In this document: positions 1 through 54,233 of the stretch, piece after piece
Layout of the letters: each line of letters begins with the position of its first letter
Numbering within the stretch: the first letter of the stretch is position 1
Assembly: GCA_013036105.1 (NCBI GenBank)
Contig: JAAXCX010000015.1
Location: forward strand, 1-54,233
Length of the DNA: 54,233 nucleotides
Direction: 5' to 3'
DNA from: Vulcanimicrobiota bacterium
Lineage (GTDB): Bacteria; Vulcanimicrobiota; Vulcanimicrobiia; Vulcanimicrobiales; Vulcanimicrobiaceae
Translations under genes and position numbers: made by a program
The notes under the pieces: model-generated
The model's input: only the letters and a program-made list of their open reading frames with translations
Told to the model about the DNA's origin: nothing
Databases searched by the model: none

Positions 1-927
1 GCTGGCGAGCAAGAACCCGAGGCGGTCGCGCGCGCTGAGCAGGGCAATGACGCCGCCGAACAGCAGCACGCCGTAGAACGCGAGCAGCATGACGGTTCCG
101 ACGAACCCGAGCTCCTCGCCCACGACCGTAAAAATAAAATCGGTCGAGTGTTCGGGCACGAAATTCAGCTGCGTCTGCGTGCCGTGATGCAAGCCCCGTC
201 CAAACCAGCCGCCGCTGCCGACCGCGATCTTCGATTGATGCAAATTGTAGCCGGCGCCTTGCGGATCGGCTTTAGGATTGAGAAAGATCAGAAGACGGGC
301 TTTTTGGAAGGGCTTTAAAATGTATTTCGTTTCGATGGCCAGGGCCGTCGCGGCCGCTCCCGCTAGCGCGTAGGCCGCGCAATGCTGCCATTTCGGCAGG
401 CCAAAAAACAGCTGCGCGCTCATGATCGCCATAAAAACGAGCGCCGTTCCGAGATCCGGTTGCTTCGCGACCAGTAACGCGGGAATCGCGACCATGAGCA
501 GTGGTTTCCACAACTCGGTCAGCTTCGTATACTCGCCTTTGCAAAGTACCCACGCGAGCGAGATCGCCAAGATTAACTTTGCCGGCTCGGACGGCTGGAA
601 CGTACCAAGCGGACCCAGACTGATCCAGCGCTGCGCGCCGTGCGATGAATGTCCGCCGCGTAAAATAAATGCGAGCAGCAGCAACGTGACGACGTACAAC
701 CCCGGCGCCCATTTCGAAAGGTCGCGGTAATCGATGCGCGAGAAACCGATCATCACGCCGATGCCGAGAACCGCGTAGAGTATCTGCTTGCGGTACTCGC
801 CGGGATCGGTGTGCAAGCCCGCAGATTGAATGATCACGATGCCGAACGACGTTACCAAAATCGCGGCCACGACCAGATACCAATTGACCCGCCCTGCATA
901 GCGGCGCGCCTGCGCGCCGAAAGTCAT
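1..927 (-). CDS. rodA: RodA, SEDS-family peptidoglycan polymerase (3' end cut by window edge)
   Basis: Peptidoglycan glycosyltransferase of the elongation machinery, acting in the inner membrane with a class B PBP. Translated from 927 down to base 1, the frame stays open for 309 codons and has no stop, so the C-terminus lies outside the window. Several hydrophobic segments are visible from residue 14 on. The SEDS signatures are clear: QPSEPAKL near residue 115, KQPDLGTAL near 160, and near the cut end [15 protein letters not shown] followed by [18 protein letters not shown], which matches RodA better than FtsW. The ATG at 927 was chosen because the N-terminal stretch before the first membrane segment then has normal length; a GTG at 936 is also in frame. 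It lies downstream of the min genes on the same strand, but separated from them by an accessory patch. Family assignment is firm; the exact start is not. Confidence 0.93.
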
Positions 928-941
928 CGTGGCCACCGCGG

Positions 942-1313
942 CTACTCGATCCGCTCGCTAAAGTTGATGTGGTTATTGAACGGGTCGACGACGACCAAGT
1001 CGCGCCGTCCCCAGTCCTGCACTTGAATGCCGGGGTTCATGTAGCGGTATTTCTTAGCTGCAAGCTCGGCGTGAAGCGCATCGAGGCCGTCCGTCTCTAT
1101 AAGGACGTGCGTTCCCGGTGTTCCGTCGCCGTGGTGCTCGCTCAAAAATAAGGTGATATCGCCACGCGAGATTCCCATGAACAGCGGAGCATTCTCGTTG
1201 AACCGATGTTCGAAATCTACCGAGAAGCCCAGGTAGTCGAGATAGAACTCGCGCGCCTTAGCGACGTCGAACATCCGCAGGATCGGGATAGCGCGTTTTA
1301 GGTTTGGCTGAAC
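942..1313 (-). CDS. Glyoxalase/bleomycin-resistance-fold protein
   Basis: Small vicinal-oxygen-chelate fold protein of about 123 residues. Visible hallmarks are the [13 protein letters not shown] helix-turn, [20 protein letters not shown] in the middle and the closing strand [11 protein letters not shown]. Such proteins dimerise and bind metal, serving as glyoxalases, dioxygenases or drug-binding proteins; the substrate cannot be told here. The first ATG (1274) would delete the first beta strand. The frame continues upstream through [15 protein letters not shown], which resembles the usual start of this family, to a TAA at 1314-1316. The only well-placed start is then GTT at 1311-1313, six bases after a perfect AAGGAGT at 1320-1326. 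GTT is not a standard start, so the N-terminus is uncertain. The stop lies 14 bases before rodA. Confidence 0.8.
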
Positions 1314-1343
1314 TTAGATACTCCTTGTGAGCTTTGGCTTACC

Positions 1344-1577
1344 TTAGTATATCGACGCGGCCGCCTCCGCATCTTCGCCCAGTTCGCCGGAAGCGAACGG
1401 ATATATTTCCGGCCCTTCACCGCCTATATTCATGCGAAAGATCGAGTCATATTCGGCATGAAAGTCAGGCGCCCGAACAATCGCATGAGCTTTGGTATCG
1501 CGTGCAGCCGCTGTATCGAACGGCCCGACCGCTTCTGCATCGACGCCCGATGTGATCAGCAAGACATAGTACTTCAT
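1344..1577 (-). CDS. Small conserved-looking hypothetical protein, 77 aa
   Basis: I do not recognise a family. The start MKYYVLLITSG at 1577 is preceded by a purine-rich TAGGAGGGAAGGGGCA, which is an excellent ribosome site and rules out the longer frame that begins at 1715. The protein has a short hydrophobic N-terminal strand (YYVLLITS), a GPFDTAAARDTKAHAI segment and an acidic, alanine-rich C-terminus (GELGEDAEAAASIY). No signal peptide or membrane segment is evident, so it is probably a small cytosolic alpha/beta protein. It shares strand with the glyoxalase-fold gene downstream (30-base gap) and stands back to back with the nuclease-like gene at 1660. Confidence 0.6.
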   Translation of the reverse strand: MKYYVLLITSGVDAEAVGPFDTAAARDTKAHAIVRAPDFHAEYDSIFRMNIGGEGPEIYPFASGELGEDAEAAASIY

Positions 1578-1659
1578 TGCCCCTTCCCTCCTATCGTTTT
1601 GGGGGATCCAGGATCCCACGATGAGCGCCCGGCAACCTTCCGGCTTCGGAGGTTGGCCG

Positions 1660-2130
1660 ATGGAAAAAGTCAGCGAGAACCCAAAAAGCGACGTTGAAGC
1701 TAAGCACGCCTTCAAGGAGTTGCTCCAGCGTGAGGGTTATTCGAATGTCCGGATCGGTGCCTCTCCAACCGACATCGTGGCCAAGAAGAACGATGTCCGT
1801 TGGCTTTTTGAGGTCAAGTTCACACGGGCGGAGACTCGATGCTTCGGCGCAGCTACGCTAACGGAGTGGGCAGCCGCAGCGGAGGACCCGGACCATTTCC
1901 AGTTTGTTATCGCCTACAAAAAAGGCGAAGACTGGCTTTTCGATCGTTATAGTCCAGACGAATTCATGGCGTTTAGTTCAGTCCCACCGTTTAAGATTTA
2001 CTTTAACGTGCCGATTGGAAAGAAGCCGCCTGAAATAAGCAAGCGGCTCTCAAAACGCATTCACTTGACCAAGTCGCGGCTCAAGTTGCTGAGCCGGCAG
2101 TTCGACGAGTTGCGAGCTCTAGAAAACTAA
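1660..2130 (+). CDS. PD-(D/E)xK nuclease-like protein, 156 aa
   Basis: Looks like a restriction-endonuclease fold. An N-terminal helix with acidic residues (DVEAKHAFKELLQREGY) leads to the motif PTDIV with D38, then after 12 residues E51-V-K53 in LFEVKFTR, which is the classic D...ExK metal site. The C-terminal third is basic and helical (KRLSKRIHLTKSRLKLLSRQ). Role could be DNA cleavage, repair or defence; no methyltransferase or partner gene is next to it. ATG 1660 follows GGAGG at a seven-base gap, so it is preferred over the ATG at 1621. It is the only plus-strand gene inside the min-rodA region, and by eye its base composition is more AT-rich than its neighbours, which suggests recent acquisition. 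Its stop overlaps that of minE by four bases. Motif assignment is by eye; the family is not named. Confidence 0.65.
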   Translation: MEKVSENPKSDVEAKHAFKELLQREGYSNVRIGASPTDIVAKKNDVRWLFEVKFTRAETRCFGAATLTEWAAAAEDPDHFQFVIAYKKGEDWLFDRYSPDEFMAFSSVPPFKIYFNVPIGKKPPEISKRLSKRIHLTKSRLKLLSRQFDELRALEN

Positions 2131-2519
2131 GTCGCGGGTGCCGGAGCTCCATTGCTGGATGCGCCGGATTGCGGCAGTCCTGGCTGCCCGACTTGCTGCT
2201 GACGTTTTCTGCGGCGGCGGCGGCGCGGCGGCCCGGCCGGCGGCGACGGCGTGCGGTTCACGGAGATGATCGGTACGTTGGCAAGCATCGCGAAAACGCT
2301 GTCTTGGTGTTCGAAGCGCACGTCGATCTTGTCGCGGTCTACTTCGACGTAGCGCGAAACGACTTCGACCAGATCGCGCTTCATCGCTTCGACCATGTCG
2401 GGCGCAAGCGACAGATGATCGGACATCAGCACCAGCCGCAGCCGTTCCTTGGCCGTCTCGCCGGATTTTTCTCGGCCGAATAACTTGCTTAGGTTATTGA
2501 AGACATCGTTGAAGGTCAT
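2127..2519 (-). CDS. minE: MinE, topological specificity factor of division-site selection
   Basis: MinE stimulates the MinD ATPase and drives Min patterning, keeping the MinC inhibitor away from mid-cell. The N-terminus MTFNDVFNNLSKLFG is the membrane-binding and anti-MinCD part; TAKERLRLVLMSDH is the contact helix/strand; residues 36-89 hold the dimerisation domain (EVVSRYVEVDRDKIDVRFE). Unlike the usual 80-90 residues it has 130, with a low-complexity tail after residue 90 containing an eight-residue basic run (RRRRRRKR, about 99-106), followed by a Q/P/G/A-rich end. The start overlaps the minD stop as ATGA, so translation is probably coupled. Confidence 0.93.
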   Translation of the reverse strand: MTFNDVFNNLSKLFGREKSGETAKERLRLVLMSDHLSLAPDMVEAMKRDLVEVVSRYVEVDRDKIDVRFEHQDSVFAMLANVPIISVNRTPSPPAGPPRRRRRRKRQQQVGQPGLPQSGASSNGAPAPAT

Positions 2520-3391
2520 CGGCGGCCTCCCAAAAGCGATCCGAGTTTATCCATGAACGTTTCTTTGTACTCGACCATTGGCGCGGGTACGTCTTCGCCC
2601 GCAATGCGCGCCGCGATCGTGTGATAGGCTTTCGCCGTGGCCGTATCGGTGCGCAGCGCGAGCGGTTCGCCTTTGTTGGTCGAAACGATGACATCGGGTT
2701 CGTCAGCGATCACGCCGAGCAGCGGCAAGCGTAGAATCGAGTTGACGTCTTCAACCGAAAGCATCTTGCCTTTGTGAACCAAGTGCGGCCGCACGCGGTT
2801 GATGATCAGCTGCGGTGAGAATGCGTTGCCGAGCAATCCGACGACGCGATCGACGTCGCGCACTGCCGAAACTTCCGGTGTACAGACGACGATCGCTTCC
2901 TGCGCGCCGACCACCGCATTCTTGAATCCCATCTCGATACCGGCCGGACAGTCGATCAGCACGTAATCGAACTGCTCGCGCAGTTCTTCGATCAAATCGC
3001 GCATGGACTCGGTATCGACCTCATCCTTTTCGCGCGACTGCGCGGCGGCCAGCAAGAAAAGATTGGGGAAATGTTTGTCGCGCACCAGCGCTTGGTCGAG
3101 TTCCACCTTTTCTTCGAGCACGTCGAGCACGTGATGGCGCACGCGGCTCTCCAGGCCCATCAGGATATCCAAATTGCGCAAGCCGACGTCGGCGTCAACG
3201 AGCGCGACTTTCGCCCCGCGCTTGGCAAGCGCGACGCCGAGATTTGCCGTCGTCGTGGTTTTTCCGACGCCGCCTTTCCCGGACGTTACGACGATCGCGC
3301 GTCCCAGCGTCACCGGCGCTCCCGACGTTTGCGCGGCGTTGGCTTGCGCGTTATCATGCGCAACGTCGAAGGGTTGACGGAGAGGAAGCAT
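2516..3391 (-). CDS. minD: MinD paralogue 2 (site-determining ATPase), 291 aa
   Basis: ParA/MRP-family ATPase that in its ATP form dimerises on the membrane, recruits MinC and is switched off by MinE. Deviant Walker A GKGGVGKTT at about 38-46; DADVGLRNLD at about 65-74; YVLIDCPAGIE near 140. The C-terminus FMDKLGSLLGG can form the amphipathic membrane-targeting helix. It differs from its upstream neighbour by a roughly 30-residue N-terminal extension rich in Q, A and N before the first strand. Only one base separates it from the stop of the first minD and its stop overlaps the minE start, so MinE is most directly coupled to this copy. Which of the two is the canonical MinD cannot be decided from sequence alone. 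Confidence 0.92.
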   Translation of the reverse strand: MLPLRQPFDVAHDNAQANAAQTSGAPVTLGRAIVVTSGKGGVGKTTTTANLGVALAKRGAKVALVDADVGLRNLDILMGLESRVRHHVLDVLEEKVELDQALVRDKHFPNLFLLAAAQSREKDEVDTESMRDLIEELREQFDYVLIDCPAGIEMGFKNAVVGAQEAIVVCTPEVSAVRDVDRVVGLLGNAFSPQLIINRVRPHLVHKGKMLSVEDVNSILRLPLLGVIADEPDVIVSTNKGEPLALRTDTATAKAYHTIAARIAGEDVPAPMVEYKETFMDKLGSLLGGRR

Positions 3392-3392
3392 G

Positions 3393-4184
3393 TCAGCCTG
3401 CTTTCAGTGCGCCGATGAGACGGCCGAAAAAGCCGGGCGCGTCGAGATTAGTAAAGGGAACGAGCTCGCCTTCGAGGCGGCGGACGATTTTTTCGTAGAT
3501 ACCGCGCAGGCGGTAGCCTTCGCCGAGCACGAGCGGCTCGCCGCGGTTGGTCGTGTCGATGATTTCTTCATCGTCGGGAATGATGCCGAGCAGCTCGATC
3601 GAGAGAATCTCGCAGACGTCGTCGATCGAAAGCATGTCGCCGCTGCGAACCATGTCGGGCCGGATGCGGTTGACGATCAGCCGCATCGGTATCGAACGCT
3701 CGGCGAGTTTGCCGATCACGCGATCGGCGTCGCGAATAGCGCTCACTTCGGGCGTCGTCACGACGATGGCTTCGTCGGCGCCGGCGATGGCATTGCGGAA
3801 ACCGCCTTCGATGCCGGCCGGACAATCGATCAACACGTAATCGGCCATACCGGCGAGCTCGTCGATCAGCCGAGCCATCTGGGCTTCGGTGATCGCATCT
3901 TTGTTGCGCGTTTGCGCCGCCGGCAAAATCGCCAGCGATTCGAAGCGCTTATCTTTGATCAGCGCTTGCCGCACTTGGCAGCGCCCTTCGATGACCTCGA
4001 CCAAGTCGAAGACGATCCGTTTTTCCAAGCCGAGCACCAAATCGAGGTTGCGCAGCCCGATGTCGGTGTCGACCAGAATCACGCGGTGGCCGCGTTTCGC
4101 GAGCGTCGCGCCGATATTGACCGTGGCGGTGGTTTTGCCGACGCCGCCTTTGCCTGACGTCAGGACGATCTTGCGAGCCTTCAC
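3393..4184 (-). CDS. minD: MinD paralogue 1 (site-determining ATPase), 263 aa
   Basis: Full-length MinD of standard size. Deviant Walker A SGKGGVGKTTA at 10-20, DTDIGLRNLDLVLG at 39-52, YVLIDCPAGIEGGF near 116, and the C-terminal helix FFGRLIGALKAG suited to membrane insertion. The start is GTG at 4182-4184, overlapping the minC stop as GTGA and preceded by GGAGAAGGTGGA. Being directly coupled to minC, it may be the copy that carries MinC to the membrane. It is clearly a distinct protein from the second minD, not a recent duplicate: the two differ at many positions outside the nucleotide-binding motifs. Confidence 0.93.
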   Translation of the reverse strand: MKARKIVLTSGKGGVGKTTATVNIGATLAKRGHRVILVDTDIGLRNLDLVLGLEKRIVFDLVEVIEGRCQVRQALIKDKRFESLAILPAAQTRNKDAITEAQMARLIDELAGMADYVLIDCPAGIEGGFRNAIAGADEAIVVTTPEVSAIRDADRVIGKLAERSIPMRLIVNRIRPDMVRSGDMLSIDDVCEILSIELLGIIPDDEEIIDTTNRGEPLVLGEGYRLRGIYEKIVRRLEGELVPFTNLDAPGFFGRLIGALKAG

Positions 4185-4990
4185 TCCACCTTCTCCTTGG
4201 TTTCCTTAGCAAAACGCTCCGCCGAAACCAGCGGAACGATCGTTATGCGTTCATTCTGCACGCAGGCCGCTTCGGGCTCTTTACGAGCTCCGCGCGCGCC
4301 GGCATCCGCAGCAATCAACGTAGCGATGCGCAGCTGCGTCGGCGAGAGATCGACCGCGTAGACGCGCGCGCCCGCATCGCCTTGGGCTCCGGCATGAGCT
4401 ACGCCGCGCAGCGATCCGAAAACCGCGATGTCGCCCCCTGCGATCAGCTCCGCGCCCGGATTGACGTCGCCGATCACGACGATGTTTCCGACGTTGTGCA
4501 GCGCCTGGCCGCCCCGGAGGGTGCCCACGTGATAGAGCGTCGCGGGGGCCACCGGCGGGATTTCGAGCGGCGCAGGTTCGGGCTCGGGCGCCGGCGCCAG
4601 ACGCCGCACGCTGCTTTCCCCGCGGCTGCGGCGGTTTGCAATATCTTTACGCGCACCCTCAAAGTCGGGCACCAGCGACCGCGCTGCGTCCGAGAGCTGC
4701 AGCTCCCGTTTCGGACGCAGCGCCCGCCGCCGTGCAAGCTCTTCGCCGTCGTCGGGTTGGGCCGCGGTCACGCCCTCGAGCGTAATCCCATTTGCGCTCA
4801 GAAGGGTCCGCAGCCGTGCGAGTTGCTCCTCCGGGAGTCCCTCGCGCCCGACGGCAGCAGTGGCTTGCGTTCCGGAATAAAATCCCGGGCGCTCGCCGAG
4901 CTTGCTCTGCAACTCGGCAAGAGCTTCCTCAAAATCGCGCTCTCCTAAGGCAATTTCAAGGCCGAGGCCCTTGCCGCGCAACACCGCCAT
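4181..4990 (-). CDS. minC: MinC, FtsZ assembly inhibitor
   Basis: Inhibits Z-ring formation away from mid-cell when bound to MinD. The start MAVLRGKGLGLEIALG at 4990 begins the N-terminal FtsZ-binding domain; the longer reading from 5047 adds an arginine-rich stretch unlike MinC. A variable linker rich in R, P and E (about residues 90-150) leads to the C-terminal beta-helix that binds MinD and dimerises: TLRGGQALHNVGNIVVIGDV, then GAELIAGGDIAVFGSLRG and AHAGAQGDAGARVYA. The length of 269 is normal. First gene of a four-gene operon minC-minD-minD-minE; promoter expected in the 190-base gap shared with the divergent M48 peptidase gene. Confidence 0.92.
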   Translation of the reverse strand: MAVLRGKGLGLEIALGERDFEEALAELQSKLGERPGFYSGTQATAAVGREGLPEEQLARLRTLLSANGITLEGVTAAQPDDGEELARRRALRPKRELQLSDAARSLVPDFEGARKDIANRRSRGESSVRRLAPAPEPEPAPLEIPPVAPATLYHVGTLRGGQALHNVGNIVVIGDVNPGAELIAGGDIAVFGSLRGVAHAGAQGDAGARVYAVDLSPTQLRIATLIAADAGARGARKEPEAACVQNERITIVPLVSAERFAKETKEKVE

Positions 4991-5086
4991 CAGGCAGGCC
5001 CTTCGAACGCGCAAGCGGCCGCCCTGCGGCCTCCACAGAAGCCCCACAATAACTTCCGCTTATGCACAGCTCGTCCACAGCCGAAG

Positions 5087-5106
5087 GGTGTAACAAGGTG
5101 TAACAA
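5087..5106. repeat. Perfect tandem duplication of a 10-base unit
   Basis: GGTGTAACAA occurs twice with no spacer (5087-5096 and 5097-5106), followed by AGG. Sited in the minC/M48 divergent gap, one helical turn per unit, so it could bind a protein on one DNA face. Function unknown. Confidence 0.6.
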
Positions 5107-5111
5107 AGGAA

Positions 5112-5130
5112 CCCAGACCTGCGTTCTGGG
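5112..5130. promoter_or_regulatory. Short inverted repeat upstream of the M48 peptidase gene
   Basis: CCCAGA (5112-5117) and TCTGGG (5125-5130) are perfectly complementary around a seven-base loop. About 50 bases ahead of the M48 start, with no T-run after it, so an operator or a leader hairpin is more likely than a terminator. Confidence 0.35.
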
Positions 5131-5180
5131 AGTGCGCACGTATCTGAACTTGGGCCCGCCTTTGCGGGTTATAGGTAATA

Positions 5181-7238
5181 ATGGCCATGCTGTTTCGCAA
5201 AATCGTCCCATCTGCGCTCATTTTGGCATTGCTGAGTGCCATATGCCCGGCACCCGCGCTCGCACTTTCGACAGCCAACGAGGTCGCCATCGGGCGAACC
5301 TACGATCAGCAGATCGTCGAAACCAGCGTCATCGAAACCGACCCGCTGCTTAACGCCTGGGTGCAGAGCGTCTCGTCCAAACTCTGGGCGCAGACCGCGC
5401 GCAAAGACGTTCCGTACAACGTCAAGATCATCGGCGACAGGAGCATCAACGCGTTCTCGACGCTCGGCGGCTACGTCTATGTGAACACCGGACTTTTGGA
5501 TTTCGTCCAATCGGACGACGAACTCGCGGCCGTCGTCGGCCACGAAACGGGACACATCGAACGGCGCCACACGGTCACGATGCAGTCCAAGTCCCAGATT
5601 TTGAGCATCCTGCTCGGCATCGCCTCGATCTTTTCGCCCTTCATCTATAACTTCGGTAACATTTTGCAGGCCGGCGCCATGGCCAAGATGGAGCGCGTAG
5701 ACGAGCTCCAGGCCGACGAATACGGCCTGCTGCTCATGTCGCGCGCCGGCTACGATCCGGAGGCGATGGTCACCATGCAGCAGCATCTGGGGGCGCTCGA
5801 CGGCGAACACAACGATCTCGTCACCAAATACTTTGAAAGCCACCCGGGTTCCGACGCGCGCATCTCGCATTTGCTTGGCTATCCCGAACTCGATCCAACG
5901 AAGGTCACCGCGCAGCAAAAACTCGTACGGGCGCAGCACGATCTCGACGAAGACCGCTACAATATCGCGGGCATTGACTTAAACGAGATCCTTAAGGCCG
6001 ATCCGTCGAACCAGGAGGCCCTGCTCGGACTCGGACAGAGCCAGCTCGCGCTCGGGCTCACAAGCAAGAGCGAGCAGACCTTAGGGACGCTGGCGCAAAG
6101 CACGTCGCCGCAAGTCAAAGCCGCCGCACTTCAGCGCATTGCGGCGCTGCGCTCCATGCAGGCGCGCCGCGTCGACCTTACGCGCCCCGACCTTGCAAGT
6201 CTGCGCGCGCAGATGCAGCAAGCGGTGCAAGTCCAGTCGCAAGCGCAAGCGCAGATCGCCGCGCGTCACGATCAAGGTCACAGCCAGTTAAAATCGCTTC
6301 AGCTGCGCATGGAAGCGATCCAGTACGAAATTCCGGACTTTAGTTCGATCGACGTCAAACACGGTTCGCGCCTGGAAGCCGTCGTAAAAACAATCAACGG
6401 CATGGGCCGTTCGGTCAACAGCGCTTTTCAAGACGCAACCTCATCCATCGATGACATCGGATCGATCGACGCGAAAACGAACAAACCTGACGGCCTGCTG
6501 CGCGAGAACGCGCAAATCTTGGACGAGATGCAGGCGCCGCTCAATGTGAATCCGATTCCCTCGGATTCGATCGCCATCTTCCCCTCGTACCCGCACATGA
6601 TCGGGGACATCTCGAGCGCCGACGCCGACATGGAGCGTTCGGTAGACGCCGGCCGCGCGGCAGCGATGCAGCTCGACAGCGGACTTGCCGATCTCGACGC
6701 ATTCTTCAAACGCCTGCAGCAGATCCGCCTGAACGCATTCGGTGACATCGATCAGTTCGACTACACGTCGTTGCTGCCGTACATGCAGAAAGCAACGGCG
6801 TCGCTCGGCGCTTCAGCGATTTCAGCGTCTCAGGCAAAACAGCTCCTCAACCTGGCAAAAGCGCGGCAACTTTCGACACGTATCACGCTGCTCGGCGTGG
6901 GGACGTCGCCGCAGCGCTACGATACGCTGCAAAAAGCGATCAACTTGCGCTGGAATGTTGACGACATCGACTACATCGGCATGCTGCACGACAACGTCAC
7001 GCCGGGCGAGATTGCGGTCGCTTCCATCATCGCGGCCGACTATAAGACCTCGCCGCAAGCCATCATTCGTGAAGCACATGAAACGCACCGCAGCGTCATC
7101 GACGTCGCCAACGCCCGCGGGATGCACGCGCTGGCCCTCGAGATCTTCATGGGACTCATCTATCTGGACTACACGGACGACCCCGCTAAAGAAGCCCACC
7201 CGGACGGAACCGTAACAAATCAGAACTCCGACGTGTAG
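5181..7238 (+). CDS. Secreted M48-family zinc metallopeptidase with long C-terminal region, 685 aa
   Basis: Probable periplasmic quality-control peptidase of the BepA/LoiP kind. Signal peptide at about 1-29 (LILALLSAICPAPALA). The catalytic motif HETGH is at 121-125 and the third zinc ligand E175 lies in ELQADEYG (ExxAD). NAFSTLGGYVYVNTGL at 90-105 is the usual strand before the active site. From about residue 235 a helical, TPR-like region begins (ILKADPSNQEALLGLGQSQLA), followed by a long coiled, Q- and S-rich part unlike standard family members. BepA, which also pairs M48 with TPR, works on outer-membrane protein assembly, consistent with the envelope-heavy window. Start at ATG 5181; a second ATG lies two codons later. 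Nine bases separate it from the next gene. Confidence 0.88.
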   Translation: MAMLFRKIVPSALILALLSAICPAPALALSTANEVAIGRTYDQQIVETSVIETDPLLNAWVQSVSSKLWAQTARKDVPYNVKIIGDRSINAFSTLGGYVYVNTGLLDFVQSDDELAAVVGHETGHIERRHTVTMQSKSQILSILLGIASIFSPFIYNFGNILQAGAMAKMERVDELQADEYGLLLMSRAGYDPEAMVTMQQHLGALDGEHNDLVTKYFESHPGSDARISHLLGYPELDPTKVTAQQKLVRAQHDLDEDRYNIAGIDLNEILKADPSNQEALLGLGQSQLALGLTSKSEQTLGTLAQSTSPQVKAAALQRIAALRSMQARRVDLTRPDLASLRAQMQQAVQVQSQAQAQIAARHDQGHSQLKSLQLRMEAIQYEIPDFSSIDVKHGSRLEAVVKTINGMGRSVNSAFQDATSSIDDIGSIDAKTNKPDGLLRENAQILDEMQAPLNVNPIPSDSIAIFPSYPHMIGDISSADADMERSVDAGRAAAMQLDSGLADLDAFFKRLQQIRLNAFGDIDQFDYTSLLPYMQKATASLGASAISASQAKQLLNLAKARQLSTRITLLGVGTSPQRYDTLQKAINLRWNVDDIDYIGMLHDNVTPGEIAVASIIAADYKTSPQAIIREAHETHRSVIDVANARGMHALALEIFMGLIYLDYTDDPAKEAHPDGTVTNQNSDV

Positions 7239-7247
7239 TAGCCGTTA

Positions 7248-8231
7248 ATGGCCACTGCAACCGGCGAAATTCTTCGCCTCGTCCGTAAGGGCATCGACGT
7301 CCGCGCCGTGACCGCGCATACCCGCAAGCCCTTCAGGCTCTATTTGTGCGGCGACCCGGCGCTGGTCGCGTCGATGCGTTCGCTGCTGCTCTCGGGACAC
7401 GACGATTCCGTTCCGCTCGACGCGGCCGCTTGCTTAGAAACGATCGTCCCGGGAATGGCGCAAGTCACCATGACGCGCGAAGGACGCGCGATTCTCTTCC
7501 TCGGTCGCCGCGGCGACTCGCGCGGCGCGGATTTCGCGGCGCTGCGCGCACTCGATTTGCCGATCTTCGCCATTACCGTTGACGAAGACGCACCGCCCGG
7601 CGGTCCTTCAACAGCGCCCGTTGCGGGCGCAACCGGCGAATATATCGTCACTGCTGTTTCGAAAGAGGCGCTGCGCGGACGCGTATTTCCGCACCTGATC
7701 GAGCGCTGCAAAGGCGTTGAGATCGCCGTCGGCCGCAGACTCCCGGTTCTGCGCGAAACCGTCGCCGCGAAACTCACACGCGACGCAGCTAACAATGCAC
7801 TCAAGGTCGCGCTTGCAAGCGCCGTCGTCGATCACATTCCCGTCTTCGGTTTAGTGCTCGGCGCCTTCGCTTCGGCGGGGGACATGGTAGCGATCACCGG
7901 CATCCAAATGATGCTGCTGCTCCATGTCGAGGCAACCTACGGGCGCGATCCCGACGTACAGCGCTTATGGCAACTGCTTCCGGTGGTCGGCGGCGGATTC
8001 GGCTGGCGCATGCTGGCGCGCGAACTTTCGGGATTCATTCCGGTCGCGGGCATCGCCATTAAAGGCGCCATCGCCTATGCGGGCACGATCGTCGTCGGCG
8101 AGGGCGTCACGTTTTACTACGAGCACGGACGGCACATGAGCGCCGGGCAGGCGAGCTCGATCTATGAGAACACCAAAAAAGATGCGCTCGGCTTCGCGCG
8201 CGAGCTCATGACCCGTTTTACAAAACGCTAA
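7248..8231 (+). CDS. DUF697-type membrane protein, 327 aa
   Basis: The C-terminal half (about 175-320) resembles DUF697/YcjF-like proteins: a hydrophobic, glycine-rich pattern with VDHIPVFGLVLGAF, AITGIQMMLLLHVEATYG, and FIPVAGIAIKGAIAYAGT followed by VVGEGVTFYYEHG. The N-terminal half is soluble, with FRLYLCGDPALVASMRSLLL and ILFLGRRGDSRGADF resembling a Rossmann or degenerate GTPase fold, but no P-loop is visible. DUF697 is often fused to GTPases, so this may be a GTPase-like protein that has lost its nucleotide site. Probably cotranscribed with the M48 gene nine bases upstream. Its 3' end overlaps the convergent RDD gene by 14 bases. Confidence 0.65.
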   Translation: MATATGEILRLVRKGIDVRAVTAHTRKPFRLYLCGDPALVASMRSLLLSGHDDSVPLDAAACLETIVPGMAQVTMTREGRAILFLGRRGDSRGADFAALRALDLPIFAITVDEDAPPGGPSTAPVAGATGEYIVTAVSKEALRGRVFPHLIERCKGVEIAVGRRLPVLRETVAAKLTRDAANNALKVALASAVVDHIPVFGLVLGAFASAGDMVAITGIQMMLLLHVEATYGRDPDVQRLWQLLPVVGGGFGWRMLARELSGFIPVAGIAIKGAIAYAGTIVVGEGVTFYYEHGRHMSAGQASSIYENTKKDALGFARELMTRFTKR

Positions 8232-8949
8232 GTCGCGTCAGCAACGCTTCGTCGTTTAACTGCTGAAGATCGCGCGAGACGCGCGGACGCACGCGCTCGG
8301 CAATTTTCGATGCCATCATAGCTCGGCTGTGCGGCACCATTCCTTCGCGGCGCGCGACAAACTGATCGATGAGCGCGCGCTCGTGAGAGCTCAGCATGAG
8401 CGGATGCGCATCCGTCGTTTCTTCCAAGAGATCCGCCAGCGTTGCGGCGCGCACGTCACGTACGACTATCGTTCCGGCCGCCATATCGCCCAGCCGTTTG
8501 TTTTCGGGAGACAAAATCGCCGCAACGGCGCTAAGCGCGTAGAGTCCGGCGACGAATTCGCCAACGCGAATAAGATTGCGAATGGCGACGCTTCCAAAGT
8601 CTGCCGGATAGCCGCCGTCGCGCACGACGCGCAAGCCCATCATTTTTTTTCCGGGCGTCTGGCCGTTCCAAAATGCTTCGAAGAGAATGAAGTAGCCGAA
8701 GAAAACGATGAAGACGATCGCGATGAAGAACGCGATAGCCAGATTCGTCTCGATTTTCGTCGGTTCGGAGAAGTGGCGCGCGGCAATCCCGTGAGTCCCG
8801 GCATAGATCAATCCCCAGATAATGCCGAGCATCACCAGCGTCTGAATGGTGACGTCGATCGCAACGGCCAAAAAGCGGCTGCCCAGCCCGGCGAGTTCGT
8901 AAGAGAACGCGATGCTTTCGGGCGTGCGAACTTCCAGCGTTCGATCCAT
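8218..8949 (-). CDS. RDD-family membrane protein
   Basis: Inner-membrane protein with the RDD fold. Diagnostic residues are the opening LGSRFLAVAIDVTIQ (R-x5-D), the GQTPGKKMMGLRVVRDGG loop between the second and third membrane segments, and SPENKRLGDMAAGTIVV after the last one. Three hydrophobic segments are visible. A C-terminal cytoplasmic tail of about 75 residues follows the core. RDD proteins next to SpoIIM, DUF58 and MoxR genes are a recurring arrangement, though biochemical function is not established. Transcribed divergently from the SpoIIM-like gene. Confidence 0.88.
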   Translation of the reverse strand: MDRTLEVRTPESIAFSYELAGLGSRFLAVAIDVTIQTLVMLGIIWGLIYAGTHGIAARHFSEPTKIETNLAIAFFIAIVFIVFFGYFILFEAFWNGQTPGKKMMGLRVVRDGGYPADFGSVAIRNLIRVGEFVAGLYALSAVAAILSPENKRLGDMAAGTIVVRDVRAATLADLLEETTDAHPLMLSSHERALIDQFVARREGMVPHSRAMMASKIAERVRPRVSRDLQQLNDEALLTRLSVL

Positions 8950-8982
8950 CGCACCGCGCCTTCGCCCCGCGGCATGGCATAG

Positions 8983-8998
8983 GCCCCCTCCGGGGGGC
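8983..8998. promoter_or_regulatory. GC-rich hairpin in the RDD/SpoIIM divergent gap
   Basis: GCCCCC (8983-8988) pairs with GGGGGC (8993-8998) around the four-base loop TCCG. It lies 30 bases ahead of the SpoIIM-like start within an 80-base divergent gap. No T-run follows, so a leader structure or binding site is more likely than a terminator. Confidence 0.35.
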
Positions 8999-9028
8999 AG
9001 TTCGCGGCGGGCGACGCATTACTCCAGA

Positions 9029-9994
9029 GTGGATCAGCGTTCGTTCGTCCGGCGGCGCGGCCGGGCATGGGAGCGTTTAGAGCTGTTACTCGCCCGCACC
9101 GGCCGGCGCGGTTTGCGCGCCCTGGACGCGGCGGAACTCTTTGAAGCCGGCAAGTTGTACCGTTGGGTCACGTCGGATCTCGCCTACGCGCAAGGGCACG
9201 GCTACGGCGCCGAGCTGCGGCACTACCTGAACCGGTTGGTCGCGCGATCGCACGCCTTAGTGTACGGCGCCGCCGTCGAGCCCGGACGAACGCGCATCCT
9301 GCGGTTCTTCACGCAGACTTTTCCGCGCGAGTTCCGCCGGTCGTGGCCGTATATCGGAGCCTGTGCCGCGATCACGATCGTCTGGGCGCTGATCGCATTC
9401 GCAATCGTCAGCTCGCATCCGGCAAATGCCTACGCGCTTCTGCCCGACTCGATCGTGCCGTCGCACCTTACCAGGAGCCTGCACGATTCGAATTTTAATT
9501 TCACATCGGAATATTCGTCCAAAATGTCGGCTGAAATCATTACGAACAACATCCGGGTGGCGGTGCTCGCGTTCGCCGGCGGAATCGTGACACTCGGACT
9601 GTTCACGATCTATGAATTGACGATCACGGGCTTAATGGTTGGCGGCCTCGCGGCGCTCTATGGGCAAGCCGGGTTCGGCGCCGATTACTGGGCGACGATC
9701 GCGCCGCACGGCGTCATCGAATTGACCGCCATTCAAGTCGCCGCGGCCGCCGGGCTGCTGCTCGCGGCGGGCGTACTCAACCCCGGCAGGCTGAGGAGAC
9801 GCGACGCGATTGCGCAGAACGGAGGTCGGGCCGGAATCTTGGTCGGCGGCGTCGTGGCGATGCTCTGCGTCGCCGGAATCATCGAAGGCTTTTTCACAAA
9901 CCTGCGTACCTCAATTCCGGTTCGCGACGCCGCGGGGGTTTTCACCGCGCTCGCGCTTTTCGCGTATTTCGGTTTCGCCGGACGCGAGCGCTGA
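9029..9994 (+). CDS. SpoIIM / DUF95-family membrane protein, 321 aa
   Basis: Polytopic inner-membrane protein related to stage II sporulation protein M. The start VDQRSFVRRRGRAWERLE at GTG 9029 matches the usual N-terminus; the frame extends upstream but runs into the divergent promoter. A soluble helical part (to about 95) precedes membrane segments starting at SWPYIGACAAITIVWAL. The signature NNIRVAVLAFAGGIVTLGLFT and the APHGVIELTA segment are clear. In non-sporulating bacteria the family accompanies RDD and MoxR/DUF58 genes; a role in membrane or wall remodelling is inferred, not known. Its stop is one base before the M48-RDD gene. Confidence 0.85.
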   Translation: MDQRSFVRRRGRAWERLELLLARTGRRGLRALDAAELFEAGKLYRWVTSDLAYAQGHGYGAELRHYLNRLVARSHALVYGAAVEPGRTRILRFFTQTFPREFRRSWPYIGACAAITIVWALIAFAIVSSHPANAYALLPDSIVPSHLTRSLHDSNFNFTSEYSSKMSAEIITNNIRVAVLAFAGGIVTLGLFTIYELTITGLMVGGLAALYGQAGFGADYWATIAPHGVIELTAIQVAAAAGLLLAAGVLNPGRLRRRDAIAQNGGRAGILVGGVVAMLCVAGIIEGFFTNLRTSIPVRDAAGVFTALALFAYFGFAGRER

Positions 9995-9995
9995 G

Positions 9996-11261
9996 ATGCG
10001 CGATCTCTTTCGCGGAAAGTTTTCCATCCGCCAACGCAATGAATGGCTGAGTCTGGCGATTACGCTGGCATTCGCGCCGGCGATTGCCTTTGTGATCGGC
10101 CGCTTCTGGCACGAGGTTATCGGCGTTTCGTCCGTCGGCGTTTTGGTCGTCGTTGCGATGGTCTACGTCACGATCGCCCGCGGTGCGCTGCTGGGCAGCT
10201 GCGTCATGATCACGCGCACGCAGTTTCCCGAGCTCTTTTCGGTCGTAGAACGCTGCGCGACGATGCTGGAACTGCCGATGCCGATGGTCTTTTTGCGCGA
10301 CGACATCCGCGTTCCGGTCGTCGCGGTCGGTTTCGGCGACCCGTACTCGCTGATTATTTCAACGCATTGGATCGATCACTTTAAAGAGGACGAATTAACG
10401 TTCGTCGTCGGGCGCGAGCTCGGACATATTGCCGCCGGACACACCCGCCTGACGTCGATTTTGAGCGTCAACGGACACGAGAACGCGATCGTCTCGCTCA
10501 TCTTCGGGGCTTGGCTAAGGCGAACGGAGTTTACGGCCGACCGCGCGGGGCTGCTCTGCTGCGGAAGTACGGACGCCGCGTACCGCGCGATCGCTCTGTG
10601 CGAATTTCATTTGTTCGCGCGTAAAGTGGACTTGGCCGCATTCGCGCAGCAGCGCGTAGAGATCGCGCACGATTCGGTGCTGCGCTTGGGAGAATGGCTC
10701 GCGCCCAATCCTTACGCCACCAACCGGATGGAAACGCTTCGTCTTTTCCACCATACCGCGCTCTACGAGTACTGGGAAGAGCGCCTCGTCACGCAACCGG
10801 CGTCGCTCGAACCGGTCGAGCATCGTTCCGGACTGGTCACCAAGAACGATTGCGCGAGTTTCGGCCGCCGCCTCGCGGCGATTGCGATCGATTATACGCT
10901 CGTCGCCGCCATCGGCAATTTGGTCGTGACGAGCGTGAGCTCCGTGCACCGGCCCGGAATCCACTGGAACGTCAACCTCGATTTCGGTCCGCTCGTCGGG
11001 TTTCTGCTCTACAATATCGTCCTTGTCGCGATCGCCGGGCAGACGTTCGGCATGATGATCGTATCCGTCCGCGTGACGAACACACACTTCGGCCGGCCCG
11101 CGCTCTTGCAAGTGATTTGGCGCTATCTGATCGCCACGCCGCTTTTCATTTTGAGCCTCCTCTGGCCGGGGTTTTGGCGCCTCGAGCTGCACGATCGCGC
11201 GTCCGGAACGCGCCTGGTCGGTTTGGAACGCACGCTGCAGCGCGCCGCGCTGCGGGCATAG
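9996..11261 (+). CDS. M48-like peptidase domain fused to an RDD membrane domain, 421 aa
   Basis: Two domains in one chain. Residues 1-65 hold two membrane segments; about 75-265 is an M48 peptidase fold; about 285-415 is an RDD domain opening with FGRRLAAIAIDYTLV and containing GQTFGMMIVSVRVT. The peptidase signature is altered: where HExxH is expected the protein reads RELGH (R140-E141-L-G-H144), so one zinc-binding histidine is replaced by arginine, while the third ligand E178 in EFTADRAG remains. It may be inactive or bind zinc differently. The ATG at 9996 follows the SpoIIM stop by one base, so the longer frame from 9810 is rejected. Ends two bases before the convergent DUF58 stop. Confidence 0.82.
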   Translation: MRDLFRGKFSIRQRNEWLSLAITLAFAPAIAFVIGRFWHEVIGVSSVGVLVVVAMVYVTIARGALLGSCVMITRTQFPELFSVVERCATMLELPMPMVFLRDDIRVPVVAVGFGDPYSLIISTHWIDHFKEDELTFVVGRELGHIAAGHTRLTSILSVNGHENAIVSLIFGAWLRRTEFTADRAGLLCCGSTDAAYRAIALCEFHLFARKVDLAAFAQQRVEIAHDSVLRLGEWLAPNPYATNRMETLRLFHHTALYEYWEERLVTQPASLEPVEHRSGLVTKNDCASFGRRLAAIAIDYTLVAAIGNLVVTSVSSVHRPGIHWNVNLDFGPLVGFLLYNIVLVAIAGQTFGMMIVSVRVTNTHFGRPALLQVIWRYLIATPLFILSLLWPGFWRLELHDRASGTRLVGLERTLQRAALRA

Positions 11262-11263
11262 CG

Positions 11264-12604
11264 CTAGAGCAGCCCGCGCTGTTTGACCAGCAAGTAGCGA
11301 TCGATCAGAGCGGTGGTGAGCTCCCGTGCGGGTACATCGATGACTTGCACGCCGAGGCGCTGCAAGATCGCGGCCGCCGCGCGCCGCTCGTCCCGCAGCT
11401 CGAGCGCAACCGCGGCCGCGTAAACGTCCGAGCTGCTCTTCGGAGCGGTCTCCAGCGCGCGATCGATCGCACGATCGTTCATGAAGACGCATATCACGAC
11501 GTGGCGTTTGGCCAACATGCCGATCTGCGCGAGCACCGAGCTTTGCGCGACGGGATCGACCATGTCGGTAAAAAAGACGATCAAACTCCGCTTGCGCACG
11601 TGGCTGCGCACGTAGGCGAACGCCTGCGCGTAGTCCGACTCTTCGAAACGCGGCTCCAAATCGTGCACTTGCGCAGCGATTGAGGAGATGGAACGTCCGG
11701 TGCGCGGAGCCTGCGCGCGCAGTATTTCGCCCGCGAACGCGACCAGTCCGATCTTGTCGTTTGCCAGCGATGCAATCGACGCGACCGAAAGCGCGGCGGT
11801 GATCGCATAATCGAACTTCCGCTGTTCGTCGACGCGCGGCGTCATGAGCCGGCCGGCGTCCAGCACGATCATGACGTTTTGACTGCGCTCCACTTCGTAT
11901 TCGGCAACCATCAAACGTCCGCGCCGCGCCGTCGCCTTCCATTCGATCGAGCGGAATTGATCGCCCGGCGCCCAGTCACGCAGGTTTTCCAACTCCGTCC
12001 CCGTGCCGCGCAAACGCATGCGCCGCAGGCCCGCATCGATGAGGCGGTTACGAACGTGCAGCGCTCCGTACCGTTCAACCGCAGAAAGATCCGGTAAGAC
12101 CCGGATCGGCTGCAGTGCCTGGAACCGCAGTCTACGGCTAAGCAACCCGAATTGGTTTTGCACGGTAACGAAAATCGTTCCGAGCGCGTCGCTGCCGCGC
12201 GCGACCGGTATCACGCTACGCTCAGCAAATGCCTCACTGTGCGGTGGCACAGAAACGGCAATCTCGTCTTGGGGATATCGTAAGACGCGGCAATCGCTTT
12301 CGATCAGGTTCAAGCGCAACGCGGCGCCGGAGCGGTTACGGACGCGGTAACGCAGCACGCCCGGTGCGCGCAGCGCGAATGGCTCGGGCACCTCGCGATC
12401 GATCTCAAGTGCGGCGCGCGCCACCCCGGTAAACGCATCGGCAAGCGCGCCGGCGGCGAGTGCGGCCGCGCACAACGCTGCTAAAATCAGAAATGCCGGA
12501 AGCGCGCCGCCAACGGCCAGCAAAAGCGCAAGTATCGCCAGCGCCCAATACGCGCGCGGCGCGGGCCAGACGCCGGCGAAGCGCGATTTAGGGCGCGTCT
12601 TCAC
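11264..12604 (-). CDS. DUF58-domain protein (vWA-like), 446 aa
   Basis: Two N-terminal membrane segments (20-55), then a beta-rich domain and the DUF58 signature RGTGTELENLRDWAPGD (199-215) followed by IEWKATARRGRLMVAEYE. A von Willebrand A-like fold starts at NVMIVLDAGRLM, where the usual DxSxS metal site is degenerate (DAGRL). DUF58 proteins are the standard partner of MoxR ATPases, probably acting as membrane-anchored adaptor or substrate. GTG start at 12604 overlaps the MoxR stop by 17 bases, indicating coupled translation. Confidence 0.88.
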   Translation of the reverse strand: MKTRPKSRFAGVWPAPRAYWALAILALLLAVGGALPAFLILAALCAAALAAGALADAFTGVARAALEIDREVPEPFALRAPGVLRYRVRNRSGAALRLNLIESDCRVLRYPQDEIAVSVPPHSEAFAERSVIPVARGSDALGTIFVTVQNQFGLLSRRLRFQALQPIRVLPDLSAVERYGALHVRNRLIDAGLRRMRLRGTGTELENLRDWAPGDQFRSIEWKATARRGRLMVAEYEVERSQNVMIVLDAGRLMTPRVDEQRKFDYAITAALSVASIASLANDKIGLVAFAGEILRAQAPRTGRSISSIAAQVHDLEPRFEESDYAQAFAYVRSHVRKRSLIVFFTDMVDPVAQSSVLAQIGMLAKRHVVICVFMNDRAIDRALETAPKSSSDVYAAAVALELRDERRAAAAILQRLGVQVIDVPARELTTALIDRYLLVKQRGLL

Positions 12605-13553
12605 GTGGAATCGCGACGGACTCCAAGATTTCGCGCACGACCTTCAGCGCCGTCACGCCGTCGATCTCGGCTTGCGGCGCAACGATCAATCGATGCGGCA
12701 GCACGAACGCCGCCACATCCTTGACGTCGTCCGGCGTCGCGTAATCGCGGCCGTCGATCGCCGCCGACGCTTGCGCCGCGCCAAGCAGCGAAACGCCGGC
12801 GCGCGGGCTGGCTCCCAAACTCAGGGCACGATGCGAGCGCGTCGCAGCGATCAGGTCGTAAATGTACTGCTGCACCGGCGCCGCCACGCGCACGCCGCGC
12901 ACTTCGCTTTGGGCGGTCGTGATTTCGCCGGCATTTGCGACGGGCTTGAGCGCGTTCGGCTCGATTGCGCGTGCATCGAAACCCGCGGCGACGCGCGAAA
13001 GCAGATCGAGTTCGGCGGCCGCCGGCGGATAGCCGGCAATGGCCATCACCAAGAATCGGTCGAGTTGCGCTTCGGGCAATGGGTAAGTGCCTTCATACTC
13101 GATCGGATTTTGCGTGGCGCAGACGAAGAACGGGCGCGGAAGCTGCAGCGGCACGCCGTCGATCGTGACGCGGCCTTCCTCCATCGCTTCAAGCAGCGCC
13201 GATTGCGTTTTAGGAGGAGTGCGGTTGATCTCGTCCGCCAGCAAGAAATTCGTGACGATCGGTCCGGGCCGCATGCTGAACTCGGCGCTCTGCGGGTTGA
13301 AGACGGTCGTTCCGACGACGTCGGCGGGCATCAAATCGGGCGTGAACTGGATGCGCCGGTACTGCGCCCCCAACAGCGCGGCTAAAGCTCGAACGGCGAG
13401 CGTCTTACCCGTCCCGGGAACGCCTTGGATCAGCGCATGCCCGCGGGCCAGCAACGCGACCAAAAGCGCGAACGTTAATTCATCGCCTCCCACGATGATC
13501 TCGCGCATTCCCGCGCCGACGCGTTCAGCTACATTCGCAGCGGTCGTTACCAT
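12588..13553 (-). CDS. MoxR-family AAA+ ATPase
   Basis: Hexameric chaperone-type AAA+ ATPase. Walker A GVPGTGKT at 44-51, Walker B LLADEINR at 104-111, sensor 1 ATQNP at 146-150, and the arginine finger in EAQLDRF at 161-167. GPIVTNFLLADEINRTPPKT is typical of the MoxR branch. The C-terminal lid carries SLGASPRAGVSLLGAAQA. With DUF58, DUF4350 and DUF4129 neighbours it likely promotes maturation of a membrane or secreted complex. It overlaps the upstream DUF4350 stop by seven bases. Confidence 0.94.
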   Translation of the reverse strand: MVTTAANVAERVGAGMREIIVGGDELTFALLVALLARGHALIQGVPGTGKTLAVRALAALLGAQYRRIQFTPDLMPADVVGTTVFNPQSAEFSMRPGPIVTNFLLADEINRTPPKTQSALLEAMEEGRVTIDGVPLQLPRPFFVCATQNPIEYEGTYPLPEAQLDRFLVMAIAGYPPAAAELDLLSRVAAGFDARAIEPNALKPVANAGEITTAQSEVRGVRVAAPVQQYIYDLIAATRSHRALSLGASPRAGVSLLGAAQASAAIDGRDYATPDDVKDVAAFVLPHRLIVAPQAEIDGVTALKVVREILESVAIPREDAP

Positions 13554-14605
13554 TCGTAATCCTTTCGCAACTGCGCGAAGATCGTTCCCGCTAGCAGGAC
13601 CTCGCGCGGTCCGGCATCCCTGCGTTCCCCAAGCCGGCGCAACTCGTCAAAGGCCGCGCGTCCGCGTTCGTCGCCCGGCGGCGAACGAAAGCCGGCTGCC
13701 GCGCGTGCCAGCCTAGTGATGACGTCATGCGCCGCGCCGCCGCGCTGCAGCATTCGGGCCAACGATTCAATGTAGGCCAAAGAATTACGTTGGTCGTCAC
13801 GCTCGAGCGCCCGCGCCGGCGCAAGGCGCACATTCGCGGCCACGATCGCCAGCAGCAACGCGATCAACGCGACGATAACCGCCGCAATCACGGGCCGCGG
13901 CATCACCTCCCAGAACGTGCGCCCGGCGGCGTACCCATACACGCGCTCGTCGAACAACGGAGCCCGCGCAGCGGCAAACAGATCGTAGGCGAACGCGGCG
14001 TTGTCGTGCGCGGCCAGCTGCGCGTTGCCAAAAAGCGATGGCGTCACGAACTCCACAATGGTTCCGCGTCCGCGTTTGAGCGAAACGGCAACCGCTCCGC
14101 CGCGCGCCATCAGCAGCACCGAATGTTTGCTGTCGCACACCGTCTGCAGGACCGAAGCAAAATCTCCGCCGACCACGCGGCGCGCGCCGCGGAAACCGCA
14201 TCCCGTCCGCGCCACCTTACTGACCGCCGAGCGCGTCTTGGGAAGGCCGAGCGAGTCGCGCGTGAACGGAAACATGCTTCCGAGCACGATCAGTTTTCCG
14301 CCGCGGCGTACCCATGTATCGAGCGCGGCCGATTCCTTGGCGGAAAGGACCGAATCAATCGTGTAGTCGCCCGCGAACACGATCGTCGCGCCCGCGGGTA
14401 ACTCCCCCATCGGGAGCTCGTAGCGCTGCGCATCGACGCCTTCGCGCTGCAAGAATTCGTACAGGGCGGCATAGCCGTTCGCTCCCGTATCGTAGGTTGA
14501 AGGGAACGACGAGTGCGCGCGCGGCGCCGCAGCACGCAGCGCGGACAACACCGTGAAGAGCAGCAGCGCTACGATCAAGATCGCGATCTCGGTGCGGTTA
14601 CGCAT
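13547..14605 (-). CDS. DUF4350-domain membrane protein, 352 aa
   Basis: A membrane segment at about 5-25 is followed by a periplasmic-type domain: SFPSTYDTGANGYAALYEFL, then TWVRRGGKLIVLG, which is the glutamine-amidotransferase-like DUF4350 fold. A second membrane segment lies near 250-275, and a cytoplasmic helical tail closes the protein. Start MRNRTEIAILIVALLL at 14605 chosen over the longer frame at 14683, whose extra residues are arginine-rich and overlap the preceding gene. Proteins of this kind recur between MoxR and DUF4129 genes; no activity is known. Confidence 0.8.
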   Translation of the reverse strand: MRNRTEIAILIVALLLFTVLSALRAAAPRAHSSFPSTYDTGANGYAALYEFLQREGVDAQRYELPMGELPAGATIVFAGDYTIDSVLSAKESAALDTWVRRGGKLIVLGSMFPFTRDSLGLPKTRSAVSKVARTGCGFRGARRVVGGDFASVLQTVCDSKHSVLLMARGGAVAVSLKRGRGTIVEFVTPSLFGNAQLAAHDNAAFAYDLFAAARAPLFDERVYGYAAGRTFWEVMPRPVIAAVIVALIALLLAIVAANVRLAPARALERDDQRNSLAYIESLARMLQRGGAAHDVITRLARAAAGFRSPPGDERGRAAFDELRRLGERRDAGPREVLLAGTIFAQLRKDYEW

Positions 14606-15233
14606 ATGGGGCCCCGGCCGGCAGCGCGACGTACGCGTCGTGCGCTTCCATCCATTGCTCGCGCGCGACGGGCGTTTCGGCATAGAATGCCGCGACGAAG
14701 GGCCGAGCGATCGCGTCGAACGCGGGCAAGACCGAAGGCTGCGTTCCGCGCAGCGTGCGCCGCCACTCGTTGACGGTACGGCTGGGGTCTTCGCGGGCGA
14801 TGCCCAGCCGTTCCAAACGCCGCATGGCCGCGGCGAACAGCAGTGCGACCGCCATGCGATAATCGCCGCGCGCAGCGGCTTCGCGGCTCAACTCGTAGAG
14901 TGCGACGGGATCGGGCGATTCCGGAAGCGCGCGCGCGGCATCGGGGCGCCGCGCATCGCGAATCGACCCGAGCGCCAAACGCACGAGCACGACCACGACG
15001 ACGGCGATCAGCGCGAAGGCCAGTGCGTCACCGATGATCACGCTCGCACGGCTTCCGATGTGCACGTGCGAGAAAAGCGCATCCCACACGCGCGACCACA
15101 ATCCGCGCAGCCAATCCCACAACATTTCCCACGCCGTGCGATGCGTAGACGGCACCGCCACTTGAAAACGTCTCTGCGAAAGAATATCACGCGCGAGATC
15201 GCGCGCGCCCAGCGGCGGCCGGCTCGCGGTCAT
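14598..15233 (-). CDS. DUF4129-domain membrane protein, 211 aa
   Basis: N-terminal soluble part with tryptophan-rich helix (TAWEMLWDWLRGLWSRVWDAL), a membrane segment at about 68-88 (ALAFALIAVVVVVLVRLAL), then the cytoplasmic DUF4129 helical domain: AARGDYRMAVALLFAAAMR, RLERLGIAREDPSRTVNEWR and RPFVAAFYAETP. First or second gene of the MoxR operon as transcribed, overlapping DUF4350 by eight bases and its upstream neighbour by four (ATGA). Confidence 0.78.
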   Translation of the reverse strand: MTASRPPLGARDLARDILSQRRFQVAVPSTHRTAWEMLWDWLRGLWSRVWDALFSHVHIGSRASVIIGDALAFALIAVVVVVLVRLALGSIRDARRPDAARALPESPDPVALYELSREAAARGDYRMAVALLFAAAMRRLERLGIAREDPSRTVNEWRRTLRGTQPSVLPAFDAIARPFVAAFYAETPVAREQWMEAHDAYVALPAGAPYA

Positions 15234-16165
15234 TCCAGCCGGTCGAGCTGCGTCTGTATATCGAGACCTTCGCGCCGGACCCGAACGTCGAAATAGTACA
15301 CCGCGAAAAGTAAAGCCGTAAAGGTGCTGCTGACGAGCGAGATCGGAGCGGTCAAAATTCCGTAGAGGACGAGCGAATGCGTTATCCCTTGAGCGAGCGC
15401 GGCGACGATTCCGAGTACAATGTACAATCCGATGGAGATCGCAATGAGCGCGAGGAAAACGAGAATCGCACGCCCGAGCTCGCGACGGTTGAAAATCCTT
15501 GCAAAGCCGGAGCTGATCGCCTCAAAAACGCCGGCATGTTCGACCACGATGGAAATGAATGCAAAACCCATTGCGAAGACGCACAGCGCCAGCGACAACA
15601 GCCAAGCAATCATGAAGATGGCGGCCAAGACGCCGAACACGATAATGGCGGCCGTCGAACCGCGCACCAAAAATATGCCGGCCGCAAAGACCGCGCCGAA
15701 TGCAAACGCCCCCGCAATCACCGCCGCGCCGACGATGACAATCGTCATCAGTTCGGCTCCCAAAATGGCCGGCCATCGCCGCAACGCGGCGCCGTAACAC
15801 TGGCGCCACGCCGGGCGCTGGGAGCGGTAAAGATCGGCAACCCCCGACGCCGTCGCCGTGTTCGCAAACGGCAGCAAGAGCAGCTGCAGCAGCAGTACCA
15901 GCATCAGAATGCCTTCAAACTGCATCAATCGAGAGAAAAGAATGGGTGACGGCGTGCTGGCCGGGTGCGTCGCCTGCTGCAGCACCTGTTGATACGCCCC
16001 GCTGCCGTAAGTCGAAAAGTAGGACGCTACCGTTAGCGGGAGGATGACCACCATCATGATGAGCGTGAAGAGCCCGAAATACCGCACATAGAGTGTGACC
16101 GTGCGGTCGAAAATTTCGCCGATGCTCAACGGCCGAAGCGGCAAGGCGTCACCCGCAATGCTCAT
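15230..16165 (-). CDS. Polytopic membrane protein of the glycerophosphoryl-diester-phosphodiesterase membrane-domain type, 311 aa
   Basis: The opening LPLRPLSIGEIFDRTVTLYVRYFG is characteristic of this membrane family. At least six hydrophobic segments follow, including LFTLIMMVVILPLTVASYF and ILGAELMTIVIVGAAVIAG. No phosphodiesterase catalytic domain is fused. Start ATG at 16165 is preceded by AAGGGCGG and fits the motif; the frame to 16243 adds unrelated residues. First gene of the operon that ends with DUF58, divergent from the MOSC gene. Confidence 0.75.
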   Translation of the reverse strand: MSIAGDALPLRPLSIGEIFDRTVTLYVRYFGLFTLIMMVVILPLTVASYFSTYGSGAYQQVLQQATHPASTPSPILFSRLMQFEGILMLVLLLQLLLLPFANTATASGVADLYRSQRPAWRQCYGAALRRWPAILGAELMTIVIVGAAVIAGAFAFGAVFAAGIFLVRGSTAAIIVFGVLAAIFMIAWLLSLALCVFAMGFAFISIVVEHAGVFEAISSGFARIFNRRELGRAILVFLALIAISIGLYIVLGIVAALAQGITHSLVLYGILTAPISLVSSTFTALLFAVYYFDVRVRREGLDIQTQLDRLE

Positions 16166-16215
16166 GCGCCGCCCTTCTTGAGGGTTTGAAGCGGGTCCTA
16201 TGGTATTCAAAGCGG

Positions 16216-16851
16216 ATGCAGCTGCTCGGGCAGATCGCCGCAATCACTCGCTATCCCGTCAAAAGCATGGCCGGTGAAGAATTGCAATCCGCGGAGTTCG
16301 GGCTCGACGGCATCCCCGGCGACCGCGAAGCCGCCTTCTTCGTCACCGCAGGCCACGCGCGCACGGGCAAGACATATCGCGGAAAAGAGCACAACCTGCT
16401 TCACCTCACAAGCGACACCGAGCGCGCGCAGAATCTCGCGCGCGAAAAAAACGTCGCTGTGGAGCTGCGCCGCGGCTCACGGTATTTTGATGATGCGCCG
16501 ATTTCGCTGATCTTCGACCGCTGGGTCGAGGAAGTTTCCGCCGGTCTCGGGCGGCCGATGGATTTCCGGCGGTGGCGTCCGAATCTCTATGCGCGCGCGG
16601 CCGAAGATTTCGCATTCGCGGAAAACGAGCTGACCGGTAGCGCGATCGAGATGGGGACAGCCGTCTTGCGCGTCCGCTACCCGATCGAACGCTGTGTGGC
16701 AACCACATACGATCCGGTGACGGGCGAACCCGACCCGGAAGTACTGCGCTACGTTGCGCAGCAGCGCGCTACTCTACTGGGCGTTTACTGCGATGTGGAG
16801 CTGGCGGGCGTCGCACGCACCGGCGACGCTTTGCGTTTGCGCGCGCGCTGA
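16216..16851 (+). CDS. MOSC-domain protein
   Basis: Molybdenum-cofactor sulfurase C-terminal (MOSC) type beta-barrel protein. MQLLGQIAAITRYPVKSMAGEEL is the normal N-terminus, GLDGIPGDREAAFF follows, and YPIERCVATTYDP near 155-170 carries the conserved cysteine thought to move sulfur or bind a sulfur-bearing cofactor. Length 211 is a stand-alone domain. ATG 16216 preferred; a TTG at 16186 gives ten more residues. The last 67 bases are antisense to the convergent winged-helix gene. Confidence 0.87.
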   Translation: MQLLGQIAAITRYPVKSMAGEELQSAEFGLDGIPGDREAAFFVTAGHARTGKTYRGKEHNLLHLTSDTERAQNLAREKNVAVELRRGSRYFDDAPISLIFDRWVEEVSAGLGRPMDFRRWRPNLYARAAEDFAFAENELTGSAIEMGTAVLRVRYPIERCVATTYDPVTGEPDPEVLRYVAQQRATLLGVYCDVELAGVARTGDALRLRAR

Positions 16852-17150
16852 ACGTCGCGCACGACCGACTCGAGCGCGTCGATGTAGTCAAGAAAACGAT
16901 CGCGCCCGGCACGCGTGATGCGCACCATGGTCTGCGGGCGGCCCTTGCCCGTGATCCGGCGTGTCTCGACGATATCCATTTCGGCGAGCGCGTGCAGATG
17001 ACGGTTCAGATTTCCGTCCGTGAGTTCGCACGCTTCCTGCAGTTGCGTAAACGAGATCCCTTCAGGATGCGCGATCAGTGCGCTGCAGATCGCTAAGCGT
17101 CCGCGCTCGTGAAAGACGCGATCGAGCGCGCCGAATGCAAACTGCGTCAT
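16785..17150 (-). CDS. Winged-helix transcriptional regulator, 121 aa
   Basis: Small regulator of the single-winged-helix type. RLAICSALIAHPEGISFTQL and LTDGNLNRHLHALAEMDIV form the helix-turn-helix, and TRRITGKGRPQTMVRITRAG is the wing. The C-terminal helix YIDALESVVRDVQRA would dimerise; a basic tail follows. ATG 17150 after AAAGGA, overlapping the stop of the membrane-protein gene as ATGA, so regulator and membrane protein are made together. Such pairs commonly control their own operon. Its 3' end overlaps the MOSC gene by 67 bases on the other strand. Confidence 0.85.
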   Translation of the reverse strand: MTQFAFGALDRVFHERGRLAICSALIAHPEGISFTQLQEACELTDGNLNRHLHALAEMDIVETRRITGKGRPQTMVRITRAGRDRFLDYIDALESVVRDVQRARKRKASPVRATPASSTSQ

Positions 17151-17755
17151 GCCGGTGTCCTTTCGCGGTCGCGTATAACGATGGCGCCGATTACGGCTTG
17201 GCCGGCGCCAAATCCGATCGCCAAAACCCATGGCGCCAGCGCGAGCGCGGGCGGCGCGAACAGCACAGCGGCGCCGGCGGCCAAGAATGCGACGCAGACC
17301 GGAACGACCGCGCGCGGCAGCATCGTGCGCGAAGCAATCAATCCGACTCCGTAACAGCCAAACCACACGCCCGGAAGAAATTCGAACAGGTTCGCGCGCA
17401 GGAGCGCGAATGAAAGCGCGGCTCCCAGAACGAGCGCCGGCAAGATCGCAAAGCCGACCGTCGCGGTCTGCCAGCGCTCGCGCGCGGTCGCATCGTTGAC
17501 GTACCAATGGGCGATGGCACTATAGTTAACGACCATCGAAGCCGCGCAACACGCAAACCAAATCGCAAAATACAGACGTCCCTCGTGCGCGGACACAACC
17601 GCCGGAACAATCAGCCACTGCACGACGCCCGCGGTCAACGCGAAACCCGCGGAGACCAGCGCCGCCAAGCCGGAGTACCCCTTGAAGCGCTGGACGCCGC
17701 CCAGCCGCTCCCGGACCTCGGCGATATCGGCAAGAGCCCGCTCTAAATCGGTCAT
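17147..17755 (-). CDS. Multi-pass membrane protein cotranscribed with the winged-helix regulator, 202 aa
   Basis: N-terminal amphipathic part (DLERALADIAEVRERLGG) then five or six hydrophobic segments: LAALVSAGFALTAGVVQWL, LYFAIWFACCAASMVV, VGFAILPALVLGAALSFALL, WFGCYGVGLIAS, VVPVCVAFLAAGAAVLFA and WVLAIGFGAGQAVIGAI. No catalytic motif. It precedes and overlaps the regulator gene, which suggests a membrane sensor or a regulated target. Family not recognised. Confidence 0.7.
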   Translation of the reverse strand: MTDLERALADIAEVRERLGGVQRFKGYSGLAALVSAGFALTAGVVQWLIVPAVVSAHEGRLYFAIWFACCAASMVVNYSAIAHWYVNDATARERWQTATVGFAILPALVLGAALSFALLRANLFEFLPGVWFGCYGVGLIASRTMLPRAVVPVCVAFLAAGAAVLFAPPALALAPWVLAIGFGAGQAVIGAIVIRDRERTPA

Positions 17756-17773
17756 CTCTTACTTTGTATCACA

Positions 17774-17789
17774 GAGCCGCGCGCGGCTC
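17774..17789. promoter_or_regulatory. Perfect 16-base palindrome in the divergent gap
   Basis: GAGCCGCGCGCGGCTC is its own reverse complement. It lies 19 bases upstream of the membrane-protein start and 80 bases upstream of the small exported protein. A second short inverted repeat GCCGC-AG-GCGGC follows at 17794-17805. A candidate operator, possibly for the winged-helix regulator encoded next door. Confidence 0.4.
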
Positions 17790-17868
17790 AACTGCCGCAG
17801 GCGGCGTCGCCGGGGCCGCCTAAGGCCCGCTTGACTTCCTCGCTCACTTCTCAAATAAGGAGCTCCGC

Positions 17869-18261
17869 GTGAAAAGTACGATTTCAAAAATAGACCGCGC
17901 GACTTTGCTGAAAGGCGGTGGCACCGCAGCGCTAGCGGCGCTGTTCGCCGGCGGCCTCGAAGGCCAGGCGGAAGCGTGCTGTTTTCCAATCGACCTGAGC
18001 TATGGCGACAGTCTGCCGCTCAGAATGACCGAAAATACGAGCGCCCGGAAGCGGGCGACCGGCTCGACTGAGTTCACTGCGGTGAGGATTTGGGCACCCA
18101 CTCCCAACGGCGGCGGTACACCTCAGCCCACGGCGCCGTGGACGCTGCTTTTTACCGCTTCCAATGCCGAAGTGAACGGCACCGATGAGAACGGGAATAA
18201 ACACGGGAACAGCGGCAAACCCAAGGCTCTCGGCGGAAAAATTTGGGTGTACGTTAAGTAG
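17869..18261 (+). CDS. Small exported protein of unknown function, 130 aa
   Basis: GTG start preceded by AAGGAG (17857-17862). The N-terminus is basic and then hydrophobic (LLKGGGTAALAALFAGGLEG), resembling a Tat-type leader although the twin arginine is not present (DRATLL). After the leader comes ACCFPIDLSYGD with a Cys pair, then a polar beta-rich body and a basic closing strand GGKIWVYVK. Possibly a secreted or anchored beta-sandwich domain. Alone on this strand; convergent with the cyclase-STAND gene, overlapping by eight bases. Confidence 0.65.
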   Translation: MKSTISKIDRATLLKGGGTAALAALFAGGLEGQAEACCFPIDLSYGDSLPLRMTENTSARKRATGSTEFTAVRIWAPTPNGGGTPQPTAPWTLLFTASNAEVNGTDENGNKHGNSGKPKALGGKIWVYVK

Positions 18262-20953
18262 CCGTCACTTCAGCTCGGCGGCTCAAACGAGGAAGCAACG
18301 CTTGGGCCGCCGCTTTCCAGTTCGTTGTCAGTTCCGCGGGCTCGTCGACAGCATCGCCGAAACGCGCGCGCAGTTTTGATTGCGCTTCATCGTAACCCAG
18401 AGAGGTTTTCTCGTTCAGTGAATGCATCCGCCGGATTGACGACGCCAAGGAAAATGCATCTTTTGCGGCGTCGGCATCTTGAGAGTGTAGCAACACCACG
18501 GCGCACGATTCCAAACTGCATACAACGAGGTTAGGCGCGTCGACGCGGATTGCGCCTTCGAGACTCTTAGCCGCAAACTCGGCCGCGTCGGCGGCGCGTT
18601 CCCGGTAGACTGAATCGACGGCCAGCGCAGCCAGGATGTCCGCCTCACCAAACTCGTTCTTCAGGTCCCGCTTTATAGCGAGGGCTTGATCGAACAGCGC
18701 CGCCGCGCGATCAAATTCACCACGCTTAAAGGCCAGCGTCCCATGCAGGGCTGTAACCGTCGCACCAACGTCGGGATCGCCAAGAACTTCAGCCGCGGCC
18801 GAGCACTCCGAAAGCAGCTGGGCGGCAGCCTCGAGCTCGCCGTGCTGAAGTTTTATGGCCGCACAGTTCGCGCTGGATGCTACGAAGGCTCGCTCTTGTC
18901 CGGACTGCTTGCAGCGCGCGGCGATGTCGCAATACAGGCGCTCGGCGCCGGCAGAATTCCCGCGACGGCTCTCGTTGACTGCGAGCGTATGCAGCGCCCC
19001 CAGCACGCCTGCGACGTCCTCGTTCTGGTGGTAAATCCGTAAAGCGTGCTTAGCGAGCGAGTCGGCCTCGTCGTACGCTCCTTCGATGCTGGCGAAGGTT
19101 GCTGCATGCCGCAAAATGTTGGCGGGCGCGGTATCGCCGGCGTGCGAATCCAAAAAACGTTTAAGCCACGCGCGCCCTTCCTTAACCGTTCGGCGGATGT
19201 ACCAATAACGAAATATGCCTAAGAGCATCTCAGCCAGACGTGGATGCCCGTCTTCGAAGCCAAACTCGAGAGCCGCGCGAAGGTTCGCGATCTCAGCGTC
19301 CACGGCGGCAAGCCACGAGGCGAGCTCCTCGTGCGCAAGCGTGCCGGCGCCACGCTCGGCCAACGCACAAAATATTTCGAAGTGCGTCAGGCGAGAACGC
19401 TTCAAGACTTCGGCGTCGCCTCGCTCCCGAGCGAATTCGCGAATGACGTCCAGCATGCGGTAGCGGCTTTCGAGTGTCCCGAACGCGACCGCCAAGAACG
19501 ATTTATCGACGAGCGTTTCCAAAACGTCAAGGGCTTCGCGTTCGGCCGCCGCCGAAGCAATTGCCTCACATGACGCGAGGGTAAATCCGCCGACGAATAC
19601 CGACAGACTACTCAATAATGTCCGTTCGCGCGCTGTGAGCAGATCGTAGCTCCAGGCGATCGTTTCGCGCAACGTGTTGTGTCGGACGTCGTCGACGTTG
19701 GAAGAGCGCAAGAATGCGAGCTGCGATCCAAGGCGAGCCCGGATGTCCGCAAGCGATAACGTCGATAGGCGAGCCGCTGAAAGTTCGATCGCGAGAGGAA
19801 TACCCTGGACCGCCCTTGCGATGGAGGCCAGATCATCTGAGGCGCCCGCCGGATCGAAATCATGAACCGCGGACTGAGCTCGCTCGATAAACAACCGCGC
19901 AGCGGCCTCATCGCTCACCGGCCCCAGCCGGAAAATTTGCTCACCGCGAACGTGCAAAGATTCCCGGCTCGTTGCCACGATTCGCACGCCTTTAGCGTTG
20001 TCGAGGATGGTTTTTGCGACCGAGCCGATCGCGGGCATCAGGTGTTCCGCGTTATCGAGAACGACCAGTACGTGCTTAAGGCCGAGCTCCCGCAGCAAGG
20101 TTGCCTCGATTGCTTCGCCTGCGGCCTCTCCAACTCCAAGCGCGGCCGCGATTGTTTGTGCCGCAAGCGCCGGATCGGAAACTTGCGCGAGGCGCACGAG
20201 CCAGACGCCGTCTTCAAATTCGTCGAGCAACTCGGCTCCAAGCTGAATCGCCATCCGGGTTTTTCCGATTCCGCCCGGTCCGCAGAGCGTGACAAGACGC
20301 TTTTGTGCGACCAGCGCGCGTAATTCTTGCAGCTCCGCATCACGTCCCACGAAACTCGAAAGCTCGATTGGCAAATTGTTGGGACGGAAGTCGAGGGTTC
20401 GCGGCGGCGGAAAGTCGCGCTGCAGCTCCGGCGCACAGAGTTGAAAGATCGTTTCTGGTTCGGCGAGATCGCGCAGCCGGTGAGTGCCCAGATTGACGCA
20501 GTCGATTCCGGGGGGCAGCTCGCCATTCACGAGTGCAGCAGTTGCCGATGAGAGCAATATTTGGCCGCCGTACGCGCACGCCATCACGCGCGCGGCACGG
20601 TTGAGTGCCGGACCAAAGTAATCGTCGTCGGCAGAAAGTGCGTTGCCCGTATGCACTCCGATCCGAATACGCAGTTCGCCGACCGCTTGATCCCACGCTT
20701 GGCCGGCAAGCTTCCGCTGTACTTCAACGGCCGCTTGGGCTGCACGCGCCGGCACCGGAAAGACGCAGCAAAATCCGTCGCCCAAACGCTTGAAAACGTT
20801 GCCTCCGTGCGCTTGCAGCGTTTCGGAGACGATCGCGTCGTGCGTGGCAAGCGCCTGCGCCATGGCGTCGGGCGCGCGATCCCAGCGAGTCGTGCTGCCT
20901 TCTATATCCGTGAAAACAAAAGTCAGCACGCCGGTCTGAGGCAGCGGGTGCAT
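18254..20953 (-). CDS. Class III nucleotide cyclase-like domain, STAND (NB-ARC-type) ATPase and TPR regulator, 899 aa
   Basis: N-terminal class III cyclase fold (about 8-175): FVFTDIEGST carries metal-binding D16, KRLGDG carries K55 and the second metal aspartate D59, and LNRAARV carries N118 and R122 for the transition state. The adenine-selecting position reads DDDYFG, common in this subgroup and of uncertain activity. A signal-transducing ATPase follows: Walker A GPGGIGKT at 225-232, HVLVVLDNAEH as Walker B, GIPLAIELSAARL as the MHD-region equivalent. The C-terminal 350 residues are helical TPR-like repeats. No winged helix is evident, so it probably signals by protein contacts or nucleotide output. 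Unlinked to its neighbours in direction or spacing. Confidence 0.87.
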   Translation of the reverse strand: MHPLPQTGVLTFVFTDIEGSTTRWDRAPDAMAQALATHDAIVSETLQAHGGNVFKRLGDGFCCVFPVPARAAQAAVEVQRKLAGQAWDQAVGELRIRIGVHTGNALSADDDYFGPALNRAARVMACAYGGQILLSSATAALVNGELPPGIDCVNLGTHRLRDLAEPETIFQLCAPELQRDFPPPRTLDFRPNNLPIELSSFVGRDAELQELRALVAQKRLVTLCGPGGIGKTRMAIQLGAELLDEFEDGVWLVRLAQVSDPALAAQTIAAALGVGEAAGEAIEATLLRELGLKHVLVVLDNAEHLMPAIGSVAKTILDNAKGVRIVATSRESLHVRGEQIFRLGPVSDEAAARLFIERAQSAVHDFDPAGASDDLASIARAVQGIPLAIELSAARLSTLSLADIRARLGSQLAFLRSSNVDDVRHNTLRETIAWSYDLLTARERTLLSSLSVFVGGFTLASCEAIASAAAEREALDVLETLVDKSFLAVAFGTLESRYRMLDVIREFARERGDAEVLKRSRLTHFEIFCALAERGAGTLAHEELASWLAAVDAEIANLRAALEFGFEDGHPRLAEMLLGIFRYWYIRRTVKEGRAWLKRFLDSHAGDTAPANILRHAATFASIEGAYDEADSLAKHALRIYHQNEDVAGVLGALHTLAVNESRRGNSAGAERLYCDIAARCKQSGQERAFVASSANCAAIKLQHGELEAAAQLLSECSAAAEVLGDPDVGATVTALHGTLAFKRGEFDRAAALFDQALAIKRDLKNEFGEADILAALAVDSVYRERAADAAEFAAKSLEGAIRVDAPNLVVCSLESCAVVLLHSQDADAAKDAFSLASSIRRMHSLNEKTSLGYDEAQSKLRARFGDAVDEPAELTTNWKAAAQALLPRLSRRAEVTAT

Positions 20954-20968
20954 CCCAGAACTTTCCGG

Positions 20969-21577
20969 CTAGAGCGTGCGGCGGCCTTCGATGGCTTTGG
21001 CCAGCGTTACCTCGTCGGCGTAATCTAAATCTCCGCCGATGGGCAATCCGTAGGCAAGTCGTGTTACGGCCGACGCGAGCGGCGTCAGCAGCCGAGAAAG
21101 ATAGACCGCGGTTGCTTCTCCCTCCGCGTTCGGGTTGGTCGCCAAAATAATTTCGTGCGGGTTTTCCTTACCGACGCGATCGACCAGTTCTTTGACGCGC
21201 AGCTGCGCCGGGCCGATGCCATCCATCGGTGAGATCAACCCGCCAAGCACGTGATAGCGCCCCTTGTACGCACCGGTGCGTTCGAGCGCGAAAATATCTT
21301 TCGCCTCGGCAACAACGCAGATCGTCGTGGCGTCGCGGCGCTCGTCGGTGCAGATGGGACACGGATCTTCCTCGGTGATCGAAAAACAATTGGAGCAGAG
21401 CCGCACGCGGTCTTTCACCGCGAGGATCGCTTCAGCGAGGGACTGCGCTTCGTTGCGCGGACGATTCAGTAAATAGAAAACGAGTCGCGCCGCCGTTTTC
21501 GGACCGATGGTCGGCAGCTTGCTGAGTTCGTTGATGAGCGCTTGAACCGGGCCCGCGATGGAGCCGGAGCTGGGCAC
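20969..21577 (-). CDS. recR: RecR recombination mediator
   Basis: Works with RecO (and RecF) to load RecA on gapped DNA. Helix-hairpin-helix with LPTIGPKTAARLVFYLL at 21-37, four-cysteine zinc finger at C61, C64, C73 and C76, and a Toprim domain (CVVAEAKDIFALERTGAYKGRYHVLGG, about 87-113). TNPNAEGEATAVYL near 145 is also typical. GTG start at 21577 sits right against the ybaB stop. The dnaX-ybaB-recR order is widely conserved. Confidence 0.97.
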   Translation of the reverse strand: MPSSGSIAGPVQALINELSKLPTIGPKTAARLVFYLLNRPRNEAQSLAEAILAVKDRVRLCSNCFSITEEDPCPICTDERRDATTICVVAEAKDIFALERTGAYKGRYHVLGGLISPMDGIGPAQLRVKELVDRVGKENPHEIILATNPNAEGEATAVYLSRLLTPLASAVTRLAYGLPIGGDLDYADEVTLAKAIEGRRTL

Positions 21578-21886
21578 TTACGACAAGCCGGGAATGCGCA
21601 AGCCGCCGGTGACCTGACCCATGCGCGCCTGCGTGGCCTCTTCGACTTTCTTCAGCGCATCGTTGCACGCCACGACGATCAGATCTTCGAGCGTCTCGGC
21701 GTCGGCGGGATCGATCGCTTCGGCCGCGATTTTCACGGCTTTCACGCGATGGTCACAGGTCATATCCACGCGCACGGTTTCGCCGCCGGCGTTGCCCGTT
21801 ACCACGGTTTCCGCAAGCTCTTCCTGAGCTTTGGTCATCTCTTGCTGCATCTTGCGCATCTGCGCCATGATGTTGGCCTGGTTCAT
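21578..21886 (-). CDS. ybaB: YbaB/EbfC nucleoid-associated protein
   Basis: Small DNA-binding tweezer-like dimer of 102 residues. Helical start NIMAQMRKMQQEMTKAQEEL, then the strand segment ETVVTGNAGGETVRVDMTCDHRV and the closing helix EDLIVVACNDALKKVEEAT. It lies exactly between dnaX and recR, each junction immediate with no spacer, so the three are one transcript. Confidence 0.95.
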   Translation of the reverse strand: MNQANIMAQMRKMQQEMTKAQEELAETVVTGNAGGETVRVDMTCDHRVKAVKIAAEAIDPADAETLEDLIVVACNDALKKVEEATQARMGQVTGGLRIPGLS

Positions 21887-23452
21887 TTAGGTCATCCGTT
21901 CGTTGATGTAGGAAAGGAGTTCGTCGGGATCGTCGGGCGGCGGCGCCGGTGACGCGTTCTTGGATGCGGCTTCGACTCTGAAACGCACGCGCAACGGCGT
22001 GCCGAGCACTTCCGCAACTGCCGCTTCGATCATCTTCGCATTATCCTTGAGCGTTTCAGCAAAGATGGCGTTGGGCAGCTTGATCACCAGAGCATTACCT
22101 TCGATAGCTTCGGGTTGAGCGCGCGAGAGCTGCGTGCGCAGCGATTGACGTTCACCTTCGACGCGCGTGCGAATCGACTGCCACGCCGACCGAACCTTTT
22201 GAATGGTGAGCGGACCGTTCGAGCTCGGTTTCTCCGCGGCCGCCACGGACGGCTCGGCGGGGGGCGCCGTGATTTCGGCGACGGCTTTGTGTGCGGCAGC
22301 TTTTGACGCCGGGGGTTGCGGGGCGCCCGATTCGAGAACGCTGACGCGCGACGCGATGGCGTCGAGCGTCGGATCTTCGGCTGCCAGCGTAAAACGAAGG
22401 AGCGCGGTTTCCAGCTCGAGACGGGGATTGCCACTCGAGCGAACCGTTGAAAGCGCTTCGGCCAAAAGACGCAGCGCGCGGATGATCTGCGCTTGTGTGA
22501 GCTCCTTGCTTCTGCCTACCGCGGCTTCCGCGTCAGCGGGAGCGAGATCGCGCGCGAGCAGCGCCGGGTCGATCCGCGCGACCAAGAGGTTGCGAAACTC
22601 GGCGATCATCCCGCGGATCAGCACCTGCATATCGGTGCCGGCGTCGCTGGCTTCGTCGATGCTCTTCAGAACGCCGGCGGCGTCGCGCGCGATGGCGCGA
22701 TCGAGCAGCGTTCGCGCGTACGTGCGGCCGCTGGCGCCGAACGCCAGCTCGACGGTGGCCGCATCGATCTTGCCGCCGGCAAAAGCCGCAGCTTGTTCGA
22801 GCATGGTCAGCGCATCGCGCAGTCCGCCGTCGGCCCGGTAAGCGATGGCGGAAAGCGCCGAGTCGTCGATCGGAATTTTTTCGGCGGCCGCGATCTCGCG
22901 CATGCGTTCGATCATGACGGGAATGGCGATGCGCCTGAACGCGTAGCGCTGACAGCGCGAAAGAATCGTCAGCGGAAGTTTTTCGGGCTCGGTCGTGGCG
23001 AGAATAAACACCGCGTGCGGCGGTGGTTCTTCCAAGGTTTTCAAGAATGCGTTGGCGCCTTCTTTGGTGAGCATGTGCGCCTCGTCGATGATGTACACTT
23101 TCATGCGCATCGCCGCCGGCGCAAATTTGACCGCGTCGCGCAGCGCGCGAATTTCATCGATGCCGCGGTTGCTGGCCGCATCGATCTCGAGCACGTCGAG
23201 CGCGGTGCCGGAGAGAATCGCCAGGCAGTTTTCGCAGGTGTTGTCGGGCGTGGGCGTCGGACCTTGGATGCAGTCGATGCAGCGCGCCAGTATTTTGGCG
23301 GCGGAGGTTTTCCCCGAACCGCGCGGTCCGGAAAAGAGGTAGGCGTGGGCCAACTTGCCGCCGGAGATCGCGCTGGTCAGCGTGCGGACGACGGCTTCTT
23401 GGCCGACTAATTCGGCGAAACTCTTCGGCCGCCAGTCGCGATACAGGGACAC
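21887..23452 (-). CDS. dnaX: DnaX, DNA polymerase III clamp-loader subunit gamma/tau
   Basis: AAA+ subunit of the clamp loader. Opening RDWRPKSFAELVGQEAVV; Walker A GPRGSGKT at 42-49; zinc cysteines C58, C61, C73 and C76; Walker B IIDEAHML; SRC motif in LSRCQRYAFR. Lid and collar domains follow, then a linker rich in P and A (about 380-410) and a C-terminal domain that should contact the polymerase. At 521 residues it sits between gamma and long tau proteins. No obvious slippery A-run was noticed, so a programmed frameshift is not indicated. GTG start. Confidence 0.96.
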   Translation of the reverse strand: MSLYRDWRPKSFAELVGQEAVVRTLTSAISGGKLAHAYLFSGPRGSGKTSAAKILARCIDCIQGPTPTPDNTCENCLAILSGTALDVLEIDAASNRGIDEIRALRDAVKFAPAAMRMKVYIIDEAHMLTKEGANAFLKTLEEPPPHAVFILATTEPEKLPLTILSRCQRYAFRRIAIPVMIERMREIAAAEKIPIDDSALSAIAYRADGGLRDALTMLEQAAAFAGGKIDAATVELAFGASGRTYARTLLDRAIARDAAGVLKSIDEASDAGTDMQVLIRGMIAEFRNLLVARIDPALLARDLAPADAEAAVGRSKELTQAQIIRALRLLAEALSTVRSSGNPRLELETALLRFTLAAEDPTLDAIASRVSVLESGAPQPPASKAAAHKAVAEITAPPAEPSVAAAEKPSSNGPLTIQKVRSAWQSIRTRVEGERQSLRTQLSRAQPEAIEGNALVIKLPNAIFAETLKDNAKMIEAAVAEVLGTPLRVRFRVEAASKNASPAPPPDDPDELLSYINERMT

Positions 23453-23576
23453 CCCCGGGAGTTACTTTTCAGCGTTTCGGCGCGCCTGCCGCGGGGTATA
23501 CTTGCCACGCTTAGCGCTTCTTTTCTTTAACAAAGAGGCGGAATCGCACGTCCGCAAGGCGTGCTGCGGAGAGAGA

Positions 23577-25220
23577 ATGATCGACCTGCGGGCCGCGCTT
23601 CGTGAAAAGTTCGGCTTCGAAGAATTTCAATCAGGCCAGGAAGAGGTCGTCACCCGGATCATGTCCGGCGAAGACACGCTGGCGATCCTCGCCACGGGCG
23701 CGGGTAAGAGCCTCACCTATCAGCTGCCTGCTTTGCTGCTCGAAGGCACCACCGTCGTGGTCAGTCCGCTCATCGCGCTCATGAAAGATCAGCTCGACAT
23801 GCTGCGCGAGCTGGGCGTGAGCGAAGTGGTCGCACTCAATTCAACCCTCTCCGAAGATCAAGAAGCCGTCGCGATCGAACGCGTGCGCAGCAAGAGCTTG
23901 AAGATCGTCTTCGTTACACCCGAAAAACTCGAGGACGAGCGTTTTCTCCAGCTGCTCGGCGAGATCAAAGTCCCGCTCTTCGTTGTGGACGAAGCGCACT
24001 GCATCAGCCAGTGGGGCCACGATTTCCGCCCGGCATATCTCGCGCTCGGCGCGGTCATCGCGCGTCTGGGTCATCCCACGATATTGGCGCTCACCGCAAC
24101 CGCGACGCCCGCCGTCCGCGAAGACATCCTGCACCAGCTCGGAATTCCGAGCGTGAAACCGATCGTGCGCGGATTCGATCGTCCGAATCTGATTTACGAC
24201 GTACGGCGCGCCGAAAAAGAAGCCGACAAATTAAAGATCCTGCGCGGCCTCTTCCAGAATGACGAACTCGAGGGTACCGGGATCATCTATACCGCGACGA
24301 TCAAGAACGCCATGGAGGTGCAGCAGTATCTCCAGGACGAGCTCGATATTCCGGCCGCGGTGTATCATTCGAAGCTCCAAAAGCACGACCGTACGTCGGT
24401 GCACGAGCTCTTCATGAACGAGCACATTCGCGCGGTGGTAGCGACCAACGCGTTCGGTTTAGGAATCGACAAGCCCAACATCCGTTTCGTCGTGCATTAC
24501 GATCTCCCGGGATCGGTGGAGGCGTACACGCAAGAAGCCGGACGTTCGGGACGCGACGGGCTGCCTTCGCGCTGCATCCTGATCTACCGTATGAGTGATA
24601 CGCGCGTGCAGAACTACTTCCTCACCGGCAAGTATCCCGATATCGAAGAAGTGCAGAAAGTTTTCGGAACGTTGCAGCTCTTCGCTGCTCAGTCGGGCGG
24701 CGTCTCGATGACCGACTTGCGAAAAATTCTGCAGCTGCCGCTCACGAAGCTCAAAGTCATTTTGGCGATCCTCAAAAAAGGCGGCTTCATCGAAACGCCC
24801 AGCCGTTCGAAATATGCGCTCACCGAAGCCGCGCGCAACAACGAAGCGATGCTGTTAAACCTCGCCAATTACGAAACCAAAAAATCGTACGATCAGAGCA
24901 AACTCGCGATGATGCTGCAGTACGCCGAGACAACGTCGTGCCGCCGCCGCTTCATTCTGAATTACTTCGGCGAGGGCTTCGACCGCAGCAATTGCGCCGC
25001 GTGCGACAATTGCCGCCGGCCCCGCATCGCCTTGCACAACGGCCGGCCGGCCCCGGGCGAATCGGGCTTCCGCATTGCCGATATCGTTTATCATCCCAAG
25101 TTCGGACAGGGCACGGTCGAGCGCGCCGAAAAAGACTTGGTAACCGTGCTCTTCCCAAGTGTGGGCTATAAAACGCTGCTTGCCTCGGCGGTGAGCCGCG
25201 AAGTAGCCAAAATCGCGTAA
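23577..25220 (+). CDS. recQ: RecQ-family DNA helicase with C-terminal Tudor-like domain
   Basis: ATP-driven 3'-5' helicase. Motif 0 FGFEEFQSGQEEV, Walker A ATGAGKS (39-45), DEAH box with VVDEAHCISQWGHDFRP (137-152), and TQEAGRSGRDG near 318-328. The RecQ zinc site is C455, C473, C476 and C479, followed by a short winged-helix-like stretch. In place of HRDC the C-terminus (498-541) reads FRIADIVYHPKFGQGTV and TVLFPSVGYKTLLAS, resembling the PcrA/UvrD C-terminal Tudor-like domain that contacts RNA polymerase. Start ATG 23577 after GGAGAGAGA; the frame back to 23355 runs into dnaX antisense. Confidence 0.93.
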   Translation: MIDLRAALREKFGFEEFQSGQEEVVTRIMSGEDTLAILATGAGKSLTYQLPALLLEGTTVVVSPLIALMKDQLDMLRELGVSEVVALNSTLSEDQEAVAIERVRSKSLKIVFVTPEKLEDERFLQLLGEIKVPLFVVDEAHCISQWGHDFRPAYLALGAVIARLGHPTILALTATATPAVREDILHQLGIPSVKPIVRGFDRPNLIYDVRRAEKEADKLKILRGLFQNDELEGTGIIYTATIKNAMEVQQYLQDELDIPAAVYHSKLQKHDRTSVHELFMNEHIRAVVATNAFGLGIDKPNIRFVVHYDLPGSVEAYTQEAGRSGRDGLPSRCILIYRMSDTRVQNYFLTGKYPDIEEVQKVFGTLQLFAAQSGGVSMTDLRKILQLPLTKLKVILAILKKGGFIETPSRSKYALTEAARNNEAMLLNLANYETKKSYDQSKLAMMLQYAETTSCRRRFILNYFGEGFDRSNCAACDNCRRPRIALHNGRPAPGESGFRIADIVYHPKFGQGTVERAEKDLVTVLFPSVGYKTLLASAVSREVAKIA

Positions 25221-25227
25221 GCGAAAG

Positions 25228-26841
25228 ATGGAGCGAACCCCGCTCGCCGCGCTAGTCGCGGCCGCTTCTGTTTTTGTTTGCGCCGCCGGACCGACCGCAC
25301 TGTTCGCACGCGGACAAGTTGCCGCGCCCACGCCATCCCCCAGCGCATCGCCGGCTGCCGGAACTCCGAGCCCCGCACCGACCCAGCCGCCCATCGTCGT
25401 CTCGCCGGCATCGGCGCAAGTTCCGGTCGGCGGCCAGGCTACCGTGCACATCATGTCCGCACTCGGCCAACTGCGGTTTGTGATTTCCAATCCGGCCGTG
25501 GCAGACGCCTCGATCGATCAAGCGACACAGACGCTCACGCTCTCGGGAAAAACTCCGGGCTCGGCGATCGTTACGGTCACGGATCAGCGCGCCATCAGCG
25601 CGCAGATCCCGGTACGCGTGGCATACAACGCCGGCAGCATCGCCGACGCCGCGTCGATCCGCATCACCGGCGATCCCGCAAGTCCTGAATTCGTGAAACA
25701 GGAAGCTGCCTCGGCTGCCGCGGCGCTGCTGCAAGCGCGCCCCGGCGCGCAGGCGATCGTCACGACCGATCTCGTGAATTTCACGCAGCCGCTGCAGCAA
25801 GACGACATTGCCGTCGTCGACGTCCCGGTGCTGCTGCAAGGCGATCAGTACTTCTCGGTCTCCGGCACCACGCACGTTCGCGTCGAAAACGTCGCGGCGC
25901 CCGCGATTCTACCCGACTCGCTAATGGTCAGCGACTATCCCGAACGACTCACCGCCAACGGGATTCTGTTCGCAGCCGATCTCCAGCGCGCGCAGCCGTC
26001 ACGCTTTCTGTACTTTCATTTCAATCCGCCCGGCGAACCGGCGCGGCGCATCGTGCTGCGCGCCGAAAACCGGTCGGCGCAGCCGGCGCAACTGCAATTC
26101 ATTTCCGGCCAAGCCGGCCCGGCTCCAAACGAAATGGAGGTCGGACACGCCGCCACCAAACGCTTCCTCGAACGGCAAGTCCAGAACGAGGGACGCATCA
26201 TCACCATCGCCGGAAATGGTACGCTGCAGCTCGCGCAGCAAGATCTGCCGGCGAATGCCGTCGTGTGTGGACTCTTGCAGCTTCGCGTGCTCAACGGCAG
26301 CACCGTGCACTTAACGCTTTTCGTCCAGAACGCAACCAGTCCGGTCGACGAACCGCTCACCGGCACCGACTTACTGCAAGGCGGACAGCGCCACGCGCGC
26401 GGAGTGTACAGCATTCCGGAGTTCCACTACTCGCGGACGTGGAGCACCGATGGCGATTACCTCGAGCTGCCGATCGGCGACATCCCGCTCGTCAATCTCA
26501 TCCAAGGCGAAGCGCTCTCCGGCGACTACGGCGTCAAACAAAGCTTCGTCGTCAAGGTCACCAATCCGACGGGCAGGCCGCAAGCAATCGCGATCTACGA
26601 AAATCCGCGCGGCGGCCGCGCTACCGGCACATACGTCATCGACGGCGTGCTGATCCAATCGCACGGCGTTCCCGCGTTTTCGCGTTACAAGATCCGGCAG
26701 TACGTCGTGCCGGCGCGCGGATTCTTGCGCATCACGATCGTCACAATTCCGGAAAGCGGCTCGAGTTATCCGCTGCGCTTGATCTTCGCACCCGACGACG
26801 GCAGCGTCGCGCCGGGCGCTCCGGGTTCACCGGTTTACTAA
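25228..26841 (+). CDS. Large secreted protein of unknown function, 537 aa
   Basis: Signal peptide at about 1-27, then a proline/serine/alanine linker (PTPSPSASPAAGTPSPAPTQ). The region about 55-135 looks like an immunoglobulin-like domain of the pilus-assembly/BIG2 kind: VVSPASAQVPVGGQATVHI and LTLSGKTPGSAIVTVTDQR. The rest is beta-rich with no catalytic motif. It follows recQ by seven bases but shares no theme with it. Possibly a cell-surface structural protein. The stop overlaps that of the convergent lipoprotein gene by four bases. Confidence 0.7.
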   Translation: MERTPLAALVAAASVFVCAAGPTALFARGQVAAPTPSPSASPAAGTPSPAPTQPPIVVSPASAQVPVGGQATVHIMSALGQLRFVISNPAVADASIDQATQTLTLSGKTPGSAIVTVTDQRAISAQIPVRVAYNAGSIADAASIRITGDPASPEFVKQEAASAAAALLQARPGAQAIVTTDLVNFTQPLQQDDIAVVDVPVLLQGDQYFSVSGTTHVRVENVAAPAILPDSLMVSDYPERLTANGILFAADLQRAQPSRFLYFHFNPPGEPARRIVLRAENRSAQPAQLQFISGQAGPAPNEMEVGHAATKRFLERQVQNEGRIITIAGNGTLQLAQQDLPANAVVCGLLQLRVLNGSTVHLTLFVQNATSPVDEPLTGTDLLQGGQRHARGVYSIPEFHYSRTWSTDGDYLELPIGDIPLVNLIQGEALSGDYGVKQSFVVKVTNPTGRPQAIAIYENPRGGRATGTYVIDGVLIQSHGVPAFSRYKIRQYVVPARGFLRITIVTIPESGSSYPLRLIFAPDDGSVAPGAPGSPVY

Positions 26842-27416
26842 CGCCTGCACGTAAACACGTCGGGCCACATCACGGCGCCCCCTTCGCTACTGCCCGACTT
26901 TTGCACGGCTCGCTCAATCCGCAAGATACCGCTGGAAAGGTTGACCGAGTCGAGGTAATATCCCCATTGGTCCTCCTCCTCCAACGTGCTCCCGTTAAAG
27001 CCAAAATGATAATGCTCGGGATGACGCTGGGGCTTCGGCCCCGTGAATAGCACCGTTTCAGTATGGTTGGGGTTGAAAGTAAAAACCGCGTGGTCGTTAG
27101 GGTACGCCTGTTGCCCAAAGATGACGGAACACGTCCAGGATCCTAAAAGCGGAGCCGTTTTTTCGTCATCGAATTTCTTTTGCTCTGACAGAACCTGGTT
27201 GACGGTTTTGCCTTCGATCGAATACTTGCCAAACACCGAACGCGCATGTGCCTCAACAAGCTCTCTTCGCTCGTCGTCTGACAATTGTGGGCCAAGATCA
27301 TCCAAGGCTTTATACCGATTGTCTTTTGTAATGACAGCATTTTTGGGATCGCTGCAGCCTGCTAAAGCAACCAAAGCCAACAGGAACATGGTCGCGGTCG
27401 CCGTCGTGGCCTTCAT
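26838..27416 (-). CDS. Lipoprotein, 192 aa, last gene of the envelope array
   Basis: Lipobox LVALAGC gives Cys20 as the lipidated residue; the start MKATTATATMFLLALVALAG at 27416 is a textbook signal. The mature N-terminal part has the pattern RYKALDDLGPQLSDDERRELVEA and EGKTVNQVLSEQKK, similar in style to small proteobacterial lipoproteins, though I cannot name the family with confidence. The C-terminal half is beta-rich (GSWTCSVIFGQQ, HYHFGFNGSTLEEEDQWGYY). Four bases after the glycosyltransferase stop. Confidence 0.72.
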   Translation of the reverse strand: MKATTATATMFLLALVALAGCSDPKNAVITKDNRYKALDDLGPQLSDDERRELVEAHARSVFGKYSIEGKTVNQVLSEQKKFDDEKTAPLLGSWTCSVIFGQQAYPNDHAVFTFNPNHTETVLFTGPKPQRHPEHYHFGFNGSTLEEEDQWGYYLDSVNLSSGILRIERAVQKSGSSEGGAVMWPDVFTCRR

Positions 27417-27420
27417 TTCT

Positions 27421-28449
27421 TCAGGTCGATAAGGCTTTTGCGTAAACCGCTTGCATTTGCGCGGCCGCGCGCGCCCACGAAAAGCGTTCGATCGAACGCG
27501 CGCGCACGGAATCGCTGTGCGCTTGCGCCGGTTGCGGATCGCTGACGATTGTTGCAATCGCGCTCGCCCATGCCTGCGGATCGTCGACGGGAATGACGGG
27601 CGCGTCGCCGCCTACGACTTCGGGCAGCGAAGACTGATCCGAGACGACGACCGGAACGCCGGCGCAAAGCGCCTGCGCGGCGGCGTAGCCGAAGCCTTCG
27701 TAACGTGAAGGCACAGCAACAAGCGCGCACTTCGCATAGAGATCGATCAGCGCTGCGCGCCGGATATATCCGCGGAACTCGACACGGTCGCGCACGCCTA
27801 GCGACTGGGCGAGACGCAAACATTCATCGCGATATGGAGTGAACGGTCCGGCCGAAACGATGCGCATGCGTGGACCGATGAACCGAAGCGCGCGGATCAG
27901 CACTTCGAGGTTCTTGCGCCGCTCGACCGTGCCGGGAACCAAGATGACGTCGCTCGGAAATTGCCGCTCGACTTTGCAATAGTCGGATGCGACACCGTTG
28001 TAGACCACATGAATATGCTCCGGCGGAGCATCCATGACATCGAGGAGCTCGCGCCGCGAAAATTGGGAGTCTACCGCGATCGCCTTTGCCGTAGCGTAGC
28101 GCTTTAGTGCGAAGCGCCCGAAGTAATAACGAGCGTAAGCCGCAGCGTGGCGCTGCACTTTGAGCCAAGCTACGTCGTGCACCGTGACGACGGTCGGAAG
28201 CGATGTCGACAGAGGCATGGTGCCCGAAGTGCAGTGCAGCACGTGCGCGCCGGATGCGCGGGCGCGCGCGGGAAGCAGCACCTGATCCCACAACAAACGC
28301 CGGTCGAAACGCCACGGGTCGAGTTTGAGCTCGCGCAACTCCACGACGCCGGTTCCGGCCGCGCGCAACGCTTCAGCTAAACCCGTGACGTACTCGCCGA
28401 TGCCGGTCGCGGTTCCGAGCGTCAGCTGCGCGTCGAGCGCAACGATCAT
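27421..28449 (-). CDS. GT-B glycosyltransferase, family 4 type
   Basis: Retaining sugar transferase using a nucleotide sugar; likely adds a sugar to a surface polysaccharide or LPS. N-terminal domain with TGIGEYVTGLAEALR and the VTVHDVAWLK motif; C-terminal domain with VERRKNLEVLIRAL (K179, N180) and RYEGFGYAAAQALCAGVPVV. In the usual E-x7-E motif the second residue is glutamine (E251, Q259). The protein may still be active because Gln occurs in some relatives. Start ATGA overlap with the TPR gene, four bases from the lipoprotein. Confidence 0.9.
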   Translation of the reverse strand: MIVALDAQLTLGTATGIGEYVTGLAEALRAAGTGVVELRELKLDPWRFDRRLLWDQVLLPARARASGAHVLHCTSGTMPLSTSLPTVVTVHDVAWLKVQRHAAAYARYYFGRFALKRYATAKAIAVDSQFSRRELLDVMDAPPEHIHVVYNGVASDYCKVERQFPSDVILVPGTVERRKNLEVLIRALRFIGPRMRIVSAGPFTPYRDECLRLAQSLGVRDRVEFRGYIRRAALIDLYAKCALVAVPSRYEGFGYAAAQALCAGVPVVVSDQSSLPEVVGGDAPVIPVDDPQAWASAIATIVSDPQPAQAHSDSVRARSIERFSWARAAAQMQAVYAKALST

Positions 28450-29312
28450 TTTAGGAGGGCTTGCAGCGTGTGCAGAAAATGCGAATGCGGATCGTAGGAA
28501 CGGCTCAGGCGCTCGTCCTGTCGCGCCGATGCGAGATCGCCGAGCCGGAAATCGGCCACGCCCAACCCCGCATAGGCGTCGGCGCTGGCGGGATTTCCGT
28601 CGATCGCGCGTTTGAAAAAAACGTGCGCGCGCGCAGGCTCGTCGAGATTGAGTTCCTGGCTGCCCGCCGCGATGAGGTATCGTTCGGCCAAAGGAGCAAG
28701 CTTCACGGCGGCGTCGTAATCGCGCATGCCTTCTTTAAACCATGCGCGCCGGTGCGCCGGGTCCACATATCCGCGCTGCGTCGCCAGCCGGCCGAGTCCC
28801 CAATAGGCGTCGGCCAGCGCGTCGGGGTGCGTCGCCGTACGCTCTAGTCGGTCTTTCAGCCGCAGTTCCAACTCGTATGCGCCGGGAAGATCGCGCGACG
28901 CCAAGCGATTGACTTCGCCGCGAATCGCAAAAACGTCGTTCGCGTCGACGAAATACCGGTACGCTTCGGCTTCGTTGCCGCGGGCACGCGCGATTCGCCC
29001 CAGAAGTTCTGCTCGTGCCGCTGACGCAGGCAAACGCAGCGCGTAGGTTTGGGCGAGTTGCAGATTGCTCCGATCGAGGGCCGCGGTTGCAAGCATCGCC
29101 GCAACGTACGGCGCGGGCGCGATGCCTTCGATCGCCGCGTATGACGCAGCGCCCCACGCGGCCGGAATACGCGCGGGCAACGAAGCGGTTGCGGCCGCGC
29201 GCGAAAAAACCGCGTCGGAAGCTGCCTGGACGAACCCTAAAGCAAGGGCGAGAGCCGTGAGGACGATGACGAGGATGGCGTAAACTGCGCTGCGGCGTGC
29301 CGCCTCAGTCAG
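28446..29312 (-). CDS. TPR-repeat protein with N-terminal membrane anchor or signal
   Basis: Mature part shows helix pairs typical of TPRs: ATHPDALADAYWGLGRLA, LAPLAERYLIAAGSQELNL, GNPASADAYAGLGVADF. The first standard start (TTG 29180) sits inside a signal-like segment that continues upstream as TEAARRSAVYAILVIVLTAL and ALALGFVQA. The full segment begins at CTG 29312, overlapping the upstream stop as CTGA, the same geometry as the ATGA and TTGA junctions elsewhere in the array. CTG initiation is rare, so the start is tentative. Function likely as an envelope scaffold. Confidence 0.75.
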   Translation of the reverse strand: MTEAARRSAVYAILVIVLTALALALGFVQAASDAVFSRAAATASLPARIPAAWGAASYAAIEGIAPAPYVAAMLATAALDRSNLQLAQTYALRLPASAARAELLGRIARARGNEAEAYRYFVDANDVFAIRGEVNRLASRDLPGAYELELRLKDRLERTATHPDALADAYWGLGRLATQRGYVDPAHRRAWFKEGMRDYDAAVKLAPLAERYLIAAGSQELNLDEPARAHVFFKRAIDGNPASADAYAGLGVADFRLGDLASARQDERLSRSYDPHSHFLHTLQALLK

Positions 29313-30454
29313 AATTTCACCGTAAAGTTCAGGTCGGCGCGCGTCTGCTGGAGATTATAGTCGGGCGCGGATGAATCTTGATAATGATATTGGCGCGCCG
29401 AAAGCGTGATCGCGCTCGAGCCCGACGGCAGCTGATACGTCACGTTGCCGAGATAGGTATCTTTGCGCGCGTCGAGTCCGGGAAACAGCAGCGCGCCGTA
29501 CTGCCCTTGATAATGCTGCTGCTCGTACTGCAGTCCGACGGTTACGCGCGGTGTTACCGGAACGGCCAGTTTTGCGCCCACGCTCTGTTTGGTCAGGTTG
29601 GTCAGCCCCGGATAATAGAGCATCGGAGCTTGCGGATCGAAACTGCCCGTACTCGGGGCGCCAAAGACCGGGTCCGGATTGGCAGGGACGTACGGAAAAG
29701 CTGCGTCTTGTTGAAAACCGATTCGTTCGACGCCGCCCGTGAGCTGGATGCCGAGGCGTTCGTTTCCGGTGCGCAGCGTGAAGTTCGTCGCGGCCGTCAA
29801 GTTTTGCGCGCGCGCGTCGCTCACGTAGGGACAAGGCGCGGCTTGATCGGTCGTGCCGCAGACTTGCAAAATATGAAACGCGTCGGGATGCAGCGACTGC
29901 ATACCGGCGCCTGAGAGCTGTCCCGAAAAATGCAGCGCGCCGATGCGAACCGGAACGGCAAGCTCGGCGGTCACAGACTGCAGCGTCGGCACGTACGGCT
30001 GATAGGCGCCGAAACGCACGGACGGGGCTTGCGCAAAACTGCGCGCAATTGCCGGCAGATTGATCGCATCTTGCTGATCCGTCAGCGGCGCCGTCAGCGG
30101 AGCGTCGTCGGCGTAGATGGGCGCGGACGTTGCAAAAGCCTGCGCCGAAATGCTTTGCGCGGGTTGCGCGCGTTCGCTCGGGAGCGTGAGATGCACCTGC
30201 GCCACGGGAGCGCCCTGCGGCGCGGCGGCCGCCGGCAGGGTCAGCGAATCAGTGACGGTGACGTTGAAGAGCGCGGCCCCGAAGGTCGAGGCGATGCGCC
30301 GGGCCGGCGCGAGCGAGAAAAAACTCTCCGCGTTACGGTCGAAGATCCGGGAGTGGTCGAGGGTCGCTCCGGCCGCTTGAGCAGCCGCGGGCACGCTTAA
30401 TGACAGCGCGGCTACCAGCGCTGCCAAGACGGCCGAGCGAGAAAACCCAGTCAT
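29309..30454 (-). CDS. Probable outer-membrane beta-barrel protein, 381 aa
   Basis: Signal peptide at about 1-27 (SAVLAALVAALSLSVPAAAQA). The C-terminal two-thirds alternates polar and hydrophobic residues as in beta-barrels (NLTAATNFTLRTGNERLG, GVERIGFQQDA, TVGLQYEQQHYQG, AITLSARQYHYQDSSAP) and the last residue is phenylalanine after ADLNFTVKF, the classic BamA recognition end. A two-cysteine loop (CGTTDQAAPC) may be disulfide-linked. ATG 30454 after GAGAAGGT. No homology family recognised; the role (porin, secretion channel or structural) is open. Confidence 0.68.
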   Translation of the reverse strand: MTGFSRSAVLAALVAALSLSVPAAAQAAGATLDHSRIFDRNAESFFSLAPARRIASTFGAALFNVTVTDSLTLPAAAAPQGAPVAQVHLTLPSERAQPAQSISAQAFATSAPIYADDAPLTAPLTDQQDAINLPAIARSFAQAPSVRFGAYQPYVPTLQSVTAELAVPVRIGALHFSGQLSGAGMQSLHPDAFHILQVCGTTDQAAPCPYVSDARAQNLTAATNFTLRTGNERLGIQLTGGVERIGFQQDAAFPYVPANPDPVFGAPSTGSFDPQAPMLYYPGLTNLTKQSVGAKLAVPVTPRVTVGLQYEQQHYQGQYGALLFPGLDARKDTYLGNVTYQLPSGSSAITLSARQYHYQDSSAPDYNLQQTRADLNFTVKF

Positions 30455-30520
30455 ACCTTCTCCACATACCCGCAAACGGGCGCACCTTTTACTATCGGCA
30501 TAAAGCGGGGGACGTTTCAT

Positions 30521-30937
30521 CTACGGCGGGACCGGCCCAAAACCCCGTTGGACGTACCTCCGGGCTATCAGCAGGGCCGCGTAGTCGTCGATAGGCCGGG
30601 GCGGCAGCTGGAGGCCCAGCGGGATCAGCCGGCGCCAGCCGGCCGGCGGGTGGTCGGCAAAGTAGAGGGCCCGGGCGCGGTAGCTGGTGTCGGTCTCATC
30701 GATCAGGTGCACCGGTGCCCCCAAAGGTTCCAGGAGGGCCCTCACTACAGCCGCGTTGGTCCCGCCGCCCAATGCGACGGCGCGCAGCGGGTAGGCGCCA
30801 ACGAGGGGTCCGAGCGTTCTTAGCAGTCCGTCTGCAGTTTCGATGCCCAAGGCCACCGGCGGAGAGACCGCGTCTTCAATGAGCGCGAAACCAATCTTGC
30901 GCGTTCCCGGATCGATGCCGAGAACCGCGCTGCTCAC
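30521..30937 (-). CDS. YqgF/RuvX-like RNase H-fold nuclease
   Basis: Short (138 aa) RNase H-like fold: LGIDPGTRKIGFALIED with D9, IDETDTSYRAR with E81, and PIDDYAALLIARRY with D117/D118 form the acidic triad seen in YqgF (16S rRNA processing) and RuvC-like nucleases. Closest in size and pattern to YqgF. Start overlaps DUF3084 stop by four bases. Placement in an envelope operon is odd; it may simply be a passenger. Confidence 0.7.
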   Translation of the reverse strand: MSSAVLGIDPGTRKIGFALIEDAVSPPVALGIETADGLLRTLGPLVGAYPLRAVALGGGTNAAVVRALLEPLGAPVHLIDETDTSYRARALYFADHPPAGWRRLIPLGLQLPPRPIDDYAALLIARRYVQRGFGPVPP

Positions 30938-31908
30938 GGAACCTTCTGAAGGACGACGACGACCGGAAGCGCCAGCGTATGGGGATAGATGTCGGTGGCG
31001 GCAAACGCCGACAGAACATAGTTTCCCGTTCCGTTGGCGAGCATTGTCTGCATCTGCGCGGTCGACGGCGGCAAGGACTGCATGACCTTGACGTTGCCCA
31101 CGAAATACGGAGGGAAGCCGTCGCTCGACGCCTTCTGCGGGACGAAAACGTTGAGCAATTCGTAGAGCGCAAGCTGCGCGTTCACGTTCTTTCCACTCGG
31201 CACGCTCTCATACGCGATCAGATCGCCGCGTTTGTACATCAGGCGATCCGGAATCGGCCGTGTGAGGCCGAAATGCACTTCATCGCCTACCGCTCCGGGT
31301 CGGCCCGCAGCATACAGGTTCTGATCCGCAGCCGCCAACACAAGCACATCGCCTTCCGAGAGCGCAGCGCCCATTTCGGGACTGTCCGCGTAATTGTCAA
31401 GCACCTGCTGCACGTTGGCCGGCGGTTTGAACGGACGCAAACCGAGCGGCGGATAGACTTGGTTCACATAGGCGACGGTTTGGTCGTAGAGCTGCTTGAC
31501 GAGGCGGCGACGCAATTGCGGCGATGCGTCTTGCCTGATCAGCACCGGGCTGTAGGTCATCGGCGTGCCGACGCCAACGACTAGACGCCCGTTGTTGACT
31601 TTGCTCTCGGCTTCCGTCGCGCGTGCTTGCGCCTTTGCGATTTCGGCGTTGATCTGGTTGAGGCGGAAAAATGCGGTCTTCACCTGGTTCGAAGCGAAGA
31701 TCGCGGCGAGCGTGACGATCAGCGCGATGATCATGCCCGTCGCGACCGCGATGATCGTCGACGTATAGCGCGGCCTGATGTTGAGCAGCGTCAGGCGTTT
31801 TCTGCCGACTTGATGCCCAATGCGGTCGCCCGCGTAGGCGATCAAACCCGCGAGCGCGACGATGAAGAGAATCGTGCCGGCGCCGCGCAGCAAATCGACG
31901 AAATTCAT
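30934..31908 (-). CDS. DUF3084-domain membrane protein
   Basis: Two N-terminal membrane segments flank the diagnostic AYAGDRIGHQVGRKRLTLL and NIRPRYTSTIIAV. A coiled coil (FRLNQINAEIAKAQARATEA) and a soluble C-terminal domain follow. DUF3084 proteins are common in cyanobacteria and other deep lineages next to yqgF, as here. No activity is known. The start is one base from the LptF/G-type stop. Confidence 0.87.
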   Translation of the reverse strand: MNFVDLLRGAGTILFIVALAGLIAYAGDRIGHQVGRKRLTLLNIRPRYTSTIIAVATGMIIALIVTLAAIFASNQVKTAFFRLNQINAEIAKAQARATEAESKVNNGRLVVGVGTPMTYSPVLIRQDASPQLRRRLVKQLYDQTVAYVNQVYPPLGLRPFKPPANVQQVLDNYADSPEMGAALSEGDVLVLAAADQNLYAAGRPGAVGDEVHFGLTRPIPDRLMYKRGDLIAYESVPSGKNVNAQLALYELLNVFVPQKASSDGFPPYFVGNVKVMQSLPPSTAQMQTMLANGTGNYVLSAFAATDIYPHTLALPVVVVLQKVP

Positions 31909-31909
31909 G

Positions 31910-33046
31910 TTACACCAGCGCCGCCCGGCGCAGCCGGAACGCTCCGATAGCCGTAAAGATCAGGTTGGGCATCCACGCGGCGAGTGCCGCGATAAACGGC
32001 GCCGCTTCGCCGACTCCCGTGAAAACCGTCTGCACCACATAGTAGATAAACGCGATCAGCACCGCCAACCCAAAGCCCAAGCTCGCGCTGCCTCCGCCGC
32101 GCACCGAGCGGATGCCAAACGGCACCGCGATGAGCGTGAAGACGAAACAGGCGAACGGCTGCGCGAGTTTTTCTTGGTAGGCCATCACATATTTGCGCAG
32201 CTCCGAAGGTGTGAGCTGCCCCGTCCGGATGATTTCGCCAAGTTCGGCCCTGCTCATGTTGAGCGGGTTATTGCCGGCGGCACGTTTAGCGATCTCCGCC
32301 GGGCTCTGGCCGAGCTCGACTTGCAGCGCGGGCGTTTGCGATCCGACGATGCTCTGTCCGTCCGGTCCGCTGAAGCGATAAATGCGCGCGTTGTCGAGCG
32401 TCCATTTCTCCGCCGCGAAATCGGCGCGATCGGCAAAAATGATCTGCGTCGGATTGCCGGCTTTGTCGTATTGCACGAGCGTCACTTGCATCAACCCGTG
32501 CGTACTCGGATCGTAGGCATTGAAGAACGTGATCTGATGCCCGCCCCCGGGCAGAGGCGCATTCACCGTGGTGTCGCTGGCGAAGGCGCTCGTGTGGTTG
32601 ATCACCGTGTTTTCGATGATCGTGAACTGTGTCTGCGCGTAGGGAACGATCGCCTCTTGTAAGATGAGGTTGACGATCGACATGACGAATCCGGCGACGA
32701 GCAGCGGCACTATTATACGTATGAACGTAATGCCCCCCGCGTTCATCGCCGTGATTTCACTCTCACTTGAGAGGCGCTGAATCGCGAGCAGCGTCCCGAG
32801 CAGCAGAGCCATCGGAATCGTGAGCACGACCATGGAGGGCAGCTGCCAGAGAAAAGCCTCAATCGCCGCCCAGAGCGGTGCGTGCGCTTCCGATACGGCG
32901 CGGCCGATCGCGATGATCTGGGCGGCGGCAAAGATCAGCGTGAACGCCGAGAGCCCAAAAAGAAAAGGCCCGAGCAATTCGCCGAGCATGTACCGGTCGA
33001 GTATCGTGATTTTGAACGGCGCGGGCCGCGCGGCGGTTTGCCTCAA
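31910..33046 (-). CDS. LptF/LptG-type permease of the LPS exporter
   Basis: YjgP/YjgQ-family membrane subunit that with LptB extracts LPS from the inner membrane. Opening ILDRYMLGELLGPFLFGLSAFT is typical, and QLPSMVVLTIPMALLLGTLLAIQRLSSESEI marks the coupling region. A periplasmic beta-jellyroll (about 120-290) separates the two sets of membrane helices. TTG start at 33046 overlaps the lptB stop as TTGA. Only one such gene is seen here; whether a second lies elsewhere or this one forms a homodimer cannot be told. Confidence 0.9.
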   Translation of the reverse strand: MRQTAARPAPFKITILDRYMLGELLGPFLFGLSAFTLIFAAAQIIAIGRAVSEAHAPLWAAIEAFLWQLPSMVVLTIPMALLLGTLLAIQRLSSESEITAMNAGGITFIRIIVPLLVAGFVMSIVNLILQEAIVPYAQTQFTIIENTVINHTSAFASDTTVNAPLPGGGHQITFFNAYDPSTHGLMQVTLVQYDKAGNPTQIIFADRADFAAEKWTLDNARIYRFSGPDGQSIVGSQTPALQVELGQSPAEIAKRAAGNNPLNMSRAELGEIIRTGQLTPSELRKYVMAYQEKLAQPFACFVFTLIAVPFGIRSVRGGGSASLGFGLAVLIAFIYYVVQTVFTGVGEAAPFIAALAAWMPNLIFTAIGAFRLRRAALV

Positions 33047-33798
33047 AGACGGAACCCTTCGCCCAGATAGAATTTACGCGCGACCGGACTATCGAGCACT
33101 TCTTGCGCCGATCCGGAAACTTCGATGCGGCCGTTGTTCAGAATGTACGCACGGTCCACGATCGCGAGCGTTTCGCGCACTTGGTGATCGGTGATCAGGA
33201 TGCCGAGGCCGCGATCGCGCAACTGCCGGATCATCGCTTGGATGTCGGCTACCGCGATCGGATCGATTCCCGTGAACGGTTCGTCGAGCAGCAGGAAGGC
33301 CGGTTCGGTTGCCAGCGAACGCGCGATCTCAACGCGCCGGCGCTCGCCGCCCGAAAGGCTGTCCCCGCGGGCGTCGATTAAGTGAACCAGCCCGAACTCT
33401 TCGAGCAGCGGCCCGATGCGGGCTTCCTGCTCTTCGCGCGGCACGCCGTGCATTTCCCAAATTAAGCGGATGTTGTCGCCGACCGAGAGCTTGCGGAAGA
33501 TCGAGTTTTCTTGCGCGAGATAGCCGATACCGCGGCGCGACCGCTGATACATCGGCGCCGACGTCAAATCTATCTCGCCGCCGCCGGTTTCGAGCAGCAC
33601 CGAACCGCCGTCGGCTTTGACCAGCCCGACGACCATATAAAACGTGGTGGTCTTGCCCGCACCGTTAGGCCCGAGCAATCCGACGATCTCTCCCGTTCCG
33701 ACTTCGGCGCTAACGCCGTCGACGACGGTCCGCTCGCCGTAGCGCTTGCGCAGGTCGCGTAGTTGTATTTGCCGAGCCGGAGTTTGCTGCGCCGTCAC
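33043..33798 (-). CDS. lptB: LptB, ATPase of the LPS export ABC transporter
   Basis: Powers LPS extraction from the inner membrane. Walker A GPNGAGKT at 43-50, signature LSGGE at 147-151, Walker B LLLDEP at 168-173, H-loop in LITDHQVRETL. The Q-loop region with GYLAQENSIFRKLSV is the LptB hallmark. GTG start at 33798 overlaps the lptC-like stop (GTGA). Confidence 0.96.
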   Translation of the reverse strand: MTAQQTPARQIQLRDLRKRYGERTVVDGVSAEVGTGEIVGLLGPNGAGKTTTFYMVVGLVKADGGSVLLETGGGEIDLTSAPMYQRSRRGIGYLAQENSIFRKLSVGDNIRLIWEMHGVPREEQEARIGPLLEEFGLVHLIDARGDSLSGGERRRVEIARSLATEPAFLLLDEPFTGIDPIAVADIQAMIRQLRDRGLGILITDHQVRETLAIVDRAYILNNGRIEVSGSAQEVLDSPVARKFYLGEGFRL

Positions 33799-34343
33799 TT
33801 CATCACCATGCGAGTCAAGTTGATGTCGGAGGTAAACGTGTTCCCGGTCAGCACTTCACGCGATCCGTTTTGGTCGGCCGTCATGCGCACGTTGCCGCTG
33901 CCCGCCAGCATGCTCGTTGCGCGATCGTAGGTCAGGCGGTCGCACGTCAGCGTCGCGCCCGTACTCGTGTGCGCTTGAACGCCGCCCGAAAGCGTCACTT
34001 GCTTGCTGCGTTCGTCGACCGCGGCCTGCGGAGCTTGCGCGGTGAGCGACGAGCCGTCCTTATCATAAAACGTGACCGTCGCTTCGTGAAAGGTCGCTTG
34101 CGCGACATTGTGCGCCGAGCGGCTGACATACGAGCGCGCCAGCAGTTCGTAGACTTTCCGGTTGCCCGTCTGTTCGAACGTGCGCACGGGCGAAGCGGCG
34201 GTGCCGTGCCCGGTGATCTTGAGCGGCGGCACGCCTTGCGCAGCCGGCGACGGCGTCGGCGAGGGATTCCGAAGCGGCTGAGGATTGCATGCGCTGAGCG
34301 CTGCAGCCGCCAGGAGAAGCGGGCCGATACTTTTTATGACGAT
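33795..34343 (-). CDS. lptC: LptC-like lipoprotein of the LPS export bridge
   Basis: Lipobox LSAC after KSIGPLLLAAAALSAC, then a P/S linker and a beta-jellyroll pattern of LptC: LLARSYVSRSAHNVAQATF, ATVTFYDKDGSSLTAQAPQAA and VTLSGGVQAHTSTGATL. Neighbouring lptB and LptF/G-type genes support it. No ATG, GTG or TTG stands near the signal sequence. A GGGGAG at 34352-34357 is eight bases from ATC 34343, and ATA 34337 gives the common MK-hydrophobic form; the nearest standard start, GTG 34406, lacks a ribosome site and adds 21 polar residues. The start is therefore uncertain; the protein is likely. Confidence 0.8.
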   Translation of the reverse strand: MVIKSIGPLLLAAAALSACNPQPLRNPSPTPSPAAQGVPPLKITGHGTAASPVRTFEQTGNRKVYELLARSYVSRSAHNVAQATFHEATVTFYDKDGSSLTAQAPQAAVDERSKQVTLSGGVQAHTSTGATLTCDRLTYDRATSMLAGSGNVRMTADQNGSREVLTGNTFTSDINLTRMVMK

Positions 34344-35545
34344 CGCGGTTGCTCCCCAAGTCCGTCCGTGGCCGTGACCAATGCGAGCGCCATTGAGGGC
34401 AGCCACAGTCCGAAGATGACGACGCTCACGGTATCGATGAGCCCTTGCACCCACGTGCCGACGAGTCCCGCCGCAACCGCGAGCGCGATGGTCGAGTTCG
34501 CGGGCGATGCGCCGCGCAGACGGCGCAGCAGTTCGAGTGCGAAACGCCACCAAGCGAAGAGCACCGCCAGCAGCCCTACCAGGCCCGTTTCGGCAAAGAT
34601 CGTCAGCAGAAAGCTGTGCGCGTGAAACGCGGCGGCGTCACCGTCAGGCAGGCGCACCAGCGGATAGATGCGCGCGAAATTAAACGGCCCGACGCCCGTC
34701 AGCGGAAAACGCCGCACGATTTCGATGCCCGCCTGCCAGATGGAAAGGCGCGTATAGTTCTCCGATGGATTGTGATGCGCGTTGAAAACCACGAGCACCG
34801 CGGCGAGTCCGCCTAAGAGAATGAGCGGAGCGTACCGGCGGCGGATGCTTCCGCCGAAATAGATATAAAATGCGATCGCGGCCGCCAGTCCCATCCATCC
34901 GGCGCGCGAAAACGTCATGATAAATGCCGCGGCGCCGGCGCAGAGCGCGCTCCATGCCAATACGCGCATGCGGCCATCCTGGGAAATGCGCGCGACCGCG
35001 TACGAGATCGGCAAGAAGATGATCAGATAGCCCGCCAGCTCGCCGGGTAAAATGAACGTCCCGATCGCGCGCCCGTGACCGATCGCGTACTCCGAAACCG
35101 GAACGCGTGTGACGACCATGGCGATCGCGGCCAGCGAAGCTAATCCGCCGGAGAGCAAGTAACTCGTAAAGATCGCGCGGCTTACACCGGGCGCCCGGTA
35201 ATACCGCAGGATCGCCAGATGCCAGACCAGCGCGAGCCCGAAAATGCCGATGAAGAGCAGGCCGCCGCGCGGATCGAAACCGAGCGCTGCGGAAAGCAAC
35301 GCCGCACCGATCCACGCAAGCAGCGGCCAAAACGTGGCCGGCGTTTGCAGCGGTGGAACGAGCAGCGTCACCGTCGCATAGATCGCCACGACGGCCATCG
35401 CGACGAGCAGCGTTACGGCGAACCAGCTCGGCACGAGCGAAACGCCCGGCACGGTGACTGCCGTCAGCGTAATGAACGCCGGAAAAAACGGGATGGCGAA
35501 ATTCGTCACCGCAAAAGCGAGCGGTAAGCCTCGCGTCAGGCGCAA
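34334..35545 (-). CDS. O-antigen ligase-family (WaaL/Wzy_C type) membrane protein
   Basis: Polytopic protein of 403 residues with about eleven hydrophobic segments. The Wzy_C-type signature is visible: TFSRAGWMGLAAAIAFY, RLSIWQAGIEIVRRFPLTGVGPFNF, and HAHSFLLTIFAETGLVGLL with the catalytic-region histidines. Likely joins O-polysaccharide or other glycan to lipid A-core, or polymerises it. TTG start overlaps the preceding stop by ten bases; stop overlaps the lptC-like gene. Ligase versus polymerase cannot be settled from sequence. Confidence 0.87.
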   Translation of the reverse strand: MRLTRGLPLAFAVTNFAIPFFPAFITLTAVTVPGVSLVPSWFAVTLLVAMAVVAIYATVTLLVPPLQTPATFWPLLAWIGAALLSAALGFDPRGGLLFIGIFGLALVWHLAILRYYRAPGVSRAIFTSYLLSGGLASLAAIAMVVTRVPVSEYAIGHGRAIGTFILPGELAGYLIIFLPISYAVARISQDGRMRVLAWSALCAGAAAFIMTFSRAGWMGLAAAIAFYIYFGGSIRRRYAPLILLGGLAAVLVVFNAHHNPSENYTRLSIWQAGIEIVRRFPLTGVGPFNFARIYPLVRLPDGDAAAFHAHSFLLTIFAETGLVGLLAVLFAWWRFALELLRRLRGASPANSTIALAVAAGLVGTWVQGLIDTVSVVIFGLWLPSMALALVTATDGLGEQPRSS

Positions 35546-36666
35546 CGGCGCACGATCTCTTCGGCGATGCGGCGCGCTGCGCCAGGTGCTCCCAAACGCT
35601 CGCGCCCAGTGCGCGCCATGGCTTCGCGCTCACCGTCATCTTGCAGTAACGCCACAACCTCCCGCGCGCCCGACTGCTCGTTGCGCGCAAGGACACGCAG
35701 CGCGCCGCCGAGCAGGGCAACTTGTCGGCGCCGGTACCATCCGCCGCCTTCGAATGCGATAACCGGCACGCCAGCAGCAGCCGCCGCTTCGTTCGCCGTA
35801 CCAGCTTGTCCGAGCCCCAGACGCGCGAGCTCGATAGCCGCGCCGATTTCTCCCGTCCAGGCGCGCGCGATTTCGACGCCATCGGCGAATACCGAAAACG
35901 GCTCGGATGAATCATCGCGCATAATGACCGTGAGTCCGCCAGTTTCTAAGGCAGAGGTAAACTTTTCGGCCTTCAATCCGGGCGCGACCGAAAGCACGCC
36001 TCTGATTCCGGGCTGCAGCCTCTGAGCACCGGCGAGCACGCGCAGTAAGAAAGCGGCCTGACCATATGCGTCGTCGCGGCTGCCCGGAAAGATCGCGACC
36101 AGCGGATCGCCGGCCAACGCCGGGCGCTGGGCTTGCTCGGCGACGCCCAGATCCGCCATCACGTTTGCGTCGCGCGCGCGAACGCCGCGAGCTGCGAGAG
36201 CTTGCACGGTCGCCGCGTCGCGCACGAACGCGGCGGACGCGCGCCGGAGGAGCCTCTCTTCGAAGCGGCCGTACGGCGCGACGTAAACGCTCTTGGCCGT
36301 TCCTACGAAAACAACCGGCGCGTGCGCGCGTAAGGCCATGAAGAGCGCGAACGCATCGCCGACCGCAACGATGACGGCATAATCGCGCCCGCTGCGCGCG
36401 AGAAAACGCCACTGCGCGATCGTCAGCGGGCCAAGCCCGGCAGCGGCGTCGCGCGCAAGATTGCGGACGTTTCCCATTGCGACGATTCCGCCGCTTGGCA
36501 TTTTCCGGCGCGGCCCGACGTCGTGCAGCGCGCCGGAGTGGCTAGCCTCTCCGACCAGCGCCAAGTGGTCGCACCGAAGATCCGAGAGCTTCTTTACTTC
36601 GCGCGCAATGCGCGCCGCGATCGCCGTTTCCCCGTGCCCGTTCGAAACGAACAGCACGGATTTCAT
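35536..36666 (-). CDS. Lipid-A-disaccharide-synthase-related protein, 376 aa
   Basis: GT-B fold protein like the cyanobacterial LpxB-related family. Opening SVLFVSNGHGETAIAARIA is diagnostic; LVAIFPGSRDDAYGQAAFLL and LGQAGTANEAAAAAGVPVIAFEG match the donor domain. Its own function has not been settled in the family. ATG 36666 overlaps the phosphoesterase stop as ATGA. Having it beside true lpxB implies separate tasks. Confidence 0.86.
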   Translation of the reverse strand: MKSVLFVSNGHGETAIAARIAREVKKLSDLRCDHLALVGEASHSGALHDVGPRRKMPSGGIVAMGNVRNLARDAAAGLGPLTIAQWRFLARSGRDYAVIVAVGDAFALFMALRAHAPVVFVGTAKSVYVAPYGRFEERLLRRASAAFVRDAATVQALAARGVRARDANVMADLGVAEQAQRPALAGDPLVAIFPGSRDDAYGQAAFLLRVLAGAQRLQPGIRGVLSVAPGLKAEKFTSALETGGLTVIMRDDSSEPFSVFADGVEIARAWTGEIGAAIELARLGLGQAGTANEAAAAAGVPVIAFEGGGWYRRRQVALLGGALRVLARNEQSGAREVVALLQDDGEREAMARTGRERLGAPGAARRIAEEIVRRCA

Positions 36667-37403
36667 GCCGCCGCCAGCAGAGGAACCAGCGCGAACGACG
36701 TGAGCGACCACCGCGCGCGCGTCACGTCGTACTCGAGATCGGTCTGCGAAACATACGCTCCATAGGGACCGGCGTGCACGATCGGCACGCCGCCGTGCAC
36801 TTCGGGTTCGAAGAGCGTGTCGTGGCTGTGTCCGCCCAGCAACAGATCGATGCGTGGATTACCCGCGGCGAGTTGGCGGTCGCGGTGCAGGCCCAAATGC
36901 GAGAGCACGATCAGCGCATCGCCGTCCGGTACGCTCTCACTGTACTCGCGCAGCACGGTCTGCGGATCCAAGAAGCGCCAACCGAAGATTCGCTCCCACG
37001 GGCTTCCGGCGGGATATTGCGTCACGAGCATCGCCGCGAGGTGAACGCGGACCGGGCGTTCTCCCTGCGCAGCATACTCGATCGTCGCAAAACGTGAGAA
37101 CGGGAGCTCGCGGCCTTTGAGATCGATCAAGTTGCTGCAGATCAGCGGATGCTGCATCTGCGCCGCGCGCGCGCGTAGACAGCCGAACAGGTAATGAAAT
37201 TCGCGGTTGCCGATTGCCTGCGCATCATATCCGGCCTCATCGATCTCGGCGATGATCGGCTCTTTGCGATGATAGACGGTCTGGCTGCCGCGCAGCGAGT
37301 CGCCGCAGTCGAACAGCAAGCCCGGCGAGTTCTGACGCAGCGAACGCAGCCGCGGAACGATGCCGCGGCGATCGTGCAAGTCGGACGTGTGATAGATGCG
37401 CAT
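36663..37403 (-). CDS. Calcineurin-type metallophosphoesterase, UshA-like, with GNRE motif
   Basis: Dinuclear metallophosphoesterase domain only (246 aa, no signal peptide, so cytosolic). Metal-site residues: D8 and H10 in HTSDLHDR, D32 and D35 in DCGDSLRG, N66 in GNREF, H169 in VLSHLGLH, H192 and H194 in GGHSHD. In UshA/5'-nucleotidases the third motif is GNHE; here R67 replaces His, matching the GNRD found in LpxH. The length is also near that of LpxH. It lies directly after lpxB (stop and start share one base), where an LpxH function is needed. General 5'-nucleotidase activity is the alternative. Confidence 0.85.
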   Translation of the reverse strand: MRIYHTSDLHDRRGIVPRLRSLRQNSPGLLFDCGDSLRGSQTVYHRKEPIIAEIDEAGYDAQAIGNREFHYLFGCLRARAAQMQHPLICSNLIDLKGRELPFSRFATIEYAAQGERPVRVHLAAMLVTQYPAGSPWERIFGWRFLDPQTVLREYSESVPDGDALIVLSHLGLHRDRQLAAGNPRIDLLLGGHSHDTLFEPEVHGGVPIVHAGPYGAYVSQTDLEYDVTRARWSLTSFALVPLLAAA

Positions 37404-38518
37404 CAGACCTTGCCGCTCTTCGCCAACTCGAAGGCAAACGCCGCGCAGCGTTGGATGGCATCGGGCGGCCCGAGCGCTTCGCGCATCGCCGAAAACTCTG
37501 CATACTGCTGTGAAGGATCGTGCAGCAGCCGCTCCATCTCCCGGGCCAAACTCTCGGGTGTCGCCAGCTCTTGCAGCAGCTCCGGCACGATCTGCCGGCG
37601 CATGACCAGATTTGGAAGCGTAACAAAGCGCCCGGCGCGTACGCGCTGCGCGTACGCCTCCAAACGCGGCGAGACAACATAGAGCGCCACGACCGGCACG
37701 CCCGAGAGCGCGCACTCAAGCACGGCTGTTCCCGAAGAGACCCACGCAGCATCGGCGTCCGCGATCGCGGCGCCCGTTCCGCTCGCGAAGGAAAGATCGG
37801 CGATGCCTTCGCGCTGCGCGGCTTCCTGAATGTACCGTTTGCCGCGTTCGTCCGCCGGACCGGCGACCGCGCGCAGGCGCGGACGCTTTGCTTTCAACAG
37901 TTTGAATGCGCGCAGCAGCAGCGGTACGTGGTATTTGAGTTCGCCCGGACGGCTGCCCGGCAAGATCGCAATCGTGCCGCCGTCATCCGGCGGCGCGGGC
38001 CGCGGCGGACGCATGACGTAACGCGAGGCGAGCGGATGCCCGAAATACGCGATCGGCAAACCGAGCGCCGTAAAAAAATCGCGCTGATGCGCGAACGCGG
38101 TCAACGGCAGAGCAACGCGGGCGACGGCTTTGGCGCGTTTGGGATCGTCAAGCCACGTGCCCGGCGGATAAAGATCGATGATCGGCTGACGAAATCCGAG
38201 CGCGCGTAAGACGGTTGCGAATCGCACGTTGAACGCGCCGAAATCCACGAGCACGACCAGATCGGGCGGTGAAAGTACGAGCTGCGCAGCCAGGCGCAAT
38301 CCGATGGCGAGCAGTTTGGGAATGCGCGGAATTGCCGCGAGCGGACCCATGCTCGCCCACCCGCCGTTGTCTTGCCGGACGGTAAACCCGGCCGCTCGCA
38401 TGCGATCCGATCCGATTCCCTCGAATCGCGCACCCGGATCGAGCCGCGCGATGGCTTCGGCCAGCGCGACGGCCGTCAGTTCTCCCGAGGCTTCGCCGGT
38501 CGAGAAAAAATAGCGCAT
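37403..38518 (-). CDS. lpxB: LpxB, lipid-A-disaccharide synthase
   Basis: Joins lipid X to UDP-diacylglucosamine to form the disaccharide of lipid A. N-terminal FSTGEASGELTAVALAEAI, then LVVLVDFGAFNVRFA, HPLASRY near 165, ILPGSRPGEL at about 190-199 and SSGTAVLECALSGVPVV in the donor domain. Length 371 is standard. Starts 21 bases after lpxA. Confidence 0.95.
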   Translation of the reverse strand: MRYFFSTGEASGELTAVALAEAIARLDPGARFEGIGSDRMRAAGFTVRQDNGGWASMGPLAAIPRIPKLLAIGLRLAAQLVLSPPDLVVLVDFGAFNVRFATVLRALGFRQPIIDLYPPGTWLDDPKRAKAVARVALPLTAFAHQRDFFTALGLPIAYFGHPLASRYVMRPPRPAPPDDGGTIAILPGSRPGELKYHVPLLLRAFKLLKAKRPRLRAVAGPADERGKRYIQEAAQREGIADLSFASGTGAAIADADAAWVSSGTAVLECALSGVPVVALYVVSPRLEAYAQRVRAGRFVTLPNLVMRRQIVPELLQELATPESLAREMERLLHDPSQQYAEFSAMREALGPPDAIQRCAAFAFELAKSGKV

Positions 38519-38539
38519 GTTAGGAGCCCGGCCGGCTCC

Positions 38540-39310
38540 TCACTTCAGGAGTATGCCTTGCTGAGAGTCGGCTTCCAAGAATTCGATGATGTGTTTGCCC
38601 GACTCGGTCGCGGCCTCGGCTTTCATCGTTTCGATCGCTTGCGAAAGATTCAATTTCGATCCGTACAAGATCTTGTAGAATTTTTTGATCTCGGCGCGGT
38701 CGTCAGCCGAGAACTCGGCGCGCCGCAATCCGACACTGTTCAGACCATATGGCTCGGCCGGATTTCCGGCCACCAGAAAGAACGGCGGAACGTCGCGCGT
38801 CAGGCGGCTCGCGCCGCCGACCATCGCGTAGGACCCGACGCGCGTAAACTGATGCAGCGCCGTCATGCCGCCGATCAGCGCATTGTCTTCGATGATGCAA
38901 TGTCCGGCCAGCTGCGCGAGATTGCTCATCGTCACGCTGTTGCCCACGATGCAGTTGTGCGCGATGTGCACATAGGCCAGGAATAAACAGTCGTCGCCGA
39001 CCGACGTCACTTGGTCCTCGCCCGTGGCGCGTTGAATGCTGACGTATTCGCGCACCGTCGTGCGGCTGCCGATGCGCGTGTAGGCGCGCTCGCCCTGATA
39101 CTTCTTGTCCTGCGAAGGCGCGCCGATCGTCGCAAACGGAAAGATCTTGCAGTCTTCGCCGATCGTCGTCCAGCCGTTCACGACGACGTGCGACTGCAGC
39201 ACCGAACCGCGCCCGATCGACACGTTCTCTCCCACGATGCAAAACGGCCCGATCTCTACCCCGCGGTCAATATTCGCGTTCGGGTGAACGATTGCAGTCG
39301 GGTGGATCAA
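38540..39310 (-). CDS. lpxA: LpxA, UDP-GlcNAc acyltransferase
   Basis: First enzyme of lipid A synthesis. Left-handed beta-helix of hexapeptide repeats from residue 1, catalytic histidine H118 in HIAHNC (115-120), GGMTALHQFTRVG and the acyl-ruler region GGASRLTRDVPPFFLVAGNP. C-terminal helices end at 256. Nine bases after fabZ. Confidence 0.96.
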   Translation of the reverse strand: MIHPTAIVHPNANIDRGVEIGPFCIVGENVSIGRGSVLQSHVVVNGWTTIGEDCKIFPFATIGAPSQDKKYQGERAYTRIGSRTTVREYVSIQRATGEDQVTSVGDDCLFLAYVHIAHNCIVGNSVTMSNLAQLAGHCIIEDNALIGGMTALHQFTRVGSYAMVGGASRLTRDVPPFFLVAGNPAEPYGLNSVGLRRAEFSADDRAEIKKFYKILYGSKLNLSQAIETMKAEAATESGKHIIEFLEADSQQGILLK

Positions 39311-39319
39311 GCCCGGACC

Positions 39320-39793
39320 TTAAACGTGCAAGACGGCTGCATCATACCCGAGCAGCCGGGGATCCGAAGAGATGGAGAACATCAGTTCGGCCGATACGGC
39401 GAACTCGTTGCCGACGCGCCCTTCAGCCTGCACCCAACCGATGTTGCGCTTGTGCTTGATCAGTGTTGCTTCCATCATGAAGCAGTCTCCGGGAATCACG
39501 GGGCGGCGAAACTTCGCGCGATCGATCCCGGCCAAATACGGAATCTTTCGCGAAAATTCGCCGGGTTCGAGCACGACGCAGCCGCCGAGCTGCGCCAGCG
39601 CTTCGATCATGTAGACGCCGGGCAGCACCGGATTTCCCGGAAAGTGACCGGTGAAGACCGGTTCGTTATTGGTGATGTTCTTGTAACCGCGCGCGCGCAC
39701 ACCGGCTTCCAATTCCAAGATGCGATCCACCAGCAGCAGCGGATAGCGGTGCGGCAGTATCTCCATGATCTGACGGATGTCGAGTTCGGCCAT
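39320..39793 (-). CDS. fabZ: FabZ, 3-hydroxyacyl-ACP dehydratase
   Basis: Hot-dog fold dehydratase of fatty acid synthesis, which competes with LpxA and LpxD for hydroxyacyl-ACP. ILPHRYPLLLVDRI, catalytic H50 in FTGHFPGNPVLPG and E64 in YMIEALAQLGG. ATG shares its A with the lpxC stop (TAATG). Separate from lpxC rather than fused as in some phyla. Confidence 0.97.
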   Translation of the reverse strand: MAELDIRQIMEILPHRYPLLLVDRILELEAGVRARGYKNITNNEPVFTGHFPGNPVLPGVYMIEALAQLGGCVVLEPGEFSRKIPYLAGIDRAKFRRPVIPGDCFMMEATLIKHKRNIGWVQAEGRVGNEFAVSAELMFSISSDPRLLGYDAAVLHV

Positions 39794-40635
39794 TACGAGC
39801 TCGCTTTCGCGGAGAGCTTGCCGCCGATTTGGCTGCGCAACTGCTGCGTCATGATGCAGTGCAGCTTATGGCCGCTCTTGATCGCGACGACCTCGCACTG
39901 CGGCCACGCGCCGAGCAGCGCAAAGTCGCCGAGCAAGTCGAGCACCTTGTGGCGCACCGGTTCGTTCTCCCAGCGCAGCGGCTGCAGCGGACCGGACGGC
40001 GCAAAGACGAGCGCATTCTCGAGCGTTCCCCCTTTGGCAAGGCCGCGCTTGAGGAGCGCTTCGACTTCGTGAACGTATCCGAACGTTCGCGCGCCGGCGA
40101 TCTCTTTGAGAAACATCTCCGGATGTATTTCGCCGTCGAAGTACTGCGTGCCGATCGGTGCCGCAAAATCTGCGACGAACTTCACCCGCAACGCCCCCGC
40201 CGGCAAAACCGTGACCACGCGATCGCCGTCTCGCGCGAACGCGGGAGAGGCCGGAACAAAACTCTGCCGCGCTTCGCGCTGCGTCGTTAGGCCTGTAGCG
40301 GAAATCGCTTCGGCAAAAACTTTTGCGCTGCCGTCGGCGACCGGAATCTCCGGACCGTCCACCGCCAGCTCGGCGTTGGAAACGCCCATCCCGAAGAGCG
40401 CGGCCAGCACGTGCTCGACCGTCGAAATGGTGACGCCGTCTTTTCCGATGACCGTTGCGCGCGCGGTTTCCACGACGTATTCCGCGAGCGCCGGTATCTC
40501 GACGCCGGAGCTGACGAAACGGAATCCCGTACCGGGAGCCGCCGGGCGGATCTCCACTGCGCATGGGGCGCCGGAATGCAAACCTACGCCTTCAAAGACG
40601 AGCGGTTCACGCAGCGTCGTTTGGTAGTGCGTCAC
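39793..40635 (-). CDS. lpxC: LpxC, UDP-acyl-GlcNAc deacetylase
   Basis: Committed step of lipid A synthesis. Zinc site H75 (with E74 as base) in STVEHVLAAL, H229 and D233 in RHKVLDLLGD, H256 in SGHKLH. FEGVGLHSG opens the protein and KGGTLENALVF is also typical. GTG start immediately after the lpxD stop. Confidence 0.97.
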   Translation of the reverse strand: MTHYQTTLREPLVFEGVGLHSGAPCAVEIRPAAPGTGFRFVSSGVEIPALAEYVVETARATVIGKDGVTISTVEHVLAALFGMGVSNAELAVDGPEIPVADGSAKVFAEAISATGLTTQREARQSFVPASPAFARDGDRVVTVLPAGALRVKFVADFAAPIGTQYFDGEIHPEMFLKEIAGARTFGYVHEVEALLKRGLAKGGTLENALVFAPSGPLQPLRWENEPVRHKVLDLLGDFALLGAWPQCEVVAIKSGHKLHCIMTQQLRSQIGGKLSAKASS

Positions 40636-41655
40636 CTAACGTTTTTCAAGCGCGTCGACACGGGCGACGAGCTTAGCCAGGTTGCGAATCATGACCTCTC
40701 GCCGCATTTGCTGCTCGTGAGGACGAGCCGGAACGCCGCTGTAAAAAGCGCCTTCGGGTACGTCTTTCCAAACCTGGCTTCCGCCGCCGATCTTCGCACG
40801 CGATCCCACCGTGAGATGCCCGGAGAAGCCCGCTTTCCCGCCGACCAAAACGTAATCGCCCAGAATCGTGCTGCCCGCCAGCCCGGCTTGCGCCGCGATG
40901 CCGCAGTGTTTACCGATACGGCAGTTGTGACCGATCTGGCATAGGTTATCGATCTTCGTGCCGTCGCCGATCTGCGTGCTGCCGGTCTGCGCGCGATCGA
41001 CGCACGTGTTCGCGCCGATTTCGACGTCGTTGCCGATCGACACGTTCCCGACTTGCGGGATATTCTCGAATTTTCCGTCGATGAAGACGTAGCCGAAGCC
41101 GTCGGAACCGATGACGGATCCGCTGTGCAGAATCGCGCGATCGCCGACCGTGCACCCGTCGAGCACGGCCGAATGCGGATGCAGCAGAGCGTCGGCGCCG
41201 ATGGTGGCCTGCGCGCCGACATACGAGCCGGCCTCGAGCACGGTGCGCGCGCCGATGCGCGCTCCCGCGCTCACCACGGCGTTCGGCCCGATGTACACGT
41301 CCGGTCCAACGACCGCGTCGCCCTCGACGCAGGCCGACGGATGGCGGAAGGGACCGGTCTTACGCGGACGTTCGAATGTGTGGAGAAGCGCGGCGAGCGC
41401 GACGCGCGCATTGGGGACCGCGACCAGCGGTTTTCGCAGCTGCCCGGTCAGCTCGGGTGAAAGGAGTGCTTCCTCGACGAGCACCGCGCCGGCGCGCGAT
41501 TTCAGCGCTTCTTCTAAATAGGCCGGCGTCGTGGCAAACGTCAGCGTCTGCGAATCCGCGTCGTCGATCGCCGCTACGCGCGAAACCTCGAACGTGTCGT
41601 CGCCAATCGCGCGGCCGCCGAGCCGCTGCGCCAGCTGGCCGAGCGTTCCCAACAC
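40636..41655 (-). CDS. lpxD: LpxD, UDP-acylglucosamine N-acyltransferase
   Basis: Adds the second hydroxyacyl chain. N-terminal uridine-binding domain to about residue 100, then hexapeptide beta-helix; catalytic H243 in IGHNCRIG; GSDGFGYVFIDGKFENIPQVGNV at 183-205 is diagnostic. A C-terminal helix follows. GTG start overlaps the stop of the small OmpH-type gene (TAGTG). Confidence 0.96.
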   Translation of the reverse strand: MLGTLGQLAQRLGGRAIGDDTFEVSRVAAIDDADSQTLTFATTPAYLEEALKSRAGAVLVEEALLSPELTGQLRKPLVAVPNARVALAALLHTFERPRKTGPFRHPSACVEGDAVVGPDVYIGPNAVVSAGARIGARTVLEAGSYVGAQATIGADALLHPHSAVLDGCTVGDRAILHSGSVIGSDGFGYVFIDGKFENIPQVGNVSIGNDVEIGANTCVDRAQTGSTQIGDGTKIDNLCQIGHNCRIGKHCGIAAQAGLAGSTILGDYVLVGGKAGFSGHLTVGSRAKIGGGSQVWKDVPEGAFYSGVPARPHEQQMRREVMIRNLAKLVARVDALEKR

Positions 41656-42059
41656 TACGGACTAGGCGTCGGTTTTTCGGTGATGCCGAGCAGTTTTTCA
41701 ACGTCGCCGGTGATGTCCGTTCCGCCGTACCCGACGAACTCGCGCGTCACGACCAGCTTCAATTGCTTCTGCCCGGCAACTTTTGTGGCCGCGGCTCGCA
41801 CCTGCGAAACGAGCTGGTTGGAGATTTGCGAATAGCGCTGCTGCAGCGCCATGACCTGACGCTGCTTGTCGGCGTTGGAACCCTTGCTAGCGGCGATAGC
41901 GCGCTGGTCGGCCACGAGCTGATTCTGCGCGTTCGTGTAGACCGGCCAATTCGCGGTCAGCCGCTGCACGTCGACCAAACCGATCGGGCTTCCGGATCCG
42001 GCACAGCCGGCGAGGAGAGCCGCCCCGAGAGCGGCGATGAAAACAAGTTGTTTTTTCAC
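41655..42059 (-). CDS. OmpH/Skp-type lipoprotein, 134 aa
   Basis: Lipobox LLAGC with Cys19, then IGLVDVQRLTANWPVY, a coiled helical arm (about 45-85) and the closing strand KLVVTREFVGYGGTDITGDV. The GGxDITxDV end is shared with the two neighbours and marks the OmpH fold, a periplasmic holdase for outer-membrane proteins. A lipid anchor is unusual for Skp. ATGA overlap with the upstream copy. Confidence 0.83.
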   Translation of the reverse strand: MKKQLVFIAALGAALLAGCAGSGSPIGLVDVQRLTANWPVYTNAQNQLVADQRAIAASKGSNADKQRQVMALQQRYSQISNQLVSQVRAAATKVAGQKQLKLVVTREFVGYGGTDITGDVEKLLGITEKPTPSP

Positions 42060-43366
42060 TCGTGTAAACTCTCGATGTCCTTTTCGACGTCGTTGGTCAG
42101 ATCGATGCCGCCCGGCGCGGCTTTGATATTGACCAGAACGACTTGCAATCCGCGTTTCGCCGCCACTGTTCCGGCGTCACGCCGTATCTGTTCCACCATT
42201 TTATTGTAGAGATCGTCCCGCTCGCGCTGCAGCTGACCCAACTGGGTGTTCGCAGCGCCGGTTGCCGTCGCGTCGGCGCCCTGCAGTTCGGCGTAGCGTG
42301 CGTCGAGCTCGGCCTTGGTCGCTTGGTATTGCGCGATCGTCTTTTGCGCGTCGGCTTGGAATTGGGCCTTGAAGGTCTTGTCGATTTGCGCGATGCGGTC
42401 GCGCGTCGCCGCCGGCAGGTTCGAAGGCACGGCGTTCGGACGCAGCCCTTGCAGCTGCGACGATACCGCCTGGGAGACTTCGTTGCGGCGCGTTTGCAGT
42501 TTGGCCTGTGTATCGGCGTGAATCTTTGTGGACTGCGCGGCCATCTCGCCGCGCACTTGCGTGTTGAGTTGCGCGCGGTACGCTGCGAGGGTCTGCTGAT
42601 CGCGCGCGCGCTGCGCGTTTACGGCCAGCGCTTCGTGCCGGTCGAGGGCGGCGAGCTCGTCGCGGTATTCCTTGCGCGTTGCGTCGGGAAGGGCCAGGCC
42701 GTTGAGCTTCATGCGCAGCTGTAGGCGCTTGTTGGCATCGGCTTGCGAAAGTTCCAGAGAGAGTTGCGATTCGCGTTCCTGCAGCTGCGTCGCGCGCTGG
42801 CCGAAGGCGCGATCCGCCCGCGCGCTCAGTTGCGCGCCGATCGATTGTAAGGCGGCGTTCGACTGCGCGACCACGCTTTGCTGATACTGCGCGAAGTCGT
42901 TGTTGGCTTGGGCCGTCACCTGCTGCGCCTGCGAAGCCGAAACGCTCTGCATGGCCTGAGCGCTCTGCGCCCCGTTGGTTCCGGCGCCCGCGGCAGCCAG
43001 CGCCGCCGAGATTGCGGCTTGCTCGCGCTGCGCGTAATCCAGCTGCTTCTGCCGCAAGATCAGGTTGGCGCGGTCTTGCGCGGCTTTCAGCTCGGCGTTG
43101 AGTTCTTTGGTCTGCACAGCGATCTGTTTGCCCGTATGCGGCACGGCACCGGCTCCGAGCGAATGCAGGCCCAGCGCGTCGATCGAGTCGTCGATCTGCG
43201 AGAGCTGCGGATAGAGCGGATGTTTTGGAAGCACTTCTTCCAGGCGCACGTACCCGATGCCGCGCACGTTCGGATCGTCTGCGCGCTGCTGCGCACATCC
43301 GGTCAGCACAACGATCGCTGCCGCTAACGCTGCGAAGAGCGTCCTACTTGAGCGCATTTTGGACAT
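42056..43366 (-). CDS. Long OmpH/Skp-type lipoprotein with extended coiled coil, 436 aa
   Basis: Lipobox VVLTGC (Cys24). Starts with IGYVRLEEVLPKHPLYPQL, typical of OmpH, then about 300 residues of Q-, A- and R-rich coiled coil with heptad spacing, and ends with VVLVNIKAAPGGIDLTNDV. That makes it roughly three times the usual Skp length. Predicted to hang from the membrane and reach into the periplasm. Start MSKMRSSRT or the Met at residue 4. Confidence 0.8.
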   Translation of the reverse strand: MSKMRSSRTLFAALAAAIVVLTGCAQQRADDPNVRGIGYVRLEEVLPKHPLYPQLSQIDDSIDALGLHSLGAGAVPHTGKQIAVQTKELNAELKAAQDRANLILRQKQLDYAQREQAAISAALAAAGAGTNGAQSAQAMQSVSASQAQQVTAQANNDFAQYQQSVVAQSNAALQSIGAQLSARADRAFGQRATQLQERESQLSLELSQADANKRLQLRMKLNGLALPDATRKEYRDELAALDRHEALAVNAQRARDQQTLAAYRAQLNTQVRGEMAAQSTKIHADTQAKLQTRRNEVSQAVSSQLQGLRPNAVPSNLPAATRDRIAQIDKTFKAQFQADAQKTIAQYQATKAELDARYAELQGADATATGAANTQLGQLQRERDDLYNKMVEQIRRDAGTVAAKRGLQVVLVNIKAAPGGIDLTNDVEKDIESLHE

Positions 43367-44147
43367 CGGCAGTGATGTCCGCGCCGCCGTAGATGATGTC
43401 CGCCCGGTCGATGACGAGGATCAGATGCTTTTGGTTGGCGACATTGGCCATGGCGTCGCGCGTTTGATCGACCAGCGGTTTGAGCGTGCGGTTCTGTTCG
43501 TCGGTGAGCGATTTTTGATATTGCTGGAAGATCTGCTGCTGCTGTTGCTGATTGTTCTTGGCGGCCTGCATTTTTTGCAGCGCGCTTTGCCGCGCGTCGC
43601 CGGCGAATTTCAAAAAGTTGTCGTTGGCCGCTTTGATCTTGGGCAACTGATCGATTTGCGACTGATCGACGAAACCGATGAGCGCAGGCGGAGGCGTACT
43701 CGCCGGCGGAACGACGGGTCCCGGACCGTTGACGAGATCGACAACGCTCTTGGTGATGTTCTGTCCCCCGAAGACGACGATGCGCTTGTCGACGACGACC
43801 GAAAGGCGCTGGTTGGATGCAATCTGCGCGATCGCCGTCTGGGCGCGCGCAAACAGCGGTCCGAGCACTTTGCGCTGCTCGTCGAGAAATTTTTGCTGAA
43901 ACTCTCCCGAGATGCGCTGGCGGTCGGCGTCGTTGCGCGCGTGCTTCATGGCGGCGGCGAATTGCGGATCGAGCGAGGCCTTATACTGGGCAACCTCAGC
44001 GTTCGCGCGCTGGAATTGCGGAAGCGCGCCGACCGCGGCTTGATCCAAATAGCCGACGTCGGTAAGATCCGCTGCGATGGCTGCCGGGACGGCGAGCAGC
44101 GCCGCGAGTGCGGCTGCCGCTATAACTACTGCTGATGTACTCTTCAT
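43344..44147 (-). CDS. Tandem-duplicated OmpH/Skp-type periplasmic protein, 267 aa
   Basis: Cleavable signal peptide (AALAALLAVPAAIAA), then two OmpH units: about 27-135 ending in VVVDKRIVVFGGQNITKSV, and about 150-267 ending in LVIDRADIIYGGADITADV. The second contains a glutamine-rich helix (NNQQQQQQIFQQYQK). ATG 44147 after AGGAGCT, five bases from bamA. Confidence 0.85.
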   Translation of the reverse strand: MKSTSAVVIAAAALAALLAVPAAIAADLTDVGYLDQAAVGALPQFQRANAEVAQYKASLDPQFAAAMKHARNDADRQRISGEFQQKFLDEQRKVLGPLFARAQTAIAQIASNQRLSVVVDKRIVVFGGQNITKSVVDLVNGPGPVVPPASTPPPALIGFVDQSQIDQLPKIKAANDNFLKFAGDARQSALQKMQAAKNNQQQQQQIFQQYQKSLTDEQNRTLKPLVDQTRDAMANVANQKHLILVIDRADIIYGGADITADVQNALK

Positions 44148-44152
44148 AGCTC

Positions 44153-46423
44153 CTAGAAGCTTTGGCCGATGCCGAAGCTGGTGTGGTTGCCGTTGGAACC
44201 CTTCGCGAAGTCGATGCGAATCGTATGCAAGCCGAGCTGCGGAACGTCGAAACGTAATCCGAAGCCCACGTCGCCAAGGTACGACCAGTTGCCGGGGAAT
44301 CCGATGATCCTGTTGGTGTAGGGATCGAGCAGCGGAGCCGCACCTCGCACGCGCCAACCGCCTTCATCTGCGAAGAGCGCGACCGAGAATTTCCGGTCGG
44401 CCGTGACCGGCTTGCGCAGTTCGATCTGTCCGAGCACCGTATCGGTGCCGTAGTAGACGCTGTCGTATCCGCGCAAGTTTTGATCGGAGAACGTGAACAG
44501 TGCGCTCGGCGGAATCGCGCCGGTCGACGCGCGCACCTGACCGTGCAGACCGAACGTCGAGTCTTTGAGAACCGGGAAGAACTTGACCCCGTCCAGCGTG
44601 CTCTGTGTGAACGAGAAGTTCGAGCCGATCGACGGCGTTGAGACCGTCTCGCTAAACGAGACCGTTCCACCGCGCCGCGGATTGAAGATGTCGTCGAGGG
44701 TCGCGGCGGGGATCGATCCGATAGAGAACGAGAGCGAGTTCAGGCGGTACGGCTGACCCGTGTTGATGTTCGCGATCGACGTCGCTTGAATACCGAAGCT
44801 TCCGGTGTTCGCCGTTAAGTTGCTGAGCGGTCCGGGAGTGGGTCCGATGATGATGTTGGGCTGACTCGTCTGGAAGAAGAACGGCGACGGCACGGTCGTG
44901 CTATTGGTCACGTTCTCCGCGTTGATGCCAACCTGCGCCAGCAGCGCCTCGGTCATGCGCCGCCCGACGGTTACCGAGACGCCCGCGGTCTTCGCGGTGC
45001 TCGTCGCAACGATGCCGCTGAGCAGCGCTGCATTATTCGAGGGCAGCAGGGTTACCGGAATCGGCTGCGTCGGATCGGTCGCGGCGTTGCCGACTGCCGT
45101 CGTGTAAACCGGATAGAAATACGTATTGCCGTTGGCAAAGATCGTCGCGCCAAAGCTGTAGCGCTGAGACTTGGGCGAGTTGCCGACGTATGGAATGGTG
45201 ACCGACGCTTGCGTCACGTAGCTGCGCGATCCGCGTTCGAATTGGAAGCTCGCGCCATTGCCCGTGCCGTGCAGGTTGTTGTCGCTGTATCCGATCGTTC
45301 CGTAGAGACCTTGACCCGTGATGCCGCCGGAGTACCCGGCGCCGATCGAAGCCTGCGCGGTCTTCTGCTCGACGACGACCCAGTCCAGAACGACGCAGCC
45401 CGGATCTTTTTTCGCCATCTCGTCGGGGCACGGTTTGGGATTGACGTCGACCTTCGAAAAGAACTGCGTATTGTTCAAGCGTTCCAAATCGCGCTGCACG
45501 CCGGCCTTGGTCACGATCATTCCCGGCTGGAGCGCGAGCTGACGGCGGACGACTTGGTCTTTGGTCTTCGTGTTGCCGGTGACTTGAACCAAACCGACCC
45601 GCGCGACATAGATATCGTAGGTCACCGCGGCCGTTCCGGCTTTCGGATCGACGGTGGTGGCGTCGATGCCGCCCTCAAAACCGCCGAGGATCAAATTGAA
45701 TTTATCTTGGTAGAGCGATTGCAGTGCGGCGTAGTCTTTGTCGCGCAGCGCGTCGGAATATTCAACGCCGGGTTTAACGCTGAGCACCGGCAAAATCAGA
45801 CTGGGCGGAAGCACCGGGTCACCGCCGATGATGACCTTGGTGATCGTGAGGCCTTCTTTAATGTCCAGCGTCACGGCGCCGGTTTGACTGTTGATGTCGA
45901 GGTTAGCGACGTGCGACGGAAGCTGCCCGGCGTAGCCGATGCGATCGTAGTAAGAATTGATCTTCAGGAAGTCTTGCCGCATCGTGTTGGTGTTGAGCAC
46001 CTGGCCGACCGACGTGTCCATCAGCGCCAGCAGCGTGTCCGACGGCACGTGCGTGTTTCCTTGAAAGTCGATCTTCGTGATGACCGGATTTTCGATCACG
46101 CGGTAGGTGATCGCGATCCCGTTGGGCCGCTGGCGGATGAGGGGCGCAGCCTGATCGGCAAAATAGCCCAGCGCGAAGATGCGCTGGAGATCGGCTTGCA
46201 CGACCTTCGGATCGTAGGGCTGTCCCGGTTTGGCGGCGATGACGTTCATGATCGTCGCCGTCGGCACGTGCACGTTTCCGGAGACGTCGACCGACACGAT
46301 CGGCGGCGCGGTCGCGGAGACCGCGGGGGCAGGCGTCATCAGCGAAACGATCGTCGCGAGTGCGAGGACGATACCGGCACACCGTTGGAGCACGCCGCGC
46401 GCACCCCGGAGGCTCGAGGTCAT
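44153..46423 (-). CDS. bamA: BamA, outer-membrane protein assembly factor
   Basis: Omp85 protein inserting beta-barrels. Signal peptide to about 36. At least four POTRA units: VSVDVSGNVHVPTATIMNV, VITKIDFQGNTHVPSDTLL, TITKVIIGGDPVLPPSLI and VGLVQVTGNTKTKDQVVRR. The barrel occupies the rest, with the loop-6 motif in SDQNLRGYDSVYY (LRGY for VRGF) and terminal phenylalanine (FGIGQSF). Start at 46423; the longer frame lies in the gap after the tamB-like gene. Confidence 0.95.
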   Translation of the reverse strand: MTSSLRGARGVLQRCAGIVLALATIVSLMTPAPAVSATAPPIVSVDVSGNVHVPTATIMNVIAAKPGQPYDPKVVQADLQRIFALGYFADQAAPLIRQRPNGIAITYRVIENPVITKIDFQGNTHVPSDTLLALMDTSVGQVLNTNTMRQDFLKINSYYDRIGYAGQLPSHVANLDINSQTGAVTLDIKEGLTITKVIIGGDPVLPPSLILPVLSVKPGVEYSDALRDKDYAALQSLYQDKFNLILGGFEGGIDATTVDPKAGTAAVTYDIYVARVGLVQVTGNTKTKDQVVRRQLALQPGMIVTKAGVQRDLERLNNTQFFSKVDVNPKPCPDEMAKKDPGCVVLDWVVVEQKTAQASIGAGYSGGITGQGLYGTIGYSDNNLHGTGNGASFQFERGSRSYVTQASVTIPYVGNSPKSQRYSFGATIFANGNTYFYPVYTTAVGNAATDPTQPIPVTLLPSNNAALLSGIVATSTAKTAGVSVTVGRRMTEALLAQVGINAENVTNSTTVPSPFFFQTSQPNIIIGPTPGPLSNLTANTGSFGIQATSIANINTGQPYRLNSLSFSIGSIPAATLDDIFNPRRGGTVSFSETVSTPSIGSNFSFTQSTLDGVKFFPVLKDSTFGLHGQVRASTGAIPPSALFTFSDQNLRGYDSVYYGTDTVLGQIELRKPVTADRKFSVALFADEGGWRVRGAAPLLDPYTNRIIGFPGNWSYLGDVGFGLRFDVPQLGLHTIRIDFAKGSNGNHTSFGIGQSF

Positions 46424-46559
46424 CAACAAATATCTTCCTTGAGAGTACGAGTGGTCTAACGCTCGTGGCGTCAGCTCCGTAACGCGTCCGCCGCCCGCGC
46501 CGTTTCGGCCCGCCCCGCCTGTTCGAGACCACCCTAAGCCATCCTTGCCAAGCACTCGG

Positions 46560-49500
46560 CTAAAACAGCCTCTGATAAAGGAACGTGAAGCCGTTGGTCC
46601 CCTGCAACGCCTGCCCGGTTGCCGCCCGCTGGTTGGTCTGGAGGACAGGGGTGCCTGCTTGGAAGAGCGGCGTCGGCCCCTGCTGCATGAACATCGTGAA
46701 CTGGGCCGACGTGAAGGTATTGGGCTGGTAGACAAAGCCGACCGACTGCCGCACGGGGACGCCAAGCGTCGTGCCGTAGATCGCGTAGAAATTCTTGGCC
46801 AGCAGGCGACGGAAATTGACGCCGAAGTTGCCCGTGTAATCCAGCGTGAGGTTGACGTCGGTCAGCCCCAGGTTCGTGCCGAGCGCGTTTTCGATCGGCG
46901 CCAGCAGACCGCTGACGAATTGGGCGTTGAAGATATTGAAGGCTTCCTGTCCGATGGTCAGCACGCCGTTCTCGCGCCGGACGTAGACGTTGGGCGGCAG
47001 CAACCCGGTCGAGATGCCGGGCGGCGGCGCGCCGGGCAGCTGGCCGGGCGGCACCGGAACTCCCGTATCGCTGAATTGAATGGGACCGATCAAGTTGCCG
47101 AAGGGCAGGAGCAGTGCAATGATCTGCTGCTCGGTGTAGCCCGCCGGATCGGATTCAAACGCGATGTGCGGACTCGTCACCGGGCCGTTCACCGTGACCG
47201 TGATGTCGGCCGAGCCGGTGGGATTGCGCTGACTGTTGGGATCGGGATTGGTGACGTGTGTCGTTCCGACCGCGTAGATGTCGGGAATCACGCCGTTGGC
47301 CGGATTGAACGTCACTGTCCCGGTCCGTACTTTGAATGCGTGATCGATGTAGGTGAGCGTGCCGCCCGCCGAATTGAACGCACCCGAAAGCGTCGGCTGC
47401 AAAAGCGTGCCGGCCAGCAAGACGGAGCCCTCCCCGGCGATGTCCAGACCAAAAATGCCGGCGCCTCCGCCGCGCACGCGCACGTTCTTGCCGGCGGTGA
47501 TCGCCAGGTTGAAACCGAGATTGAACGGCGGCCCTTGCGCAACTGCGGTCGATCCGGGCGTACTCGGTCCTCCGCCGAATTTCATGAACGCGGCGAACGG
47601 CACCGTTGAGTCGGTGATGTTCGCTGTGCCGGTCAGCGTCGCCAACCGGCCGGGTACGCGCGCCAGCGTTGCCGCCGAGGTCAGCGTGTAGGTTCCGTAC
47701 TGCGGCAGATTCAATTGTGCGCGCGTCGTTTTCACCGCGATCGAATAGCCGAGCGGACCGCCGTGAATACCGCCGCCGAAATCCAATCTGCCCGAACCCG
47801 TGAGCGATCCCGTTCCGGGACTGGCTTGCAGGCGGTCGAGGGTTGCGTGCGTTCCCAAGAACGTGATTTGCGCGACGGTATTGGTGATCGGCGTCGTCTC
47901 AATCGCGCTGCTGTACGATCCGCCGGCGATGGCCAGCTGCCCTAAGACCCGCGGGTCGCCGACGGTTCCGGAGACGCCCATGTGCCCGGTTAACGTTCCG
48001 CCGAGCTTCGTGCCGTTTCCGAGAAACGCGCTGAACGATGAAAGGTCGACGCGGTCGGCAAGAAAGTCCATCGAAACGGGCGCGGACGGCGGTCCGAACG
48101 TGAACGGCGACAACTCAATCGGCAGCGAACCGGCGATTGCCGCGCTGCCTTTGACAAAGCTGAACTCCGCGTTGCGAACCACTAAGTCGTTGCCGAGTAG
48201 CGCGACCTGTCCGACCAGCGACGGCATCACGATGCCGTAAGCGTTGACGTCTGTTCCGGCGACGGCCGCCGATATCGACGGTTGGCTGAACGTGCCGTTG
48301 AGGTGCAGCGTCGTTTCGAGCCGGCCCGTAACGTCGATATGTTTCTTGGTCGCTTGCGCGACGAGCTTGGGCAGGTCGGTCGTCACCGCGTGCACCGTCA
48401 GATCCATCGGTGACTTCGGCGCGAAGCCGAAACTGCCCGAGCCGGTCGCGTCGAGTGCAGGCAGAGCGAGCGTAAGGCGTGTCACGTTGATCCGGTCGCC
48501 GGCCGACCGCACTGCGAGCTGACCGCTTTCGATCGGGAGCGGTCCGAGCGTGCCCTGCGAGATCGTCGCGTTTCCGGTCAGGCCTAAGTTCGGATACGCG
48601 CCGCTTACGGCGACGTTGCCGTTGATGCGACCCGTAATCGGCGCTTGTGGAAATCCAAATGCCGGCAGCCATGTGCCCAGATCGATGTCGCTCAGCGTGC
48701 CCGAGATGTGGTAACGCGATTTTGTGATCAGCGACGCGAGACCGGACGTGTGCGCGAAAGCGATCGTGCCGGCCGCTCGCAAGCGTCCGTGGCTGCCGCC
48801 GACCGCGACGTTGAGCTGCAGAATATCGCGCAAGCTGGTCCAGTGCGCATAGGTGTCGCCGATGGGAAAACGTCTGTAGCGCAAACCGGCGATGCCGATG
48901 TCGCCCGAGGTGAAAACCAAACCGTCGTATTGCGCGAACGCCACGTTCAAGTTCCCGTGGCCCGCGAGCGTGTCGCCGGTGTCGAAGTAATCGTTAAAAT
49001 CGGAGAGATCGGCCTTACGCGACTGCAGCGAAAACGCTGTCTCGCCTCTTGCGACGGTCGCGGAGAAAGCAGCTTTCGTGGTCACGACTTGCACCGCGCC
49101 GTTACGCACGGCAACCCCGCCGCGGCTTGCGGAAATCTGTCCGGATGCGTCGGAAAATCCTAAGCCATTGATCTCGCCGACCGGCACGCCGACCGATCCG
49201 GCTATCGACGGACTGTTTCCCGCGCCGCCGACGTTCACGTCGGCGACGAAACTGCCGTCCGCGCGATAGGTGGGCACATGCGCGATGCGCGCGACTTCGG
49301 AAATATTTCCCACCGGCACTTGCGCGCGCAGATCGTAGTGCGGCAACCCCGAGGTTAAACCCGCGATGGCGCCGTTCACGTCGGCGAACGTCGTGCCCAG
49401 TCCGGCCAGGCCGTTGCGGACTTGCAGGGTGTCGTTTGCGACGCCGATCTCCGCGCTGGCCGAAAACGGGCCGTAACCGGCTGCGGTGCTGTTTTGCAAA

Positions 49501-51815
49501 ACGACGCCCGCGTCGATCCCTGGGATTCCCTGACCCGGCATGATCGCGCCAAACGCGACCAGCGATCCGCCGCTGACCGGCACACCGAAGCCTTTGAGCA
49601 TATTCGCGTCGAGCTGCGTCGTGGCAATGGCCATTCGCGACGGCGCCGATGACGATGTGGTATTAAACGAACCCGCCGCGACGATATCCCCTCCGGCGGC
49701 GTGCGCTTGTGCCGAGTACACGGTGAGTACGCCCCGATCGTACGCCATCGTGCCGGAAATACTTTGCACCGGAATACCGCGGATCGTCGCGCCGCGCAAC
49801 TGTGCGTTCTCGGCCTGCACGTAGATCTTGCCTTGCGCGATCGCGATACCGACCGGACCGTCGATCGATCCTTGCGCCGGGAAATTTCCGATGAACGGCC
49901 GCAGGCCTTGGAGCGTTCCGGAGTAATCGCCGCGCGCGATCAGCGCCGACGGCGCGAACGATCCGCGTCCGGCAAACGTGCCCCACGGTCCCGATGCGCG
50001 CACGTCGCTCAATTCGGCCGCGGCAAACGGGCCGGCGAACCGCGCGTGAATCGCGCTAAACGGTACGCCCGAGATGAGCGCGGGCGCCATGTCGACCGAT
50101 CCGCCGATTACCGAGTTCGCGGCCGATCCCGTGCCGGCGACATTCGCTTGCACGATGTGCGCGTCAATCGGCGGCAGTTCGGGGATCTGGACGCCCGGCA
50201 ATCCGACCGGTGACGGCTGGAGCAGGCGCACGTTATTAACCGACGCCCAGAAGGCGCTGTTTCCGCGCGGACGATCCAAGGCAAACGCGGCGACGAGCGT
50301 TCCCCCCGTCGCCGTCCGCACCGAGAAAGGACCGAACGTTCCGGTCCCGTTTTCACTGATGTTATAAAATCCGTTGATGTCGTTGGGGTGGCTCAATGAG
50401 ACGAGATACCCGCGCCCGTTGATCTTCAGATCGGTTCCGGTCAGCATCGCTTCGGCGTTAATGGTTTGATCGGCTACGAGCGCGCCGATGTACGGCAGCC
50501 GATTCGACGGGCCAAACGCGTGGAGGATCAAGGTGGAGTTCACGTGGCTGCCGAGCTGCATGGTGCCTTGGACGTGCAGGCTCATACCGCTGTACTCGCC
50601 GTGGAACGGCAAGATGACCAAGTCGCTTCCATATAAAGCCACCATGCCGCGCGGATTCTGGATCGGAATATCCTGATAGTTGAAACGCTTTCCGTCAAAG
50701 CCGACCCAGAGCAGCGGGTTGTCGATGTTTCCCTCGACGAGCGCGTGAATGCCCAGCGGTCCGTAAACCGGCAAGCCTTTGGCGAAGCTCGCAATCTCCT
50801 TGAGGTAGCGCAAGTCGCCGCGTCCCTCGAATCCCAGCCGGAACTGCGGGTGGCGGAAATCGAAGATGCCGCCCGCGATGAGGATCGGAATGTGACCGAC
50901 GGTCGCGGTCAAGTGCTGCGCCGCAAAACCGCCGTCGAAAATGTTGATCGGCCCGTCGAGATTGCGGATAGGCGAGTCGAGCCCGCGCACTTCCATCGAT
51001 CCCTTGGCCATGTATCCGGCGCCGATGATGTGATAGGCGGTTGTTTCGTTCGGCTTGACGTCAAAGGCATACATGCGCACGTCCATGCTGCGCACGACAC
51101 CTCCCAACAAACGCGCGGCCGGAGAATCGATGAAATAGTTGCCGATCGTTTGGATGGGAATCGCGCGCACCTGCACGTGGTGCAGAGCGTACCCTTTGAC
51201 ATAGTCTATGGTTCCGACGGCGCGAAACGGCTGCGTGCCGGCATCTTCCAGATCGCCGGTCGCGACGTAGTGCGTCACCTTCACCGTGTTCAGGCTCAGA
51301 TCGACATTGATGTGATCGACGCGCTGCAACCGGCTTTCCTTATAATAGCGGTATTGATCGATCAGCGAGGCGCGGCCGTCGCGAATGCGCAGCGTCATTT
51401 GCATGGGAACAGCGTTGGGATGCTGGCGGTGTGCGGGTCCGGCCGCCGCGCTCGGAGGCAGCGCGATATTGTACGTGCCGTTCTGATTGTGGATCAGCGT
51501 GATGTACGGACGGTCGATCGTTACGGAGAGCAAGCCGAAACGGTGCTTGCTGCCGGGCAACAGATCGCGCAAGCTGTAAAATACGTCGATGCGATCGGCG
51601 TCGAGCACCGGCTGTCCGTGCCGCGAAATATGCACGCCGACGAATGCGGCATGACCGCCGCCGTAGCGAAGGTCCTTCATCTGAATCGAATAGCCGGTCG
51701 CAATGCCAGAAAGCGCGCTCACCGTGACGCGCGTCACGGTATTGTGGAAAATGACGACCACCGCAATTGCCGCGAGCACCAGCGCTGCGGCTGCGGTCCA
51801 GATCCCTTTGCGCAA
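46560..51815 (-). CDS. tamB: TamB-like giant envelope protein, 1751 aa
   Basis: Inner-membrane anchor at about 5-24, then a long repetitive beta-rich (AsmA/TamB-type groove) body and the C-terminal TamB domain: GTLTYIDHAFKVRTGTVTF, ITVTVNGPVTSPHIAFESDP and YTEQQIIALLLPFGN. Such proteins bridge the membranes for lipid transfer or Omp85-assisted assembly, which fits bamA following directly. Longer than E. coli TamB (about 1260). Confidence 0.9.
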   Translation of the reverse strand: MRKGIWTAAAALVLAAIAVVVIFHNTVTRVTVSALSGIATGYSIQMKDLRYGGGHAAFVGVHISRHGQPVLDADRIDVFYSLRDLLPGSKHRFGLLSVTIDRPYITLIHNQNGTYNIALPPSAAAGPAHRQHPNAVPMQMTLRIRDGRASLIDQYRYYKESRLQRVDHINVDLSLNTVKVTHYVATGDLEDAGTQPFRAVGTIDYVKGYALHHVQVRAIPIQTIGNYFIDSPAARLLGGVVRSMDVRMYAFDVKPNETTAYHIIGAGYMAKGSMEVRGLDSPIRNLDGPINIFDGGFAAQHLTATVGHIPILIAGGIFDFRHPQFRLGFEGRGDLRYLKEIASFAKGLPVYGPLGIHALVEGNIDNPLLWVGFDGKRFNYQDIPIQNPRGMVALYGSDLVILPFHGEYSGMSLHVQGTMQLGSHVNSTLILHAFGPSNRLPYIGALVADQTINAEAMLTGTDLKINGRGYLVSLSHPNDINGFYNISENGTGTFGPFSVRTATGGTLVAAFALDRPRGNSAFWASVNNVRLLQPSPVGLPGVQIPELPPIDAHIVQANVAGTGSAANSVIGGSVDMAPALISGVPFSAIHARFAGPFAAAELSDVRASGPWGTFAGRGSFAPSALIARGDYSGTLQGLRPFIGNFPAQGSIDGPVGIAIAQGKIYVQAENAQLRGATIRGIPVQSISGTMAYDRGVLTVYSAQAHAAGGDIVAAGSFNTTSSSAPSRMAIATTQLDANMLKGFGVPVSGGSLVAFGAIMPGQGIPGIDAGVVLQNSTAAGYGPFSASAEIGVANDTLQVRNGLAGLGTTFADVNGAIAGLTSGLPHYDLRAQVPVGNISEVARIAHVPTYRADGSFVADVNVGGAGNSPSIAGSVGVPVGEINGLGFSDASGQISASRGGVAVRNGAVQVVTTKAAFSATVARGETAFSLQSRKADLSDFNDYFDTGDTLAGHGNLNVAFAQYDGLVFTSGDIGIAGLRYRRFPIGDTYAHWTSLRDILQLNVAVGGSHGRLRAAGTIAFAHTSGLASLITKSRYHISGTLSDIDLGTWLPAFGFPQAPITGRINGNVAVSGAYPNLGLTGNATISQGTLGPLPIESGQLAVRSAGDRINVTRLTLALPALDATGSGSFGFAPKSPMDLTVHAVTTDLPKLVAQATKKHIDVTGRLETTLHLNGTFSQPSISAAVAGTDVNAYGIVMPSLVGQVALLGNDLVVRNAEFSFVKGSAAIAGSLPIELSPFTFGPPSAPVSMDFLADRVDLSSFSAFLGNGTKLGGTLTGHMGVSGTVGDPRVLGQLAIAGGSYSSAIETTPITNTVAQITFLGTHATLDRLQASPGTGSLTGSGRLDFGGGIHGGPLGYSIAVKTTRAQLNLPQYGTYTLTSAATLARVPGRLATLTGTANITDSTVPFAAFMKFGGGPSTPGSTAVAQGPPFNLGFNLAITAGKNVRVRGGGAGIFGLDIAGEGSVLLAGTLLQPTLSGAFNSAGGTLTYIDHAFKVRTGTVTFNPANGVIPDIYAVGTTHVTNPDPNSQRNPTGSADITVTVNGPVTSPHIAFESDPAGYTEQQIIALLLPFGNLIGPIQFSDTGVPVPPGQLPGAPPPGISTGLLPPNVYVRRENGVLTIGQEAFNIFNAQFVSGLLAPIENALGTNLGLTDVNLTLDYTGNFGVNFRRLLAKNFYAIYGTTLGVPVRQSVGFVYQPNTFTSAQFTMFMQQGPTPLFQAGTPVLQTNQRAATGQALQGTNGFTFLYQRLF

Positions 51816-51857
51816 AGGTCCCTCCGCGGCCAGTTATACCCCTAACGCCGCCGGAAG

Positions 51858-51873
51858 CCCCGCAGTCACGGGG
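51858..51873 (-). terminator. Weak hairpin between gyrB and the tamB-like gene
   Basis: CCCCG (51858-51862) and CGGGG (51869-51873) flank a six-base loop, just after the gyrB stop on its strand. There is no T-run, so it is at best an attenuator; gyrB and the following genes may be partly separated here. Confidence 0.3.
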
Positions 51874-51876
51874 GAC

Positions 51877-54233
<2,357 letters not shown>

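Follow-up and report, generated by a model that had tools for sequence, protein, structure and literature searches.

Is a member of the M48 peptidase family still a peptidase when the first histidine of its zinc-binding motif has become an arginine, and if it is not, what is the domain kept for? The question is raised by a gene in the window, by which we mean the whole stretch of 54,233 nucleotides of Vulcanimicrobiota DNA that was analysed. HtpX and BepA-type M48 peptidases police membrane and envelope proteins, and the product of this gene joins an M48-like domain to a membrane domain of the RDD family, with RELGH at the place of HExxH. We believe that the M48-like domain has very probably been retired as an enzyme and retained for some other task. 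The gene and the parts of its protein lie as follows:

9996–11261, + strand: M48–RDD fusion protein of 421 aa (ATG at 9996, stop codon ending at 11261)
10044–10175, + strand: two N-terminal hydrophobic segments, residues 17–35 and 42–60, preceded by a basic N-terminus (Kyte-Doolittle scan)
10221–10781, + strand: M48-like domain, about residues 76–262 (Pfam and profile alignment to HtpX 3cqb_A; C-terminal limit from alignments)
10314–10331, + strand: edge-strand position, residues 107–112, with P107 where canonical relatives have Asn
10413–10427, + strand: RELGH (R140 to H144), replacing HExxH
10527–10541, + strand: ExxxD segment, E178 to D182, where the window protein retains the third ligand
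10707–10727, + strand: plug motif N-P-x4-R (N238, P239, R244), replacing H-P-x4-R
10854–11198, + strand: RDD membrane domain, residues 287–401, with R292, D299 and D400 (Pfam and conservation)

Both parts of the protein are recognised by Pfam, Peptidase_M48 with its best stretch at residues 76–156 (E 2.5e-11, 44.2 bits against a cut-off of 20.3) and RDD at residues 287–401 (E 6.3e-11, 43.2 bits against a cut-off of 24.1), and among the family representatives the two models match 47/47 and 46/47 sequences, respectively. The NCBIfam cut-off for HtpX is missed (best score 34.8 against 355 bits), and no defence model of PADLOC matches the fusion at E 0.01. The motif reads VVGRELGHIAAGHT, which contains R140, E141 and H144, and a second segment, RRTEFTADRAG, supplies E178 and D182. 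When the family profile is aligned with HtpX chain 3cqb_A (E 0.00039), R140 lines up with the first of the two HExxH histidines. An earlier note on this DNA had read RELGH for HExxH with E141, H144 and E178 kept, and this is confirmed in the 421-aa frame. The Kyte-Doolittle scan finds three further hydrophobic segments after the M48 domain, in the RDD part, where R292 (76/81 family members), D299 (76/81) and D400 (63/81, with E in 10) would be, on our reading of the Pfam match, the Arg and the two Asp that name the RDD family. The M48 domain is probably cytosolic, judging from the basic N-terminus and charge and from the topology that we take HtpX to have. An AlphaFold prediction of the fusion from a five-sequence input had a mean pLDDT of 32.8.

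The first zinc-ligand position and the rest of the site

Of 148 relative genomes searched, 93 had a match, and a profile search of 149 genomes of the phylum gave some match in 112, with 88 counted as having the fusion family itself. All 88 belong to the window's class and there to the two families f1 and f3, with no fusion match in the four listed f2 genomes of the same order, and four loci close to the window fusion share 82–93% identity with it. Position 140 was read in 87 family members from 86 genomes, i.e. in 81 sequences with the motif read (R 78, K 1, A 1, C 1) and in six further ones, all with RELGH, giving R 84, K 1, A 1, C 1 and H 0; the K, A and C come from one genus each. The earlier note had proposed to see whether R is fixed in M48–RDD fusions and had named HExxH orthologues as the result that would speak against its reading. 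We find R nearly fixed and no intact HExxH among the 87 members, window included. Arg140 is encoded by five codons in the 78 R sequences (CGC 58, CGG 9, CGA 7, CGT 3 and AGG 1), CGC being somewhat commoner than across these genes at large. Given these five codons, with R in 84/87 members and H in none, the arginine is not a sequencing accident. It is also better conserved (78/81) than E141 (67/81, with Q in the other 14) or E178 (46), which, together with the five codons in use, suggests that R140 is selected and not drifting.

In a tree of 71 M48 domains, built with the ligand columns omitted, a branch with a support of 100/100 separates the 33 fusion-family rows from all others. The canonical relatives of the family have HExxH, including two (L161 and L167) with, by eye, an N-terminal hydrophobic stretch, and the tree set holds 26 such HExxH relatives with which the family can be compared. 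The zinc ligands of BepA are described as H136 and H140 of HExxH, E201, and H246 of the HPx4R plug conserved in PF01435 (PMC7950410). In the fusion family the equivalent of the plug His, position 238, is His in 0/80 sequences having a residue there, with P239 retained in 79/81 members and R244 in 80/81, and position 178 is E in 46 and a gap in one, the other 34 having T, A, D or S. H144 and D182 are each kept in 80/81. A missing plug His does not by itself imply inactivity, since 5/26 HExxH relatives lack it too and H246 mutants of BepA were reported as deregulated, not inactive (PMC7950410, PMC8423444); the case for inactivity rests mainly on the first ligand.

Might the domain still be a metalloenzyme with an altered site and an unusual activity, in which H144 and E178 are joined by another ligand, either C177/C181 or H149? 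H144 and D182 are almost invariant, and both C177 and C181 are present in 28/34 rows without E178, as would be expected if the cysteines had taken over. However, 12/46 rows that keep E178 carry both as well, for which reason a C177/C181 metal site was dropped. Furthermore, HExxH relatives share the two cysteines (L161: RRCELTCDRIGLYCAGS) and H149, the latter being present in all 26 of the tree set, so neither C177/C181 nor H149 are new ligands, and E178 and the plug His were lost without one fixed substitute. We consider an enzyme of this kind quite improbable. Weak or altered metal binding may nevertheless persist, to judge from H144 in 80/81 and E178 in 46/80 sequences.

A second change concerns substrate binding. 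Position 107 of the edge strand is Pro in 75/81 family members, whereas 81% of the 26 HExxH relatives have the edge-strand Asn. From the shared NAF motif, P107 would be equivalent to N105 of BepA, and N105P is among four named edge-strand mutants reported to generate fewer LptD degradation products (PMC8423444). Pro in the edge strand speaks against the usual substrate binding, which weakens the idea of the earlier note that the domain binds substrates, as far as the ordinary M48 mode is concerned. It also bears on the possibility that the domain keeps ordinary substrate binding and works on unfolded membrane segments as a holdase or adaptor. Such a role would fit the strong conservation of the domain and the report that the chaperone-like activity of BepA likewise depends on the edge strand (PMC8423444), but the Asn of that very strand has been replaced by Pro, the plug His is also lost, and we regard this role as unlikely.

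The altered domain is under strong constraint. R101, D103, S154, S157, E162, N163 and G171 are among the positions that vary in the 26 HExxH relatives and are at least 90% one residue in the family, and 27 columns are invariant across the 47 representatives. In 15 within-genus pairs, dN/dS ranges from 0.016 to 0.074 for the M48 region and from 0.102 to 0.203 for the RDD region, with the M48 region under tighter constraint in 15/15. Some copies do look damaged, as would be expected of a decaying pseudogene: the copy in G014 is interrupted, G037 has a match to residues 1–68 only, in an 85-aa open frame, and stops inside the match were flagged in G013, G047, G076 and G099. However, the frames in the last four are 423–452 aa long, which places the stop near the C-terminal end, dN/dS values far below 1 in 15/15 pairs contradict decay in the window's genus, and the invariant columns argue in the same direction, making a pseudogene hardly credible. 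In the case of G014 (locus L114), other g9 members carry longer copies. With R nearly fixed, no HExxH in any member read, and the plug His and edge-strand Asn gone in almost all members, the proposal of a pseudo-peptidase made in the earlier note is supported.

Genes next to the fusion

The gene neighbourhood offered a second line of reasoning about function, as the earlier note took the fusion to be coupled to SpoIIM and suggested that it may regulate the second RDD protein next door. The neighbours concerned are:

5181–7238, + strand: BepA-like M48 protein with intact HETGH, ELQAD and HPGSDAR, the active-type paralogue in the window
8218–8949, − strand: separate RDD protein of the conserved island (Pfam)
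8912–9994, + strand: SpoIIM-family gene directly upstream of the fusion, with a 1-nt gap (Pfam); as far as tested, a neighbour in the window's genus only
11264–12604, − strand: DUF58/vWA protein encoded in the island, convergently with the fusion (Pfam)
12588–13553, − strand: MoxR AAA ATPase of the island (Pfam)

Pfam identifies SpoIIM, the separate RDD protein, DUF58, MoxR, DUF4350 and DUF4129 around the fusion. When the window neighbours were used as single-protein queries on 80 loci, they were found only in the five other loci of the window's genus. SpoIIM, searched with its own Pfam model, occurs in 93/149 genomes, 67 of which have the fusion as well. The two genes lie less than 5 kb apart in 6/6 genomes of the window's genus with both, and a seventh genome searched of this genus, G001, shows neither gene, a pattern that would fit a functional coupling. 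Among the other 61 genomes with both genes, however, this distance is found in 0/61; in 10 they share a contig at 13 to 722 kb and in 51 they are on different contigs, the assemblies being drafts. The fusion occurs without a detected SpoIIM in 21/88 genomes, five of these 21 being at least 90% complete, and SpoIIM without the fusion in 26.

The same picture emerges from the side of SpoIIM. In 16 SpoIIM loci from 14 other genera the fusion gene was found in 0/16, and 12 of the genomes concerned hold the fusion elsewhere, with none counted in the other four. RDD, SpoIIM, DUF58 and MoxR occur together in 15 of these 16 loci, L213 being without a MoxR match. With linkage confined to the window's genus (0/61 genomes and 0/16 loci elsewhere), a general coupling to SpoIIM was rejected. 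That the fusion has a functional coupling to SpoIIM and acts as a regulator of the RDD protein next door is thus very improbable: the first half of the claim runs into the lack of linkage and the 21 genomes without detected SpoIIM, and the second is unsupported outside the window's genus, where the island occurs without the fusion. In the simplest view, it is in the window's genus alone that the fusion gene has come to adjoin SpoIIM, and the SpoIIM neighbourhood would then be a later local arrangement.

As an observation on the island itself, positions 5181–16243 of the window hold the RDD, SpoIIM, DUF58, MoxR, DUF4350 and DUF4129 genes and a membrane-protein gene, and this set is found in 15/16 of the SpoIIM loci of other genera. 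The BepA-like M48 gene, together with a gene matching window positions 7248–8231, is present in 9/16.

Other genes precede the fusion outside the window's genus, where neighbours are greedy longest-ORF picks and several families look like antisense artefacts. A PAS-GGDEF family gene is next upstream on the same strand in 23/75 loci from 10 genera, which opens a possible link to c-di-GMP signalling. A periplasmic-binding-protein family takes this place in 8/11 g9 loci and 1/2 g6 loci, and an Nramp family in 7/10 g36 loci; for each of the three families one representative was identified by Pfam. Such same-strand upstream neighbours may form operons with the fusion. We found no general partner of the fusion in its gene neighbourhoods and, as none of the three is general, claim none of them as a partner. 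By mechanical ORF calls, the PAS-GGDEF gene (L080, L085–L091, L094, L095 and 13 further loci) overlaps the fusion by 55–91 nt in 22/23 cases.

A possible role for the domain

We favour, with moderate confidence, the reading that the fusion contains a fixed, metal-free pseudopeptidase which, in the window's class, provides a membrane RDD protein with a cytosolic module for binding or regulation. This is supported by the retention of the RDD part in 46/47 representatives and by the fully supported branch (100/100) on which the family sits. The arginine at the first zinc-ligand position would fill the zinc site of the M48-like domain, where R140 probably pairs with the kept acidic residues, E178 where it is present and D182, in a salt bridge that would fix the shape of the former active site. 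A domain built in this way would hold no zinc and carry out no proteolysis, and the altered but near-invariant residues (R101, D103, S154, S157, E162, N163 and G171) may provide the contact surface for a partner or for the RDD domain of the same protein.

The comparison with known proteins shows what is shared and what is not. Like HtpX and BepA (PF01435), the fusion has the M48 domain, H144, E178 (in the window protein), D182, P239, R244 and two N-terminal hydrophobic segments; unlike them, it has Arg at the first His, Asn at the plug His, Pro at the edge-strand Asn and an attached RDD domain. For a Halobacillus RDD protein, Na+(Li+,K+)/H+ antiport has been reported (PMC5996927), and the fusion shares R292, D299 and D400 with this type of protein (PF06271), although here RDD is the C-terminal part of a putative pseudopeptidase. 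Among the known metallopeptidase pseudoenzymes is FtsHi4, with REAAV for HExxH (PMC11266112), which, like the fusion, belongs to a zinc-peptidase family, has Arg at the first ligand His and seems to represent a domain kept without catalysis. Unlike the fusion, FtsHi4 is an M41 chloroplast protein in which the second His is also missing.

Neither M48 nor RDD is a new family, and metallopeptidase pseudoenzymes are a known kind. The term M48 is absent from the main text of a 2024 review of inactive metallopeptidase homologues (PMC11266112), and literature searches on M48 pseudoproteases, M48 non-peptidase homologues, M48 with RDD and M48 in Eremiobacterota found no paper in the library searched. 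An M48 pseudopeptidase branch that is close to fixation in one class and joined to RDD, a membrane domain of uncertain function, would lengthen the list of metallopeptidase pseudoenzymes, and the family is a natural setting in which to test if arginine can structurally replace a zinc ion. On the side of annotation, passing an M48 cut-off alone should not earn such proteins the label of metalloprotease.

Arginine in other M48 proteins

The 71-domain tree contains a second M48 clade, from another phylum, with Arg at the first-ligand position (L171, L184, L185, L189, L191, L194–L196, L198, L199 and L201), and L122, from the window's phylum, has Lys there. Among the second-phylum proteins, those with R-E-x-[GA]-H (such as L171, L184, L191, L194–L196, L198 and L199) resemble the fusion in having Arg at the same position; unlike the fusion, the second-phylum Arg proteins form a separate clade, and profile matches to them do not reach the RDD part. 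The plug position of the 12 R or K rows outside the family (one being L122 with Lys) is Gln in 8/12 and His in 2/12. The HExxH rows L186, L187 and L200 are nested among the Arg rows of the second phylum, with L190 outside them, and two of these HExxH rows (L186 and L200) are without E178. The tree requires at least five transitions between His and another residue. Gain and reversal of Arg cannot be told apart in this second clade, several rows of which sit on long branches, and the nested HExxH members indicate that the step to Arg is perhaps not one-way there.

It is tempting, and rather doubtful, to see Arg-locked M48 pseudopeptidases as a recurrent, so far unrecognised class with separate origins, one in the Eremiobacterota class, RDD-fused and sensing or gating ion transport, and at least one in another phylum, with the guanidinium group standing in for zinc as the positively charged centre of the site. 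As for the fusion, no M48–RDD span was found among the matches listed, down to about E 2e-10, for 251 genomes of another phylum, where a fusion may split into two rows, as the window's own genus shows that one fusion can, and none of six RDD-type matches among those listed shares a contig with a listed M48-type match. An M48–RDD span was likewise absent from 4 genomes of a second group. Three more groups, of 1, 17 and 39 genomes, were searched at E 1e-28 without a positive control and gave nothing, and a scan of viral contigs yielded no further relatives.

Two other degenerate M48-like proteins were seen along the way. The genome of the window itself encodes a second one, L207 (G000:C6:50590-51171), a multi-helix protein that passes the M48 cut-off with RSFGW for HExxH and resembles what we take to be the CAAX/Ste24 type of peptidase. 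An M48-like family of the window's class (L121, L124, L180 and L182) has HELGA for HExxH and FSRDRYGA at the place of ExxxD and would, from these motifs, represent a different route of site loss.
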